Shown here piece after piece: positions 1-64,000 of a DNA stretch of 64,000 bases; the first letter of the stretch is position 1, and each line of letters starts with the position of its first letter. The stretch lies in assembly GCA_031291595.1 (NCBI GenBank), contig JARLIU010000097.1, positions 1 through 64,000 on the forward strand, written 5' to 3'. The translations under genes and the position numbers were made by a program. The notes below the pieces were generated by a model. The model made no database searches. It was given only the letters and a program-made list of their open reading frames with translations, and had not been told where the DNA came from. The DNA comes from Ancalomicrobiaceae bacterium. Lineage in GTDB: Bacteria; Pseudomonadota; Alphaproteobacteria; Rhizobiales; Ancalomicrobiaceae.

Positions 1-834
1 CAGACCCTGCGGATCGTAGAGGGTCGGGCTCTCGGCCAGCGGATCGGCCTCCATCGAGCGCGGGCTGGGCGTCGTGGCCGGTATCGCAACCGTCGCCGCC
101 AACTTGGCCTGATCGGCCGCCACCGGCACCTGTACCGGCTGGGCCGGGCCGGGCGAATTCGGCTTGGGTCGCGCCTTGCGCGGCGCCTGCGGCGTCACCT
201 GCGGCGGCGCGGCGTTGGGGTCGGTCGTGGTCTGCGGATTGCCGGCCGGTTGTGTCGATGACGAGCTGCGCGCCGGCGTCCAGGCCGTCGTCGGGGCAAC
301 GCCCGGCGGCTGCATCGCCGGATCAGGCACCGTGATGTTCGGGACCAGTTGGTCGTCGTCACCCTGGTCCGGCGCCGGCGCCGTGACGTCGAGGCTCGGG
401 TCGACCGGTACGGTCGCATCGCCGGGGCTCGCCGGAGTGTAGGCCTTGCGCGGTGTGGTGGTGCCGGTGATGACCGGATCGTCCGGAACGCTCGAACGCA
501 GCGCGAAATCCGGCTGCGGCACGGACCGCTCCGCTCGCTTCGGCGCAATCGGCCCGGCGGGAGCCGTCTTCGCAGCCTTTGCCGGCTCGACCGGTTTGGC
601 CCTGCCCGGCTTCACCGGCTTGACCCCCGTCGCCGGTTTCGCCGTTGCCGGATCGGTCGAAATGGCATCGGGCATCGGCTGCAGCGTCGGGGCGGTCAGG
701 CTGGTCGGAGCCTCCGGCTGCGGCCCCGCGGCAAGTGCGCTGCCCGCCGGCCACAGCCCGGCCATCGAACCGGCCACCGGCCAGAGGCCGGCCATCGAGG
801 CGGCTAGAGCGAAGGACAGCGCAGCGCGCGGCAT
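1..834 (-). CDS. Pro/Ala-rich secreted or outer-membrane-associated protein, N-terminal part (runs off window edge)
   Basis: Reverse-strand frame open from ATG at 834 to position 1 without stop (absent from ORF track because it crosses the edge); N-terminus MPRAALSFALAASMAGLWPVAGSMAGLWPAGSALAAGPQPEAP reads as a signal peptide followed by a low-complexity Pro/Thr/Ala region. Confidence 0.6.
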   Translation of the reverse strand, partial: MPRAALSFALAASMAGLWPVAGSMAGLWPAGSALAAGPQPEAPTSLTAPTLQPMPDAISTDPATAKPATGVKPVKPGRAKPVEPAKAAKTAPAGPIAPKRAERSVPQPDFALRSSVPDDPVITGTTTPRKAYTPASPGDATVPVDPSLDVTAPAPDQGDDDQLVPNITVPDPAMQPPGVAPTTAWTPARSSSSTQPAGNPQTTTDPNAAPPQVTPQAPRKARPKPNSPGPAQPVQVPVAADQAKLAATVAIPATTPSPRSMEADPLAESPTLYDPQGL

Positions 835-1045
835 GGAGACCCAATCGGACAGGACGACGTCCGGACACCCGGACAAATCTTGCCGAAATGTAAATGCTTG
901 TGGTTAACCGAAGCTTACCAGCTCGGCGACAGGCGATGGTCGGAAGCGTCTCGGCTGGCCGTAGCCTTGAGGCGCGGCGCGAACTGGCGGCGCAAGCGGC
1001 AAGTCGGCGAGTTCGGTCGACGAACGCCAGGAGCTGCGAGAGGAT

Positions 1046-1177
1046 GTGTTGTTCGTGCGCCGGCTGCGGCGAGCACTCGATGGCGCGGCCGCCAAGGTCG
1101 GCTATGCGGTGCTCATGGCCGGCCTGGCGCTGCTGGCCGGGCTGATCGCTACCGGGTGGAAATTCAAGTTCGGCTGA
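1046..1177 (+). pseudogene. Small single-TM protein, phage-type; 5' end probably decayed
   Basis: Frame open 971-1177 with no ATG; translation ...SSVDERQELREDVLFVRRLRRALDGAAAKVGYAVLMAGLALLAGLIATGWKFKFG* has basic helix plus TM; GTG at 1046 possible; 16 bp upstream of the tailspike-like gene. Confidence 0.4.
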
Positions 1178-1193
1178 TAGGACAGGTGCTCTG

Positions 1194-3239
1194 ATGAAAA
1201 CTCGCCTTCTCGCCGCCGTGTTGGCGGTTTTCGCACTCCTCGGCCTTGCCGGCTTCGTCGCCAACCAGGTCGTCGGCTTCGACAACAGCGCCGGCGCCAT
1301 CTGTGTCTACGACAAGGCGTCGACGCCATCCTGCGCAGCGATGGGCATGATCGACAGCGTCAATCACTGGTACATCGCCAAGACCGGCGTCGACAACAAC
1401 ACGCAGCTGGCGGCCATCGCCGTGTCGTCGACGTGGTCCGGGTTCGCGGTTGAGCGAAAAGGCTTCGCCACGGTCGGCGACGGCGGCCGCGCCACCTACA
1501 TCTACGCGACCAGTGCCTGCTCCATGAATGCCGGGGCGGGCGACGGCGGCTCGCAGGTGGCGGCCACGGCGGGCGGCTGCTGGCTGGCGTCGTTCGGCGG
1601 CGGACCGGTCGACCACCGGGCGTTCTGCGGCTCCGCCAAGTCCGACTACACCGCATGCATCAATGCTGCCCTGGCCACCGAGCCGGACGTGCTGTTGTCG
1701 CCCGGGCAATGGCACGTGACCGACAAAGTCACCTGTCCGTCTGGCAAGAAGTTTCACGGCAACGGCAAATACACCTCCATCCTGCAGGTCGGCAATGCCG
1801 GCGGCAATGACTTCAACATGGTCGCGACGGGCGTCGTGCATCTGGGCACACCCAGCGTGCAGCCGGGGTGCGACTTCGACGCCATCGGCATCACGTTTGT
1901 TCAGCCCGACACCACGGTCCGCGCCAACCTCATTCCGTATCCGCCAGCGATCGAGGTCATTGACCAGCCGGAGACGACGATCGGCGTCGGCGACGGTGTC
2001 CGCATCGCGGCGGCGTGGCAGTGCATCGACCTCACCGGCAATTCCGGCCGGTCGGTGCTCGGCCGCATCGAATGCGGCGCCTTCGCCAAGGGGCTGGAGA
2101 TCGACGGCTCGCTCGGCTTCGTCCACGTCGTGTCGTTCGCCGAGAGTCCGTACGGCATGACCGTCAACCAGATAGCGGTCTACGGCGACGGGACCAACAT
2201 CGGCATCGAACAGGGGCGCTGCGACGGTTGCAACTACGGGCTGGTGTCCCTGTTCGAGACGAGTTTCAACGCCACCGCCAACAATGTCAGATCGGCGGGA
2301 ACCAACATCGCCAACCTCCAACTGGATGCCAACGAAGCCAACCTCAACTGGACTGCCGGCCTCGGACAGATCGTCAATCTGTATTCCTCCAAGGGCAACA
2401 CCAGCGTGCACAATGCGCTGGCGGTGTCTGGCGGCAATCTGTCGATCAGCCAGGTGCGGTTCGCCTCCTCCTCGACGGTCCCGGACATTCTCGTCTCCGG
2501 CGGCACCCTCAACCTCCAGGGCGGCATCCACGCCGATTTTGCCAACGGCACGCCGGCCGTGTCGGTGACAGGCGGCCTGCTGAAGCTCGCCAATATGGTC
2601 TATCAGGTCAATTCCAACGTCGCCAGGACCGCGCCGATCGTCAAGCAGGCGACGCCCGGCATCCTCGATCTGTCCAATTCGATCGTGCTGACCGCCATGG
2701 GTACCGGCAGCGGCAACTTCGTCGATATCGGCAACGACGTGCCCGGCAACCGACTGTCCGGCCTCAACGGGCGCGGCTGGGGCTACAATCTGCCGTTCGT
2801 CACATCCAACGGCTTCTATGACATCGAGACGTCGTTCGCCCTGAGCAACAGTTCCTGCGCTCCGACCTTCGCCACGCCGGGCGATTTCAGCGCGGGGACG
2901 GTCACGGCCAGCGGCGAATACTTCCGCAAGGGCAACACGGTGCAGTTCAACCTGTCGTGCACGTTCCATCCGACGTTCACCACCGCGGCCGGCGCCTTCT
3001 CGATGCCGACAGGGCTGCCGACGCCGCTCGATGCCAACACCGCCGTCTCGCTCGGCGCGTTCTCCAACGTCAGTTATCTGGCCGGCAACTTGATCACCGC
3101 GGAAATCCAGTCGACCAACGCCGCCGTCGTGCCGCGGCTGCTGGCGAGCAACGCCGCTCTCCGCAACCTTGGGACCAGCAATGTGCGGTCCGGATCGGCG
3201 CCGGTGTTCCGGGTGAGCGGCAGCTACCGGGTCAAGTGA
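1194..3239 (+). CDS. Secreted right-handed beta-helix (pectate-lyase/tailspike-like) protein
   Basis: 681 aa; N-terminal signal peptide MKTRLLAAVLAVFALLGLAGFVANQ; GVRIAAAWQCIDLTGNSGRSVLGRIECGAFAKGLEIDGS and Asn/Gly-rich repeats typical of beta-helix folds. Confidence 0.6.
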   Translation: MKTRLLAAVLAVFALLGLAGFVANQVVGFDNSAGAICVYDKASTPSCAAMGMIDSVNHWYIAKTGVDNNTQLAAIAVSSTWSGFAVERKGFATVGDGGRATYIYATSACSMNAGAGDGGSQVAATAGGCWLASFGGGPVDHRAFCGSAKSDYTACINAALATEPDVLLSPGQWHVTDKVTCPSGKKFHGNGKYTSILQVGNAGGNDFNMVATGVVHLGTPSVQPGCDFDAIGITFVQPDTTVRANLIPYPPAIEVIDQPETTIGVGDGVRIAAAWQCIDLTGNSGRSVLGRIECGAFAKGLEIDGSLGFVHVVSFAESPYGMTVNQIAVYGDGTNIGIEQGRCDGCNYGLVSLFETSFNATANNVRSAGTNIANLQLDANEANLNWTAGLGQIVNLYSSKGNTSVHNALAVSGGNLSISQVRFASSSTVPDILVSGGTLNLQGGIHADFANGTPAVSVTGGLLKLANMVYQVNSNVARTAPIVKQATPGILDLSNSIVLTAMGTGSGNFVDIGNDVPGNRLSGLNGRGWGYNLPFVTSNGFYDIETSFALSNSSCAPTFATPGDFSAGTVTASGEYFRKGNTVQFNLSCTFHPTFTTAAGAFSMPTGLPTPLDANTAVSLGAFSNVSYLAGNLITAEIQSTNAAVVPRLLASNAALRNLGTSNVRSGSAPVFRVSGSYRVK

Positions 3240-3473
3240 CGCTGATCGCCGCGGGGATGGAAACCCACATGCGGGGGCTGATGGAGACGTGCGGCAAACA
3301 CCCGGAAAGCGACCTCCATCGCATCGGTGGTGGATACAAGCTATTGAAGCTAAACGATTAAAAATTCGCGCGAGGTTTCCGCTCGGCCGCCATTCGCGCC
3401 ATTGCCCTGTTCCGGCGATTGAAACGTGCTAAAAGCCCGCTCCTGGATTTGGAATCAGGTTGGGAGAGGATGA

Positions 3474-4463
3474 ATGGCTGAGACGGCCGCGATCGGCGAA
3501 CCCGAGGCGCTCGCTTCGGCGCGGCGCACGCTCCAGACCGAGGCCGCCGGCCTCGCCACCCTGATCGCCGCGCTCGATGGCCCGCTCGGCGCCGACGTCG
3601 CCCGTGCCGCCGCGGCCATCGCCGCCGCTACGGGCCGGCTGGTCGTCACCGGCATCGGCAAGTCCGGCCACATCGGCCGCAAGATCGCCTCCACCATGGC
3701 CTCGACCGGCACGCCGGCGCTGTTCGTGCATCCGAGCGAGGCGAGCCACGGCGATCTCGGCATGGTGACCCCGGACGACATCGTGCTGGCGCTGTCCTGG
3801 AGCGGCGAATCGAGCGAGCTGGCGGCGATCCTCAACTATACCCGTCGCTTCCGTGTCACGTTGATCGCCGCGACTTCGGCGCGGCAATCGACGCTCGGCC
3901 GCGCCGCCGACATCGTGCTTGAACTGCCGCAAGCGCCCGAGGCCTGCCCGCACGGGCTGGCGCCGACCACCTCGACGCTGTTGCAGCTGGCGCTCGGCGA
4001 TGCGCTGTCCATCGCGCTGCTGGAGGGCCGCGGCTTCACCGCACAGGACTTCCATGTATTCCATCCCGGCGGCAAGCTCGGCGCCAACCTCCGCCTGGTG
4101 CGCGAGGTCATGCACCAGGGCGAGCGGCTGCCGCTGGTCGAGCGGGGAACGCCGATCGTCGAGGCGATCCGGGTCGTCAGCGCCAAGGGGTTCGGCTGCG
4201 TCGGCGTCGTCGATGCATCCGGCGTGCTGGTCGGCATCATCACCGACGGCGATATCCGCCGCCACATCGGCGACGGCTTCCTGTCGCTTGCCGTCGACGA
4301 AGTGATGACGACCAACCCGAGGACGACGCGACCGGAAGCGTTGCTGGCCAGCGCCATCGAGACGCTGAATTCCTTGAATATCACCGCGCTGATCGTCACC
4401 GAGGCCGGCAGGCCGGTCGGCATCGTGCATATGCACGACCTGCTCAGGGCGGGGGTTGCGTGA
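3474..4463 (+). CDS. kdsD: Arabinose-5-phosphate isomerase, KpsF/GutQ family (SIS + 2 CBS)
   Basis: VTGIGKSGHIGRKIASTMASTGTPALFVHPSEASHGDLGM SIS motif; C-terminal CBS pair ending RPVGIVHMHDLLRAGVA. Confidence 0.93.
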   Translation: MAETAAIGEPEALASARRTLQTEAAGLATLIAALDGPLGADVARAAAAIAAATGRLVVTGIGKSGHIGRKIASTMASTGTPALFVHPSEASHGDLGMVTPDDIVLALSWSGESSELAAILNYTRRFRVTLIAATSARQSTLGRAADIVLELPQAPEACPHGLAPTTSTLLQLALGDALSIALLEGRGFTAQDFHVFHPGGKLGANLRLVREVMHQGERLPLVERGTPIVEAIRVVSAKGFGCVGVVDASGVLVGIITDGDIRRHIGDGFLSLAVDEVMTTNPRTTRPEALLASAIETLNSLNITALIVTEAGRPVGIVHMHDLLRAGVA

Positions 4464-4499
4464 ATGCGACAAGAAAGAGAAGCCAACTATTTTCTTCGA

Positions 4500-4571
4500 C
4501 ATTGCGAGCGCAGCGAAGCAATCTAGAAAGCCAAAGGAAGACTCTGGATTGCTTCGCTGCGCTCGCAATGA
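4500..4571. repeat. Palindromic intergenic repeat (CATTGCGAGCGCAGCGAAGCAATC type)
   Basis: Left arm cattgcgagcgcagcgaagcaatc, right arm gattgcttcgctgcgctcgcaatg; located between convergent kdsD and hemH. Confidence 0.85.
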
Positions 4572-4611
4572 CGGTTTCTATTGTAAATAGACGCCAGCCA
4601 ACGCCATAATA

Positions 4612-5679
4612 CTAGATCCACCCCGCCAATTCGCGCCGGGTCACCGCTTCCAGCACGTCCATGCCCGGCTCGGAATCGTTCAGGCACGGCACGAGATGGA
4701 ACATCTCGCCGCCGGCATGACGGAAGATCTCGGCATTCTCGCGGGCGATTTCGTCGAGCGTCTCCAGGCAATCGGAGGAAAAGCCGGGCGTGATCACGGC
4801 GAGCCGCTTGACGCCGGCTTTGGCCAGCGCCTCCACCGTCTTGTCGGTGTAGGGCTGCAGCCATTCCTCCGGTCCGAACCGCGACTGGAACGTCATCCGC
4901 AGCCGCTTGCCGTCCAAGCCCGTTGCCGCCTGCAGCAGCCTGACCGTCTTGGCGCACTGGCAGTAATAGGGATCGCCCTTGGCGAAATAGGACTGCGGGA
5001 TGCCGTGGAACGAGGCAAGAACCACCTCGGGCTCCCAGTCGAGGCCGGCAAGCGAGGCGCGCATCGAGCGGGCAAGCGCACCGATATAGGCCGGATCGTC
5101 GTAATAGGACGGCACGGTCCTGACCGCCGGTTGCCAGCGCAGCCGCGCCAGATGCTCGAATACCGCGTCGTTGACGGTTGCCGTCGTCGCCGCGGCATAT
5201 TGCGGATAGAGCGGAAAGATGAGGATGCGGTCGCAACCCGCCGCCTGCAGCGCATCGAGCCGATCCGCGATCGACGGATTGCCGTAGCGCATCGCCCAGT
5301 CGACCACGACGCGATCGGAAACCGCCGCCAGCCGCGCGCCGAGCTTCTCGGCCTGGCTCCGGGTGATGGTCCTGAGCGGCCCTTCGTCCCGCTCGTGGTT
5401 CCAGACCTTGGCATAGTCGCGGCCCTTCCTCCCCGGCCGCGTCGTCAGAATGACGAGGTTCAAGAGCGGCCACCACAGCAGCCGCGGCGTCTCGATGACG
5501 CGCCGGTCGGAGAGGAATTGCTTCAAATACCGCCGCATCGACCAGTAGTCGGTGCCGTCCGGCGTACCGAGCGCCACGATCAGCACGCCGAGCTTGCCGG
5601 AGGCGACGGCGGGATGGTCGGCGGGACGGGCGTCGTTCAGCGGGACGGACGGCGAAGTGGCGGCTGGCGTGGACGTCAA
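4612..5679 (-). CDS. hemH: Ferrochelatase
   Basis: GVLIVALGTPDGTDYWSMRRYLKQFLSDRRV; SFHGIPQSYFAKGDPYYCQC; PGFSSDCLETLDEI. Confidence 0.95.
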   Translation of the reverse strand: MTSTPAATSPSVPLNDARPADHPAVASGKLGVLIVALGTPDGTDYWSMRRYLKQFLSDRRVIETPRLLWWPLLNLVILTTRPGRKGRDYAKVWNHERDEGPLRTITRSQAEKLGARLAAVSDRVVVDWAMRYGNPSIADRLDALQAAGCDRILIFPLYPQYAAATTATVNDAVFEHLARLRWQPAVRTVPSYYDDPAYIGALARSMRASLAGLDWEPEVVLASFHGIPQSYFAKGDPYYCQCAKTVRLLQAATGLDGKRLRMTFQSRFGPEEWLQPYTDKTVEALAKAGVKRLAVITPGFSSDCLETLDEIARENAEIFRHAGGEMFHLVPCLNDSEPGMDVLEAVTRRELAGWI

Positions 5680-5820
5680 GACCGGTTCCTCTGATGAGCG
5701 TCAACGGAGATAACATTCTCCGGCCGAGATGGAAGCATCTCCTCGGGGTCGTCCCGGATGATCCGCCGCCGAGCCGGATCGGCCCGACACGCGGCGCAAG
5801 ATGAAGCCGGACCGGCGCAC

Positions 5821-6333
5821 CTAAGCCATGCCGCTGTTGCCGCGCGCGCGGCGCGGGCGCAGGGCACGGACGAAGATCGTCAGGATCGCGATGCCGAAGA
5901 GGCCGATCCCAGCCCCGAACAGACCCGCGGCGAGGCCATCGAGCGTCGTCGGCACCGCCGGCCGGAAGGTCGCCCAGGTGCCGGCGGCAAGCGTCGGATC
6001 GAGATCGACGACCAGCGCCGTCAGCCGCCCGACGATCGTCGCATCGGCGAAGATCTCCTGCTGCCGCTGCAGCCGCTCCTGGCGCGCGATCGTATCCTCT
6101 GCCGCCTGACCACGCCTGCGGGCGATCTCGTCGGCGTTGGCCTTGAGCCGCGCGATCGCCGCGTCGACCGACAGGCCGGAAGAACGTGCATCGGCGGCAA
6201 ACCGCTCGACCTCGCGCGTCACTTCGTCGAGCGCGCCACCGAGCCGCTGCCGATACTGCTGCTGGAATTCGGGCGCCTGCGAGAACAGGCAGCCCATCAG
6301 CAGCGCCACAATCAGGGTGATCAATCGCGGCAC
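5821..6333 (-). CDS. DUF2937 family membrane protein
   Basis: MPRLITLIVALLMGCLFSQAPEFQQQYRQRLGGALDEV plus C-terminal TM. Confidence 0.6.
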   Translation of the reverse strand: MPRLITLIVALLMGCLFSQAPEFQQQYRQRLGGALDEVTREVERFAADARSSGLSVDAAIARLKANADEIARRRGQAAEDTIARQERLQRQQEIFADATIVGRLTALVVDLDPTLAAGTWATFRPAVPTTLDGLAAGLFGAGIGLFGIAILTIFVRALRPRRARGNSGMA

Positions 6334-6419
6334 GGCGAACGTCCTTCGGCCTCGAACGCGACCGGCGCGACCGCCGGTGCCATGGCGAGCCTGCCGACCC
6401 GGTGTCGCCCCGTCAAGCC

Positions 6420-7436
6420 TCAGCTGCGGATGTCGATCACCCCGGCAGCACCGCCTTCGGTGCCGAAAGCCAGCCGGCCGCCGTCGCGATCCCAGGCGAG
6501 CGCCGATAAGGGATCCTTGTCCGGACGCCGCAACACCACTTCGGCATTGTCGGAAAACCGCACCGCCAGCACCAAGCCGTCGTCATAGCCGATGGCGACC
6601 ACCTCTTCGGCCGGATGGCAGGCTACCCGCACCACCGTTTGCGCCGTGGCGCCGAGCTGCAGCGGCGCCTTGCCCATCGGCCCGTCCTTGGTGATGAACG
6701 GCCAGAGAATGGCGGCGCCGGCTCCCGACGTCGCCAGATATTTGCCCTTGGTGCTCCAGGAGATCGATTTGACCTTCACCGGATAGCCGGTCATGCGCAT
6801 GTGCTTCACGTCTTCGACGCGCCAGCCGTGCAGCGCCGGCTCCTGCATGGTGGTGACGACGAAGCGCCCGTCGGGCGAAACCGTGATGCCGGTATGGGCG
6901 CCCTTCCACGGCAGGTCGACCGGATTGCCCTTGGCGTTGACCCAGAGCAGGCAGGCCTTGTCGGTGGTGGCAGTGGCAAGCCTCAGCCCCTTCGGCAGAA
7001 AGGCCACGCCGCCGACCGCCTTTTCATGCGGGAACTCCAGGACCGACCCGTTGGCAAGCGCCACCCACGCGGTGCGGCCGCTGGCGAAGGCGACAGCCTC
7101 CTGCGGGCCGATCGCCACCTGATCGATCCACTTGTTCTTCTTTTCGGCAACGAGCCTGGCCTCGCCGGCGCCGTGCCGCATCACCCTGCCATCGTCGCCG
7201 ACGGTCACCGCCCACTTGCCGTCGGCCGAGACCGCGACCGCCAGGATGGCATCGCCATGCGCTTGCGTCGTTACCTGATCGGCGCCGGTTTCGCCGACGA
7301 CGAAGCGGCCGTCGGCCAGCGCAAACAACGGCAAATCATGCAGGAATCCGGCGCCGACGACATGGGCGCCGAAGGAGACAGGCGTCAGGCTGGGCAAGCG
7401 AACATCCTCAAGGCATCGACCACGGTCAGCAGCCAC
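6420..7436 (-). CDS. WD40-repeat protein adjacent to CobW/Znu genes
   Basis: Repeated ...VSADGKWAVTVGDDGRV.., ITVSPDGRFVVTTMQ.., ISWSTKGKYLATSGAGAAILWP; start codon uncertain (GTG at 7436 proposed; the ORF is open to 7595 but overlaps cobW). Confidence 0.75.
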   Translation of the reverse strand: MAADRGRCLEDVRLPSLTPVSFGAHVVGAGFLHDLPLFALADGRFVVGETGADQVTTQAHGDAILAVAVSADGKWAVTVGDDGRVMRHGAGEARLVAEKKNKWIDQVAIGPQEAVAFASGRTAWVALANGSVLEFPHEKAVGGVAFLPKGLRLATATTDKACLLWVNAKGNPVDLPWKGAHTGITVSPDGRFVVTTMQEPALHGWRVEDVKHMRMTGYPVKVKSISWSTKGKYLATSGAGAAILWPFITKDGPMGKAPLQLGATAQTVVRVACHPAEEVVAIGYDDGLVLAVRFSDNAEVVLRRPDKDPLSALAWDRDGGRLAFGTEGGAAGVIDIRS

Positions 7437-7492
7437 CGCCTTCGGCGGCGGCGAAGCGGCCGGCCCGTTGATAGGGCCGGAACTGGCGCGCG

Positions 7493-8458
7493 TCAATTTA
7501 CCTTGCAGGCTTCGAAGCCCTTGCGGATGCCGGCGAAGTCGAGTTCGCGGCCGATGAAGACCAGCCGGCTTTCGCGCGCCTCGTCCGACTTCCACGGGCG
7601 CTGATGATCGCCTTCGACGATCATGTGCACGCCTTGCACGACATAGCGGTCGGGATCGTCGGCAAAAGCCAGGATGCCTTTGAGCCTCAGGATGTTCGGT
7701 CCCTGCTCCTGCGTCACCGCGCCGACCCAGGCCATGAACTTCTGCGTGTCGAGTTCGCCGGCCTTCAGCGAGATCGAGGTGACGTCCTCGTCATGGTGAT
7801 GATGGTCGGCGCTCAGGAAGTCCGGCTCGACCGACAGGATGCGATTGAGGTCGAAGGCGCCGCGATCGAGCACTTCGCCGAGGTCGACGCCGCAGCGCGT
7901 GGTTTCGATCACCCGGGCGTAAGGGTTGATGGCGCGGATGTCGCGCCGGACCGCGGCAAGCTGGTCCGCCGTCACCAGGTCGACCTTGTTCAACAGGATG
8001 ACGTCGGCAAAGGCGATCTGGTCCTCCGCTTCCGGCGCATCGTCGAGCCTCAGCGTCAGATGCTTGGCATCGACCACGGTGACGATGGCGTCGAGCCGCG
8101 TCAGCGCCCTGACGTCGTCGTCCATGAAGAAGGTCTGCGCCACCGGCGCCGGGTCCGCCAAACCCGTCGTCTCGATCAGGATGGCGTCGAACTTGCCCTT
8201 GCGCTTCATCAGCCCTTCGATGATGCGGATCAGGTCGCCGCGCACGGTGCAGCAGATGCAGCCGTTGTTCATCTCGAAGATCTCTTCGTCGGTGTCGACG
8301 ACGAGGTCGTTGTCGATGCCGGTCTCGCCGAATTCGTTGACGATCACCGCATAGCGCTTGCCATGATCCTCGGTGAGAATGCGGTTGAGCAACGTCGTCT
8401 TGCCGGCACCGAGATAGCCGGTCAGCACGGTCACGGGGAGTGGCGTGGTCTCAGTCAT
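7493..8458 (-). CDS. CobW/COG0523-family GTPase (putative zinc chaperone)
   Basis: [28 protein letters not shown] (P-loop), [13 protein letters not shown] (CxCC), NKVDL, His-rich ADHHHHDED; downstream of znuA. Confidence 0.92.
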
Positions 8459-8640
8459 TCTCGTCTTTTCCCAGCTGCCGGACGCCAAGCGCGCCCTCGG
8501 ATTGGATTTGGCGAAGGTCGCCCGGAGCGATCGGGGCGGCCCGAAAGCCGCGCGGCTCCTTCCACGGTGCGGCGCAGCCCGGGGATCCCACGCTGGGAAA
8601 CCCGCGCCGCGCCAAGCCAAAATTCGACAGACGCGTGCTG

Positions 8641-9585
8641 TTATGAACCGGCCATGGCGGCGGTCAAGAGCTTCACGTTGTGTTCGATCATCGAGATATA
8701 GGTAGCCGCCGGCCCGTTTGCAGGGGAAAGCGCGTCGGAAAACAGCTCGCCGCCGAGCTTGACGCCCGTCTCCTGGGCGATGCGGTTGATCAGGCGGCCA
8801 TCCGTCATGTTCTCGATGAACACGGCGCGGATCTTCTCCGAGCGGATCTGCTTGATCAACTGGCCGACCTTCTTGGCCGTCGCCTCGGAGTCCGTCGAGA
8901 TGCCCTGCGGTGCGATGAACTCGATGCCGTAGGCAGCGCCGAAATAGCCGAAGGCGTCATGCGTGGTGATGACGCGGCGCTGGCTTTCCGGCAGGGCGGC
9001 GAATGCGGCCTTCACCCGCCCCTCGAGCTCGGTCAATTTGCCGAGATAGGCGTCGGTATTGGCATCGTAGCTGGACTTGCCGTCGGGATCGGCGGCAACG
9101 AAGGCATCGCGGATGTTCTCGACATACAGCTTGGCATTGGCGATCGACTGCCAGGCATGCGGATCGGTCATCATCTTCGGCGCGTCGGCCGTGTCCGGCT
9201 GCTTGGCCCCGGCCTCCTCCTCGGCCTCCATCTGCCTGGGGACGACACCCTTGGTGGTGACGATGATCGGCGCCTCGGTACCCGATGCCTTGATCAGCCG
9301 GTCCATCCAGCCTTCGAGGTTGAGACCGTTGGTGAGCACCAGCTTGGCGGCGGCGAGTTCCTTGGCGTCCGCCGGGCTGGGATCATAGACGTGCGCATCG
9401 CCGTTCGGACCGACCAGCGACTTGACCGCCACCCGGTCGCCACCGACGACATGGGCGAAATCGGCGATGATGGATATCGTCGCCACCACGGGGAGCTTCT
9501 GATCGGCGGCCTGGGCCGGCGATACGGCAAGCGTCACGACGGACGCCAGGCCGAGAAACAGCCTGCGAGAGAGGATCTTTCGCAT
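8641..9585 (-). CDS. znuA: Zinc ABC transporter substrate-binding protein
   Basis: signal peptide; [59 protein letters not shown]. Confidence 0.92.
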
Positions 9586-9645
9586 ATTTCATCTCCTGAT
9601 TGTGTCGATAGGTAGAACGCGTCATCGACCGGAGCGGACCTGCGC

Positions 9646-10524
9646 TCAGGCTTCGAGATGTCGTTGCGGAATCAGGCGCCAGAGAAAGCCGCCCACTCGG
9701 CCGAAGACGAGCGAAAAGGCATAGGCCACGCCGGCCGCCAGGATGATCGCCGGCCCTGACGGCAATCCGAACTGGTAGGAGGCGATCAGGCCGAAATAGC
9801 CCGACAGCACGGCGATGACCACCGCCACCGCAATCAGGCCGGAGAGGTCGATCGCCCACAGCCGCGCGCTGGCCGCCGGCAGCATCATCAGTCCGACCGC
9901 CAACAGCGTGCCGAGCGCGTGGAAGCCCGCCACCAGATTGAGCACGACCAGCCCCATGAAGGCGAAGTGCACCGGCGCGCCGGCCCGGCTGATCGAGCGC
10001 AGGAACTGCGGATCGACGCATTCGATCACCAAGGGCCGGAAGATCAGCGCCAGGGTGACGAGCGTGATGGTGGTGATGCCGGCCAGGAGCGTCAGCGCAT
10101 CGTTGTCGAGCGCCAGCACGGTTCCGAACAGCACGTGCAGCAGGTCGACGTTGGAACCGTGCAGCGACACGATGGTGACGCCGAGAGCCAGAGAGAGGAG
10201 GTAGAAGGCGGCGAGCGTCGCATCTTCCTTCAGCACGGTGGTGCGCGCCACGAAGCCGGCGCCGAAGGCGACCGCCAGCCCCGCGACCAGTCCGCCGATG
10301 GTCATGGCGGTCAGCGACAGGCCGGACACCAGATAGCCGATCGCCGCGCCCGGCAGGATGGCATGCGCCATGGAATCGCCGGTCAGCGACATGCGCCTCA
10401 GCATCAGGAACACGCCGACCGGTGCCGAACCCAGCGCCAGCGCCAGCGTGCCGACCAAGGCGCGCCGCATGAATTCGAAGTCGAGGAAGGGCGCGACCGC
10501 CCAGTCGTAGACAATGTCGATCAT
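9646..10524 (-). CDS. znuB: Zinc ABC transporter permease
   Basis: MIDIVYDWAVAPFLDFEFMRRALVGTLALALGSAPVGVFLMLRRMSLTGDSMAHAILPGAAIGYL, ABC-3 family. Confidence 0.92.
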   Translation of the reverse strand: MIDIVYDWAVAPFLDFEFMRRALVGTLALALGSAPVGVFLMLRRMSLTGDSMAHAILPGAAIGYLVSGLSLTAMTIGGLVAGLAVAFGAGFVARTTVLKEDATLAAFYLLSLALGVTIVSLHGSNVDLLHVLFGTVLALDNDALTLLAGITTITLVTLALIFRPLVIECVDPQFLRSISRAGAPVHFAFMGLVVLNLVAGFHALGTLLAVGLMMLPAASARLWAIDLSGLIAVAVVIAVLSGYFGLIASYQFGLPSGPAIILAAGVAYAFSLVFGRVGGFLWRLIPQRHLEA

Positions 10525-11273
10525 GCCGCCCCCCGCGCACAGGCGACCGCGTCGCGATCGAAGGCCTCGACCATGTGCCGGGCGGCAAGGAGATTAGCCG
10601 GCGTACAGACGTCGCGTGTCGCTCCCCAGGCGATGCATTCGCGCGCCAAGAGCATGGTCTCGGGGAAATGCCGGCGAACCGTCTCGAGGTCGTGCAGTAC
10701 GGTGACGATGGTACGCCCCTCGCCGTGCCAGCGATGAATGAGGGCGATCAGATCGCTCGCCGTGCGCGTATCGATGGCATTGAATGGTTCATCCAGCAGG
10801 ATGACGCGGGCGTCCTGCAGCAGCAGCCGGGCGAACAGCGTGCGCTGCATCTGCCCGCCGGAGAGCGTGCCGATCGAGCGGCGTTCGAACCCTTCGAGCC
10901 CGACGGCGGAGATGGCAGCGGCGACTTTCGCCGCGGATTTCGGCCCGATCGTGCCGAACGCCCCGACCGTCCGCCATAGACCCATGGCGACGAAATCGTA
11001 GAGATTGAGGGGAAATGAGCGATCGACATCGGCAAGCTGCGGCAGATAGGCGATGTCGCGGCCTTCGATCGCATCGAGCTTCAACTGGCCGCCGATCGGC
11101 TTCAACGCCCCGACGACGCCTTTCAGCAGCGTCGACTTGCCGGCCCCGTTCGGCCCGATCACCGCCAACAGCGATCCGGGCTTCACCTCGCCGGTCAAGT
11201 GATGCAGCGCCGGATGCCGGTCGTAGCCGAGCGTCAGGTTTTCGAAGCGGATGCTGGGAGCGGTAAGCGTCAT
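10521..11273 (-). CDS. znuC: Zinc ABC transporter ATP-binding protein
   Basis: IGPNGAGKSTLLKGVVG Walker A; LSGGQMQRTLFARLLLQDARVILLDEP. Confidence 0.92.
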   Translation of the reverse strand: MTLTAPSIRFENLTLGYDRHPALHHLTGEVKPGSLLAVIGPNGAGKSTLLKGVVGALKPIGGQLKLDAIEGRDIAYLPQLADVDRSFPLNLYDFVAMGLWRTVGAFGTIGPKSAAKVAAAISAVGLEGFERRSIGTLSGGQMQRTLFARLLLQDARVILLDEPFNAIDTRTASDLIALIHRWHGEGRTIVTVLHDLETVRRHFPETMLLARECIAWGATRDVCTPANLLAARHMVEAFDRDAVACARGAA

Positions 11274-11446
11274 GTCTCAGCCCAGATGACGGCGATCCAA
11301 ACGAATGCCGTCAACGCGACGGCAATGGCGAGTCGCGCCTTCAACGACAGGCGCAACAGCGAAAAGGCCGGGCCGAACGACGACGCGTGCGCGACGCCGG
11401 CTGCGTGCCCGCCGGGCAAGGGATGCCTATGGTCATGGTCTGCCAA
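11270..11446 (-). CDS. 58-aa His-rich single-TM protein, first gene of the znu operon
   Basis: TTG start; ADHDHRHPLPGGHAAGVAHASSFGPAFSLLRLSLKARLAIAVALTAFVWIAVIWAET*; stop TGA overlaps znuC ATG (ATGA); lies between the Zur-like box and znuC. Confidence 0.6.
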   Translation of the reverse strand: MADHDHRHPLPGGHAAGVAHASSFGPAFSLLRLSLKARLAIAVALTAFVWIAVIWAET

Positions 11447-11533
11447 GCGAGTTGATCCACTGTTGTCTGCTGCGTCGGCCCGATGGATCGGACCGGGAGC
11501 GCTGGCCGCAGCCGGCCACCCCGGCGATTGATA

Positions 11534-11548
11534 TGTTATAAGATAACA
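11534..11548. promoter_or_regulatory. Zur-box-like palindrome upstream of znu operon
   Basis: TGTTATAAGATAACA, near-perfect dyad TGTTAT-A-A-G-ATAACA, as expected for an alphaproteobacterial Zur operator. Confidence 0.7.
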
Positions 11549-11878
11549 CTTGGCGCCCTGGCAAGCGGAAATCGCCGCAGGCGCCAGCCCGGCCGGAAGC
11601 GACGGGCAGAATGCTGCGTCCGCCGGGATAAGCCGCGGCGCCAACGGACGAGTCAGGCGCACGGCCGGTGCCGGGGCACAGATCTGCCGACACACGCGCA
11701 AGGCGGGCTCCGCGCCGTCTTGTGTCCGCGCGTCAACGCGCACGAATATTCGGCCGTCCGCGGTCCTCACCGGATTCCGTTCCCGCGCTCGCTTGGATAG
11801 ACTGCACCAACCGCCGCGTCGCACGTGCGACCGGAACAGGCGACGCCCGGCGGCCGAAGTCGTTACGCGAGGAATGCC

Positions 11879-13288
11879 ATGGCCGATCTGTCGTCCTTTC
11901 CCATCACGGCCAAATGGCCGGCGCTGACACCCGAACGGATCCAACTCTATTCGCTGCCGACGCCGAACGGTGTCAAAGTGTCGATCTGCCTCGAGGAAAT
12001 GGGTCTGGCCTACGAGCCGCACCGCATTTCGTTCGATGCCAGCGACCAATTCTCGCCGGAATTTCTCTCGCTCAGCCCCAACAACAAGATCCCCGCCATC
12101 ATCGATCCCGACGGCCCCGGCGGCAAACCGATCGGCCTGTTCGAATCGGGAGCCATCCTGCTCTATCTCGCCGAGAAGACCGGCCAGTTCCTGCCGAAGG
12201 AGGCGAGCGGCCACTACGAGGCGCTGCAATGGCTGATGTTCCAGATGGCCGGCATCGGGCCGATGTTCGGTCAGGTCGGCTTCTTCCACAAATTTGCCGG
12301 CAAAGACTATGAGGATCGGCGTCCGCTCGCCCGCTATGTCGGCGAATCGCGCCGCCTGCTTGGCGTCTTGAACCAGCGCCTGGAAACCCGCACCTGGATC
12401 CTGGGCGACGACTATTCGATCGTCGACATGGCGGTGTTCCCCTGGGTGCGCAATCTGATCGGCTTCTACGAGGCGCGCGATCTGGTCGAATTCAACGGCT
12501 TCACCCATGTGGCACGCGCCCTCGAAGCCTTCCTAGAACGCCCGGCCGTCGTTCGCGGCCTGACCATTCCGGCTGAAACGCCGGCCGCCAAGGAGGTTCC
12601 CGCCAACATGTCGAACGCCCCGCACAGTGCCAAGCCGCCGGAACGCGTCTTCCGCGAGGGCCGCTTCGCCCGTATCGAACCGCTCGACGCCGACGGTCAC
12701 GGCGGCGATCTCTGGTCGGGCGGACTCAGGGATGCCTCGATCTGGACCTACCTCGCCTACGGCCCGTTCTCATCGGAAGGCCAGTTCCGCCAGTGGTTGC
12801 AGACGCGTGAACAGTTGCAGGATCCGCTGTATTTCACCATCGGCGACCGCACGTCGGGCTCCGCCATGGGCTGCGCCGCGCTGATGGAGACCCGGCCCGA
12901 GATGGGCGTCATCGAGGTCGGCCACATCTTCTTCTCGCCCGCCCTGCAGCGCACGCCGGCGGCGACTGAGGCGATCTACCTGCTGATGCGCTATGTCTTC
13001 GAGGATCTCGGCTACCGCCGCTTCGAGTGGAAATGCGACAATGCCAACGAGCCGTCGAAGCGGGCGGCCACGCGCTTCGGCTTCGCCTTCGAAGGGGTCT
13101 TTCGCCAGCACATGATCGTCAAGGGCCACAACCGCGACACCGCGTGGTTCTCGATCGTCGACAGCGAATGGCCGGCGCTGGAGCAGGCCTTTGACACGTG
13201 GCTGGCCGCCGACAATTTCGATGCCGACGGCAAGCAGAAGCAGCGGCTTGGAGAGCTGACCGCCAAGGCTCTCGGGCGCGCGAGCTGA
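11879..13288 (+). CDS. Glutathione S-transferase / GNAT N-acetyltransferase in-frame fusion
   Basis: N-terminal MADLSSFPITAKWPALTPERIQLYSLPTPNGVKVSICLEEMGL..NNKIPAIIDPD (GST) and C-terminal RFARIEPLDADGHGGDLW...RRFEWKCDNANEPSKRAATRFGF (GNAT) in one uninterrupted frame. Confidence 0.85.
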   Translation: MADLSSFPITAKWPALTPERIQLYSLPTPNGVKVSICLEEMGLAYEPHRISFDASDQFSPEFLSLSPNNKIPAIIDPDGPGGKPIGLFESGAILLYLAEKTGQFLPKEASGHYEALQWLMFQMAGIGPMFGQVGFFHKFAGKDYEDRRPLARYVGESRRLLGVLNQRLETRTWILGDDYSIVDMAVFPWVRNLIGFYEARDLVEFNGFTHVARALEAFLERPAVVRGLTIPAETPAAKEVPANMSNAPHSAKPPERVFREGRFARIEPLDADGHGGDLWSGGLRDASIWTYLAYGPFSSEGQFRQWLQTREQLQDPLYFTIGDRTSGSAMGCAALMETRPEMGVIEVGHIFFSPALQRTPAATEAIYLLMRYVFEDLGYRRFEWKCDNANEPSKRAATRFGFAFEGVFRQHMIVKGHNRDTAWFSIVDSEWPALEQAFDTWLAADNFDADGKQKQRLGELTAKALGRAS

Positions 13289-13550
13289 CCATGGCCGCAC
13301 CGATCGTCGATCGGGCGCATCCCGCCCGGTCGGCAGGTCGCGCCGATCGCCTTGCGCACCGGCAGCAGCCCGGTCGGCGACGACTTTCACCATCCGATAA
13401 CGCAAGCGATGAAAATCCGGACCGTTACGACCAATGGCCAAGCCGGGTCGGTCCGTCCGTCTACTTACCGGCATCGAATTCGCCACACTTTCGTGGCATA
13501 GCTGGTGATCCTCCCCCACACACAGCAAATCGCGAACGGAATTCCTAGCG

Positions 13551-14324
13551 ATGTCAGCCTTTCCCGTCGTCCTCGTCTCCGCCGACAACAAGTCGCTCAA
13601 TCAAGTCAACTGGCACATGACCCCGGCGCAATACGCCGAGGCCGTCCTCTACGGTGCCGGCGCCATGCCGCTTCTGCTGCCGCCGCTTGGCGGTTCGATC
13701 GATATCGACAGCATCCTGGACCGCGTCGACGGCGTCCTGCTGTCCGGCGCCCGCTCCAACGTGCACCCGAGCCTCTACGGCGTCGAGCCGACCGTCAGCC
13801 ATGAACCTTATGACGCCGCGCGCGACGCCACCACGCTGCCGCTGATCCGCGTAGCGATCGAGCGCGGCATTCCGCTCCTCGCCATCTGCCGCGGCTTTCA
13901 GGAATTGAACGTCGCGCTCGGCGGCACGCTGTTGACCGAAATCCACGCCGTCGACGGACGCATCGATCACCGCTCGCCCGACAGCACCTGCGAGGACGAA
14001 CGCTACGGCCTCAGCCACCAGGTGCATGTGGTCGAGGGTGGGCGCCTGCGGCAGATCCTCAGCGAAAGCGACATCCCGGTGAATTCGCTGCATCGCCAGG
14101 GGCTCGATATCCTGGCGCCGGAGCTGACCGTCGAGGCCAATGCGGCCGATGGCACCATCGAGGCGGTGAGCGTCACCAAGGCCAAGGGCTTCGCCCTCGG
14201 CGTGCAGTGGCATCCGGAGTACTGGGTGCGCTCGGATCACTCTTCGGTGAAGTTGTTCGCCGCTTTCGGCGAAGCCGTCCGTGTCTATGCGGCCGAGCGC
14301 GCCAAGCGCGCGGTAACGGTCTGA
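13551..14324 (+). CDS. Gamma-glutamyl-gamma-aminobutyrate hydrolase family protein (class I GATase-like, PuuD-like)
   Basis: GVLLSGARSNVHPSLYG; IPLLAICRGFQELNVALGGTL; GVQWHPEY. Confidence 0.9.
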   Translation: MSAFPVVLVSADNKSLNQVNWHMTPAQYAEAVLYGAGAMPLLLPPLGGSIDIDSILDRVDGVLLSGARSNVHPSLYGVEPTVSHEPYDAARDATTLPLIRVAIERGIPLLAICRGFQELNVALGGTLLTEIHAVDGRIDHRSPDSTCEDERYGLSHQVHVVEGGRLRQILSESDIPVNSLHRQGLDILAPELTVEANAADGTIEAVSVTKAKGFALGVQWHPEYWVRSDHSSVKLFAAFGEAVRVYAAERAKRAVTV

Positions 14325-14355
14325 CACAGCCTCGGGCCGGAGACGGCGGGGCGTC

Positions 14356-15414
14356 TCAGCCCCCGCTGCCAACGCCCGTCAGAGCGGCACCCAACAGCAG
14401 TACACCGAAGGCGAGCACGGCAAAGGCCGCCAGCACCTCGGCGCCACGCACGATCCTGAGCGTCATCGAGCGGTCGGCCCCGGCGAAACCGATGGCCCGA
14501 TCCTTCATCAGGACCGCCGCGCTCGCCATCGCGGCCACTGTCGTGCCGGTGCCGACCGCCATGGCGATGACCGACACGATGCCGGCCAGAAACAGTTTCT
14601 GGCTGAAGGCGAATACCAGCACGATGATGGCGCCGGAACACGGCCGGGCGCTCACCGCGGCGATGGCACCGAACGCCCGCCGCCAGTCGAAGCGTCCCTG
14701 CAGCGACGCCGCATCGACGAAATCGCCACAATCCGTGCACAGGAACGGGCCGGAGACGGCACCCTTCGGAGCGCTGCCGACCATCAGATTGGTGTGACCG
14801 CAGTTGGCGTCGTGCACATGCATCGTCGCGCCCTCCGCCGTCACGACGAGATGAGCGTGCGAGCCGAACAGCCGCAGCACTTTGGTGGCGACCAGCCACA
14901 GCCCGAGCGCCGTGATCATCACGGCGCTGGTCAGTTCCAGGCCTTCGGTGGCAAACGTCATCTCGCGTGCGGTGACGTCGAGGGCGAAGCGGGCAAAGCC
15001 GACGAACACGATCGCCACCACGCCCTGGCCGAGCGAGGAGACGTAGGACAACAGAATGCCGCGCCTGAGCGTTTCGCGATTGGCGATCAGATAGGACGAG
15101 ATCACCGCCTTGCCGTGCCCCGGCCCGGCCGCATGGAACACGCCGTAGGCGACCGACAGGCCGGCAAGCAGCAGCGCGGCGTGCGGATCGCTGCGGATGA
15201 GCTTCAACGCCGACGTCAGCGCCTTGTAGAAATCCGCCTGCCGCTCGGCGATCCAGATGAACACCGGGTTGGAGCCGACGGAGGCCCCGGCCTCCGGCGC
15301 ACCGACGCCGAACGGGCCGGCCCCTTGCGCATGTGCCGCGGATGCGGCAAGCGCCACCATGGCGACGGCAAGGCCAATGGCGGCGAGCGTTTCGGTGCGG
15401 CCTGCCATCCTCAT
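14356..15414 (-). CDS. NicO/RcnA-like nickel/cobalt transport protein
   Basis: VAYGVFHAAGPGHGKAVISSYL; RPCSGAIIVLVFAF; His/Cys-rich loop between TM segments. Confidence 0.85.
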   Translation of the reverse strand: MRMAGRTETLAAIGLAVAMVALAASAAHAQGAGPFGVGAPEAGASVGSNPVFIWIAERQADFYKALTSALKLIRSDPHAALLLAGLSVAYGVFHAAGPGHGKAVISSYLIANRETLRRGILLSYVSSLGQGVVAIVFVGFARFALDVTAREMTFATEGLELTSAVMITALGLWLVATKVLRLFGSHAHLVVTAEGATMHVHDANCGHTNLMVGSAPKGAVSGPFLCTDCGDFVDAASLQGRFDWRRAFGAIAAVSARPCSGAIIVLVFAFSQKLFLAGIVSVIAMAVGTGTTVAAMASAAVLMKDRAIGFAGADRSMTLRIVRGAEVLAAFAVLAFGVLLLGAALTGVGSGG

Positions 15415-15438
15415 AGGCGCGTCCTCATGCGGCTGTCC

Positions 15439-16104
15439 TCAAGGGCATCTGACCGTGATGCGGTTGGCAAGATCCTTGGTCATGTCCTGCAGATCCGGCG
15501 GCAACTGCCGTTCGGTAGCCGGGATCTGGCTGAGTATCGCCGCCGAGGCCGCGTCCGGCTCGCCCTTCGGCTGCACCTTCAGGTCGCAACCAGTCGGCGC
15601 ATTGACGAGCAGCGCCGGTTCGCTGTCGACGAGCGTGAAATCGACGAAATAGCCGGGATCGTAGACATCGAGGGTCAGCGTCCGTTTCGACACTTTGACC
15701 TGCTCCATCAGCGGCAGCGTAAAGAACAGCGTCAACTGGCCGCCGTCCATCTGCAGCCAATATTCGGTCGGGATTTTGAAGCCGTAGCGCTTGCCGGCGA
15801 CATGCAGAAAGCTGAAGTAATCGTAGTCCTTGAGCGCGTCGACGTTGATCTTGGCGAGCGGCTGCAGCGCCTCGCGCGTCACCTTGCCAGTGTCATCGGT
15901 GGCAAGCCCCTGCGTGGCGAAGGCCGAAAACGCCTCATCGAAGCGCCAGACATGGCGGACCGCAGTCAACGTGCCCGTCGTATCGAACACCAGTTCGGCG
16001 CGGGCATCGACGAACACGTGCGGATGTGCCGCCGCCGGCCGCACGGCCGCCAACAACGCGCCGACAATGGCAAATGCCATGGCGAGACGGCGCCAATGGA
16101 TCAT
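15439..16104 (-). CDS. DUF1007 family periplasmic protein
   Basis: MIHWRRLAMAFAIVGALLAAVRPAAAHPHVFVDARAELVFD; paired with NicO-like gene. Confidence 0.85.
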   Translation of the reverse strand: MIHWRRLAMAFAIVGALLAAVRPAAAHPHVFVDARAELVFDTTGTLTAVRHVWRFDEAFSAFATQGLATDDTGKVTREALQPLAKINVDALKDYDYFSFLHVAGKRYGFKIPTEYWLQMDGGQLTLFFTLPLMEQVKVSKRTLTLDVYDPGYFVDFTLVDSEPALLVNAPTGCDLKVQPKGEPDAASAAILSQIPATERQLPPDLQDMTKDLANRITVRCP

Positions 16105-16300
16105 CGAATGAACTCGCTCAGCATGCACTTCCTCGACTCTGGCTCAAATCTGCACAGGCGAACCCTAGCGTCCGGCGCGACGGCCGCCAGCATCCGCGGC
16201 GACAGAATCAGCCGAACATGGCGGAACGACGGCTGCCGCTCCGGCCGGCACAGCATGTGGCACGACAGGTCGCCGCAGCCCGATCCGGCGAGCGATTGTC

Positions 16301-17209
16301 CTAATCCGTCTCGCACGGATCATAGCTGCGCTCGAACCAGTTCGCCAGGAAGTCGACGAAGGCGCGCACCTTGCCGGAAAGATGCCGGCGATGCGGATAG
16401 ACCGCAAACATGCCGATCGACTGCTTGGAATACTCTTCGAGCACCATCCGCAATTCGCCACGCTTCAGCGCGCCGACGCAGATGAACTCCGGCAATCGCG
16501 TATAGCCGACCCCGGCAACCGCCGCCGCCAGCGCCACCTGCGGCGAATTCACCTCGATGCGCGGCTTCACCGTTACCGTCACGCGGTCGCCATCGAGCAG
16601 GAACGCCCAAGTCGCCCGCGTCCTGAGGTTGGTATCGACGATCGTCGGCAGTTGCGCCAGGTCCTGCGGCGTCTTCGGCTCGCCGTGCGCCGCGATGCAG
16701 GCGGGCGACGCCACCACCATGGTGCGGAACGACGACAGCCGCCGCGCGATCAGGCTGGAGTCCGCCATATCGGTGAGCCTGACGGCCACATCGAACCCCT
16801 CCTCGACCAGATCGACGAAGCGATCGTCGAGCCGGAGATCGAGCAGGATCTCCGGCTGCGCCGCCAGAAACTCCATGATCGCCGGCCCGAGCATCGTATC
16901 GCCGAACGAGCGTGGCGCCGACACGCGCAACAGCCCGCGCGGTTCCTTGTGGGTATCACGCACCGCATCGGCAAGATCTTCCAACCGTTGCAGAATCTCA
17001 CTCGCCTCGCGGAAATAGGCGGCGCCGACCTCGGTCATCGACAGCTGCCGCGTGGTGCGGTTGAGCAGCCGCACGCCGAGTTCATCCTCGAGATCGCGAA
17101 CATACTTGGAAATCAATGCCTTCGACTTCGACATGCGGCGCGCCGCGGCCGAAAAGCCGCCGGCCTCGGCCACCTGAACGAAGGCTTGCATGCGAGTGAA
17201 CGTATCCAT
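16301..17209 (-). CDS. LysR-family transcriptional regulator
   Basis: MDTFTRMQAFVQVAEAGGFSAAARRMSKSKALISKYVRDLEDELGVRLLNRTTRQLSMTEVG HTH. Confidence 0.93.
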   Translation of the reverse strand: MDTFTRMQAFVQVAEAGGFSAAARRMSKSKALISKYVRDLEDELGVRLLNRTTRQLSMTEVGAAYFREASEILQRLEDLADAVRDTHKEPRGLLRVSAPRSFGDTMLGPAIMEFLAAQPEILLDLRLDDRFVDLVEEGFDVAVRLTDMADSSLIARRLSSFRTMVVASPACIAAHGEPKTPQDLAQLPTIVDTNLRTRATWAFLLDGDRVTVTVKPRIEVNSPQVALAAAVAGVGYTRLPEFICVGALKRGELRMVLEEYSKQSIGMFAVYPHRRHLSGKVRAFVDFLANWFERSYDPCETD

Positions 17210-17399
17210 GAATCCGATCCCCTATTGTTCGAAATCTGGGAACGATCCGTCGCCGATGTCAACCTGTTCCGTCCGACGCCGGAAAAACGCCGCAATTGCG
17301 CCGCCCGGGCGCCGACTGGCGTTAACTATCGAGGCCGACGTCTAGTTTGCCGGCTCCGGGACGCGCAAAAAATCTCCGTCAAGCCAAATTTCCACTTGC

Positions 17400-18042
17400 A
17401 AGGCGGGGGGGATGCTCCTATCTCTCCCCTTGCCCAAATTCGCACGTGCCTGTGGCTGCGTGCCGGTTTGATGACTTCCAGGGACAAGAGGCCCGGAACA
17501 CGTCAGGGCAAAACCGGCAGCCGGAGAGCGAAACCGGCGCACCCCGTATCTCATACGGGGGACGTGGCTTGAAGCAACGACGTAGAGGGCTTTTTTGGTC
17601 TCTGCCGGCTTTCCATCAGCCGGGGTTACTGAAGAGGCGTCTATCTCCTTGCCGGGCGTGCGGTTCGGGAATCCCCGATCCAATCCATGGCACCCAGACG
17701 AACGGTCGCGGCGTGGTTTTGCGCAACGATTTGTCGTCTCCGCGTTTGCACGAACGCGGACTCTGGCCGGCTCCGCCGGCTCTCGGTCGGTTCTTTCGAC
17801 GTCAAGCCGTCTCCATCGCGGCTGAAGCGTCGGTGAGGTCCTGCCGACGATTCTTCGACAGCGGCTTGATGCCGTGGCCGAAGAGCAGGCTCGCGCCGGT
17901 TCGCCGGTGAGCGAGGGTGACCGCTGAGCGAAACGGATCCCGTGGCTACTGCCGCGGTGGCGGTCTTCGCTCTTGTTTTGGCTTCAGGCTGAGACCGAAA
18001 CGGGTCTCGCCGTTGCTTGGATACGGATTGGAGTACCCTGTC
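17400..18042 (+). ncRNA. Structured 5' leader of ODC gene (candidate speF-type leader RNA); boundaries approximate
   Basis: Hairpins CCCCGTAT-ctc-ATACGGGG (17542-17560), CCGGCT..AGCCGG (17605-17623), CCGCGTT..AACGCGG (about 17737-17760), GAGACC-gaaacg-GGTCTC (17991-18008) directly upstream of ODC; speF leader motif is known upstream of alphaproteobacterial ODC genes. Confidence 0.5.
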
Positions 18043-19173
18043 ATGACCGACCGCATCCGCGATTTTCTGCGCGCCAATCGCCCCGACGGCCCCTGCCTCG
18101 TGGTCGATCTCAATGTCGTGCGCGGCAACTATCAGCGGTTCGTCCGCGCCATGCCCGATACCCGCATCTACTACGCGGTGAAGGCCAACCCGGCGCCGGA
18201 AGTTCTCAACACGCTCGCCGAACTGGGCTCGTCGTTCGACACCGCCTCGGTCGCCGAGATCCAGATGGTGCTGGCGACCGGCGCCGCGCCCGACCGCATC
18301 TCCTACGGCAACACCATCAAGAAGGAGCGCGATATCGCCCGGGCCTATCAGCTCGGCATTCGCCTCTACGCGGTGGACTGCGTCGCCGAAGTGGAGAAGG
18401 TGGCGCGCGCCGCCCCCGGCTCGCAGGTGTTCTGCCGCATCCTGTCGGATGGCGCCGGCGCCGAATGGCCGCTGTCGAAGAAGTTCGGCTGCGTGCCGGA
18501 GATGGCGCCGGACGTGCTCGAGCATGCCCATCACCTCGGGCTTGTCGCCTATGGCGTGTCGTTCCATGTCGGCTCGCAGCAGGTCAACACCGAGGCCTGG
18601 GACAGCGCGCTGGCGTCGGCCGCCTGGGTCTTCCGCCGGATGGCCGAACGCGGCATCCAGCTGAAGATGGTCAACATGGGCGGCGGCTTCCCGACCCGCT
18701 ACCTGCGTCAGGTGCCGGAGGTGAACGCCTACGGCACCTCGATCACCAATGCGGTCAGGGCTCACTTCGGCAACGACCTGCCCGAGACCATCATCGAGCC
18801 GGGCCGCGGCATGGTCGGCGACGCCGGCATCATCAAGGCCGAAGTCGTGCTGATCTCCAAGAAGAGCGAAGACGACCGAGTCCGATGGGTCTACCTCGAC
18901 ATCGGCAAGTTCGGCGGTCTCGCCGAAACCATGGACGAGGCGATCCGCTATCCGATCCTCACCGAGCGGGACGCGGACGACAAGGAGCCTTGCGTGTTGG
19001 CCGGCCCGACCTGCGATTCGGTCGACGTGCTGTACGAGAAGACCCCCTATGATCTGCCGATCAGCCTCGAGATCGGCGATGAAGTGCTGATCGAAGGAAC
19101 GGGTGCCTACACCACGACCTACTCAGCGGTGGCTTTCAACGGCTTCGAGCCGTTGCGGGCCTATGTGATCTGA
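18043..19173 (+). CDS. Ornithine/lysine decarboxylase, fold-type III PLP enzyme
   Basis: RIYYAVKANPAPEVLNTLAELGSSFDTAS; FHVGSQ; EPGRGMVGDAG; GPTCDSVDV. Confidence 0.92.
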   Translation: MTDRIRDFLRANRPDGPCLVVDLNVVRGNYQRFVRAMPDTRIYYAVKANPAPEVLNTLAELGSSFDTASVAEIQMVLATGAAPDRISYGNTIKKERDIARAYQLGIRLYAVDCVAEVEKVARAAPGSQVFCRILSDGAGAEWPLSKKFGCVPEMAPDVLEHAHHLGLVAYGVSFHVGSQQVNTEAWDSALASAAWVFRRMAERGIQLKMVNMGGGFPTRYLRQVPEVNAYGTSITNAVRAHFGNDLPETIIEPGRGMVGDAGIIKAEVVLISKKSEDDRVRWVYLDIGKFGGLAETMDEAIRYPILTERDADDKEPCVLAGPTCDSVDVLYEKTPYDLPISLEIGDEVLIEGTGAYTTTYSAVAFNGFEPLRAYVI

Positions 19174-19337
19174 CGCTTGCGTCGGGCGGCCGACCGAAGA
19201 CAGGGAACCGGTTTTCGGTCAAGCAAACCGCCCGTCCCGGCAGGCCTCCTGCCGGCAGCGTTGGTCCAGAGATCGATCCGGGCGTGGCCCGCCCGGCTTT
19301 GGTTTCACCCCTTTTGTCTCAAGGGGAGCATCCGCTC

Positions 19338-19895
19338 ATGTACAGAATCGTGGAAGAGGGCGCGGCCGAGGCCGCCGCCCGCGAAGCCTTGCTCGACCGT
19401 GCGTTCGGCCCCGGCCGCCACTTCAAGACGTCTGCCCGCATGCGCTCCGGCCGTCTGCCGGCGGATGGTCTGTCGCTGGTCGCCCGGACTGTCGCCAGCC
19501 ATCGCATCGCCGCTACCGTGCGGCTGTGGCATGTCGCGCTCGGTGACGGCATCGATGGCGATGCCCGCGCCGCCCTGATGCTCGGGCCCTTGGCGGTCGA
19601 CCCGTCGCTGCAGAGCCACGGCCTCGGCGCCCGGCTGATGCGCCATGCGCTGGCCGAGGCTGCCTGCCGCGGCCACCGGTGCGTGATCCTGGTCGGCGAC
19701 CCCGAGTACTACGAGCGCTTCGGCTTCGAGAGCGGTCTGGCCGGCAGCCTGCGCCTGCCCGGCCCGGTCGAACAGCACCGCTTCCAGGGCTTCGAACTGG
19801 TCCCCGGCGCGCTCGCGGGCGCCAGCGGTCTGGTCAGGCCGACCGGTGCCAAGGCACCGCCGGTCGTGGAAAGCCTGCTGGCGCTGGCGAGTTGA
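19338..19895 (+). CDS. GNAT-family N-acetyltransferase
   Basis: LGPLAVDPSLQSHGLGARLMRHALAEAACRGHRCVILVGDPEYYERFGFE. Confidence 0.88.
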   Translation: MYRIVEEGAAEAAAREALLDRAFGPGRHFKTSARMRSGRLPADGLSLVARTVASHRIAATVRLWHVALGDGIDGDARAALMLGPLAVDPSLQSHGLGARLMRHALAEAACRGHRCVILVGDPEYYERFGFESGLAGSLRLPGPVEQHRFQGFELVPGALAGASGLVRPTGAKAPPVVESLLALAS

Positions 19896-20180
19896 GGTCT
19901 GGTCCCGGCCGCCGAGCTGAAATGGGGCGACCGACGGCCGGCCGATCGGCCGCTGGTGAAGCCCGCCGATGCCGACGTCTCGTCATTGCAGAAGCCGCCA
20001 CGGGCCGTTCCGGCAGTCGGTCGTCCCCCGGACCTGCGGCAGGACGGGCATCGGCGGCGGCGCAGACAGGCTGCGAGCCGATACAATCGCCCTCATCCGC
20101 CCGTCACATGCATCCGGCAGAATTCCGACACGATCGCCCCGATTCCGGTTGACGCACGCCGGAACCTCTGACTTCAACAC

Positions 20181-20256
20181 CTAGTGCACCGACTCATTCA
20201 TTCGCTTCATAGTGCTGCAGGTTCGTGAGCGAATGAATGAGTCAAAGGTGCCCTAG
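20181..20256. repeat. Palindromic element A1 (CTAGTG family), first half of paired element
   Basis: Left arm CTAGTGCACC-GACTCATTCATTCGCT; right arm reverse complement CTAGGGCACC-TTT-GACTCATTCATTCGCT. Confidence 0.9.
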
Positions 20257-20269
20257 CAACCCTATGACT

Positions 20270-20348
20270 CTAGTGCAGTTTACGACACAAACACTTGATC
20301 GGCGAACCCGCGGCACGCATGAATCAAGTGTTTGTGTCACTGCACTAG
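20270..20348. repeat. Palindromic element A2 (CTAGTG family), second half of paired element
   Basis: Left arm CTAGTGCAGT-TTAC-GACACAAACACTTGAT; right arm reverse complement CTAGTGCAGT-GACACAAACACTTGAT. Confidence 0.9.
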
Positions 20349-20378
20349 CCATCAGTTCCAGCCGGAGGTTCCACGCGA

Positions 20379-21809
20379 ATGTCGACCTGGCCCGTCTATC
20401 ACACCATCACCGGTCCCATCGTCATGATCGGCTTCGGCTCGATCGGGCGCGGCATGCTGCCGCTGATCGAGCGCCATTTCGACTTCGATTCCAAGCGCAT
20501 GGTGGTGATCGATCCGGTCGACGACGATCGCAAGCTGTTGGACGAGCGCGGTATCCGCTACCTCCAGGCCGCCGTCACCCGTGACAACTACCGCGACCTG
20601 CTGGCCCCCCTCCTCACCGAGGGCGACGGCCGGGGCTTCTGCGTCAACCTGTCCGTCGACACCTCCTCGCTCGACATCATGCGGCTCTGCCGCGAGTTGG
20701 GCGTGCTCTACATCGATACCGTCATCGAGCCCTGGCTCGGCTTCTACTTCGACAAGACCAAGGACGTGGCGGCACGCTCCAACTACGCGTTGCGCGAGAC
20801 GCTCCTCGCCGAAATGCGCGCCAGCCCCGGCGGCACGACCGCGGTCAGTTGCTGCGGCGCCAACCCGGGCATGGTGTCCTGGTTCGTCAAGCAGGCGCTC
20901 ATCGACATCGCCCGCGATACCGGCCACCCGACCGAAGTCCCGACCTCGCGCGACGGCTGGGGCCGGCTGGCGAAGCAACTCGGCGTGAAGGGCATTCACA
21001 TCGCCGAGCGCGACACCCAGCGCGCTCGCGATCCCAAGCCCGCCGATGTCTTCGTCAACACCTGGTCGGTGGAGGGCTTCGTCTCGGAAGGCAACCAGCC
21101 GGCCGAACTCGGCTGGGGCACGCATGAGACCTGGCTGCCGGCGAACGGCCGCACGCACCCGGAAGGCTGCGGCGCCGCCGTCTATCTCTTACAGGCGGGT
21201 GCCAATACCCGCGTCCGCTCCTGGTGCCCGACCCCCGGCGCGCAATACGGTTTCCTCGTCACCCACAACGAGGCGATCTCGATTGCCGACTATCTGACGG
21301 TGCGCGACGGCGACACGGTCGTCTATCGCCCGACTTGCCATTACGCCTATCACCCGGCCAACGATGCCGTGCTGTCGCTGCACGAGATGTTCGGCGCCAC
21401 CGGCCGCATGCAGTCGGATTGGAAGATCTTGGACGAGCACGAAATCGTCGACGGCGTCGACGAACTCGGCGTCCTCATCTTCGGCCACTCAAAGAACGCC
21501 TATTGGTACGGCTCGCGCCTCTCCATCGAGGAGACCCGTCGGTTGGCGCCTTACCAGAACGCCACCGGCATGCAGGTCAGTTCCGCCGTGCTCGCCGGTA
21601 TGGTCTGGGCGTTGGAAAATCCAACCTCGGGTATCGTCGAAGCCGACGAGATCGACTTCAGACGCTGCCTTGAGGTGCAGCGGCCCTATCTCGGCCCGCT
21701 CGAAGGTCACTACACCGATTGGACGCCGCTCGCCGACCGCCCCGGGCTGTTCCCAGAGGACCTCGACGTGAGCGAGCCGTGGAGCTTTCGCAACGTCTTG
21801 GTGCGGTGA
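20379..21809 (+). CDS. hss: Homospermidine synthase
   Basis: MIGFGSIGRGMLPLIERHFDFDSKRMVVIDP; YIDTVIEPWLGFY; CCGANPGMVSWFVKQAL. Confidence 0.94.
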   Translation: MSTWPVYHTITGPIVMIGFGSIGRGMLPLIERHFDFDSKRMVVIDPVDDDRKLLDERGIRYLQAAVTRDNYRDLLAPLLTEGDGRGFCVNLSVDTSSLDIMRLCRELGVLYIDTVIEPWLGFYFDKTKDVAARSNYALRETLLAEMRASPGGTTAVSCCGANPGMVSWFVKQALIDIARDTGHPTEVPTSRDGWGRLAKQLGVKGIHIAERDTQRARDPKPADVFVNTWSVEGFVSEGNQPAELGWGTHETWLPANGRTHPEGCGAAVYLLQAGANTRVRSWCPTPGAQYGFLVTHNEAISIADYLTVRDGDTVVYRPTCHYAYHPANDAVLSLHEMFGATGRMQSDWKILDEHEIVDGVDELGVLIFGHSKNAYWYGSRLSIEETRRLAPYQNATGMQVSSAVLAGMVWALENPTSGIVEADEIDFRRCLEVQRPYLGPLEGHYTDWTPLADRPGLFPEDLDVSEPWSFRNVLVR

Positions 21810-21934
21810 GGAACGTCCCCCGGCTGCGACGGGACAGCTGCGGCATTGTGCCCGTTAGCCCTAAAGCGAATTGTCGGAAGCCGGTCCGCGTGCTAATTAG
21901 TTCCAAAATGCCGAACTAATGACAGGAGGCCGTC

Positions 21935-22915
21935 ATGACTGTCGCCCGTATCGTCCGCATTGAAGCCCAAGGCGGCCCCGAGGTCATGCAACTCGTCGAC
22001 GTCGAGTTGCCGCCGCCCGGCCCCGGCGAAGTGCAACTGCGCCAGACCGCCATCGGCTTCAACTTCGTCGACATCTACCAGCGCTCCGGCCTCTACAAGG
22101 TGCCGTTGCCGTCAGGCGTCGGCAACGAGGCAGCGGGCGTCGTCGAGGCGCTCGGTGCGGATGTCGCCGACATCGCCGTCGGTGACCGCGTCGCCTATGC
22201 CACCGCCGGTGCCGGCGCCTATGCCAGCGCCCGCAACGTGGCTGCGGCCAAACTGGTGAAGATCCCCGCCGGCGTCTCCGACGAGCAGGCCGCCGTCTTC
22301 ATGCTGAAAGGCATGACCGCGCAATTCCTGGTGAAAAAGACCCACAGAATAGAGCCCGGCGACCTCGTCATCGTGCATGCGGCGGCCGGCGGTGTCGGCC
22401 AGATCCTGGTGCGTTGGGCCAAGGCGCTCGGCGCCATCGTCGTCGGCACGGCCGGCGGACCGGAGAAAGTCGCCCGCGTGCTGGAGATCGGCGCCGACCA
22501 CGCCATCGACTACCGCCGCCCCGACTGGGTCGAGGCCGTGCTTGCCGCCACCGGCGGCACCAAGGCGCGCGTCGTCTATGATTCCGTCGGCAAGGATACC
22601 TTCCTGAAATCGCTCGATCTCACCGCGCCGTTCGGCCTGGTGGCGCTCTACGGCGCCGCCTCCGGCCCGGTCGAGCCGCTCGACCTGCAGTTGCTCGCCG
22701 CCAAGGGCTGCCTGTTCGTGACACGGCCGTCACTGTTTCAGCATGCCGCGACGACCGCGGCCCTGCGCGAGGGCGCGGCCGATCTGTTCGAGGCCATCGC
22801 CGCCGGCATCATCGGCGTCGACATCGGCGCGCGCTTCCGCCTCGACGACATCGTCGCGGCGCACCGGGCGGCGGAGGCACGCGCCACCACCGGCGCCATC
22901 CTGATCACGCCGTAG
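21935..22915 (+). CDS. NADPH:quinone oxidoreductase
   Basis: GEVQLRQTAIGFNFVDIYQRSGLY; VHAAAGGVGQILVRWAKALGA. Confidence 0.93.
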   Translation: MTVARIVRIEAQGGPEVMQLVDVELPPPGPGEVQLRQTAIGFNFVDIYQRSGLYKVPLPSGVGNEAAGVVEALGADVADIAVGDRVAYATAGAGAYASARNVAAAKLVKIPAGVSDEQAAVFMLKGMTAQFLVKKTHRIEPGDLVIVHAAAGGVGQILVRWAKALGAIVVGTAGGPEKVARVLEIGADHAIDYRRPDWVEAVLAATGGTKARVVYDSVGKDTFLKSLDLTAPFGLVALYGAASGPVEPLDLQLLAAKGCLFVTRPSLFQHAATTAALREGAADLFEAIAAGIIGVDIGARFRLDDIVAAHRAAEARATTGAILITP

Positions 22916-22932
22916 TCGCGGCGGCGTCCCGT

Positions 22933-24606
22933 TCAGGCCGCCGCGATCTCGCCGAGGAAGTCTGCGATATCGCGGTTGAGCGCCTGGATGACCCCCTCCA
23001 GCCGGCCGGACTCTTCAAGCAACCCTTGCGACATCTGCTTGGTATTGTTCACCACCGCGTCGATCTCGGAGATGTAGGAATTGACCTCGACGGTGCCCTT
23101 GGCCGCCTCCGCCACGTTGCGGGCGATCTCGTTGGTCGAAGCGCCCTGCTCCTCGACCGCCGAGGCCACCGACATGGTGATGCGGTCGATGTCGCGGATC
23201 GTCGTGCCGATCGTCTCGATCGCCGAGACGGTGGTCCGCGTGGCCGCCTGCATGGCGGAGATCTGCGCCGCGATTTCCTCCGTTGCCTTGGCGGTCTGAC
23301 CGGCAAGGTTCTTCACCTCGTTGGCGACGACGGCAAAGCCGCGCCCAGCTTCGCCCGCCCGCGCCGATTCGATCGTCGCATTGAGGGCGAGGAGGTTGGT
23401 CTGCGCCGCAATCGACTGGATCAGCCCGACGACCGCGCCGATCCGTTCCGCCGAAGCACTGAGCGAGCCGACGGCGGCCGCCGATTCGTCCGTATAAGTC
23501 ACCGCCCGCGTCGCCGTCCTGGCGGCATCGTCGACATTGCGATTAATCTCGGCAATCGAGGCCGACAGTTCCTCGGCGGCCGATGCCACCGTCTGCACGT
23601 TGGACGTCGTGCGTTCGGATGCCCGCGCCACCTGACGCGTCTGCTCCGCGCCAAGGGTCGACCGTTCGATCTGGCTCTTCGCCGCTTCCGCAACCAACGC
23701 CGTCACCTGCTTCACCGCCTGCAGCGATTGCTGCACGCCGTGCTCGAACGTCGCGACGAGCGACAGGATGCGCGCCTGCCGAGCATCGCGCTCGCGCATC
23801 GACTGTTCCGACGCAGCGCCGGCTTCGGTCGCCGCAGCGACCGACGTGCGATAGTGTTCGACCGCCGCCGCCAGCGCGCCGATCTCGTCGTTGCGATCGC
23901 GGCTCGGTACGGAGAGCGCGGTTTCGCCGCGAGCGATGCGCTGGATGCAGGCGACGAGATCGCGGATTGGCCGGCCGATGCGCCGCTGCGCAAACATCAT
24001 GCCGAAGGCGACGCAGCCGATCAGCACGATCAGCGTTGCAATCGTCAGATACTTGCCGATAAGCCCCGCGCGTTCGTTCGCCGCACTGATCTCCAAGCTT
24101 TCGTCGCGCAACCGCGCGCCGAGCGCCTCGAGGTCCTTGTTGAGCTGGATCCTGACCGAACGATTGGCGTCGTTGTCGCTCTGCTTGCGCGCTTCCGACG
24201 GCCCGACCTCAAGCCCGAGCCGCACCGTCTCCTTGCGGAAATCGCGGAATTGCGCGGCGCGTTGCTTGAACTGGTCAAACTCCGATCTCAGCTGCGGCGC
24301 CAGGTCGGCATCCCATTCGGCAACCGACTTGTCCATCCGATCAAGGCTCTGCAGCAGTCCGGTGGCGAATTTCTTGGTAGTGGCAGCGTCCGGCGACATG
24401 AAGATGCCGCGCGAATCCATCACCACCGCGTAGATGAGGCCGTTGACCCGTTCAATGGCGATGACGCCGCGCAAGTTGCGCGTATTCATCGCCTCAAGCT
24501 TGCCGATCTCGCTTTCCTGCCACAGTGCGATGCCGCCGAGTGCCAGACCTGCCGCCATCATGACGGCGAACACCAGAGAAAGCCGGGTGGAAATAGAATT
24601 TGCCAT
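22933..24606 (-). CDS. Methyl-accepting chemotaxis protein (paralog 1)
   Basis: [81 protein letters not shown] hairpin. Confidence 0.93.
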
Positions 24607-24963
24607 TGTCACCGCCCAAGATGCGCAGGCGGCCAAAACACCGCCACTACGACCGCAGTGTCGTTCAGACGTATGAAAAAGCTCTAAACCTAAGACTGCT
24701 CGACATTTTCGTGCAATTCGCTGAAAGCTGAATGTGTGTCCAATAAGTACACTTTACTATACAAGTCACATCTTCGGGTGAGTCCTGCGGAATATACCAA
24801 ATATTAGTTGTATTTCTGCCCGCCGGAGCGATCGGAGACACCGATTTCGAAAAATAGTCCTATGCTCTCGTCGCCGCTCCAGCATGCCGCAATAGCGGAC
24901 GCTCCGCGCGGGCGGCGCGGCCAATCGTTTCGAGACTATCGCCGCCACCGTCGGAGCGCCCGT

Positions 24964-26640
24964 TCAGGCCGCCGCGATCTCGCTGAGGAAATGGCCAACG
25001 GTGCCGTTGAGCGCGCGGATGACCGTTTCCAACCGGTCGGCCTCGTCGAGCAGTCCCTGCGACATCTCGCTGGTGTTGTTCACTACCGCATCGATCTCGG
25101 AGATATAGGAATTGACCTCCACGGTCCCCTTGGCCGCCTCCGACACGTTGCGGGCGATTTCGTTGGTCGAGGCGCCCTGCTCCTCGACCGCCGAGGCGAC
25201 CGACACGGTGATGCGGTCGATCTCGCGGATTGTCGTACCGATCGTCTCGATCGCCGAGACGGTGGTCCGGGTGGCCGCCTGCATGGCGGAGATCTGGGCG
25301 GCGATCTCTTCCGTCGCCTTGGCGGTCTGACCGGCAAGGTTCTTCACCTCGTTGGCGACGACGGCAAAGCCGCGCCCAGCTTCGCCCGCCCGTGCCGATT
25401 CGATCGTCGCATTGAGGGCGAGGAGGTTGGTCTGTGCCGCGATCGACTGGATCAGCCCGACGACCGCGCCGATCCGTTCCGCCGACGCGCTGAGCGAGCC
25501 GACGGCGGCCGCCGATTCGTCCGTATAGGTCACCGCCCGCGTCGCCGTCCTGGCCGCATCGTCGACATTGCGATTGATCTCGGCAATCGAGGCTGACAGT
25601 TGTTCGGCGGCGGAGGAAACCGTCTGCACGTTCGACGTCGTACGTTCGGATGCCAGCGCCACCTGGCGCGTCTGTTCGGCTCCGAGCGCCGACCGTTCAA
25701 TCTGGCTCTTCGCCGCCTCCGAGACCGACGATGTCACCTGTTCCACCGCTCGCAGCGATGTCTGCATGTCGCGGTCGAACGTCGAGACGAGCGACAGGAT
25801 GCGCGCCTGCCGCACTTCGCGCTCGCGCATCGACTGTTCCGACGCAGCGCCGGCTTCGGTCGCCGCAGCGACCGACGTGCGATAGTGTTCGACCGCCGCC
25901 GCCAACGCGCCGATCTCGTCGTTGCGGTCGCGGCTCGGTACGGAGAGCGCTGTTTCGCCGCGGGCGATGCGCTGGATGCAGGCGACGAGATCGCGGATCG
26001 GCCCGCCGATCCGCCGCTGCGCGAACATCATGCCGAAGGCGACGCAGCCAATCAGTACGATCAGCGTTGCAATCGTCAGATATTTGCCGATGAGCGCGGC
26101 ACGCTCGTTCGCCGCACCGATTGCCAGGCTTTCGTCGCGCAGTCGGGCGCCGAGCGCCTCGAGGTCCTTGTTGAGTTGGCTCCTGACCGTGCGGTTGGCG
26201 TCGTTGTCACCCTGCTTGCGCGCTTCCGGTGGCCCGACCTCGGTGCCAAGTCGCACCGTTTCCCTGCGGAAGTCGCGGAACTGCGCCGCGCGGACCTTGA
26301 ACTGGTCGAACGTCGATCGCAGATCGGGCGGCAGATCAGCATCCCACTCGGAGACCGTCTTCTCCATCCCGTCGAGGCTTTTCAATAGCCCGCTGGCGAA
26401 CTTCTTGGCCGTCGCAGTGTCTGGCGACATGTAGATGCCGCGCGAATCCATCACCACCGCATAGATGAGACCGTTGACCCGCTCGATGGCGATAGCCCCG
26501 CGCAAGTTGCGCGTATTCATCGCTTCGAGCTTGCCGATCTCGCTCTCCTGCCACAACGCGATAGCGCCGAGCGCCAAGCCTGCCGCCATCATCACGGCGA
26601 ACACGAGAGAAAGTCGGGTGGAAATAGACTTTGCCATCAT
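24964..26640 (-). CDS. Methyl-accepting chemotaxis protein (paralog 2, tandem duplicate)
   Basis: Near-identical to 22933-24606 along most of its length; identical signalling hairpin. Confidence 0.93.
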
Positions 26641-27065
26641 CGCTGCCCATAGTGCCAAAAGCGGCTCAATCGCTGCCGCCACGACTGCAATGTTATTCGA
26701 ATGTGTGAATTAAGTTCTAAGCCGGCAACAGTCGCTGTCTTTGCAGCCTTGGGTCAAAGCCAAACTACGTTCAAATTGTAGGTACTTTTAGCTATAAATT
26801 TCAGTCGAGACACCTATTGCTCCGAATTGGCCAAGTCTTAATTTGGAATTAGCCGTCTTCTCCGCTGCCGGGCGACGATGACGCAAGGACATGGCTGTCG
26901 GACGGACTCAAATGGCAGCAGATCTGGGCGAACGGCAGCGAACGCTGACATCGCCCACGCTCGCCGGCCGCATCGCGAGGCAGCCTGAAACACATATGAC
27001 CGTCAGAATACATTCATCGTGGCCAGATGTAGCGTGACCTGAAACCCCGGACGGATTTTCAGCGC

Positions 27066-27093
27066 AACAAAAAACCCCGCGCCAGGCGCGGGG
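27066..27093 (-). terminator. Rho-independent terminator of rpmE
   Basis: On minus strand CCCCGCGCC-t-GGCGCGGGG followed by T-rich run. Confidence 0.85.
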
Positions 27094-27126
27094 TCCATGC
27101 AGTCGACAGGACTGGGCAGATCTCGT

Positions 27127-27348
27127 TCAGATCCCGATGCCCTTGAACTTGTCCTTGAACTTGGAGATGCGACCGCCGCGGTCGAGCAGCGTCTGCGACC
27201 CGCCGGTCCAGGCCGGGTGCGACGTCGGATCGATGTCGAGGTTGAGCGTGTCCCCGGCCTTGCCGTAGGTCGAACGCGTCCAGTATTCGGTGCCGTTGGT
27301 CATCACGACCTTGATCCGGTGATAATCCGGATGGATGCCTTCCTTCAT
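27127..27348 (-). CDS. rpmE: 50S ribosomal protein L31
   Basis: [73 protein letters not shown]. Confidence 0.96.
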
Positions 27349-27633
27349 TGCCCTTGTCCTTGCCTGTGGGTGTCCGGACGCTCTCGGGGTGCCAAGCGAT
27401 CCCCGCACGTCGCGACCCATGTTGCAACCCGCCGCGTTGCCGCTGGCCAACACGTAAGAAAGGCCGCGAGCCCGTTTGAAGCCGCAGCCTTTCGTAACCG
27501 GACGCCTTCGTACAATAATGCCCGCCCGGAAACAAGCGTGATGCGGGCGCCGAACAGCTTGACGCGCCACCAAAGGTGCGCGACATGGGCCGACCGGCGG
27601 CGCAACTGCCGGCGCCAGCCAGGGGAGGACACA

Positions 27634-28812
27634 ATGCTGACAACCACCGCCGGTTTCGACCGGATCGGCGACGAGAACGCCTTTGCCGTGCTCGCCCGCG
27701 CGCAAGCACTGGCGGCTTCGGGTCGCGACATCGTCAATCTCGGCATCGGGCAGCCGGACTTTCGCACCCCCGACCACATCGTCGAGGCCGCCGTCAAGGC
27801 GCTGCGCGACGGCCACCACGGCTACACGGCCGCGACCGGAATTCTGCCGTTGCGCGAGGCGGTTGCGGCGGACGTGCACGCCCGCACCGGCGCCGAGGTC
27901 AGCCCCGGGCGGGTGATGATCGTGCCGGGCGGCAAGGTCACCATGCATATGGCGATCCTGATGTTCGGCGAACCCGGCGCCGACATCCTCTATCCCGACC
28001 CCGGCTTTCCGATCTATCGCTCGATGATCGAATTCACCGGTGCCCGGCCCCTGCCCGTACCGATCCGCGAGGCAAACGGCTTTGCCTTCTCGGCCGAGGA
28101 GACGCTAAACCTCATCACGCCCGAGACCCGGCTGTTGATCCTCAATTCCCCCGCCAATCCGACCGGCGGCGTCACGCCGCGCGTCGAGATCGAGACGCTG
28201 GTCGCCGGTCTCGCCCGCTTCCCCAATGTCGCCATCCTGTCCGACGAGATCTACGGCCGCATGGTCTATGATGGCGCCGAACACGTGTCGCTGGCACGTT
28301 TTCCGGAAATCGCCGACCGGCTGATCCTGTTGGACGGTTGGTCGAAGACCTACGCGATGACCGGCTGGCGGCTGGGCTATTCGGTCTGGCCCGAGCGGCT
28401 CATCGACATGGCGCGCAAATTCGCCGTCAATTCCTATTCCTGCGTCAATGCCGCCGCCCAGTTCGCCGGGCTCGCGGCGCTGACCGGGCCGCAAGGCTGC
28501 GTGGCCGAGATGGTCGCCGAATTCGACCGACGGCGGCGGGCGATCGTACCCGCACTGAATTCGCTGCCGGGCGTCTCCTGCGTCGTCCCCGCCGGCGCCT
28601 TCTACGCCTTCCCGAATATCGCGGACACCGCCTGGAAGGCGAAGCCGCTCGCCTCGGCGCTGCTCGAAGACGCCGGCGTCGCCGCCATCGGCGGCCCCGA
28701 TTTCGGCGTCTACGGCGAAGGCTATCTGCGCCTCTCCTACGCCAATTCGCTCGACAACATCCTCGCCGCGATCGAACGCATCAGGGGATTCCTTGAACGG
28801 CGGAACGGCTGA
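27634..28812 (+). CDS. Class I/II pyridoxal-phosphate aminotransferase
   Basis: [59 protein letters not shown]. Confidence 0.93.
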
Positions 28813-28821
28813 CGGGCGGCT

Positions 28822-29292
28822 TCAGCGCCGCTTGAGCGCTTCGATCAGCCCCGTCGCAGCTGCGGTCACGTCCACCCATACCCGCTCGAACTCAGCCGGC
28901 CCGCCGTAGTAGGGATCGGCGATCGCCTCGCCGGCGCGGCCGGGAATATAGTCGGCGAGGAGCCGCACTTGCGCGGTCGCATCGGCCGGACGGATGTCGA
29001 GTACGTCCGCGAGATTGGCGTGGTCGAGTGCCAGGATGTGGGTGAAGCGGCGAAAATCCTCCGCTCGCACCTTGCGCACCTTCAGGCCGGAGATATCGAC
29101 GCCGTGCCGCTTGGCCGTCGCCTGCGCCCGCTGATCCGGCGAGGAACCCGGGTGCCAGCCGCCGGTGCCGGCGGAATCGATCGTCACCTCAAGCCCCGCC
29201 GCCTCCGCCGCTGCCCGAAACGCCCCCTCCGCCATCGGCGAACGACAGATGTTGCCGAGACAGACGAACAGCACGGCGGGACGGTCGGGCAA
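28822..29292 (-). CDS. Low-molecular-weight protein-tyrosine phosphatase
   Basis: VLFVCLGNICRSPMAEGAF; DPYYGGPAEFE. Confidence 0.94.
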   Translation of the reverse strand: MPDRPAVLFVCLGNICRSPMAEGAFRAAAEAAGLEVTIDSAGTGGWHPGSSPDQRAQATAKRHGVDISGLKVRKVRAEDFRRFTHILALDHANLADVLDIRPADATAQVRLLADYIPGRAGEAIADPYYGGPAEFERVWVDVTAAATGLIEALKRR

Positions 29293-29340
29293 ACGCGCAT
29301 CCTCCGGGTTGGGGGGCAGGGACCGGGTCAGCTTCGGCCC

Positions 29341-30300
29341 TCACCGCGGCCACGGCGTCTCCGGCACCGGCGTCAACGGCGCGCCCTTGTCGAACCAGTT
29401 GACGAGATTGTCGACCATCAGTTGCCCCATCGCTGCGCGCGTATGCTGCGAGGCCGACCCGACGTGCGGCAGCAGCACGACTCGCTCGAATGCCGCCAGT
29501 TCCGCCGGCCGGCAGGGTTCGACCGCATAGACGTCGAGCCCGGCGGACTGGAGCTTGCCGGCTTGCAGCGCCGCCACCAGCGCTGCCTCGTCGACCGCCG
29601 AGCCGCGGCCGATGTTGATGAAGATGCCCTCGGGGCCCAGCGCCTCGAACACTTCCGCATTGATGGCGTGATAGGTCGCGTCGCCCCCCGGCAGCACCGA
29701 GACGAGGATATCGACTAGGCCGGCCAGACCGATGAGCGTATCGACGTAGGCAATGTCGGCGTCCGCGACCGGCCGGCGATTGTGATAGGCGAGCCCCACG
29801 CCGAAGCCCTTCAGCCGGGCGGCGATCGCCTTGCCGATGCGGCCATAGCCGACGATGCCGACGGTCTTGCCGCGCAGGGTGGCATGCGAATACGGAAAGC
29901 CGCCCGTCAGCCAGCGACCCTCGCGCACGAAGCGCTCGGCGGCGCCCAGTTCGCGCACCGTCATCAGGATGAGGCCGAGCGCGGTATCCGCCACCTCCTC
30001 CGTCAGCACGTCAGGCGTATTGGTGACGACGATGCCGCGCTTGGCGGCATAGGGAGCGTCGACGGTGTCGTAGCCGACGCCGAAATTGCCGATGATCTCC
30101 AGTTTCGGCAGCTGGTCGATCAGCGCCGCGTCGGTCCTCAGGCTGCCGGAGGTGGCTATGGCGCGGATCCTGTCCTTGCGCTCGGCGATGAAACCTTGCC
30201 TGTCGGCCGCTTCCCACAGGCGATGCAGCTCAAAATGCGCCTCGAGCGCACGCGCCGCGACAGGGATCGGCCCCAACAACAGGAGATCGGGTTTAGGCAT
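29341..30300 (-). CDS. D-isomer-specific 2-hydroxyacid dehydrogenase
   Basis: NFGVGYDTVDAPYAAKRGIVVTNTPDVLTEEVADTALGL; GKTVGIVGYGRIGKAIAARLKGFG. Confidence 0.93.
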   Translation of the reverse strand: MPKPDLLLLGPIPVAARALEAHFELHRLWEAADRQGFIAERKDRIRAIATSGSLRTDAALIDQLPKLEIIGNFGVGYDTVDAPYAAKRGIVVTNTPDVLTEEVADTALGLILMTVRELGAAERFVREGRWLTGGFPYSHATLRGKTVGIVGYGRIGKAIAARLKGFGVGLAYHNRRPVADADIAYVDTLIGLAGLVDILVSVLPGGDATYHAINAEVFEALGPEGIFINIGRGSAVDEAALVAALQAGKLQSAGLDVYAVEPCRPAELAAFERVVLLPHVGSASQHTRAAMGQLMVDNLVNWFDKGAPLTPVPETPWPR

Positions 30301-30411
30301 GGGTCCTCCGGCGCATTCGTGACACAACTGCCCCGCGCCAAGCGTCGGCCGGCGCGGGGGAGAGGACCATAGCGGGTTTTTTGTCGCCTGCCAGCGGCCG
30401 GAACGCGCCCC

Positions 30412-31749
30412 TCAGTTGCTCATCAGGAAGGCCCGTGCCGCTGCGCCGTGCTCGGCCCTGAGCCGCGTCACGTCGATGCCGAGCGGCATGCCGTCGACGA
30501 CTTTCCAGTTGCCGGCGATCATCACCCGGTCGGCCCGATGCGCCCCGCACAACACGAGCGCGGCAATCGGATCGCCGGCGCCGGAGAAGCGCAATTCGTC
30601 GAGCGTGAATAGCGCGAGGTCGGCTTGCCGGCCGACCGCGATGCGGCCGATGTCGGACCGCCCGATGCAGGCGGCCGACCCTTCGGTGGCCCAGCGCAGC
30701 GCGTCGAGATGGGTGACCGTGGCATCGTAGGTCAACCGATTGATCATCAGCGCGTGGCGCACGCCTTCCATCAGGTTGGAATTGTCGTTCGATGCCGAGC
30801 CGTCGACGCCGAGACCGACCGGCGAACCGGCAGCTTCCAGTTCGCGCGTCCGGCACTGGCCCGAGGCGAGCACCATGTTGGAGGTCGGGCAATGGCAGAC
30901 GCCGACCCGATGCCGCCCGAGGCGCGCCACCTCGTCGTCGTTGAAATGGATGCCGTGCGCCAGCCAGACGCTGTCGTTGAGCCAGCCGACCTCTTCCAGA
31001 TAGTCGACCGGCCGGCACTGGAACTGGTCGCGACAGTAGTTGACCTCGTCGACCGTCTCGCCGAGATGGGTGTGCAGGCGGCAGTTGTGCTTCAGCGCCA
31101 GCTGGCCCGCTTCGACCATCAGCTTCTTGGTGACGTTGAACGGCGCGCAAGGGGCGAGCGCCACCTGCAGCATCGAGCCGTCGCCGGCGTCGTGATAGCG
31201 GCCGATCACCCGCTCGCAATCGGCCAGGATGGTGTCGTGGTCCTGCGTCGCGCCCGCTATGGCCGTGCCGCCATCGTCCGGCGTGAGGTTCAGCGAGCCG
31301 CGGTTCAGCACCATGCGCATGCCGACGGCTCCGGCTTCCTCGGCCTGGATGTCCATGGCGCTCTCGGTGCCCGGCGGGAACAGGTACTGGTGATCGGTCG
31401 TCGTGGTGCAGCCCGACATCATCAGTTCCGTCAGCGCCAGCCGCGTCGCCAGGCGGAGATTGTCGGCATTGACGTGGCGCGCCCAGATCGGGAACAGCGC
31501 CTCCAGCCACGGAAACAGTTCCTTGTTGATCGCCTTCGGATGCGCCCGCGTCAGCGTCTGGAACATGTGATGGTGCGTGTTGACGAGGCCGGGGATGACG
31601 ACATGCCGGCCGGCATCGAACACCTCGTCGATATCGGCCGGCGTCTGGCCGCTGCCGACCAGTTCGACGATTCTGGCCCCATCAACGACGACGCCGCGCT
31701 CGGCGCCTTCGGCCAGAACGGCGATCGGATCCTTCACCCATAAACGCAT
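30412..31749 (-). CDS. 8-oxoguanine deaminase-like amidohydrolase
   Basis: VIPGLVNTHHHMFQTLTRAHPKAINKELFPWL; HLGETVDEV; GLGVDGSASNDNSNLM. Confidence 0.88.
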   Translation of the reverse strand: MRLWVKDPIAVLAEGAERGVVVDGARIVELVGSGQTPADIDEVFDAGRHVVIPGLVNTHHHMFQTLTRAHPKAINKELFPWLEALFPIWARHVNADNLRLATRLALTELMMSGCTTTTDHQYLFPPGTESAMDIQAEEAGAVGMRMVLNRGSLNLTPDDGGTAIAGATQDHDTILADCERVIGRYHDAGDGSMLQVALAPCAPFNVTKKLMVEAGQLALKHNCRLHTHLGETVDEVNYCRDQFQCRPVDYLEEVGWLNDSVWLAHGIHFNDDEVARLGRHRVGVCHCPTSNMVLASGQCRTRELEAAGSPVGLGVDGSASNDNSNLMEGVRHALMINRLTYDATVTHLDALRWATEGSAACIGRSDIGRIAVGRQADLALFTLDELRFSGAGDPIAALVLCGAHRADRVMIAGNWKVVDGMPLGIDVTRLRAEHGAAARAFLMSN

Positions 31750-32094
31750 CGAGCCCGTCCCCCATCTTGCGACATCAATCGCATACAGTCTGCCAACCCA
31801 CGGACAGCGTTTCACGATATCGGCTGACGGACGCAAGGGAAATGCCCCACTTCGCCGAAAATTGCGGCATGTGCCGCGACCTTGGGCCGGCAGTGGACGA
31901 GGGCCTGGATCCCGTCCAGCGCTTGCGAGCGATGCTGTCACATGGAGCCGGCTGACAGCTCAATCAGCGCCTTAGGCCGTTAGGAGCGCAGCAATTCGGC
32001 TGATCGACGGCTCGTCGCAGCGATTCCATCTGACGGGATCCTGCTCTAGTGTGACGTCCCCTGCGCCGCTGCGACGCACGCCCACGAGACGCCC

Positions 32095-32898
32095 GTGCCT
32101 CCGCTCCTATCGCTCGATCACGTTTCCAAGACCTTTCCGACCGGCACCGCGGCGCTGTCGGACATCACGCTCGACATCGCCGACGGCACCTTCGTGTCGC
32201 TGCTCGGACCGTCCGGCTGCGGAAAATCGACGCTTCTGAGGCTCGTCGCCGGCCTCGACAGTCCCACCTCCGGCACGATCGTCTGGCCGGCCTTCGCCGC
32301 GGCGGGCGAGCGCGGCCGTCCCGACATCGGCTTCGTCTTCCAGGAGCCGACGCTGATGCCCTGGGCCTCAGTCTACGACAACATCCGCCTGCCCCTGCGG
32401 CTGAAGCGCATCTCCCGATCCGGCGGCGATGCGGCCGTGCGGGAGGCGATCGAACGGGTCGGGCTCGCCGATTTCGCCGCTGCCGCGCCGCGCGAACTCT
32501 CCGGCGGCATGAAGATGCGCGTATCGATTGCCCGGGCCCTCGTTACGCGGCCCCGCGTGCTTCTACTCGATGAACCCTTTGCCAGCCTCGACGAAATCAC
32601 CCGGCAGAGGCTTAACAACGACCTGATCGAGCTCTGGCGCGACGGCGGCTTCACCGTGGTTTTCGTCACCCATTCGGTGCACGAATCGGTCTTTCTGTCC
32701 GGCCGCATCGTCGTGCTGGCCGCCCGCCCCGGCCGGATTGCCGCCGATCTCGCCGTCGATGTCGCTGCTCCGCGCGACCGCGCTTTCCGTCTCAGTCCGG
32801 CCTATGCCGAGTTCTGCCGGCGCGCCTCGGATGCCCTGGTGACGGCAATGGAGATGGGCGAAGCCGATCCGGGCGACGCACCGGGCGCTTCCGGCTGA
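32095..32898 (+). CDS. ABC transporter ATP-binding protein, nitrate/sulfonate/taurine family (orphan, GTG start)
   Basis: LLGPSGCGKSTLLRLVAGL; ELSGGMKMRVSIARALVTRPRVLLLDEPFASLD; FVTHSVHESVFLS. Confidence 0.9.
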   Translation: MPPLLSLDHVSKTFPTGTAALSDITLDIADGTFVSLLGPSGCGKSTLLRLVAGLDSPTSGTIVWPAFAAAGERGRPDIGFVFQEPTLMPWASVYDNIRLPLRLKRISRSGGDAAVREAIERVGLADFAAAAPRELSGGMKMRVSIARALVTRPRVLLLDEPFASLDEITRQRLNNDLIELWRDGGFTVVFVTHSVHESVFLSGRIVVLAARPGRIAADLAVDVAAPRDRAFRLSPAYAEFCRRASDALVTAMEMGEADPGDAPGASG

Positions 32899-33154
32899 AC
32901 CGAGCCGCATCGGGCCGGGACGCATAGCTGGCGGATCGGGTATCCGGCCGGCCGCGACCACGCAGGGACTGCCGATGTCACGATGATGCGCCGGCTCAGG
33001 ACGGGGCAAGCAGATCTTGCTGGCGGTTCACCGCCGCATTCGCTTGCACTCCAAGCCGGACGGCGATCCGGGTGCACTTTTTTGTTTGCCGAAGCGACGC
33101 CGGCGAAGCATCTTCACGGAATTGACATGCCGCGATGTTAGGCAAGGACACATC

Positions 33155-33634
33155 ATGGCTTTCAACTATCGAAAATCGATCACCTACAGGCTGGCCCAGG
33201 CCGCCAAGGCCCATCGCGCGCGCTCCGGAGCGCATCTGTCGCGCATCGGCCTGCATCCAGGTCAGGAGTCGGTCCTGAAGGCACTGGCCGATATCGACGG
33301 CCAGACCATGAGCCAGCTAGCGCAATCGTTGAGCGTGCAACCGCCGACGGTGACCAAGATGATCACCCGCCTGTCGGCGCAAGGTCTCGTCCGGCGTGCC
33401 GCGTCAGAGGCGGACGGGCGGCTCGCCCGCGTGCACCTGACGGAAGAGGGCCGCAACCGCATCGAGGACGTCGACACTGCCTGGAAGCGCCTCGAGAAGG
33501 AAGCGCTCGCCGGGCTGGACGACAAGGACCGCAAGCGCATTCGCCGGCTGCTGCGCGACATCGAGCGCAACCTGACCTCGGGCACCGTCGACGACGACGG
33601 CGACGACGATCTCGAGGAAGAACCCGCCGAATAG
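33155..33634 (+). CDS. MarR-family transcriptional regulator
   Basis: LHPGQESVLKALADIDGQTMSQLAQSLSVQPPTVTKMITRLSAQGLVRRAASEADGRLARVHLTEEG. Confidence 0.92.
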   Translation: MAFNYRKSITYRLAQAAKAHRARSGAHLSRIGLHPGQESVLKALADIDGQTMSQLAQSLSVQPPTVTKMITRLSAQGLVRRAASEADGRLARVHLTEEGRNRIEDVDTAWKRLEKEALAGLDDKDRKRIRRLLRDIERNLTSGTVDDDGDDDLEEEPAE

Positions 33635-33859
33635 GTCGCGCCGCCACCCCAGCGCCGCCCCCTCGCACCGCCAATCCATTGGTCCGACGTCCATGCGCCC
33701 GCTTACTGCATGGTTCGCATGCAGGCTGAATACTCGTCGTCGCCGCGCGAATAGACTATTTAGCAATGAGTGATTTTGCGAGGGGATCGGCGCCGATCAG
33801 CGGCGATGTCTGGACCCCCTCCGCCGGAGCCGCCCATCCTGCGGGGCCCTGCCGGCTGA

Positions 33860-34816
33860 ATGGCAGGTCAGACCGTGACAGTCTCCACTTTCGACACCCT
33901 CCTCGACGGGCGCTCCTTGACGGTTGCCCGGCAGCGGCTTTTTGGCATCGGCTTCATATGCCTGGCGGCCATGTGCTTCGCCGCCCTCGATTCCTCGGCC
34001 AAATGGCTGGGACGCAGCGGCTTGCCCGTGCTGGAGGTCGCCTTCATCCGCTATCTCGGCGCCTTCCTGGTCATCGCCGTCGTCATGAACCCCTGGCGAA
34101 CCCCTTCTGCCTGGCGGACGGACAAGCTGTGGCTGCAGACGCTCAGGTCGCTGGCTCTCCTCGGCTCCACCATCTTCAATTTCATGGCGCTCCGGACCAT
34201 GCAGCTCGCCGACGTCATGGCGATCAACTTCGTGGTCCCCTTCCTGGTGGCACTCCTGGCCGGGCCGATCCTGGGCGAAAAGGTCGCTCCCCGCCAATGG
34301 ATTGCCATCGCGCTCGGCTTTGCCGGCGTGCTCGTCGTGACGCGGCCGGGCTCCAATCCGATCGATGCGGGCCTGCTGTGGACGCTCGGCGGCGTCTTGT
34401 GCAATGCCTACTACGCCATCTCCACCCGGCAGCTGTCCACCGTCGACTCCGCCGCGAGCATGCTGTTGATCTCCGCCGGTCAGGCGACCCTGCTGCTCGC
34501 GCCATCGCAGGTGGCGATCTGGGTCTGGCCGCAATCGCACCTGCAATGGATCGCCATGGGCTGCATCGGCGTCTTCGCCACCATCAGCCACTTCTTCGTC
34601 ATCCGCGCCTACACGCTGGCTCCGGCTCCCGTTGTCGCCCCGTTCACCTACACGCAGATGATCTGGACAAGCCTGGCCGGCTATATCCTCTTCACCGACG
34701 TGCCAGGGTTCTATACCGTTCTCGGCGCCGCCATCGTGGTCGCCAGCGGCCTCTATCTGCTGGTCGCGGAGGCGCGGCAGGGCAACCGGATCGCCAGCCG
34801 GGTGATGCGCGACTGA
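33860..34816 (+). CDS. DMT/EamA-family transporter
   Basis: Ten-TM-like hydrophobic protein with two EamA-type halves. Confidence 0.88.
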   Translation: MAGQTVTVSTFDTLLDGRSLTVARQRLFGIGFICLAAMCFAALDSSAKWLGRSGLPVLEVAFIRYLGAFLVIAVVMNPWRTPSAWRTDKLWLQTLRSLALLGSTIFNFMALRTMQLADVMAINFVVPFLVALLAGPILGEKVAPRQWIAIALGFAGVLVVTRPGSNPIDAGLLWTLGGVLCNAYYAISTRQLSTVDSAASMLLISAGQATLLLAPSQVAIWVWPQSHLQWIAMGCIGVFATISHFFVIRAYTLAPAPVVAPFTYTQMIWTSLAGYILFTDVPGFYTVLGAAIVVASGLYLLVAEARQGNRIASRVMRD

Positions 34817-34871
34817 GGCCGTGGGGCGCGCATGGCTGCCACGGACCGACCCGCAGCCGAGCGAGGACTTG

Positions 34872-35684
34872 ATGCTTCCCAAACGCCAATGGCAGGAGAT
34901 GACGACCGAGGATTTCCGCGACGCCGGCGTGACGGCCTGGATCGCGGTTCTGCCTGTCGCCGCCATCGAACAGCACGGACCGCACCTGCCACTCGCGACC
35001 GACCGCATCATCGCCGAAGGCTATCTCGCCCGCGTCGCCGAGTTGCTGCCCGACCACATCCCGGCAACCTTCCTGCCGCTCGCCGCCATCGGCAAGTCCG
35101 ACGAGCATATCTCTTCGCCGGGCACGCTGACCCATGGCTGGGACACGCTTGCCCGTAGCTGGATCGAGATCGGCGACGCCGTGGCCCGCTCCGGGGTAAG
35201 GAAACTCGTCATCATCAACAGCCATGGCGGCAACGTCCCGATCGTCGACATCGTCACGCGGGAGCTGCGCCTCAAACACGATATGCTCGCCGTCGGCACC
35301 AACTGGTCGCGCTTCGGCTATCCCGACGGGCTCTACGACGCGCGCGAGCGCCGCTATGGCATCCACGGCGGCGACATCGAGACCTCGCTGATGCTGGCGC
35401 TGCGGACCGACCTCGTCCGATGTGACAAGATGTCGCATTTCCGCTCGCAACAGGAGAGCTTCGAACAGGAGTTCAAGCACTTGCGCGGCTACGGGCCGGT
35501 ACAGTTCGGTTGGAAGACGCAGGACCTGAACCCGGCCGGAGCCATCGGCGACGCCACGCTTGCCACCGCCGCCAAGGGCGAAGCCTCGCTCGACCATGGT
35601 GCCCGGGCCTTCGTCGAGTTGCTGGACGACGTCCACCGCTTCGACCTCGCCCGCCTCTGGCAGCCCGCGGCGGGGGCGGATTGA
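34872..35684 (+). CDS. Creatininase-family protein
   Basis: AVLPVAAIEQHGPHLPLATDRIIAEGYL; INSHGGN; GIHGGDIETSLML. Confidence 0.9.
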   Translation: MLPKRQWQEMTTEDFRDAGVTAWIAVLPVAAIEQHGPHLPLATDRIIAEGYLARVAELLPDHIPATFLPLAAIGKSDEHISSPGTLTHGWDTLARSWIEIGDAVARSGVRKLVIINSHGGNVPIVDIVTRELRLKHDMLAVGTNWSRFGYPDGLYDARERRYGIHGGDIETSLMLALRTDLVRCDKMSHFRSQQESFEQEFKHLRGYGPVQFGWKTQDLNPAGAIGDATLATAAKGEASLDHGARAFVELLDDVHRFDLARLWQPAAGAD

Positions 35685-36338
35685 CCGCCTTCCCGCCGGG
35701 CGGCGCGATGGCGATCGCCGGCCGTGCGGACCCCGGGCGACAGCCGATGCACCGCGCGGAGGCGGCGAAATGCGCCGGTTCCGGCGATCGTCGGCAGCCT
35801 GAAGCCAACATCTGAAGTCGTCGTGCTGCGACAAATACCCTCATAGGTCGCTTATTGAAGCGCGTTCGCCGACCGTTGCGGCAACGCAACTTTAAATAAC
35901 GTGGTCGCGAAATTACCGCACGATAGATCGACGATCCTGAATGTTTTGGATGAAGCGGTTGCGGAACGCAGCATCGATAGACTTGGCGTCGGCCGCCAAC
36001 CTGAAATACTGTCTGTGCCGATCAGACTCCCGAAGGGTGCGGGATTGAATCGACTCGCCGCATCCAAACAGTTTACCTGGCACGACTTGCAATAATCAGG
36101 ATATTCACAATTTAATATAATTATGCCGCCTCGTCGTTGACTACCGAATATGGGTCAAACAACGTTCAACTCGACTAGTCCAAAATACATATATTGCAAA
36201 CAGTAACCGTTTGGTAACAGCGATTGCTTAGCCTCGCGACATCGCTGCCACACAACCCACGATTCAGTCGAGACCGTGGGCTGCTGGAAGAGTCGCACGC
36301 CGAATTGCGGACCGGCTATACGATGAAGGAGTTGTCAA

Positions 36339-36641
36339 TTGCCTGAGTTCGGGTCCTCGCAGACGGTCGTTTCGCTACCGGCGATCCTCGACCTGAACAG
36401 CGTCGTCGCCCTCAAGGCGAGCCTGGCGGAGCATATCGATATGCCCGGCGTCCTGGCAATCGACTGCTCCAAGGTCGAACGCATCAGCACTCCGGCGATC
36501 CAGGTGCTGCTCGCCTACGCCAAATCCTCCGGTATGCACGATCGGGCCGTGCGGCTGCGCGATCCGACGGATACCGTCCGGGCAGCGTTCGACGATCTGG
36601 GATTGCACGAAGAACTGACGCGCTGGAGCGCTGCCTCATGA
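36339..36641 (+). CDS. STAS-domain protein, first gene of chemosensory operon (TTG start)
   Basis: VVSLPAILDLNSVVALKASLAEHIDMPGVLAIDCSKVERISTPAIQVLLAYAK; SD GAAGGAG upstream. Confidence 0.85.
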   Translation: MPEFGSSQTVVSLPAILDLNSVVALKASLAEHIDMPGVLAIDCSKVERISTPAIQVLLAYAKSSGMHDRAVRLRDPTDTVRAAFDDLGLHEELTRWSAAS

Positions 36642-37003
36642 CGAAACGCATCCTGGCTGTCGACGACTCCAAGACCATGCGCGACATGGTCTCCTTCACC
36701 CTGAAAAGTGCCGGCTTCGACGTGGTCGAGGCGGAGGACGGCGTCAAGGCGCTGAGCCTGCTGGACCGGACCAACGTCGATCTGGTCATCACCGACATCA
36801 ACATGCCCAACATGGATGGCGTGACGCTGGTCAAGCACCTCCGCGCCCGCCCGTCCAACCGATCGACCCCCATTCTCATCCTGACCACCGAAGGGGGTGA
36901 CGACAAGAAGGCTGCGGGCCGCGCCGCCGGCGCGACGGGCTGGATCGTCAAGCCCTTCGCCCCGGACAAGCTTCTGCAAGTCGTGGCCAAGGTCTGTCCT
37001 TGA
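36638..37003 (+). CDS. cheY: CheY-like response regulator
   Basis: KRILAVDDSKTMRDMVSFTLKSAGFDVVEAEDGVKAL; DINMPNMDG; LTTEGGDDKKAAGRAAGATGWIVKPF; ATGA overlap with STAS gene. Confidence 0.93.
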   Translation: MTKRILAVDDSKTMRDMVSFTLKSAGFDVVEAEDGVKALSLLDRTNVDLVITDINMPNMDGVTLVKHLRARPSNRSTPILILTTEGGDDKKAAGRAAGATGWIVKPFAPDKLLQVVAKVCP

Positions 37004-37329
37004 GACCTTAGGCGGCAACATGGCCAAGGCGTACGCGCCTTAGCCGGCTCAAACATTGCTGCGGACCGGCGCCCGACGGCGTGCGTCGCATTCCAGTTCG
37101 CGTGAAGACGGACGCCTCTGACCGACCGCGGCGCGATCACGCCCCCGGACAATGGCCAGGCAGCCCGCACACAGAAAACTGACGACATCAGGCACGTCTC
37201 CCCTGGGACGCGTCAACGGCGTTCCTTGGTCTGTCCGGCCCATCCGGATGGCCGAGATTGACAGAGTGCGCCCTTCCTCGGACCACCCCGCAGACGGGTG
37301 CACACTGGATCGCGATCGATATCAAAGAG

Positions 37330-37383
37330 TTAGAGCGAGAGCTAGCGCGAAAACCTCACGCACTTTCGCCATCCCGCTCTAGA
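37330..37383. repeat. Degenerate palindromic repeat (TTAGAGCG..GCGAAA / TTTCGC..CGCTCTAGA)
   Basis: ttagagcgagagctagcgcgaaaacctcacgcactttcgccatcccgctctaga, imperfect dyad just upstream of cheA. Confidence 0.6.
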
Positions 37384-37433
37384 CATGCGGACCGGCACCC
37401 GCCCTCCGGGCTAAGCAACTGGGACTGCTGACG

Positions 37434-39656
37434 ATGACCGAAACGGCATTCGGCAAGAACGAACTCGATCGCTTCCGCACGACCTTCTTCGAGGAGTGCG
37501 CCGAGCTGATTGCCGATATGGAGGCGCGGCTTGCCGGCTCGGCCTCCCATGTCGGCGACACCGAGGAGCTCAATGCCATCTTCCGCGCCGTCCATTCGAT
37601 CAAGGCCGGCGCCGGCGCCTTCGGCCTCACCCAACTCGTCGGCTTCACCCATGGCTTCGAAGCGGTGCTCGACTGTCTGCGCGACGGTCACATCGTGCAG
37701 GACGACCGCATTTCGCATGTCCTGGTCCGGGCCGGCGACGTGCTGGCCGCGCTGGTCGAAGACGCCCAGGGACGCGGCGAATTGCCGGCCGATTTCGGCG
37801 CCGACGTTGCCGAGGAATTGCAAGCGCTGCTCGAGGACCGCGGTTGCGCCGAGCACTCCCGGGCCCAGGCCGTGGCCGCGCCGGCGAGCCTGCCGACAGC
37901 GGCCAAAGCTGCATCGGCCGAACACCGCTACATCATTCGCTTCCGCCCGCTCGCCGAACTGTTCCGCCATGCCAACGAGCCGCTTCTCCTCATCCGCGAG
38001 ATGAAGCGCATCGGCACGCTCGCCGTTCGCTGCGATGCGTCCGCCCTCCCCGGCCTCGATGCGCTCGAACCGGAGGACGCCTATCTCGCCTGGACGTTCG
38101 AGCTCGCGACCGACAAGCCGCGCGCTACGGTTGCGGAGATCTTCGAATTCGTCGATACCGACTGCGCCCTGGAGATCGAGGACGTCGCGGCCGTCGCCGC
38201 TGACCCGGCGTCCGCCCCGTCCGAGCCGTCCGGCGGTGCGTCCGTTGCCGGCGCCGCCCCGACCCAAGTCCACCACGACCATGGTCATGGGTCCAACGCT
38301 CACGCCGCCCATGCCGCGCCGGCGCTGAGCCCACCGGCTCAGCCAGCGGCAGCCCACCCCGCGGCAGTTCAACCGTCTCCGCCGAAATCATCGCCTGCCG
38401 GCCGCGCCGCTTCGGCCACGGCCTCGATCCGCGTCGACCTCGCCCGCATCGACCGGCTGGTCAACACCGTCGGCGAGTTGGTCATCACCCAATCGATGCT
38501 GACGCAGCAACTGATGGAGCAGGGCGGCATCGGCGCCCGCATCCTGCGCGGTCACGAGGACCTGTCGCAACTGACGCGCGAATTGCAGGAATGCGTGATG
38601 GCCATCCGCATGCAGCCGGTCAAATCGGTGTTCCAGCGCATGCCGCGACTGGTGCGCGAGGTCGCTTCCCGGCTCGGCAAGGATGTCGAACTCGTCATGC
38701 GCGGCGAGCAGACCGAAGTCGACAAGACCGTCATCGAGGAACTGGCCGACCCCCTGACCCACATGATCCGCAATGCCATCGACCATGGCATCGAGGATGC
38801 GGCGACCCGCGCCGCGGAAGGCAAGCCGGCGGTCGGCCGCATCGAACTGTCGGCCGCCCATGTCGGCTCCAACATCCTCATCCACGTCGCCGACGACGGC
38901 GCCGGCATCCACCGCGAGCGGCTGCTCCAAAAGGCGGTCGAAAAGGGCATCTTGCCGGCGAACGCCGATCTCCAGGACGCCGAGATCGACGAACTGATCT
39001 TCGCGCCCGGCTTCTCGACCGCCCAGGTCGTCACCGACGTGTCGGGGCGCGGCGTCGGCATGGATGTCGTGCGTCGCAATATCAATGCGCTCGGCGGCCG
39101 CATCCTGGTGCAGTCGACGCCCGGCCGCGGCACCCGCTTCACCCTGATCATCCCGCTGACGCTCGCCGTGCTCGACGGCATGGTCGTCGCCGTCGGCGAG
39201 GAAAAATACATCCTGCCGCTGACCAGCATCATCGAAAGCTACCGGCCCGACCGCCGCACCGTTCGCACGCTGGCCGGCGGCGGCCAGGTGGCGGCGGTCC
39301 GGGGCGAATACGTCCGCCTCGTCTACCTGTGGAAGGTGTTCAACGTGCCGGGCGCGGTGACCGAGCCGTCGAACGGCCTCGTCGTGCTGGTCGAAACGGC
39401 TTCGGGCGGCAAGATCGGCATCGTGGTCGACGAACTGATCGGCCAGCAGCAGGTGGTGATCAAGAGCCTCTTGGACAACTTCGATTCTGTCTCCGGCATC
39501 TCCGGCGCGACGATCCTCGGCACCGGCCGCGTCGCCCTGATCCTCGACATCGAACAATTGCCGATGCTGGGCGACCGTCGTCGCCGGCTGCGGCTCGACG
39601 AGGCCGGCGCCGAGACGCGCGACCAGGCTCCGATCCCGCTCGTCGCCACCGGCTGA
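37434..39656 (+). CDS. cheA: Chemotaxis histidine kinase CheA
   Basis: AIFRAVHSIKAGAGAFGL P1; P4 NAIDHGIE, GFSTAQVVTDVSGRGVGMDVVRRNINALGG; P5 CheW-like C-terminus. Confidence 0.95.
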   Translation: MTETAFGKNELDRFRTTFFEECAELIADMEARLAGSASHVGDTEELNAIFRAVHSIKAGAGAFGLTQLVGFTHGFEAVLDCLRDGHIVQDDRISHVLVRAGDVLAALVEDAQGRGELPADFGADVAEELQALLEDRGCAEHSRAQAVAAPASLPTAAKAASAEHRYIIRFRPLAELFRHANEPLLLIREMKRIGTLAVRCDASALPGLDALEPEDAYLAWTFELATDKPRATVAEIFEFVDTDCALEIEDVAAVAADPASAPSEPSGGASVAGAAPTQVHHDHGHGSNAHAAHAAPALSPPAQPAAAHPAAVQPSPPKSSPAGRAASATASIRVDLARIDRLVNTVGELVITQSMLTQQLMEQGGIGARILRGHEDLSQLTRELQECVMAIRMQPVKSVFQRMPRLVREVASRLGKDVELVMRGEQTEVDKTVIEELADPLTHMIRNAIDHGIEDAATRAAEGKPAVGRIELSAAHVGSNILIHVADDGAGIHRERLLQKAVEKGILPANADLQDAEIDELIFAPGFSTAQVVTDVSGRGVGMDVVRRNINALGGRILVQSTPGRGTRFTLIIPLTLAVLDGMVVAVGEEKYILPLTSIIESYRPDRRTVRTLAGGGQVAAVRGEYVRLVYLWKVFNVPGAVTEPSNGLVVLVETASGGKIGIVVDELIGQQQVVIKSLLDNFDSVSGISGATILGTGRVALILDIEQLPMLGDRRRRLRLDEAGAETRDQAPIPLVATG

Positions 39657-39811
39657 GCACGACTTTCGGGCTCCGCGGGTACGGGCGTGCCCCGCGGCGG
39701 CCGACCGACCGAAACGCCCACGACATCGATCGGCCGGCAGATGCGGCCGATGCCGAACCAAGCGCAGACGACGCCTCCATCGGGGCGGCCGATGCATTCG
39801 GGAGATATCCG

Positions 39812-40345
39812 ATGCGAACGAGTGAAGACCTGCCCAATCCCGCACCGACGGCGGCTTCGGCCATCGCCGCTGCCGCCGGCGAGCCGCCCAATCGAACGGT
39901 GCAGTTCATCAGCTTCCGCGTGGGCGACCAACAGTTTGCCACCGACATCATGGCGGTGCGCGAGATCAAGGGCTGGACCGACACCACGACGCTGCCGAAC
40001 CAGCCCGAGTACCTGCTCGGGGTGCTGAACCTGCGCGGCACCATCGTACCGATCTACGACCTGCGCTGCCGCTTCGGATTGGGGCTGACGACCGCCACGA
40101 GAACCCATGTCGTCATCATCGTCTCGGTCATGGAACGCACCATCGGCCTGCTGGTCGACGCCGTCTCCGACATCATCACGATCAAATCGAGCGAGATCCG
40201 CCCGGTTCCCGAAATGGATCGCGCCACCACCACCAACTACTTGAGCGGCCTCATCTCGGTCGGCGACAGCATGGTCGTGCTGTTGTCGCTCGAAACGCTC
40301 TTCGCCCAGTCATCTCAATTGGATACGTCGACGCTGGCTGCGTGA
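39812..40345 (+). CDS. cheW: Chemotaxis coupling protein CheW
   Basis: [48 protein letters not shown]. Confidence 0.94.
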
Positions 40346-40379
40346 CGCCCGATCAACCCAGTCTCAAGGGCATCATCCC

Positions 40380-43364
40380 ATGTCGCTGAACAAGCTCTCG
40401 CTTCGCTCCAAGATTGCGCTGATCGTCGCGCTCATGCTCATCCCGATCGGCATCCTCACCTATCAGTTCGTGTCGCAAGCCCAGACGGATGTCGTGGCGG
40501 CACGGCACGAACTCGCCGGTCTCGAATACGAAACCGGCATCTGGGCCGCCGCCTCGTCGGTCGGCGCCGCCGCTTCCGACGGCACCACCATTCCGGCGAG
40601 CGTCATGCGGCCGATCGTCGATCTGGCCGCCCTTGGCGCCCGCTACGACCAGAGCTTCAATGCCGTGGCCAAGGCCCGAACCCTCAACGACCGGCTCGCC
40701 GGCCTCGGCTGGCCCAATCAGGCCATCCCGCGCGACTCCGACGTTTCGTCCGTATTCGATGCCGCCAAGAACCTGATGAACGCCGTATCGGACGGGTCCC
40801 ACCTCACGCTCGATTCCGAAATCGCCACGTTCTACATCGGCCAGGCGCTCACCAGCCATCAGCCCGCGCTGCTCGGCGAGGCCGGCAAAGCCATGGCCAC
40901 CATCGCCCGGATCGAGTCCAAACAGACCGTCTCCACCGCCGAACAGGCGCACCTGCTCCTCTACTTCAGCGACTTCCGCAAGACGGCCAAGGAGGTGGAC
41001 AATCACTACCTGAGCGCGTTCGCCGACGACACGAGCGGCAAAGTGAAAGCCATGCTCGAGTCCGACGTCAGCGCCCTGCGCGACGCCTGCGACCGGCTCT
41101 ACGACGAGGCCACCAAGCTGTCCGACTACATCGAGAAGAACGGCAAGCTGGACGGATACAATCTGACTGCCTTCGTCAACGCCCGCGTCGCGGCCGGCGC
41201 GACCGATCGCGCCCTGTGGAAGAGCGGTGCCAATGCGCTGCACGTGATGCTTGAGGACCGCATCGCCTCGACCAACACCAACTTGTTGCTGATGATCGGC
41301 CTGTCCGCCGGCGTGCTGCTCGCCGCCCTGGGGCTCGCCGTCTACATCGGCTGGAACACCGCCCGCTCGTTCGCCCGCATGATCGCGACCATGGACAAGG
41401 TTCGCCAGAACGACTTCTCCGTCGTCGTCCAGGGCACCGAGCGGTCGGACGAGGTCGGCCAGATCGCTCGCGCGGTCGAAGTCTTCAAGGCCAACGGCCT
41501 CAAGGTCGCCGAGTTGACCGCCAACTATCGCGGCCAGGTCGACGCCATCCGCCGCGCCCAGATCGTCGCCGAATTCTCTCTCGACGGCACCTTCCTCGAC
41601 GCCAACGACAACTACATCGCGCTGTTCGAAGTGCCGCTCGCCGAAATCGTCGGCCAGCACCATTCGACGACGGTCGATACCGCCCACCGCAACACGCCGG
41701 AATACCGCACGTTCTGGGAGCGACTGGCGCGTGGCGAACACATCGCCGGCATCTCCAAGCGCACCACCCGCACCGGCAAGGAAGTCTGGGTTCAGGGCAA
41801 CTACAACCCGATCCTCGGTCTCGACGGCAAGCCATACAAGGTCGTCGCCTATGCGACCGACATCACCGCACAGAAGATGTCCAACGCCAATTTCGAGGGA
41901 CAGATCGCGGCAATCGGCAAGGCGCAGGCCGTCATCGAGTTCGACCTTGACGGCAAGGTCTTGACGGCGAACCAGAACTTCCTCAATGCGGTCGGCTATT
42001 CGCTGAACGACGTCGTCGGTCAGCACCATTCGATGTTCGTCGATCCCGCCTATCGTCAGACGTTGGAATATCGGATGTTCTGGGAAAAGCTCGGCCGCGG
42101 CGAGTACGATGCCGGCCAGTACAAGCGGATCGGCTCCGGCGGCAAGGTCGTCTGGCTGCAGGCGAGCTACAATCCGATCCTTGACTTGAACGGCAAGCCC
42201 TACAAAGTGGTCAAGTACGCCACCGACATCACCGAACAGGTCAAGTCCGCCCACGTCCTGCAATTGGCGGTCAAGGAGACCCAGGACGTCGTCGCCGCGG
42301 CCAAGGGCAACGACCTGTCGCTGCGCATCCCGCTCGACGGCAAGTCGGGTGACATCGAGCACCTCTGCGCCGGCGTCAACGGCCTTCTCGACACCATGAC
42401 CACGGTCATTTCGGAGATGCTCTCGGCTTCGGCCACCATCACCTCCGCCGTCTCCGAGATCACCGCCGGCACCAACGATCTCAGCGAGCGGACCGAGAAG
42501 CAGGCCTCCAGCCTGGAAGAGACCTCGTCTTCGATGGAGGAGATCGCCACCACCATCCGCCAGAACGCCGACAACGCCCAGCAGGCCAACCAGCTCGCCA
42601 TCAACGCCCGGTCCGTGGCGTCGGAAGGCGGCCAGGTGGTGGCGCGCGCCGTCGACGCCATGTCGAAGATCGAATCCTCGTCCCGCAAGATCTCCGACAT
42701 CATCGGCGTCATCGACGAGATCGCCTTCCAGACCAACCTCCTCGCCCTGAACGCCGCAGTCGAGGCGGCAAGGGCAGGCGATGCGGGACGCGGCTTCGCC
42801 GTCGTCGCCTCCGAAGTGCGCTCGCTCGCCCAGCGCTCGTCCGAGGCCGCCAAGGACATCAAGGCCCTGATCGTCGAGAGCGGCGGCCAGGTCAAGGACG
42901 GCGTAACCCTCGTCAACGATGCCGGTTCGTCGTTGCACCAGATCGTCGACAGCGTGAAGCGGGTGACCGACATCGTCTCCGAGATCGCCGCGGCCTCGAA
43001 GGAACAGGCCATCGGCGTCGAGGAGATCAACAAGGCCGTCGCGCAGATGGACGAGATGACGCAGCAGAACTCGGCCCTGGTCGAGGAGAATGCCGCTGCC
43101 TGCCGCATGTTGCAGCAGCAGGCCGAGGACATGAGCCAGCGGATGTCGGGCTTCGACGTCGGCGACGCGCATGTCTCGACGCCAGCGGCGGCCCCATCCA
43201 GGCCCGTCGCCGACCTCGCCCATCGCCGACCGCCGCAGCGCGACGCCAAGCCGACGCCGACCCGCGCGCCGGTGAAGAAAGTCGCCAACGGGCGTGGGCC
43301 GCAGCGCATGCAGTCGGACCTCAAGGCCGCCTTCGAGACCGATGCCGATTGGAAGGAGTTCTGA
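40380..43364 (+). CDS. Methyl-accepting chemotaxis protein with two tandem PAS domains
   Basis: N-terminal TM; two PAS copies ([21 protein letters not shown].. and [23 protein letters not shown]..); [51 protein letters not shown]-terminal DWKEF. Confidence 0.95.
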
Positions 43365-43611
43365 TCGGCCCGGATCTGATCGGCCCGGAGCATCTCGCGA
43401 TTGGATCGGTTCGTCCGCCCGACAAGAGATGCCCCGCGGTTCCCCAAGTCGAGCGTGCTCCAGACGTCCGGATTGCCGCGATCCGACCGGAACACGCTCC
43501 AGCCGCCGCCGGCGACACCCCCGCCCCAATCGTCGCCGGCGGCGGGAAATTCCGCCCCCCAGTAACCGCTTCGCCAGGCCAACGTCACAGCCAGCGACCC
43601 GGAGGTGCCCG

Positions 43612-44490
43612 TTGATCGACGCCGTCAGCCATATGACCCCGCCCGTCTGCCGGCCCGACGCCGGTGTGGAGTTTCCGTTCCGCGAGAAGGAGTTCCGCTT
43701 CATCGCCGAGCTGATGCACGCGACCACCGGCATCAAGCTCAACCCCAGCAAGATGAACATGGTCTACGCGCGGCTGGTGCGCCGGCTGCGCGAACTCGAC
43801 CTGTCCTCCTTTTCCGCCTACTGCAACCTGTTGCGCGGGCCGGACGGCCAGGAGGAGATGAGCCATCTCTTCAACGCGCTCACCACCAATCTCACCCGCT
43901 TCTTCCGCGAGCCGCACCATTTCGATCACTTGCGCGACGTCGTGGTGCCAGCGCTTGTCGCTCGCGCCAGCCGATCCCGCCGCATCCGCATCTGGTCGGC
44001 CGGCTGCTCCTCCGGCGAGGAACCCTATTCGATCGCCATGGTACTGGCCGAACAGATCCACGATCTCGACGCCTGGGACGCCCGCATCCTGGCGACCGAC
44101 CTCGATTCCCACATGCTGGCGACCGGCGCCGGCGGCGTCTATTCCCTCGGCGCGGCAGTCGATATCGGCGGCGGCCGGCTCAATCGACATTTCGTCAAGG
44201 CCGGCGTGAACCTGCGCGTCGACGAGCGGCTCAGGCGCCTGATCGCCTTCAAGCGGCTGAACCTCGTCGATCCCTGGCCGATGAAGGGTCCGTTCGACGC
44301 CATCTTCTGCCGCAACGTGATGATCTATTTCGACGCGCCGACCAAGGTGGGTCTGGTCCGGCGCCTCTCGGGGCTGCTGTCCCCCGGCAGCTGGTTCTAT
44401 GTCGGCCATTCCGAATCCTTGTTGGAACCCGGTTCCAACCTCGTGCCGGACGGCCGGACCGTCTACCGAAAGGACATGGCATGCCACTGA
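43612..44490 (+). CDS. cheR: Chemotaxis protein methyltransferase CheR (TTG start)
   Basis: IRIWSAGCSSGEEPYSIAMVL; FDAIFCRNVMIYFD; GSWFYVGHSESL; SD GGAGG before TTG 43612. Confidence 0.93.
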   Translation: MIDAVSHMTPPVCRPDAGVEFPFREKEFRFIAELMHATTGIKLNPSKMNMVYARLVRRLRELDLSSFSAYCNLLRGPDGQEEMSHLFNALTTNLTRFFREPHHFDHLRDVVVPALVARASRSRRIRIWSAGCSSGEEPYSIAMVLAEQIHDLDAWDARILATDLDSHMLATGAGGVYSLGAAVDIGGGRLNRHFVKAGVNLRVDERLRRLIAFKRLNLVDPWPMKGPFDAIFCRNVMIYFDAPTKVGLVRRLSGLLSPGSWFYVGHSESLLEPGSNLVPDGRTVYRKDMACH

Positions 44491-45125
44491 GCTGCCGCTA
44501 CGCCCCGCTCGCGCCCAAGCCCGACCACGGCGCCGGTGCCGTTCGGTTTCACCGCCAGTTCGACCACCGCTATGGCGCCCAGATGGTGCGCGTATTGCCG
44601 GGCGACTTCTACGTGACCGATGCGCCCGACGAGATGATCGTTACGGTTCTCGGCTCCTGCGTCGCCGCCTGCGTGCGCAATCCCTGGAACGGCTTCGGCG
44701 GGCTCAATCATTTCCTGCTGCCGGCCGGATTGCTGGACGAAGGCGAAGACGACGACCGCGGCCTGCGTTACGGCGATTTCGCCATGGAGGCCCTGATCAA
44801 CGCGGTGCTGAAGTCCGGCTGCCAGCGCCAGGAACTCGAGATCAAGCTGTTCGGCGGCGCCGATGTTCTCGGCGGCATCTCGCAGGTCGGATCCAAGAAC
44901 GCGGAGTTCGCGATTGAATACCTGCGCAACGAGGGGCTCGAACCCGTCGTCTCGGATCTCGGCGGCCGCAGCGGCCGGCGCATCCACTATTGCCCGACGA
45001 CCGGCAAGGTGCAGCGGCTGTTGCTGCAGCGGCGCATCGAATTGGAAGTCGTCCGCGACGAGGCCTTCTATGCCTCGCGGATCGCCAACGCGCCGATCGA
45101 GGGGACCATCGAATTGTTCGAGTGA
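44481..45125 (+). CDS. cheD: Chemoreceptor glutamine deamidase CheD
   Basis: VTVLGSCVAACVRNPWNGFGGLNHFLLP; overlaps cheR. Confidence 0.93.
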   Translation: MPLSCRYAPLAPKPDHGAGAVRFHRQFDHRYGAQMVRVLPGDFYVTDAPDEMIVTVLGSCVAACVRNPWNGFGGLNHFLLPAGLLDEGEDDDRGLRYGDFAMEALINAVLKSGCQRQELEIKLFGGADVLGGISQVGSKNAEFAIEYLRNEGLEPVVSDLGGRSGRRIHYCPTTGKVQRLLLQRRIELEVVRDEAFYASRIANAPIEGTIELFE

Positions 45126-45291
45126 CGAAGGAAACGACAAAATACCGGGAATGCCGCAGGGAAATATCGAGAATTTGCAATGAGTGAAGCCTCCGTCAAC
45201 TAATTGCGCTGAAACTTGCTGCAGGTCCCGCCGATGCAGTCCTCGTGCGAATTCACGGTTGACTAGACAAGTCTTCGAGAGGAGCAAGACG

Positions 45292-45435
45292 ATGATCATC
45301 CGCGCGGTCGCGGCCACGCTCGAAAACCATCCGGTCACCGCGATTCAGTGGTCGCGCGCGTTGTCGGCCGGCACCCCGGGTTCCGCGATGCAGCATCGCC
45401 TTTCACGCCCAGATAGGCACGCCGCACCATGCTGA
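45292..45435 (+). CDS. Small ORF (47 aa) overlapping cheB start, putative leader peptide
   Basis: SD GAGAGGAG before ATG 45292; MIIRAVAATLENHPVTAIQWSRALSAGTPGSAMQHRLSRPDRHAAPC*; stop TGA 45433-45435 overlaps cheB ATG 45429. Confidence 0.35.
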   Translation: MIIRAVAATLENHPVTAIQWSRALSAGTPGSAMQHRLSRPDRHAAPC

Positions 45436-46547
45436 AACCGAGAATCAAGGTGCTGGTCGTCGACGATTCCTCGCTGATGCGGCAGATGCTGTCCGAAATG
45501 CTAGCGTCCGATGCCGGTATCGAGGTGGTCGGCACCGCCTCCGATCCGCTGATCGCGCGCGAGCGCATCAAGGCCGCCAATCCCGACGTCATAACCCTCG
45601 ACATCGAGATGCCGCGCATGGACGGGCTGGAGTTCCTGTCGAAGCTGATGACGCTCCGGCCGATGCCCGTGGTGATGATCTCGTCGCTGACGCAACACGG
45701 CGCCGAGGCGACGGTGCGCGCGCTCGAACTGGGCGCGGTCGATTTCGTCACAAAGCCGTCGAACGATCTTGTCGGCCAATTGCCCGCCTTGCGCGACGAG
45801 ATCGTCGCCAAGGTCAAGGCGGCGGCCTCGGTGCGCGTGCGCCAGCGCGACCTTGCTGCCGAAGCCGGCCGACGCACCCGCCTGACCTTCGGACCCGGCT
45901 ACCGCGCCTCCGACCGCATCCTCGCCATCGGCGCCTCCACCGGCGGCGTCGAAGCGATCACCGCCGTCATCGCGCAGTTGCCGGCCAACGCCCCCGGCAC
46001 CGTCATCGTGCTGCACATGCCGCCGAAGTTCACTCTGAGCTTCGCCCAGCGGCTCGACGGGCTCGCCGCCATGCACGTGACCGAGGCCGTCGACGGCGCG
46101 CGGGTGATCCCCGGCCATGCCTTCATCGCTCCGGGCGGCCGTCACATGCGCCTCTCCCGCTCCGGCGGCCAGCTCGCCTGCCGCATCGGCGGCACCGACC
46201 GGGCCGGCGGCCACTGCCCCTCGGTCGACGTGCTGTTCCGCTCGGTGGCCGAGGCGGCCGGACGCAACGCCGTCGGCCTGATCCTGACCGGCATGGGCAA
46301 GGATGGCGCCAATGGCCTTCTCGACATGCGTCGCGCCGGTGCCCGCACCCTCGGCCAGAACGAGGCGAGTTCGCTCGTCTACGGCATGCCGCGCGTCGCC
46401 TTCGAGATCGGTGCGGTGGAGGAACAGGTCGACCTCGCCGAGGCGGCCGCTCGCCTGCTGGGGCTGGCCGGCGCCGACGATTCCCCCGGTTTGGCACCGC
46501 TTTCGCCTCTCCCGCCGCTTGACGCCATCGGTGAAGCTAGAACCTGA
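45429..46547 (+). CDS. cheB: Chemotaxis response regulator methylesterase CheB
   Basis: KVLVVDDSSLMRQMLSEML; DIEMPRMDGLEFL; IGASTGGVEAI; LTGMGKDGANGLLDMRRAGARTLGQNEASSLVYGMPR. Confidence 0.95.
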   Translation: MLKPRIKVLVVDDSSLMRQMLSEMLASDAGIEVVGTASDPLIARERIKAANPDVITLDIEMPRMDGLEFLSKLMTLRPMPVVMISSLTQHGAEATVRALELGAVDFVTKPSNDLVGQLPALRDEIVAKVKAAASVRVRQRDLAAEAGRRTRLTFGPGYRASDRILAIGASTGGVEAITAVIAQLPANAPGTVIVLHMPPKFTLSFAQRLDGLAAMHVTEAVDGARVIPGHAFIAPGGRHMRLSRSGGQLACRIGGTDRAGGHCPSVDVLFRSVAEAAGRNAVGLILTGMGKDGANGLLDMRRAGARTLGQNEASSLVYGMPRVAFEIGAVEEQVDLAEAAARLLGLAGADDSPGLAPLSPLPPLDAIGEART

Positions 46548-46562
46548 GCGAAAGGACCTCCC

Positions 46563-47675
46563 ATGGCCGATCGAACCGCCGTTGCCCGGTTGAGCCCACG
46601 GGGCGATGTCCCGCCAGCCCGCCTCGGCACGATCGCCGATGCCGCCGAGATGATCCGGCAGCGCCTCAGGCTCGATCAGGCGCAGAGCCAGGCGCTTGAT
46701 GGATTGGTGGCCGAGATCACGTCGGTCTCCGACCTGGTGGAGACGAATGTCGACGATCTCTCCAAACGCTTCCGCAGCATCTCCGATCTCGCCCGTGCCC
46801 AGGCCGGCACGATCAGCCATCTCATCGCGACCATGCCCGATGCGACCAACGGCAATGGCGATGGCCGCCTGCCGCTCGAGGCGATCACGGCGGAAGTGGG
46901 CGAATCCTTCTCCGACCTCGTCTCCAAGATCGTCTATCTGTCGTCGCGCGGCATCTCGACGGTCCACACGCTCGACGACGTCATCCTGGAATTGAAGTCG
47001 ATGCACCGGATCCTCGCCGACATCGACAAGATCAACCGCCAGACCAATCTTCTGGCACTCAACGCCAAGATCGAGGCGGCGCGGGCGGGCGATGCGGGCG
47101 CGGGCTTTTCCGTCGTGGCCGACGAGGTCCGGCAATTGGCCAAGACCGTCGATGCCATGTCGGCGCATCTGAAGGAAAAGGTGATGTCCGTCTCTGACGG
47201 GCTCGACAAGAGCTACACGCTGCTGCGCGAGATCGCGGCGCTCGATCTTTCTGAGCAGAACCTGCGGGCGAGCGCCCATATCAACGACATGATGCAGACG
47301 ATCGTCTCCCAGCACGCCACGTTCTCCGATGCGCTCAACACCTCCGGCACGATGACGCGCCGCATTTCCGACGATATTGCCGGCGCCATCGTCGCCATGC
47401 AGTTCCAGGATCGGGCCAAGCAGCGGCTCGCCGATGTCGCCAAGGCAATGACCCACATCTCCAACTCCATCGAAACGGATTCCGCCGAGTTGAGCCAATC
47501 GCTGCAAACCGGCCAGGTGATCGAATCGACCGCGGTCGAGGAATGGATCGACCGTCTGCTGCATTCGACCACGCTCGAAGAAATCCGCCATCGCCTCAAT
47601 GTGGCGCTGCGACCGGGCGACACAGCCACAACCGCCGCCACAACCGCCGGCGACAACAATATCGAATTGTTCTGA
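46563..47675 (+). CDS. Cytoplasmic methyl-accepting-type signalling protein
   Basis: [40 protein letters not shown]; no TM seen; C-terminus NNIELF. Confidence 0.85.
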
Positions 47676-47702
47676 TAGGCTTGAACGAGCGAGGGAACTC
47701 CG

Positions 47703-48008
47703 ATGGACATCCGCACGACCACCGATGGATCGACGTTCCAGGCGCACATGAGCGGTCGCCTGTCGTTCTCCGATCATCAGGCCTTCCGCGTCCTGATGCA
47801 GGACATCGAGAAGTCGAAGGCCAAGGCCTGCGTTTTCGACCTCAGCCAGCTGACGTCGGTCGATTCCTCCGGGCTCGGCATGTTCATCATCGCCGCCGAG
47901 GCCGCCAAGTCCGGCAATTGGCATCTGACGCTGAAAGGCGCCACCGGTCAGGTCAATCAACTGCTGTATCTCGCCAAATTCGACAAGCTGCTGACGCTCG
48001 TCGGCTGA
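47703..48008 (+). CDS. STAS-domain anti-anti-sigma-like protein
   Basis: CVFDLSQLTSVDSSGLGMFIIAAEAAK. Confidence 0.92.
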   Translation: MDIRTTTDGSTFQAHMSGRLSFSDHQAFRVLMQDIEKSKAKACVFDLSQLTSVDSSGLGMFIIAAEAAKSGNWHLTLKGATGQVNQLLYLAKFDKLLTLVG

Positions 48009-48164
48009 CGCCGCCGCGCCGGAGCGGGCACCCTCCGTCCGCCCTGCCGCCGCCATTCCCGGGGCTTCGCCGGCGCGCCGGTGACGCGACCGAAAGGATT
48101 TCAGCCGATAGTTCGGCGAGGTGCGCTCTGCTCGACGCGCCGCATGAATTGAGCGGGTTGCCAC

Positions 48165-49388
48165 GTGTTGCTCGACGCACATCCATCCGATGTCTCCTCG
48201 GCGAAGCTGCCCTCCTTCAAGGATTGCACGATCCACGCCGATGCGCGCGTCCTCATCGTAGACGACAGCGCGACGATGCGCGGGCTGATCGCCTGGCACC
48301 TGAAGTCGGTCGGGCTGACCAACCTCGCCTTCGCCCAGGACGGAATTGCTGCGCTCGCCGCCGCCGAGGCGGTGACCCCGGATCTGGTGATCGCCGACCT
48401 CGCCATGCCGAACATGGACGGCTTCGAGCTTTGCCGCCGGCTTCGTGCCGATCCGCGCACCGCCGACGTGCCGATCCTGATCCAGACCGGTTCCGACCAG
48501 AACGAGGACCGGGCCCGTTCGTTCGAGGTCGGTGCCTCCGACCTGATCGCCAAGCCGATCGAAAGCCGCGAGATGATCGCCCGCGTCCGCGTCCATCTCG
48601 AGCGCCGCTCGCTGATCAACCATCTGCAGGAATATCAGCGCCGCATGGAGGCCGAGCTGACGCTGGCGCGCTCGATGCAGCATTCGCTGTTGCCCGGCCC
48701 GGGCATCATCGGTTGGCTGAAGCGCCAGCTGCCGATCGACATCGCCAGCACCTACGCGCCGTCGATCGATCTCGGGGGCGACATCTGGGGCCTCGAGTCG
48801 CTCGGGCATAGCCGGATACGACTCTACTCGGCGGATTTCACCGGCCACGGCGTCGGCGCCGCGTTGAACACCTTCCGCCTGCACACATTCCTCGCCTCCG
48901 GTGCCGCCGAAGCCGAAGATCCGGCCGAGTGGCTTGCCAAGATCAACGAATTCCTGTGCTCGATCCTCGACGTCGGCCAGTTCGCCACGGTGTTTGCCGC
49001 AGTCGTCGATCTTGCCGCCGGCGACATCGCCTATTCGCTCGCCGCATGCCCGGCACCGCTGTTGCGCACCGGCAGCACCGCTCCGTTCCAACTGCTAAGC
49101 GGTGCCGGCTACCCCGTCGGCATCACCCGCGCTGCCGACTACGAGACCGTCCGGGCACCGTTCCCGCCCGGCTCGATGCTGGTCCTCTACAGCGACGCGC
49201 TGATCGAAACGCCCGATCCACCCGATGCGATCCTGTCGCCCGAGCGGCTCGGCGACTGCCTCTCAGGCGTGCTGTCGGTGGATGCCGCGATCGAGACGAT
49301 GCTCGCCCCATTGCGCCAGCCGCATGTGCCGCCGCCGACGGACGACCTCACCGTCGTCGCGCTCAGCCACCGCGGTGCCGCCCAATGA
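48165..49388 (+). CDS. Response regulator with C-terminal PP2C/RsbU-like (SpoIIE) phosphatase
   Basis: RVLIVDDSATMRGLIAW.. REC; LARSMQHSLLPG, SIDLGGDIWGLESLGHSRIRLYSADFTGHGVGAAL, DDLTVVAL. Confidence 0.92.
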   Translation: MLLDAHPSDVSSAKLPSFKDCTIHADARVLIVDDSATMRGLIAWHLKSVGLTNLAFAQDGIAALAAAEAVTPDLVIADLAMPNMDGFELCRRLRADPRTADVPILIQTGSDQNEDRARSFEVGASDLIAKPIESREMIARVRVHLERRSLINHLQEYQRRMEAELTLARSMQHSLLPGPGIIGWLKRQLPIDIASTYAPSIDLGGDIWGLESLGHSRIRLYSADFTGHGVGAALNTFRLHTFLASGAAEAEDPAEWLAKINEFLCSILDVGQFATVFAAVVDLAAGDIAYSLAACPAPLLRTGSTAPFQLLSGAGYPVGITRAADYETVRAPFPPGSMLVLYSDALIETPDPPDAILSPERLGDCLSGVLSVDAAIETMLAPLRQPHVPPPTDDLTVVALSHRGAAQ

Positions 49389-49972
49389 CCGCGCCGACCG
49401 CCGCCGGCCGCCCAAGACCAGACGAGCCCGGCCCGCATCCGGCCGCTCCGTCGCCGGCTGGGCCGCAGCTCAGCGCCATCCGGGATTTCCTCGCCAGCCA
49501 TGTGTCGGGCATCGGCACCATCCTCAATGGGGTGTTCATGATCCGCACCCACGAGCAGGCGGAACACCTCTCCGCCATGCTCGCCTGCCAATGTCCGGAT
49601 CCGATGCGCGCCGCGGCCGGCATCTGGGAACTGGTCTCCAACGCCATCGAGCACGGCAATCTCGCCATCTCCTATGACGACAAGACGGACCTGCTGAAGG
49701 CCGGAAGCTTCGCCGCCGAGATCGCCCGGCGACAGGCCGCGGAGCCGTTTGTCGCACGCCAGGTGCGCGTCGAGTTCGAGCGCGGCGATGCCGCAGTGGT
49801 GCTGACGATCACCGACGAAGGCGATGGCTTCGACCATCACCTCTATCTCGACTGCGACGCGACCGGCGACCGCCCGAACGGGCGCGGCCTCTATGTCGCC
49901 AGCCACTACGCCTTCGACGACCTGACGTTTCTCGGCAAGGGCAACTGCGTCCGCGCCATCATGCGGGGATGA
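49385..49972 (+). CDS. RsbW-like GHKL ATPase (serine kinase/anti-sigma-like)
   Basis: GIWELVSNAIEHGNLAI (N box); VLTITDEGDGFDHHLYLDCDATGDRPNGRGLYVAS (G boxes); ATGA overlap with PP2C gene. Confidence 0.85.
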   Translation: MTAPTAAGRPRPDEPGPHPAAPSPAGPQLSAIRDFLASHVSGIGTILNGVFMIRTHEQAEHLSAMLACQCPDPMRAAAGIWELVSNAIEHGNLAISYDDKTDLLKAGSFAAEIARRQAAEPFVARQVRVEFERGDAAVVLTITDEGDGFDHHLYLDCDATGDRPNGRGLYVASHYAFDDLTFLGKGNCVRAIMRG

Positions 49973-52113
49973 CGATGTTGGAATTGACGCTAGTCGCGTG
50001 TCTCCTCGCCGCCGGCACCGGCTTTGCCGCCTGCCTCTACGCCTGTCGTGCCAGGTCGAGCCTCAATCTGGTCTGCCGCCGCATCGTCGCGGCCGAAGCC
50101 GAGCGCGACGCCGTCAGTGCATCGGCCGCCCAGTCGGCGGAAGAATCGGCGGCGCGCAGCACGTCCGCCCTCAACGAGGCACAATCGCAGCTCGAACAGT
50201 TCATCGCCTTCGCCCCCGCCTCGATCGCCATGATCGACCGCGACCTGCGCTTCGTCGCCCACACCCGGCGCTTTGCCACCGAATGCGGCTTCGACCGCCA
50301 TGATCTCGCCGGCTGGCATGTCTCCGACATCCTGCCCTCGCTCGGCCTCGACTGGCCGGCAGCGCTGGCCGAATGCATGGCCGGCTCGCTCGACCGCCGC
50401 GACGAGAAGCTGCTGGAACTGCCCGGCGGCGCGACGCGATGGATCCTGTGGAAATTGCGCCCCTGGCACGCAGCCGACGGCAGCCCGGCCGGGCTGATGC
50501 TGATGACCAAGGACATCACCGAGCGCAAGGCCATGATGCTCCAACTGTCCCGCGCGCTGTCGAGCGCCGAGGCCGCCGCCCGGGCCAAGGCCGATTTCCT
50601 CGCCACCATGAGCCACGAGCTGAGAACGCCGCTGACCGGCATCATCGGCATGGCCGAAAGCCTGCTGGCCGACAGCACGCTGGCTCTGTCGCCTGGGCAT
50701 CGCCAGATGATCGACATGCAGCGCCGCTGCGGCACCGACCTGCTGACGATCGTCAACGATATCCTCGACTTCTCCAAGGCGGATTCCGGCCATCTGCAGC
50801 TGGAGGCGATCCCTGTCGGCATCAGGGATCTGGTGGAAAGCTCGCTCGCCACCATCGCCCCGGCCGCCGAAGGCAAGTCGATTGCGACCGAGCTGACGAT
50901 CGACCCCGCCCTTCCCGATGCGATCGCCGGCGATCCAGTGCGGCTGCGTCAGATTCTGCTGAACTTCCTGTCGAATGCCGCCAAGTTCACCCCTGTCGGC
51001 GGCCACATCGGTTTGGCCGTGTCGCCGAGCGGCGGCGGCATCCGCTTTTCCGTCTCCGATACCGGCGTCGGCATTTCCCCCGACGCGCTGCCGCATCTGT
51101 TCACCCGCTTTTCCCAGGCGGACGCCTCCACCAGCCGCCACTACGGCGGCACCGGACTGGGGCTGGCCATCTGCCGCCAGATGGTCGAATTGATGAACGG
51201 ATCGATTGAAGTCGAGAGCGAGCCTGGCATAGGCTCGACCTTCTCCTTCACCATCCCGATCCGGCCGGCGGCGCAACAGCCCCAGACGCCGGTTGCCCTC
51301 GCCCCAGTGGTCCAGGCCCAGCCGGCCGCTCCCACCGATGCCGCGGCAGCACCGCCGGCAGTCGGACGTCCGGCCGTCGCTCGCCACATCCTCGTTGCCG
51401 AAGACAATGGCACCAACCGGCTCCTCGTCTCCAAGATGCTCGAAAAGCAGGGATGCCGCGTCAGCCTTGTCGCCGACGGCCGCGCCGCGGTCGAGGCCGT
51501 CACCCGCCCCGGCGCCGAGCGCTTCGACCTCGTACTGATGGACATCCATATGCCCATCATGGACGGCGAAGAGGCGACACGGCAGATCCGTGCGTGCGAA
51601 GCCGGACGGCGGACGCCGATCGTCGCACTGACCGCCAATGCCTTCAGCGAAGACATAGCTCGCTATCGGGCGCTCGGCATGGACGACCACATCGCCAAGC
51701 CGATCGACTGGCCGCTGCTGTTCTCCACCCTCGACCGGCTCGCCAACGCCTCGGTGGGCATCGACGACCTGCCAGTCCTCGACCACCATACGCTCGCCGA
51801 ACTCCGCTCCATGTTCGGCGCCGACGCGGCCCAGGAACTGGTCGACCTGTTCGCCGTCGAGCTCGAATCCCGCACCGCTGCGCTCTCCGGCACCGCCGCA
51901 GCCGCCGCCCTCGCCGTCGAAGCTCACGCGCTCGCCTCTGCCGCCAAGAGCATCGGCTGTGCCGAACTGTCGCGTCGGTGCAAGGAGTTGGAGCGCAAGA
52001 TCACCGCCGGCAGCGACGATATCGGCACCGAACTGGCCGCCATCCTGGCCGCCGCCGCCCGCGCCGGCGATGCCATCCGCCGCGAAGCCGGACAGATCGG
52101 GGCAGCTGCTTGA
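49969..52113 (+). CDS. Hybrid histidine kinase (PAS-HisKA-HATPase-REC-Hpt)
   Basis: FLATMSHELRTPLTGIIGMAESLL; GTGLGLAICRQMVELMNG; HILVAEDNGTNRLLVSKMLEKQGC; C-terminal Hpt-like helix bundle. Confidence 0.94.
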   Translation: MTMLELTLVACLLAAGTGFAACLYACRARSSLNLVCRRIVAAEAERDAVSASAAQSAEESAARSTSALNEAQSQLEQFIAFAPASIAMIDRDLRFVAHTRRFATECGFDRHDLAGWHVSDILPSLGLDWPAALAECMAGSLDRRDEKLLELPGGATRWILWKLRPWHAADGSPAGLMLMTKDITERKAMMLQLSRALSSAEAAARAKADFLATMSHELRTPLTGIIGMAESLLADSTLALSPGHRQMIDMQRRCGTDLLTIVNDILDFSKADSGHLQLEAIPVGIRDLVESSLATIAPAAEGKSIATELTIDPALPDAIAGDPVRLRQILLNFLSNAAKFTPVGGHIGLAVSPSGGGIRFSVSDTGVGISPDALPHLFTRFSQADASTSRHYGGTGLGLAICRQMVELMNGSIEVESEPGIGSTFSFTIPIRPAAQQPQTPVALAPVVQAQPAAPTDAAAAPPAVGRPAVARHILVAEDNGTNRLLVSKMLEKQGCRVSLVADGRAAVEAVTRPGAERFDLVLMDIHMPIMDGEEATRQIRACEAGRRTPIVALTANAFSEDIARYRALGMDDHIAKPIDWPLLFSTLDRLANASVGIDDLPVLDHHTLAELRSMFGADAAQELVDLFAVELESRTAALSGTAAAAALAVEAHALASAAKSIGCAELSRRCKELERKITAGSDDIGTELAAILAAAARAGDAIRREAGQIGAAA

Positions 52114-53004
52114 CGAGCGGCCGCCCGATTGGGGATCGCGGCGATTAAGGCGCCGGCCGACCAGTTGGAACGAGACCGGCGCTCTATCTTTTTGTTTGAG
52201 CATCGGAATCGACCCGGAACCGGCTCCCGCTTCCAGGTCCGAGGCTCTAAGCTCTGCGATGCATAGATTTGCAGGTGTCGCCGACCGGCGAGCAGTTGCC
52301 GAGTCGCACGTCACGTCCGAAATATAACATTCTGATTCATGAACGTAATTTCGGCGTCGCCGAACCGGCGTCTACCCGAAATAGACGGTCGTGGCGGCAG
52401 ATAGCAGTTCCGCACAGACATCCAATTCGCCGTCCACACTGACCATCCGGCCGAACAGTGCTGCCACTCACGTTGGCTTAACGTTCTCGCAATATTTACA
52501 GCTCGTTAAGAAATCAAATGGTAGATGATCTTCCCAAGAGTTAGAATCGATGCAGGTGCTTGATTCGCCGCTGTTCAAGTAGGCGGCAAGCATATCGATC
52601 GGGGTATAGCCGGAAGTCCGGAATAATGACGATGGTCGACAGCACGATCGCAGCGGCGGTTGGCATGGATCGGCCGCTCATGCAGTCCAGGCAGCCGAGC
52701 TATCCAGTACCGGCCCCGCGTCTGCCGCCGGCAACCGACTTTGTCGGTCGCGCTGCGGGGGGCCGATCGGTTGCAGTGTGCAGTTGCGTCCACGGTAGCT
52801 AGCCCGGGCCGGGCATTAAAGTCGGCGCGCCGCATGGTGTCGCACGGTCAATACCTGGTTCGATCAGAACGCAATGTCCGCAGCATAGTCCCGAGGGCGT
52901 CAAGCCTAACCGGACAAGGATATGCGCGAGACAAAAAGTCTGGAATATTGTGACGTGCTTCGTCGGCGCGACAATACTCTAAGACGACCTGCACAGGCAG
53001 AGCC

Positions 53005-53175
53005 ATGACGGAAGACGTCATCACCCACCGGCCAACGCTTTCCACCTACGAAGAAATCGATGCGGCGCTCAACTGGCTGCGTCGCTACACCAAAAGCAAG
53101 ACTGAACTGTGCACGATGCTCGTGCAGTACTACGCCGTCGACCTCGACATGCTGGCCAACAGGCTGCAGCACTGA
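53005..53175 (+). CDS. Small protein (56 aa), paralog of minus-strand ORF 53258-53464
   Basis: MTEDVITHRPTLSTYEEIDAALNWLRRYTKSKTELCTMLVQYYAVDLDMLANRLQH*; below ORF-track cutoff; similarity to neighbour. Confidence 0.6.
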   Translation: MTEDVITHRPTLSTYEEIDAALNWLRRYTKSKTELCTMLVQYYAVDLDMLANRLQH

Positions 53176-53257
53176 CGACCCGGCGACGCGAGCGCCGATG
53201 ACTCTCCGGCCGCCGCGGTGCGCGGCGAGCGACCGAGGTTGCCTCTCGGCGTGACGA

Positions 53258-53464
53258 TCAGTTGACCGCGACTTTGCGCGCCAGAACATCCGCCAGGAGA
53301 TCGAGGTCGACCCGGTACCATGCCGCCAGCAGGCGCCATGCCTCCGTCGTCGAACTGCAACGGTCGAGCGCCCATTCGACTGCCGCTTCCACGGCGGCTT
53401 CGTCATCCAGCGTGGCACGCTCCGCTTCGCAGAAACTTTCCACTTGGTACTCCCAACTGACCAT
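53258..53464 (-). CDS. Small protein (68 aa), paralog of 53005-53175
   Basis: MVSWEYQVESFCEAERATLDDEAAVEAAVEWALDRCSSTTEAWRLLAAWYRVDLDLLADVLARKVAVN*. Confidence 0.6.
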   Translation of the reverse strand: MVSWEYQVESFCEAERATLDDEAAVEAAVEWALDRCSSTTEAWRLLAAWYRVDLDLLADVLARKVAVN

Positions 53465-53882
53465 GCCCCAACACAACGGGGCGCCGCGCCGACCGTCGGT
53501 CACCGCAGCAGGATTCCACGCCAGCAGCGCGCTCCCCGGCCGACCGCCCAAGGCGATCGACCTTCAAGCTGATCCGCTGTCCAATCAAGAGGTTAGACCG
53601 CTGATTCAGCTGTCGCACGCTTCCATGCGACGGCACGGCGCTCCACCACTATTGACACAACCGCCAACACCTTTCTCCCGGTCCACACAGACGGAGGCCG
53701 TTCGGAAGGTGGCGTAACTGAGCACCGAATATTGACGACAGAGTGACAGATTTGGCAATCCGCTTTGTAGATATTGGGTTAAGACGCGTGCAGATGCACT
53801 CGCCTTCCAGTTACATTCGCAATGATGCTTATGCGATCCTGCCGAAGTATTCGATCCGCTGGCCGTCCCCAACAGATCCGCT

Positions 53883-54263
53883 TCAGCGCCGCTTGGCGGT
53901 TACCTCGATTTCGATCTTCATCTCGGGCTTGACCAGACCGCAGACGATCATCGTCGCCGCCGGTCGCACCTCGGCGAAATACTGGCCGACGAGCGGAAAC
54001 ACCGCGTCCATAGAACTGGCATCGGTGATGTAGTAGACGGCGCGGACGACGTCGGCGAGATCGAAGCCGGCCTCGGCGAGCGCTCGTCCGATGGTCTCCA
54101 TCGCGTTGCGCGTCTGGTCCTCGACCGCATCGGGCATCGTCATGGCAGCATAATCGTAGCCGGTGGTGCCCGACACCCAGGCCCAGTCGCCGTCGACGAC
54201 TGCGCGGGAATAGCCGGCGACCTTTTCGAACGGCGAACCGGTAGAGATCAATTGACGCGTCAT
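53883..54263 (-). CDS. RidA/YjgF family protein
   Basis: GYSRAVVDGDWAWVSGTTGYDY; NAMETIGRALAEAGFDLADVVRAVYYI. Confidence 0.92.
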   Translation of the reverse strand: MTRQLISTGSPFEKVAGYSRAVVDGDWAWVSGTTGYDYAAMTMPDAVEDQTRNAMETIGRALAEAGFDLADVVRAVYYITDASSMDAVFPLVGQYFAEVRPAATMIVCGLVKPEMKIEIEVTAKRR

Positions 54264-54334
54264 GCCATCCTCAGCAGAAAACGGCCCGGCCGGTCATGCC
54301 GCCGGGCGCACGAATACAGCAAGCCGGCTGCGGC

Positions 54335-54940
54335 TCACGCCCAGGGTTGCTCAGCCGAATGGCGCTTCTCGTAGGCCGAGATCGCCGTTTCCTTCCCGAG
54401 CGTCAGGCCGATGTCGTCAAGCCCGTTCAACAGGCAATGCTTGCGGAACGGATCGACGTCGAAGGCGATCGAGCCGCCGTCCGGCCCCTTGATGGTCTGG
54501 CTGTCCAGATCCACCGTCAGCGTGGCGTTTGCCCCGCGGCTGGCGTCGTCCATCAGCTTCGCCAGATCTTCGGCCGAGACCTTGATCGGCAGGATGCCGT
54601 TCTTGAAGCAATTGTTGTAGAAGATGTCGGCGAAGCTGGTCGAGATGACGCAGCGGATGCCGAAGTCGGCAAGCGCCCAGGGCGCATGCTCGCGGCTCGA
54701 GCCGCAGCCGAAATTGTCACCCGCCACCAGCAGTTGCGACTTGCGATAGGCGGCCTGGTTGAGAATGAAGTCCGGCTTCTCGCTGCCATCCTGGTTGAAG
54801 CGCATTTCGAAGAACAGGCCGCGCCCGAGCCCGGTGCGTTCGATCGTCTTCAGGAACTGCTTGGGGATGATCATATCGGTGTCGATATTGACGATCGGCA
54901 GTGGCGCCGCCACACCCGTCAACGTCGTGAACTTATCCAT
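54335..54940 (-). CDS. leuD: 3-isopropylmalate dehydratase small subunit
   Basis: [56 protein letters not shown]. Confidence 0.96.
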
Positions 54941-55152
54941 TTCGATCCCTCCTGAGTGCGAGGATGGCTGAATAGCGCGTTTCTGCCCGACGATGAAGGG
55001 GTATTTGACGGGCGGCGGCCGGGCTTGCCAAGCCAGCTTCGTCAACCAACTGAAAGACGGCGCGCGGAAACCGTTGCGAAAGCCGATCGGCTGGTGTCCT
55101 GTTGACCGACGTTCGACCCTGCCGCCGCGGCGGCATTGAGGAGATCAAATTC

Positions 55153-55524
55153 GTGCTTCTCGAACTGGAATTGGGCGCTGCCCTGATCGTGCTGGGGCTC
55201 CTCATCGCCATCTGGCAGTATTTCCGCGGGCGATCCGGCATCGCCACCCACGGCAAGGTCGCCCGCATCGATGCGACCGACAAGAAGTCGCCGTTGGGCG
55301 AAGCCAAGCTCACCATCCGCTTTGTCGACGGCGAGGGCGCCCTGCGCTTCTTCTCCGCTTCGGTTCGCGGCACGCGCTACAGCGTGAGTGACGACATTCC
55401 GGTGCGCTATTCGGCGAAGGACCCGGGCAACGCCCGGGTCGACGAGGGCGCCGCCAAATGGGTGCGCCCGCTGGTCGTCGCCGTGGTCGGCCTGTTCCTG
55501 ATTGGCGCCGGGTTATTGAAGTAG
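55153..55524 (+). CDS. DUF3592 domain membrane protein
   Basis: Two TM segments flanking ATHGKVARIDATDKKSPLGEAKLTIRFVDGEG..DDIPVRYSAKDPGNARVDEGAAKWVRP; GTG 55153 with SD GAGGAG. Confidence 0.65.
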   Translation: MLLELELGAALIVLGLLIAIWQYFRGRSGIATHGKVARIDATDKKSPLGEAKLTIRFVDGEGALRFFSASVRGTRYSVSDDIPVRYSAKDPGNARVDEGAAKWVRPLVVAVVGLFLIGAGLLK

Positions 55525-55631
55525 TCCCGCCTACCGCTCCGCACGCGATGGCGGCAACGGCGCCACGCCGGCGAACGACAGCGGCGGCACCTTTCGATGC
55601 CGCCGCCCAAGCAAGTCCGGGACCGATGCGA

Positions 55632-56669
55632 TCACGCCGCCTTTTGCGCCTTCGGCGTGATGAGCTTGCGGTTGATCAGCACTTCGGCGATCTGCACGGC
55701 GTTCAACGCCGCGCCCTTGCGCAAATTGTCGGAGACGCACCAGAACGCCAGCCCGTTCTCCACCGTCGCGTCCTCGCGGATGCGGCTGATGTAGGTGGCG
55801 TCCTCGCCCGTCGCCTCGTAGGGCGTGGCATAGCCACCGGGTTCGCGCTTGTCGATCACCAGGCAGCCGGGCGCCTCACGCAGGATGTCGCGGGCTTCGT
55901 CCGCCGTCACCGGGTTCTCGAATTCGACGTTGACGGCTTCCGAGTGGGAGATGAACACCGGCACGCGCACGCATGTGGCGGTCAGCTTGATCTTCGGATC
56001 GAGAATCTTCTTGGTCTCGACCATCATCTTCCACTCTTCCTTCGTGTAGCCGTCCTCCATGAACACGTCGATATGCGGGATGACATTGAAGGCGATGCGC
56101 TTGGGGAACTTCTTCACCTCGATCGGATCGGTGACGAAGACGGCGCGCGTCTGGGTGAACAGTTCGTCCATCGCTTCCTTGCCGGCGCCCGACACCGACT
56201 GATAGGTGGAGACGACGACGCGCTTGATCTTGAACTCGTCGTGCAGCGGCTTCAGCGCGACGACGAGTTGCGCGGTCGAGCAGTTCGGATTGGCGATGAT
56301 GTACTTCTTCTTGAACCCGACGATGGCGTCGGCGTTCACTTCCGGCACGATCAGCGGCACGTCGGCGTCGTAGCGCCAGGCCGAGGAATTGTCGATGACG
56401 ACGCAGCCCTTGGCAGCGATCTTCGGCGACCATTCCTTCGATACCGCCCCGCCCGCGGACATCAGGCAGATGTCTGTGTCGGTGAAGTCGTAGTTGTCGA
56501 GCACCTTGGTCTTCAGCGTCTTGTTGCCGAACGAAACCTCGGTGCCGAGCGAACGGGAAGAGGCGAGCGCCACGACTTCCGACGCCGGAAATCCGCGCTC
56601 GTCGAGGATCTCGAGCATCTCGCGGCCCACATTTCCGGTGGCACCGACCACAGCAACCTTGTAACTCAT
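55632..56669 (-). CDS. asd: Aspartate-semialdehyde dehydrogenase
   Basis: MSYKVAVVGATGNVGREMLEILDERGFPASEVVALASSRSLG; NPNCSTAQLVVALKPLHDEF. Confidence 0.96.
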   Translation of the reverse strand: MSYKVAVVGATGNVGREMLEILDERGFPASEVVALASSRSLGTEVSFGNKTLKTKVLDNYDFTDTDICLMSAGGAVSKEWSPKIAAKGCVVIDNSSAWRYDADVPLIVPEVNADAIVGFKKKYIIANPNCSTAQLVVALKPLHDEFKIKRVVVSTYQSVSGAGKEAMDELFTQTRAVFVTDPIEVKKFPKRIAFNVIPHIDVFMEDGYTKEEWKMMVETKKILDPKIKLTATCVRVPVFISHSEAVNVEFENPVTADEARDILREAPGCLVIDKREPGGYATPYEATGEDATYISRIREDATVENGLAFWCVSDNLRKGAALNAVQIAEVLINRKLITPKAQKAA

Positions 56670-57303
56670 TGGAAAGCCTCTAGCCTTGTCTTTTCGCTCC
56701 CCCGGCTTCGGACCGAGTGGCGGCAACAAGCCGCTCGTTCGGTCCGCCTGGCCCTCTCCTCCCCGCCGGGAGAGGGCACGGGGAAAAGGGGCAGGCTCAG
56801 CCGGCGGTTTTCGCCGCCGTCGTCGCGGTCGTTTTTGCCGTCGCAGTGACGCGATCGGTGAACGACAGATCGATGCGCGTTGGCATGACGACCGACATGA
56901 CGGATGCCCCAGGATCGGCGCGGACGGAACTGCCTACGCCCGGCGACCGCGGACGAGCGATTTCGCCCGTTCCACGCGCCAGATGAGACGGAGCCTCACG
57001 AGCAGCGAAAAGTCAAGCCGCAATGCTGCGAGGTCAGGGCTATCGCGCCTGGGCGAGGACGGCCATGCCCGGCATCTGTGGTTTTGGTTTGGTCGTTTGG
57101 ACGGGCGGCCGGACCGGCGCTGAACCCGCTCTGCCGACGCGCATGTTCTGCCCGTGTTGTCAACGGCGTGCAGATATGGCGCCACGGCGATCGTCAACGC
57201 CAGGGGCCATTCCTATATACGCACCTCGCCGTACTCCCGCCGCTTCGACCATGCCCGCAGCGGACCGAGCCGGATCCTTGTCGCTACGATTGCGGAGGCC
57301 TCG

Positions 57304-58317
57304 ATGGCCGCACTTTCCATCCTCGATCTCGTCCGTGTCACCGAAGCCACCGATGCGCGCGGCGCCCTCGACAACGCGCGCGAACTCGCCGCCCGGGCGG
57401 AAAACTGGGGCTACCGCCGCTTCTGGGTGGCCGAACACCACAACATGCCCGGCATCGCCAGCGCCGCGACGGCCGTGGTCATCGCCCACATCGCCGCCGG
57501 TACCGAACGCATCCGCGTCGGCGCGGGCGGGATCATGCTGCCGAACCATGCCCCGATCGTCATCGCCGAGCAGTTCGGCACGCTGGCGCGGCTCCATCCC
57601 GGCCGCATCGATCTCGGGCTCGGCCGGGCGCCGGGGACCGACCAGATCACCGTGCAGGCGTTGCGGCGCAGCCTCGACGGGCCCGACAACTTTCCGCAGG
57701 ACGTGCTCGAACTGCAGGCGTATTTCGCCCCGGCGGTCCCCGGCCAGCGGGTGCAGGCGGTGCCGGCTGCCGGAACCGAGGTTCCGCTGTGGATCTTGGG
57801 ATCGAGCACCTATGGCGCGGCACTGGCGGCCGAACTTGGCCTGCCCTACGCCTTCGCCTCGCATTTCGCGCCGGCGCAGCTGACGGCGGCGCTCGAGATC
57901 TACCGCGACCGCTTCAAGCCGTCGGAGCAGGCGGCGCGGCCCTATGCGATGATCGGCGTCAACATCATCGCCGCGGACACCGATGCCGAGGCGCGCCGGC
58001 TGGCAACCACGCAGCAGATGTCGATCACCAACATCTTCCGCGGAGAGCGCGGACTGAGCCGTCCGCCGATCGACGACATCGACAGCTATTGGACGCCGCA
58101 GGAGATGATGCGGGTGCGGCAGTGGCTTGCCTGCTCGATCGTCGGGGCGCCGGATACGGTGAGAGCCGGCCTCGATGCGCTCATCGCCGAAACAGCGGCG
58201 GACGAGTTGATGATCGTCTCCGACATTTTCGATCATACCGCGCGGCTGCGCTCCTATGAGTTGATCGCCACCGCTGCGCAGGCCGGCGACAGCCTGCAAG
58301 CCGCCCAGCATCCCTGA
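57304..58317 (+). CDS. LLM-class flavin-dependent oxidoreductase
   Basis: [77 protein letters not shown]. Confidence 0.94.
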
Positions 58318-58637
58318 CCGGTTCGATCCGGCGATCCGGCGCCGGCAGGCGGCCGGACGGCCGCGCGTGAACCGGTGGCTATCGTGCCGCCCGCCTCCAC
58401 GGCAAAGCCGATGGCCAACCATGCGGTCGACTGCTATCCTCGCGGCCTGTTGCCGTCCGACGCCGGCGATGCGCCGCGCCACGAATGCGGTCGATGCGCC
58501 ATCGGTACGCGGCGGGCGGTCGGGAGTTGGGGGATCAAGGCAGCGGACGTCCGGAGCGGCGCTCGCGAGCGGTGCACGTCGGCACGCAATGCGGGAGAAG
58601 GCGAAGTCGGCGCATTGGTCGGACGGCGACCGGGCAA

Positions 58638-58716
58638 CTAGTGGAGCGAATTCGACATTTGAGCCCCAGCGTGCGGGAAGAGACGAACTCAAATGTCGAA
58701 TTCAAAGCTCCACTAG
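58638..58716. repeat. Palindromic element B1 (CTAGTG family), first half of paired element
   Basis: Left arm CTAGTGGAGC-GAATTCGACATTTGAG; right arm reverse complement CTAGTGGAGC-TTT-GAATTCGACATTTGAG. Confidence 0.9.
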
Positions 58717-58729
58717 ATTCAATAAGTTG

Positions 58730-58806
58730 CTAGTGGCCCTTTGACTCCGACATTTGCTCAAGCACGTGCGGCAAGTGGGATGCAAAGGTCGGAGTCGGAC
58801 CACTAG
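58730..58806. repeat. Palindromic element B2 (CTAGTG family), second half of paired element
   Basis: Left arm CTAGTGGCCC-TTT-GACTCCGACATTTGC; right arm reverse complement CTAGTGGTCC-GACTCCGACCTTTGC. Confidence 0.9.
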
Positions 58807-58836
58807 GGAATCTGGCGGACTCAACTACTTCGGGCC

Positions 58837-60036
58837 ATGATGCATCGCCAACTGATCGCAAGTGTCTCTAGCTTCCTCTCCAACGCGGTAGTCATCGGCG
58901 GATACCAGGATCCCTCCGCCGCCTATCTAGCGCGGCGGCGTTGGCGCGCGCTGATGCTGCGGCTGGCCTTTTGGCTGCTGGTTGCCTTGCCGACCACCGC
59001 CGCCGCCGTCTTCTACGGCCTGATCGCTGGGCCCCGCTACGAATCGGAAGCGCGGTTCATCGTGCGCAGCGTCGCCTCGCAGCAGACGACGGGCTTTGAC
59101 GCGGTGTTCCGTACCTTCGGCCTCGCCAAGACGGTCGACGACGCCTACGTCATTCAGAAGTACCTTTTATCGCGCGATGCCCTCGACGGGCTGGCGCAGC
59201 AGGGACCCGACCCGCGGACCGTGTTCTCGCGGCCCGAAATCGACCGCCTGTCGCGCTATCCCCGGTTCTGGCGCGAGGCCTCCAACGAATCGCTCTACGA
59301 CTTCTATCTCGACCACGTCGATGTGACGGAGGACGACGTCAAAGGCATTGTCCGGATCCGCGTGGTTGCGTTCCGTCCCGATGACGCCCAGGCCGTCGTC
59401 GTATCGCTGCTGCACCTTGCCGAAGCGATGGTCAACCGCATGAACGAACGAGCCCAGTCCGACTCGTTGAATTTTGCCCGCAGCGAGGTCAAGCGCGCCG
59501 AGGCCAACGTGATCACGGCGCAGCAGGAACTGGCCGCCTATCGCAACAAGGAATTGATCGTCGATCCGTCGAAGTCGGCCACGAGCATGATCGAGACGAT
59601 CGGCGGGTTGAGCGGCGATCTGGCCCGCGCCAATGCCCAGTTGAAGGAAACGCAGGCGATGTCGCCGCGCAGTCCGTCCATCCCGTCGATCAAGGCGCGC
59701 ATCGCGGCGCTCGACGAGCGGATCGGGATCGAGCGCCAGCGTCTGGCCGGCGGCGACACGTCTCTCGCCAACAAGCTGGGCGAGTACGAACGGCGCGTCC
59801 TCGCCCGGGATCTCGCCGACCGCGGTCTGACGAACGCATTGGAATCGCTCGATACCGCGCGACAGGAGGCGCATCGCCAACACATTTACGTGGAAGAAGT
59901 GGTGCAGCCGACGCTCCCGGACGAATCGACCGAACCAAAACGGCTGAGAAGCATCTTGACGGTGTTCGTGCTGGGCTTCGCCCTGTTCGGGGTCTGCTGG
60001 ATCCTGGTGGTCGGTGCGGGAGAACACGCCCAATGA
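58837..60036 (+). CDS. Capsule polysaccharide export inner-membrane protein, KpsE/BexC/CtrB-like (copy 1)
   Basis: RYESEARFIVRSVASQQTTGFDAVFRTFGLAKTVDDAYVIQKYLLSRDAL; coiled-coil between two TM segments. Confidence 0.88.
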   Translation: MMHRQLIASVSSFLSNAVVIGGYQDPSAAYLARRRWRALMLRLAFWLLVALPTTAAAVFYGLIAGPRYESEARFIVRSVASQQTTGFDAVFRTFGLAKTVDDAYVIQKYLLSRDALDGLAQQGPDPRTVFSRPEIDRLSRYPRFWREASNESLYDFYLDHVDVTEDDVKGIVRIRVVAFRPDDAQAVVVSLLHLAEAMVNRMNERAQSDSLNFARSEVKRAEANVITAQQELAAYRNKELIVDPSKSATSMIETIGGLSGDLARANAQLKETQAMSPRSPSIPSIKARIAALDERIGIERQRLAGGDTSLANKLGEYERRVLARDLADRGLTNALESLDTARQEAHRQHIYVEEVVQPTLPDESTEPKRLRSILTVFVLGFALFGVCWILVVGAGEHAQ

Positions 60037-60851
60037 GTGTGTTTCGCGGGACCGACGACGATGGTCGCGAGCCGAGCTTCCTCGCCGCTTTTGCCGTGCA
60101 GCGGCGGATCGTTGCCGCGCTGATGATCCGCGAAGGCCTGCGTCGCTTCGGCCACGACAATCTCGGCTTCTTCTGGGTGCTCGGCGAGCCGATGGTGCTG
60201 ACCGTCGGTGTGATGGGCATGTGGACCATTTCAGGCATGGGGCATGGTCACAACCTGAGGATTATCCCATTCGCCCTGTCCGGCTATTCGATGCTGACGC
60301 TGTGGCGCCACGTCTCCGGCTCCTCGGCTCATGCGCTGCGCGAAAGCAGCGGACTGCTGTTCCACAGCAATATCCGTCTGCTCGACATTCTGATCGCCCG
60401 CTGCGCCCTGGAGAGCCTCGGCGGCTTCGCTGCGTTCTGCGTCGCCTATTTGCCGCTCAACCTGCTCGGTTACGTCGAAACCATCGACGACCCGCTGCTG
60501 CTGGTCGGAGGATGGTTGTTCATGACGTGGTTCGCGTTCGGCTTTGGTCTGGCGATCGCCGGGCTTTGCCAGATGTTCGAGGTGATCGAGCATTTCGTCC
60601 CGCCGCTCCTTTACCTGACGTTGCCGGTTACCGGTGCGTTCTACATGATAAATTGGTTGCCTGAGTCGGCGCAGGCGATCGTTCGATGGTCGCCTCTCGT
60701 CCAGGTCTTCGAAATGTTTCGTGCTGGCTTGTTCGGCAATGAGGTGACGGCGGACTGGAATGTCGGCTTCCTGACGCTGTGCTGTCTCGGCATCACCGCG
60801 GTGGGGCTGACGCTCGTACAGATGGCCCAGAAGCACATCGAGATCCACTGA
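60033..60851 (+). CDS. ABC-2 type polysaccharide export permease, KpsM-like
   Basis: ALMIREGLRRFGHDNLGFFWVLGEPMVLTVGVMGMW; PLLYLTLPVTGAFYMINWLPESAQAIVRWSPLVQVFEMFRAGLFG. Confidence 0.9.
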   Translation: MSVFRGTDDDGREPSFLAAFAVQRRIVAALMIREGLRRFGHDNLGFFWVLGEPMVLTVGVMGMWTISGMGHGHNLRIIPFALSGYSMLTLWRHVSGSSAHALRESSGLLFHSNIRLLDILIARCALESLGGFAAFCVAYLPLNLLGYVETIDDPLLLVGGWLFMTWFAFGFGLAIAGLCQMFEVIEHFVPPLLYLTLPVTGAFYMINWLPESAQAIVRWSPLVQVFEMFRAGLFGNEVTADWNVGFLTLCCLGITAVGLTLVQMAQKHIEIH

Positions 60852-60860
60852 GGATCCCCC

Positions 60861-62096
60861 ATGACGACGAAGCGCGTCGAACGCGAAAACACCAGCATCG
60901 AGATCGTCCCCGAACATCCCGTCGTTCGGCAGATCGAACTGGTGCCGCTGCAAATCCCTGACGAAGCCCAGTCGGACCCACGGGCCGCCACCGGCGTCGG
61001 CGCTCGCAGGCCGTGGTGGCGCCGCAACGCGCTGTTCATCGTCTTCTTCCTGCTGCCGGTGGCACTTGCGGTGCTGTACTTCGGCGTACTGGCCGCCAAC
61101 GTCTATGTCGCCGAAGCCAAGTTCATCGTCCGCTCGTCGCGGTCCGACAGCAGTCCCCTGGCGGCTCTCGCCCAGGGCCAGGGTATGAGCCGGGCGGTTG
61201 ACGAGACCTACGCTGTCACGGAGTTCATCCTGTCGCGCGATGCCGTCGCCCGGCTCGTTCGCGACTACGATCTCAAGGGCATCTTGTCCCGTCCCGAGGC
61301 GGACATGTTCGGACGCTTCCCGAACGCCTTCTTCCCCGACAATCAGGAGCGTCTGCTACGCGCCTATCTCGGTTTCGTCGACGCCGACGTCGACGCAGCG
61401 ACTGGCATATCGACGCTGGAGGCGACGGCGTTCCGCCCGGACGACGCCTTCACCCTCGCCAAAGCCCTGCTGGCGATTGGCCAGGATTTCGTCAACCGGA
61501 TGAATCTGCGGGCCAACCAGGATGCCGTCGAATTCGCCAACGCTCTCGTCGGCGAGGCGCAAACCCGGGTGGCCGACGTCGAACAGAAGATAGCCGACTA
61601 TCGCAACCACAACCTCGTCGTCGATCCGGGGCAGGAATCGTCGACGTCACTGGCCGATCTTGCTAAAATGGCAATCGAGTTGTCCCGCCTCGAAGCGTCG
61701 CTGGCGCAGCAGATCTCCCTGGCACCCGACAGCCCCGGCATCGCCGCGTTACGTGGACAGGTCGATTCCTACCGGGCCGAGATGCAGAAGCTGCAGAGTA
61801 GCGTGGTCGGTGGCGCCGATTCGATTGCCAGCAAGATGCAGGGATACGAGATGCTGATGCTCGAGCGCGATCTGGCGACCAAGGGACTGGCGAGCGCCAC
61901 AGCCGAACTCGAGCGGGCTCGTCATGAAGCCCAGAGCCAGCGCATCTACCTGCAGACCGTGGTCGAGCCGAGCCAGCCGGACTATCCGCGCCTGCCGTAC
62001 CGCGCTCTGTCGATCGCCTTCGTGACGCTCGTGAGCTACTGCGTCTACCGGATCATCCGCGGCTTCGTCGACGCAACCCTGGAGCATCGCGCATGA
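60861..62096 (+). CDS. Capsule polysaccharide export inner-membrane protein, KpsE/BexC/CtrB-like (copy 2)
   Basis: VYVAEAKFIVRSSRSDSSPLAALAQGQGMSRAVDETYAVTEFILSRDAVARL, parallel to copy 1. Confidence 0.88.
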   Translation: MTTKRVERENTSIEIVPEHPVVRQIELVPLQIPDEAQSDPRAATGVGARRPWWRRNALFIVFFLLPVALAVLYFGVLAANVYVAEAKFIVRSSRSDSSPLAALAQGQGMSRAVDETYAVTEFILSRDAVARLVRDYDLKGILSRPEADMFGRFPNAFFPDNQERLLRAYLGFVDADVDAATGISTLEATAFRPDDAFTLAKALLAIGQDFVNRMNLRANQDAVEFANALVGEAQTRVADVEQKIADYRNHNLVVDPGQESSTSLADLAKMAIELSRLEASLAQQISLAPDSPGIAALRGQVDSYRAEMQKLQSSVVGGADSIASKMQGYEMLMLERDLATKGLASATAELERARHEAQSQRIYLQTVVEPSQPDYPRLPYRALSIAFVTLVSYCVYRIIRGFVDATLEHRA

Positions 62097-62866
62097 GCGG
62101 ACGGCTGCTCGCCAATCTCCGTCGCCCTCAAGTGATCGGCGCCGAGCCTGCGCCAAATCCGCGACCGGCCCCCCGCAATCAGCTCGTGGCCGGCGAGGCG
62201 GCCGCCGGGCGGGCGGGCGAGATCCGCGTCACCAACCTCGTCAAGGACTATCGCACCGCCATCGGCACCAGGCGGGTGCTCGACGGCATCTCGTTCGACG
62301 TCGGCATGGGCGAGAAGATCGCCGTGCTCGGCCGCAACGGCGCCGGCAAGTCGACGCTGGTCAAGCTGATCGGCGGCGTCGAACAGCCGACCGCCGGCAC
62401 CATCACGCGCGGGCTCGCAATGTCCTGGCCGATCGCCTTCAGCGGCGGCTTCGAGATAACCATGAGCGGTCTCGACAACATTCGCTTCATTGCCCGCCTT
62501 TATGGCGTGCCGGTCGACGATGCGGTCGCCAGCGTCGACGAGTTCGCCGAACTCGGTCGCCAGTTGCTGATGCCGGTGATGCTGTATTCATCCGGCATGC
62601 GCGCGCGGCTGGCGTTCGGACTGACGCTGGCGGTCGATTTCGATTGCTTCCTGATCGACGAGGTCATCGCCGTCGGCGATCAGCGCTTCCAGCGCAAGTG
62701 CCACGACGAACTGTTCGTCAAACGCGCCCACTGCGCGATGATCCTGGTCAGCCACGACAGCCACACCATCCGCACCTATTGCAACAAGGCCCTGGTGTTG
62801 AAGGCCGGCCGCGGCCGGGTGTTCGAGGACCTGGATCTGGCTCTGGCCATCTACAACACGCTTTGA
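62093..62866 (+). CDS. Polysaccharide export ATP-binding protein, KpsT-like
   Basis: VLGRNGAGKSTLVKLIGGVEQPTAGTI; YSSGMRARLAFGLTLAVDFDCFLIDEVIAVGDQRF. Confidence 0.93.
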   Translation: MSGRLLANLRRPQVIGAEPAPNPRPAPRNQLVAGEAAAGRAGEIRVTNLVKDYRTAIGTRRVLDGISFDVGMGEKIAVLGRNGAGKSTLVKLIGGVEQPTAGTITRGLAMSWPIAFSGGFEITMSGLDNIRFIARLYGVPVDDAVASVDEFAELGRQLLMPVMLYSSGMRARLAFGLTLAVDFDCFLIDEVIAVGDQRFQRKCHDELFVKRAHCAMILVSHDSHTIRTYCNKALVLKAGRGRVFEDLDLALAIYNTL

Positions 62867-62925
62867 AGACAGAGCACCTAGGGCAAAGTTCCGGCTCGGA
62901 ACTCCAAGCAACGAATGCCGCACTG

Positions 62926-63981
62926 ATGCTGATCACAACCTTTGGACCGCCGTCCGCCTTCACGCAGTGGAGCATGTATCTTATGCGGATCATGACGGAC
63001 GTCACGCTCCGCGACGTCGATTATTTCGCCGCACCGACAATCGAAGAACTGAGGAACGCCTGGGCCAGTCGAACTCGGCAGCACGTCTTCTACTTCTCCG
63101 ATTGTCCCGAATGGGCGGTGGTCGACGTGTTCCAGCGGGCTGGGGCACCGGCCTTGGTTGTCTGTGAGGATGCCGCCGACATCACCGGCTTCATCGTGCG
63201 GGAACGATCGATGACTTGGCCCTGGGCTGTCCGGCTGACCGACCAATGCCTGACCGCCATCGCTGACTTGTTCGACGACAAAAGGACCTTGGTCATCCAT
63301 CGATCGCAACGACTGAGCTTCGAGACTTTCTTTCGGGCCATAGCCGACCATTTCTCGATACCGCTTACGAACAGCGATCTTGTGGAAATCCTTAGCCGGA
63401 TCGATGCCGATCACTCTCTCGATCCATCGATGTCAATGGAAACTCCGCTGTTGTCAAAATGGCCACACGCGCGACGCGAAGGATACGGGCTGGCCGATTT
63501 GGCAACATCTCGCCGGCCGATCATCGAGGCGATACATGCTCCGTTGCGGGAAATCGTCCGCGGCAGGACCGTTGCCCGACATCTCTGGCCGCGGGAGTTG
63601 TTCATTCCCGGCGGGCGCCCCGAGGAAGTTCTTGACAAGCCGATCGATCTTGTCGGTCCAGCACGCTGCATCGTCTACGGCCCATATCTGCATCTTCCGA
63701 GGGGGACTTGGCGGGCCCAGATGAACTTCACTGTCGACGGCAATGTGTCTGGCAACCAAATCGAGATCGACGTGTTCCAGAATGAGCAGACGGATAGGAA
63801 CACTTTTCCGTTGCCGACGGCCGGACGATTCGCGGCACTTGCGACATTCACAGTCCACGACCCTCGCGACGCCATCCAGATTCGACTGATGTTGAAGGAA
63901 GGCGCGATAGAGGGCGTCCTCGACATCGATGATGTCGTCGTCGAACGGGCCGGTGAGACCGGCTTCACGGCCGTTTCGTGA
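62926..63981 (+). CDS. Capsule-cluster protein of unknown function
   Basis: 351 aa MLITTFGPPSAFTQWSMYLMRIMTDVTLRDVDYFAAPTIEELRNAWASRTRQHVFYFSDCPEWAVV...; continues the kps gene series, starts 59 bp after kpsT-like stop; beta-rich C-terminal region. Confidence 0.7.
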   Translation: MLITTFGPPSAFTQWSMYLMRIMTDVTLRDVDYFAAPTIEELRNAWASRTRQHVFYFSDCPEWAVVDVFQRAGAPALVVCEDAADITGFIVRERSMTWPWAVRLTDQCLTAIADLFDDKRTLVIHRSQRLSFETFFRAIADHFSIPLTNSDLVEILSRIDADHSLDPSMSMETPLLSKWPHARREGYGLADLATSRRPIIEAIHAPLREIVRGRTVARHLWPRELFIPGGRPEEVLDKPIDLVGPARCIVYGPYLHLPRGTWRAQMNFTVDGNVSGNQIEIDVFQNEQTDRNTFPLPTAGRFAALATFTVHDPRDAIQIRLMLKEGAIEGVLDIDDVVVERAGETGFTAVS

Positions 63982-64000
63982 TGATCAGCCCAAAACAGGT

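Follow-up and report, generated by a model that had tools for sequence, protein, structure and literature searches.

RUP of Streptococcus pneumoniae, the Correia elements (NEMIS) of Neisseria and other IS630-derived MITEs are short, gene-less, multicopy units with IS630-like ends, a TA-containing target and a stable hairpin (PMC2229807, PMC2817692). The 155-bp form of Correia carries an IHF site that is bound in vitro (PMC2229807, PMC2817692), and both RUP and Correia are described with one stem running from end to end. Among alphaproteobacterial repeats, the CcrM-associated intergenic repeats of Caulobacter and Brucella (CIR, CIR1-4) are built from two long inverted-repeat arms plus a linker, with TA termini and conserved GANTC; by description they measure ~110 bp and hold GANTC in the terminal loop (PMC2229807). 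For CIR, that review gives no IS relation, TSD or IHF site and reports mobility as unresolved (PMC2229807). Further dispersed intergenic palindromes are Br-REP1 and Br-REP2 of Bradyrhizobium (PMC5082802) and the 103-118-bp Bru-RS of Brucella (PMC2267715). In the enterobacterial REP doublets BIME-1 and RIP-RIB, an IHF-binding sequence is flanked by two palindromes in inverted orientation (PMC2817692).

We analysed a window of 64,000 nucleotides, the whole of the stretch introduced above, in which a 168-bp element with two hairpins (copy A) stands in front of hss. It resembles the IS630-derived MITEs in being short, gene-less and multicopy, with IS630-like ends, a TA-containing target and stable hairpins. 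In contrast to RUP and Correia, each half is palindromic in itself and has conserved inner bulges of 3-4 nt, the exact midpoint between the hairpins is taken up by an IHF-like site, and all four hairpin feet bear CTAG. It shares with CIR the intergenic position, the TA termini, GANTC and the form of two arms plus linker, but is longer and has GANTC at the linker rather than in a terminal loop. The enterobacterial doublets differ by their 20-40 bp REP units, GTAG and RAYT, and by lacking a CTAG target and IS630 ends; the hairpins here span ~75-80 bp. Br-REP1, Br-REP2 and Bru-RS come from the same bacterial class; the printed consensus sequences of Br-REP are unlike these arms, and Bru-RS was compared by description. 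The nearest relatives are the IS630-derived MITEs (RUP, Correia) and, compared by description only, CIR. Judged from its sequence, copy A is very probably a non-autonomous MITE of the IS630/Tc1-mariner family.

Architecture, copies and spread of the element

The two hairpins of copy A are arranged in mirror symmetry (Table 1). In hairpin 1, the outer arm (CTAGTGCACC/GGTGCCCTAG) is paired at 9/10 positions and the inner stem (20191-20206 with 20228-20243) at 16/16, and the bulge AAA (20244-20246) lies in the right arm. In hairpin 2, outer arm (10/10) and inner stem (20284-20299 with 20323-20338; 16/16) are fully paired, and the bulge occupies 20280-20283 in the left arm. Coordinates and pairing of the hairpins, bulges, mirrored layout, inner stems and 13-bp spacer reproduce what a sequence-only reading of this DNA had described, and its distance of 30 nt between the dimer and the ATG of hss (20349-20378) is exact. 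Folded singly as DNA, the hairpins reach z-scores of -7.3 and -8.1. Copy B displays an identical layout.

Table 1. Positions of copies A and B, their parts and the neighbouring gene within the window
Feature	Position	Strand	Remark
Copy A, subfamily F3, complete 168-bp two-hairpin element, probably a MITE	20181..20348	.	single-CTAG empty site in sister species
Copy A, hairpin 1	20181..20256	+	10-bp outer arm, 16-bp inner stem, bulge of 3 nt
Copy A, hairpin 2	20270..20348	+	outer arm 10, bulge TTAC, inner stem 16
Copy A, 13-bp spacer	20257..20269	-	AGTCATAGGGTTG (minus-strand reading); 7/9 specified bases of the IHF consensus (WATCAANNNNTTR)
Copy A, left-boundary CTAG	20181..20184	.	putative target/TSD; TA or CTAG duplicated
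Copy A, right-boundary CTAG	20345..20348	.	putative target/TSD
Terminal repeat CTAGTGCACCGACTCATTCA	20181..20200	+	19/20 against IS630 right end CTAGTGCACTGACTCATTCA
Terminal repeat CTAGTGCAGTGACACAAACACTTGATTCAT	20319..20348	-	24/30 against IS630 left end CTAGTGCACTGACGCAAACATAGGATTCAC
hss, homospermidine synthase-like, saccharopine dehydrogenase domains	20379..21809	+	downstream neighbour of copy A
Copy B, subfamily F2, second complete element	58638..58806	.	hairpins 58638-58716 and 58730-58806
Copy B, 13-bp spacer	58717..58729	+	ATTCAATAAGTTG; 8/9 IHF-consensus bases

The element is not confined to these two loci: at least 52 copies with the exact core CACTAG-N13-CTAGTG are present in the source assembly (5.25 Mb, 319 contigs), where the reversed control of this pattern gives 0 matches and the 24-base outer end gives 143 at up to 3 mismatches. 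A DNA search for copies returned 98 first-look candidates, of which 40 were scored. Some source-genome copies are 98-99% identical. Three subfamilies can be distinguished: F1 and F2 have a mostly common arm sequence, and F3 consists of copy A and three near-identical copies, two F3 copies directly abutting an F1 element with one CTAG common to both. No transposase gene lies inside this multicopy element of fixed short length; 70/80 curated elements measure 167-169 bp, and the 3-4-nt inner bulge is present in 77/80 for hairpin 1 and 78/80 for hairpin 2. A plasmid collection gave no match to copy A, and weak matches to copy B on Rhizobium, Ochrobactrum and Agrobacterium replicons. At one locus (L018, 1428-1506), hairpin 1 carries its loop in the opposite orientation to the rest of the subfamily, which suggests inversion between the palindrome arms. 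The tetranucleotide CTAG is itself rare in the window, with 30 sites in 64 kb, 8 of them inside copies A and B, against ~200 expected from base composition.

Within the order, the core pattern occurs in 34/398 genomes and 19/141 genera, and the remaining genera of the family to which the window belongs gave no match. Scanning GTDB species returned at least 116 stretches; among the matches listed, 99/108 cores with both flanks have two hairpins with at least 20/26 Watson-Crick pairs each. Both searches fixed some core letters (TC, TTG) and are therefore unusable for judging the core itself, while the hairpins beyond CACTAG/CTAGTG lay outside the pattern. Carriers include Bradyrhizobium, Mesorhizobium, Hyphomicrobium, Brucella tritici, Rhizobium paknamense, Sphingobium, Novosphingobium, Acidiphilium and Pleomorphomonas oryzae, the last with a member of the copy A family (L216). 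A match in Paraglaciecola was discarded as a chance core without hairpins. The elements form 61 end-arm groups with lengths of 163-172 bp and, in nearly all, loops of 19-25 nt; over the curated and scanned elements, most lengths fall at 165-170 bp. Size, spacer and the 3-4-nt inner bulges are held across these groups, which come from many alphaproteobacterial genera, while the arm sequences differ and covary.

Insertion sites, IS630 ends and candidate transposases

The flanks of 13 elements were joined by one CTAG and searched in two genomes of the same genus; five sites were informative at the junction, where the empty genome reads CTAG, CTAA, ATAG, CTAC and ATCC. Copy A is absent from the hss of the sister species (G002), which aligns at 88% over 246 bp with zero junction offset and has ATCC opposite CTAG. 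The elements are therefore insertions into CTAG-like sites, and there is strong support for copy A being a fixed 168-bp unit, with CTAG at both sides, inserted into a single site of this kind. That the empty hss site reads ATCC and not CTAG counts against the CTAG-target account. Duplication of TA, duplication of CTAG and cleavage beside CTAG without duplication would fit the sequence alike.

At three loci (L045, L056, L019), the element sits on the TAG stop codon of a gene with the frame's stop preserved, and the sister genome has an uninterrupted gene end. In-frame TAG (or TAA) stops are supplied by 21/71 element ends when open frames of at least 100 codons are considered. A preference for stop codons was nevertheless discarded, since the number is just modestly above that of same-length open frames in the other two frames; we treat this weak excess as a side effect of CTAG targeting.

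Tenzen and Ohtsubo 1991 (a reference in PMC2170065) report, by their title, a preference of IS630 for TA in CTAG. Other genomes of the order harbour transposons of the IS630 family with CTAGTG at their ends. A one-contig genome (G149) carries ~10 intact IS630 copies with ends CTAGTGCACTGACGCAAACATAGGATTCAC and CTAGTGCACTGACTCATTCAGAAGG, all in CTAG sites and with every boundary reading C-TA...TA-G; their encoded protein is an IS630 transposase (NF033545, 267.5 bits; DDE_3). Among 122 end sequences from the 61 element groups, the best matches to both IS ends belong to the copy A family, and this match exceeds that of all 300 shuffles. The sequence-only reading had listed a match to a transposon terminus as an outcome that would speak against it, and such a match was found for the copy A family, at 24/30 and 19/20 bases. 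The correspondence of the outer ends of copy A to both ends of a CTAG-sited IS630 insertion sequence is thus strongly supported by these alignments. A layout of CTAGTG followed by GA at offset 11 is common to the IS630 ends and the outer arms of the element groups.

A dedicated trans-acting transposase other than IS630, with the IS630 match of the copy A family representing captured ends, is an unlikely explanation that nevertheless accounts for several results. No DDE_3 transposase was detected in the source genome or in many element-rich genomes, despite near-identical copies in the former that point to activity in the recent past. Only the copy A family yielded a close IS630 match; among the IS630 loci of the carrier genomes tested, none is a cognate of the commonest arm family (GAATTTGACATTTGAG). 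A search for a long autonomous element with main-family ends gave none among the matches listed, many of which pair up as complete 168-bp elements. However, CTAG targeting and the end layout are common to IS630 and the element groups, and multicopy insertion sequences may escape assemblies that break at repeats. An IS630 remnant beside one element (L277, in genome G278) resembled an autonomous form but is apparently an unrelated insertion sequence lying next to it. In the IS630 copy whose ends were compared with copy A (L124, 988-2073), the transposase gene crosses the right terminal repeat, and its stop codon is the TAG of the CTAG target.

The likeness to REP/BIME elements mobilised by RAYT, as proposed by the sequence-only reading, did not hold up. 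Such elements would be moved as single-stranded hairpins, on which a Y1 tyrosine transposase works. That mechanism agrees with the bulged hairpins in inverted pairs, the tetranucleotide at the foot and the central IHF-like site, as in BIME-1 (PMC2817692), and Y1 cleavage at CTAG would leave the same empty-site pattern. Yet the foot is CTAG on both sides and not GTAG, the size of the element is far greater, and it is a DDE transposon of the IS630 type that the copy A ends match. The same reading had found no RAYT gene in the window, and none was found in the source genome: Y1_Tnp (PF01797) is absent from 14/17 genomes tested, namely the source genome and 13 others, with many element carriers among them. 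Movement by RAYT is therefore largely refuted and very improbable.

Selection on the arms and the hss leader

The stems had been read as covarying, and the comparison of many elements offers a greater level of detail. Between the 61 groups this holds: pairing reaches 94% and 91% for a hairpin's own arms but 54% and 56% once arms are swapped between groups, and most arm positions display 3-4 Watson-Crick pair types. Within subfamilies it does not. Of the arm pairs changed within F1 and F2, 0 are compensated and 47 are one-sided, 7 of these turned into G-T and 40 broken. As the covariation is found only between groups, it gives no support to an RNA function at hss, and the uncompensated recent substitutions favour selection at the level of DNA over that of RNA.

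Divergence from the F1 and F2 consensus is 0.013-0.025 per site in the arms and 0.095-0.10 in the loops; the loops thus diverge ~5-fold more than the arms, although their lengths hold. So new copies decay like neutral DNA, and the arms are kept in the lineages that multiplied. The inner arms are conserved equally to the outer arms, which suggests that they count for multiplication and do not simply persist as remnants. This pattern fits a transposition enzyme that recognises four related binding sites or folded hairpins. The compensated differences, which occur only between subfamilies and groups, are consistent with rewriting of arms within palindromes combined with selection for matching ends.

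A cis-regulatory RNA of the hss leader, whether riboswitch, thermometer or processing hairpin, would be suggested by the position 30 nt upstream of the ATG and by the very stable fold of the region (20160-20380; -105.2 kcal/mol as RNA, against -58.8 +/- 4.9 for shuffles; z -9.4). This explanation is hardly credible, given that the hss of the sister species lacks the element, dozens of unrelated loci carry it, the arm substitutions within subfamilies are one-sided and an Rfam search with the element returned nothing meaningful. An RNA switch specific to hss, which would call for conservation at the hss of relatives, was rejected on the comparison with the sister species. Any effect of copy A on hss would instead be a by-product of insertion of the mobile element into the leader.

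hss is a polyamine gene. Its assignment here is backed by Pfam saccharopine-dehydrogenase domains and by gene context (Orn/DAP/Arg decarboxylase, GNAT), and its product has no equivalog match in NCBIfam. The hss leader contains an inverted repeat of its own, GGAACCTC...GAGGTTCC (20161-20168 and 20365-20372), which covers the Shine-Dalgarno region and holds copy A in its loop. The sister genome (L071), whose hss is unoccupied, has this repeat too; the repeat hence predates copy A and is possibly a native control hairpin of hss.

The central spacer and a proposed mode of movement

The listed spacers measure 13 bp in 72/87 cases and 14 bp in 8/87, a tally that pools several searches, some with the spacer fixed at 13 bp and one with its length free. 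In 56/67 distinct 13-bp cores, at least 7/9 bases of the IHF consensus WATCAANNNNTTR (the form used in published papers) are matched, against ~1.5% expected from base composition. The central 13 bp can thus be regarded as a putative IHF-type site.

GANTC is the CcrM site. It spans the junction of CTAG and core in 47/67 cores, and totals 146 in the 61 element groups against ~39 in mononucleotide shuffles, an excess that is partly biased as many loci were retrieved by a TC-containing pattern. These figures, together with the conserved GANTC and two-arm-plus-linker form of CIR (PMC2229807), would agree with a mobile element kept as a methylation- or nucleoid-related module of GANTC/CcrM and an IHF site, as has been proposed for CIR. 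However, most GANTC sites lie at the core junction or within the arms, and only some groups have them at the stem/loop border. Whole groups (f11, G208) have lost it from the core junction (GAAAC, GAACC) while keeping CAA/CAT...TTG, which makes the IHF-like part look like the more general constraint. As recent insertions moreover look neutral, we consider maintenance as such a module quite improbable.

For the IS630-derived MITE, the following sequence of events can be proposed. Copy A would have inserted into a CTAG-like tetranucleotide upstream of the hss ribosome-binding site, an IS630-type transposase supplied in trans binding the outer repeats and presumably cutting and pasting the unit at the TA within CTAG. 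Each outer repeat would have an inverted internal copy, giving rise to the hairpins. In these internal copies, the end-proximal 10 bp are set apart from the inner 16 bp by 3-4 additional bases, which would place the inner ends out of register with the true ends. Being off-register, the inner ends should be poor ends, favouring mobilisation of the whole dimer over that of single hairpins. A sharp IHF-type bend exactly in the middle would double the element back on itself, short and stiff as its 168 bp of DNA are, allowing the ends to pair and setting the two halves (~76-79 bp) side by side. The folding by IHF is suggested by sequence and geometry, and we hold this step and that of the off-register inner ends with somewhat less than even confidence. 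With its short length, built-in bend site and off-register inner ends, such an element would be a compact natural system for studying end pairing in tiny transposons.

More doubtful is a broader proposal, in which all these elements might make up a single ancient superfamily of the alphaproteobacteria that obeys a mobility rule of its own. This would be a four-ended MITE whose two palindromic end-pairs are brought to face each other by a central IHF site, whose off-register inner ends force the dimer to move as one and whose arms are rewritten on both sides for each new IS630-type transposase; CIR (Caulobacter, Brucella) would then represent a related branch. If true, this would explain how CIR repeats move. 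The reading of copy A as an IS630-derived MITE in itself gives a testable origin for the two-armed palindromic repeats scattered over alphaproteobacterial genomes, ties them to IS630 and an IHF-type bend, and explains covarying stems without RNA function. It also carries a warning that such leader hairpins are not to be read as riboswitches.

The window holds another palindrome at 4500-4570, with 24 perfectly paired bp (CATTGCGAGCGCAGCGAAGCAATC), a 23-nt loop and the ending CAATGACG. It resembles the CGTC-tagged REP repeats, which reportedly have no dedicated transposase (PMC3733652). Two closely similar genes of the methyl-accepting chemotaxis type lie in tandem on the minus strand at 22933-24636 and 24964-26682.

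Follow-up and report, generated by a model that had tools for sequence, protein, structure and literature searches.

A CTAG-bounded paired-hairpin repeat of Alphaproteobacteria is likely a short non-autonomous mobile element

Two copies of a paired-hairpin element occur in the 64,000-nucleotide stretch of Ancalomicrobiaceae DNA analyzed here (the window), and each of them ends 30 nt before an ATG: copy B before the ATG at 58837, at the head of a probable capsule export operon, and copy A before that of hss at 20379. The sequence-only reading of this locus had noted the coincidence, which the coordinates confirm for both copies, and had taken such conserved placement to suggest either a cis-regulatory 5′ UTR element or targeted insertion. 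The locus raises the question of which of these the element is, a structure that acts in the transcript or a piece of DNA that has moved to its present site.

Copy B folds into two hairpins on either side of a short linker (Table 1). All four hairpin feet read CTAGTG/CACTAG, and the bulges of the two hairpins face the linker and adjoin the 10-bp outer stem. The geometry previously read from the letters (B1, a 13-nt spacer and B2, 169 bp in all against 168 bp for copy A) is borne out, as is the placement of the bulges in the right arm of B1, where the bulge reads AAA, and in the left arm of B2, where it reads TTT. Inner-stem complementarity amounts to 16/16 in B1 and 14/15 in B2; the single mismatch attributed to B2 is right for this inner stem, but a second one sits in the outer stem (CTAGTGGCCC vs GGACCACTAG). 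A region of 211 nt containing copy B folds at -90.7 kcal/mol (z = -5.5), a value as low being reached by 0 of 200 shuffled sequences.

Table 1. Coordinates of the element copies and of the genes following copy B (window numbering).
Feature	Position	Strand	Remarks
Two-hairpin CTAG element, copy B, 169 bp	58638..58806	+	Canonical orientation H1 - linker - H2
Hairpin H1 (B1), 79 nt	58638..58716	+	Outer stem 58638-58647/58707-58716
H1 (B1) inner parts			Inner stem 58648-58663/58688-58703; AAA bulge 58704-58706; loop 58664-58687
Linker of copy B, 13 nt	58717..58729	+	ATTCAATAAGTTG; family consensus AATCATAAAGTTG
Hairpin H2 (B2), 77 nt	58730..58806	+	Outer stem 58730-58739/58797-58806
H2 (B2) inner parts			TTT bulge 58740-58742 (left arm); inner stem 58743-58757/58782-58796; loop 58758-58781
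Left terminal CTAG of copy B	58638..58641	.	Target site, presumed duplicated (left copy)
Right terminal CTAG of copy B	58803..58806	.	Target site, presumed duplicated (right copy)
Copy A, 168 bp, of subfamily A	20181..20348	-	Orientation opposite relative to downstream gene hss
Wzz-like chain-length/capsule export protein, KpsE type	58837..60036	+	Pfam match below curated cut-off; heads a probable capsule ABC-export operon
Rest of probable capsule operon	60033-62866		ABC-2 permease, a further protein, ABC ATPase

Copy A is built on the same plan as copy B with different stem sequences. Blastn aligns about 100 nt of the two at 71% identity on opposite strands, and the linker of copy A, CAACCCTATGACT, is a ATTCAATAAGTTG-type linker in reverse complement. 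Judged by sequence, copies A and B are diverged relatives. The 'same geometry' ascribed to them stands for the overall plan, but one bulge of copy A has 4 nt (TTAC) and the two copies are oriented oppositely to the genes that follow them.

The window's own assembly (G000) contains at least 40 near-full copies with 82-96% identity when searched with copy B, and several of these lie at contig ends, so the true copy number is higher. One terminal arm alone gives 70 matches with up to 3 mismatches in G000, compared to 0 for the reversed control pattern. At least about 20 copies are present in a second genome of the genus, G002, while none were found in a third, G001. We distinguish subfamilies B, S and A, the copies of G002 grouping with S; subfamily A has 4 copies in G000, the other three being about 96% identical to copy A. 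Dispersed copies have sharp, constant boundaries and carry terminal inverted repeats, each end having CTAGTG and then a similar arm (CTAGTGGAGCGAATTCGACATTTG and CTAGTGGTCCGACTCCGACATTTG). About 10 copies in G000 are single hairpins that combine the terminal arms of H1 and H2. The fusion point lies in the left arms, in the right arms or in the loop, and these derivatives show that both terminal arms are retained. In one copy (L017, G000 C41:2449-2617) the H1 loop runs opposite to that of the other copies read, and the arms are unchanged. The single-hairpin copies together with this inverted loop point to recombination or strand switching within hairpins. Two further loci of G000 (L057 and L059, on contigs C129 and C305) have identical flanking sequence and different element sequence, a pair that suggests a duplication or a strain mixture in the assembly.

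With so many copies at hand, the 30-nt spacing can be compared to what is seen elsewhere. Using simple gene calls made for this analysis, we located about 57 copies with usable flanks relative to their neighboring genes. The distances from copy to start codon range from 10 to 893 nt with mixed orientations, and copies are located 5′ of genes, 3′ of genes or between converging genes. Because distances and orientations vary in this way, the 30-nt spacing of the two window copies is a matter of chance and not a rule, and the idea of a conserved, cis-regulatory placement loses its support; randomly placed and oriented copies are what the sequence-only reading had named as evidence against it. The start codon of the kps gene is itself insecure, with no clear Shine-Dalgarno in the sequence.

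The other proposal, targeted insertion, holds, and the target appears to be CTAG or near-CTAG. Copies start and end with CTAG. Of the four A copies, two begin within a CTAG that bounds an S copy, those four bases being common to both elements, and junctions between different subfamilies that share a CTAG occur in Brucella, Chelatococcus, Nitrobacter, Bradyrhizobium and others. In a Parvularculaceae genome (L267:1-328), two near-identical 166-bp elements stand in tandem with one CTAG in common. A search for empty sites in relatives, which had been recommended, succeeded for one of the two window copies: the hss locus of G002 lacks copy A and constitutes a clean unoccupied orthologous site, while for copy B no unoccupied site was found in the genomes searched. 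With one CTAG kept, the G000 junction CAACAC-CTAGCCATCAGTT-CCAGCC equals the G002 sequence CAACAC-ATCCCAATCATTC-CCAGCC in length. Three additional loci support this clean case: L005, where the gene ends GACTAG in G000 and GAATAG in G002; L011, with GGCTAG against GGCTGA/GGCTAA in relatives; and L014, which aligns through the site with one tetranucleotide retained. At the unoccupied sites the relatives read ATCC, ATAG or CTGA and never CTAG itself, so that an ancestral CTAG has to be supposed.

The unoccupied orthologous site, the nested insertions and the insertions exactly at TAG stop codons described below indicate that the element probably inserts into a CTAG-like target whose sequence becomes duplicated. 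The lengths fit a 4-bp duplication of CTAG, which would have taken place upon insertion. Alternatively, the duplication could comprise 2 bp (TA), in which case the C and the G would be part of a strict target. The tetranucleotide is scarce, with 30 occurrences of CTAG in the window compared to about 204 expected from base composition, an approximately sevenfold under-representation. GANTC is also strongly under-represented in the window (positions 1-64000), with 105 occurrences against 348 in shuffles.

Stop codons provide a second view of the target. In G000, 18 of 48 stop codons adjacent to elements are the TAG inside the terminal CTAG of the element. Such an exact positional rule is found only at the 3′ ends of genes. 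In other genomes, 35 of 222 element ends fall at stop codons (about 30% of elements), compared to 35 of 489 strand readings for other CTAGs taken as control (about 14% of sites). The simplest reading of this pattern is insertion into existing CTAGs and survival where no gene is broken. An insertion at a C-TAG stop would leave the gene intact, the CTAG containing the TAG, and copies are found there as well as intergenically.

To look beyond the genus we searched GTDB genomes with the pattern CTAGTG-N50..80-CACTAG-N13-CTAGTG-N50..80-CACTAG, in which the 13-nt linker is fixed. At least 118 stretches match, and among the matches listed every record titled with a class or a lower taxon is alphaproteobacterial, one being labeled only Proteobacteria. 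The architecture of four CTAGs, two 25-bp stems and a linker-facing bulge recurs in many alphaproteobacterial orders, and a search with a covariance model recovers it from 22 of 385 genomes sampled in the class, with a patchy distribution over many families. Most elements are 160-172 bp long; some genomes have a compact version (about 126 bp) in which the loops of the hairpins read are about 4 nt long, and the long loops are therefore dispensable. Over all forms the hairpins measure about 54-80 nt. In L168, L198, L237 and others the stems read GAAGTTCCTA...TAGGAACTTC, which we take to match the arms of FRT, the target of yeast FLP, over about 10 bases; this likeness is probably due to chance.

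What is conserved across this range is the pairing of the stems. In 121 parsed elements the inner stems are 94-95% complementary, compared to 62-68% with the arms shuffled, and the arm facing the linker almost always carries the bulge, which is mostly 3-4 nt long. An alignment of 30 sequences covering the linker and H2 has 18 of 25 pairs changed on both sides, with 144 doubly changed cells against 9 one-sided ones, 7 of which occur at one position. Paired cells amount to 97.6% and fall to 27-37% when the partner is slid, a slide by one column giving 34-37%. Since one-sided steps such as G-C to G-U are nearly absent, and since neither orientation nor distance to genes is fixed, we infer that the pairing is kept as a DNA hairpin and not as RNA. 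Hairpin-templated repair instead of selection could be the source of the stem complementarity; such repair would be expected to erase the bulge, yet the bulge persists across lineages.

Taken together, we consider it likely that the element is a short, non-autonomous transposable element of the MITE kind, mobilized in trans, that inserts at CTAG or CTAG-like sites and whose ends may be recognized as hairpins. An enzyme encoded elsewhere would move the element, and insertion into CTAG or a CTAG-like site would leave one CTAG per end. The moving unit would reach from the left arm of H1 to the right arm of H2. Both terminal arms are complementary, each to its own internal partner, across the linker-facing bulge, usually of 3-4 nt, and since this complementarity is kept, the moving enzyme may recognize the ends as DNA hairpins or cruciforms, beyond sequence alone. 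Transposition would accordingly act in trans and would need hairpin DNA. Much more tentative is the broader proposal of an old, class-wide family whose hairpin ends are read by a chromosomal enzyme of a type so far unconnected with repeats of this sort, neither Y1 nor DDE_Tnp_1, and which inserts at CTAG, including the CTAG of stop codons, leaving genes undamaged.

No transposase was found with the element. The flanks contain no recurrent transposase- or recombinase-like gene family, and a recurrent neighbor was rejected as the mobilizer, the clusters shown being ordinary metabolic, transport and regulatory families as judged by eye. In limited searches no autonomous parent with the same termini was seen in G000 or near 118 elements elsewhere, nor was an autonomous hairpin-gene-hairpin element seen within the 8-kb loci. 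Carriage by plasmids or phages was rejected as well. Elements are rare on plasmids (17 plasmid records matched, two with near-full matches) and no phage record matched, with the queries used.

The MITE might also descend from a DDE insertion sequence of the ordinary sort, IS5- or IS481-like and targeting CTAG, and internal pairing would then be irrelevant to movement. The similar inverted termini, the presumed 4-bp CTAG duplication and the single-hairpin derivatives that keep both terminal arms are in line with such an origin, which we regard as possible but rather doubtful. DDE_Tnp_1 (PF01609) is missing from many carriers, among them G073, G078, G187, G207 and G378, some of them assembled in 1-3 contigs, which rejects an IS4/IS5-type enzyme as the universal mobilizer. 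G000 is devoid of IS630-type DDE_3, arguing against an IS630-derived MITE, and has a single weak rve match; an IS481/IS3-like parent was set aside on this match and on the rve genes of relatives, beside which no element was found. Among the terminal-arm matches read there is no larger element with these ends, and a plain DDE element has no need for a terminus that matches its internal arm.

The bulge close to each hairpin foot, the conserved tetranucleotide, the inverted pair of hairpins joined by a linker as in BIMEs, and insertion adjoining a fixed tetranucleotide would also suit a REP/BIME-type repeat mobilized in single-stranded form by a RAYT- or IS200/IS605-like Y1 tyrosine (HUH) transposase. 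In this reading, which we consider improbable, a CTAG cleavage site would pair with a CTAG guide at each hairpin foot. Y1_Tnp was found neither in G000 nor in 18 of 24 other carriers, no copy adjoins the IS200-like gene of G002, and the tag is CTAG at four feet and not GTAG. No replication-strand bias is seen in 101 loci: orientation agrees with local GC skew in 30 of 62 cases, and with the gene at stop-codon insertions in 31 against 29. This lack of bias argues weakly against strand-specific single-strand insertion, local skew being a noisy proxy. In G078 taken alone the elements number only about 9 and the GC skew is unclear.

The element might instead belong to the CcrM-associated intergenic repeats (CIR) of Caulobacter. 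In PMC2229807, CIR are described as two inverted-repeat arms with a linker and TA termini, intergenic, in Caulobacter, Brucella and relatives, with a length of about 110 bp and GANTC at or in the terminal loop (after Chen and Shapiro 2003). The two-arm and linker plan, the intergenic position and the alphaproteobacterial hosts of our element fit this description, and 97 of 121 elements contain GANTC. Membership nevertheless seems improbable to us: at 160-172 bp for the most part, or about 126 bp in compact form, the elements depart from the length given there, and GANTC is mostly at the foot of the H2 stem and near a loop in only 20 of 121 elements. A separate repeat of G000, AGAGC...GCTCT, fits the description of CIR better. 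This two-armed palindromic repeat has GAATC close to its loop; it abounds in G002 and is found beside copies in G000, often abutting the CTAG element as CTAGAGC (right flank of L011, left flank of L021, end of L081).

The weakest alternative, in which the hairpins would regulate the capsule and hss genes in cis from their 5′ UTRs, is highly improbable and was dropped: both window copies precede an ATG by 30 nt and would make stable RNA hairpins, but the positions of the other copies contradict it, A and B are oriented oppositely relative to the genes they precede, a copy is lacking at hss in G002, the stems contain hardly any G-U intermediates and the element has no Rfam match. Features of a structured RNA such as a riboswitch or leader are likewise missing, with no match to a known family and no fixed orientation or gene distance. 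Elsewhere in the window, Rfam matches the alphaproteobacterial sRNA ar45 (17432-17594) and, directly after it, a speF leader (17603-17740). Both precede a gene at 17917-19173 that, judged by eye, is ornithine-decarboxylase-like.

A single architecture ties the window copies to Brucella, Bradyrhizobium, Caulobacter, Sphingobium, Acidiphilium and Paramagnetospirillum. Stem evolution proceeds through compensated changes, and insertions hit a rare tetranucleotide, often at stop codons. If movement needs the hairpin, the element would join REPs and integron attC sites as another kind of mobile DNA that depends on structure. The mobilizer is a concrete target: it must occur in carriers with recent copies and act on CTAG.

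Among known repeats, palindromic, intergenic sequences of Alphaproteobacteria such as RIME and Bru-RS are like our element by description. RIME and Bru-RS are palindromic intergenic repeats of Rhizobium and Brucella of about 105-110 bp. Bru-RS is cited in PMC2267715. In the searchable open-licence literature we found no description of CTAG-bounded two-hairpin elements, and an earlier description elsewhere is possible. Correia/NEMIS, RUP and ERIC share with the element a length of about 100-200 bp, dispersal, inverted termini and target duplication, but according to PMC2229807 their termini pair mutually in one foldback, whereas each terminus of the CTAG element pairs with its own internal arm; RUP is described there as inserting at TA and as tied to IS630-Spn1. 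REP/BIME/REPIN sequences are, like the element, high-copy intergenic palindromes with a conserved foot tetranucleotide and are often paired, but they consist of 20-40 bp units with GTAG or CGTC at one end, those with GTAG being linked to Y1 transposases, and PMC3733652, on tagged REPs, makes no mention of CTAG. CIR have in common with the element TA in the termini and no known mobilizer, while the portion of PMC2229807 available reports for them no CTAG target, no stop-codon insertion and no compensated 25-bp bulged stems, a separation made by description. The CTAG element behaves like a MITE and, mostly by description, resembles both CIR and REP/BIME, yet misses a defining feature of each.
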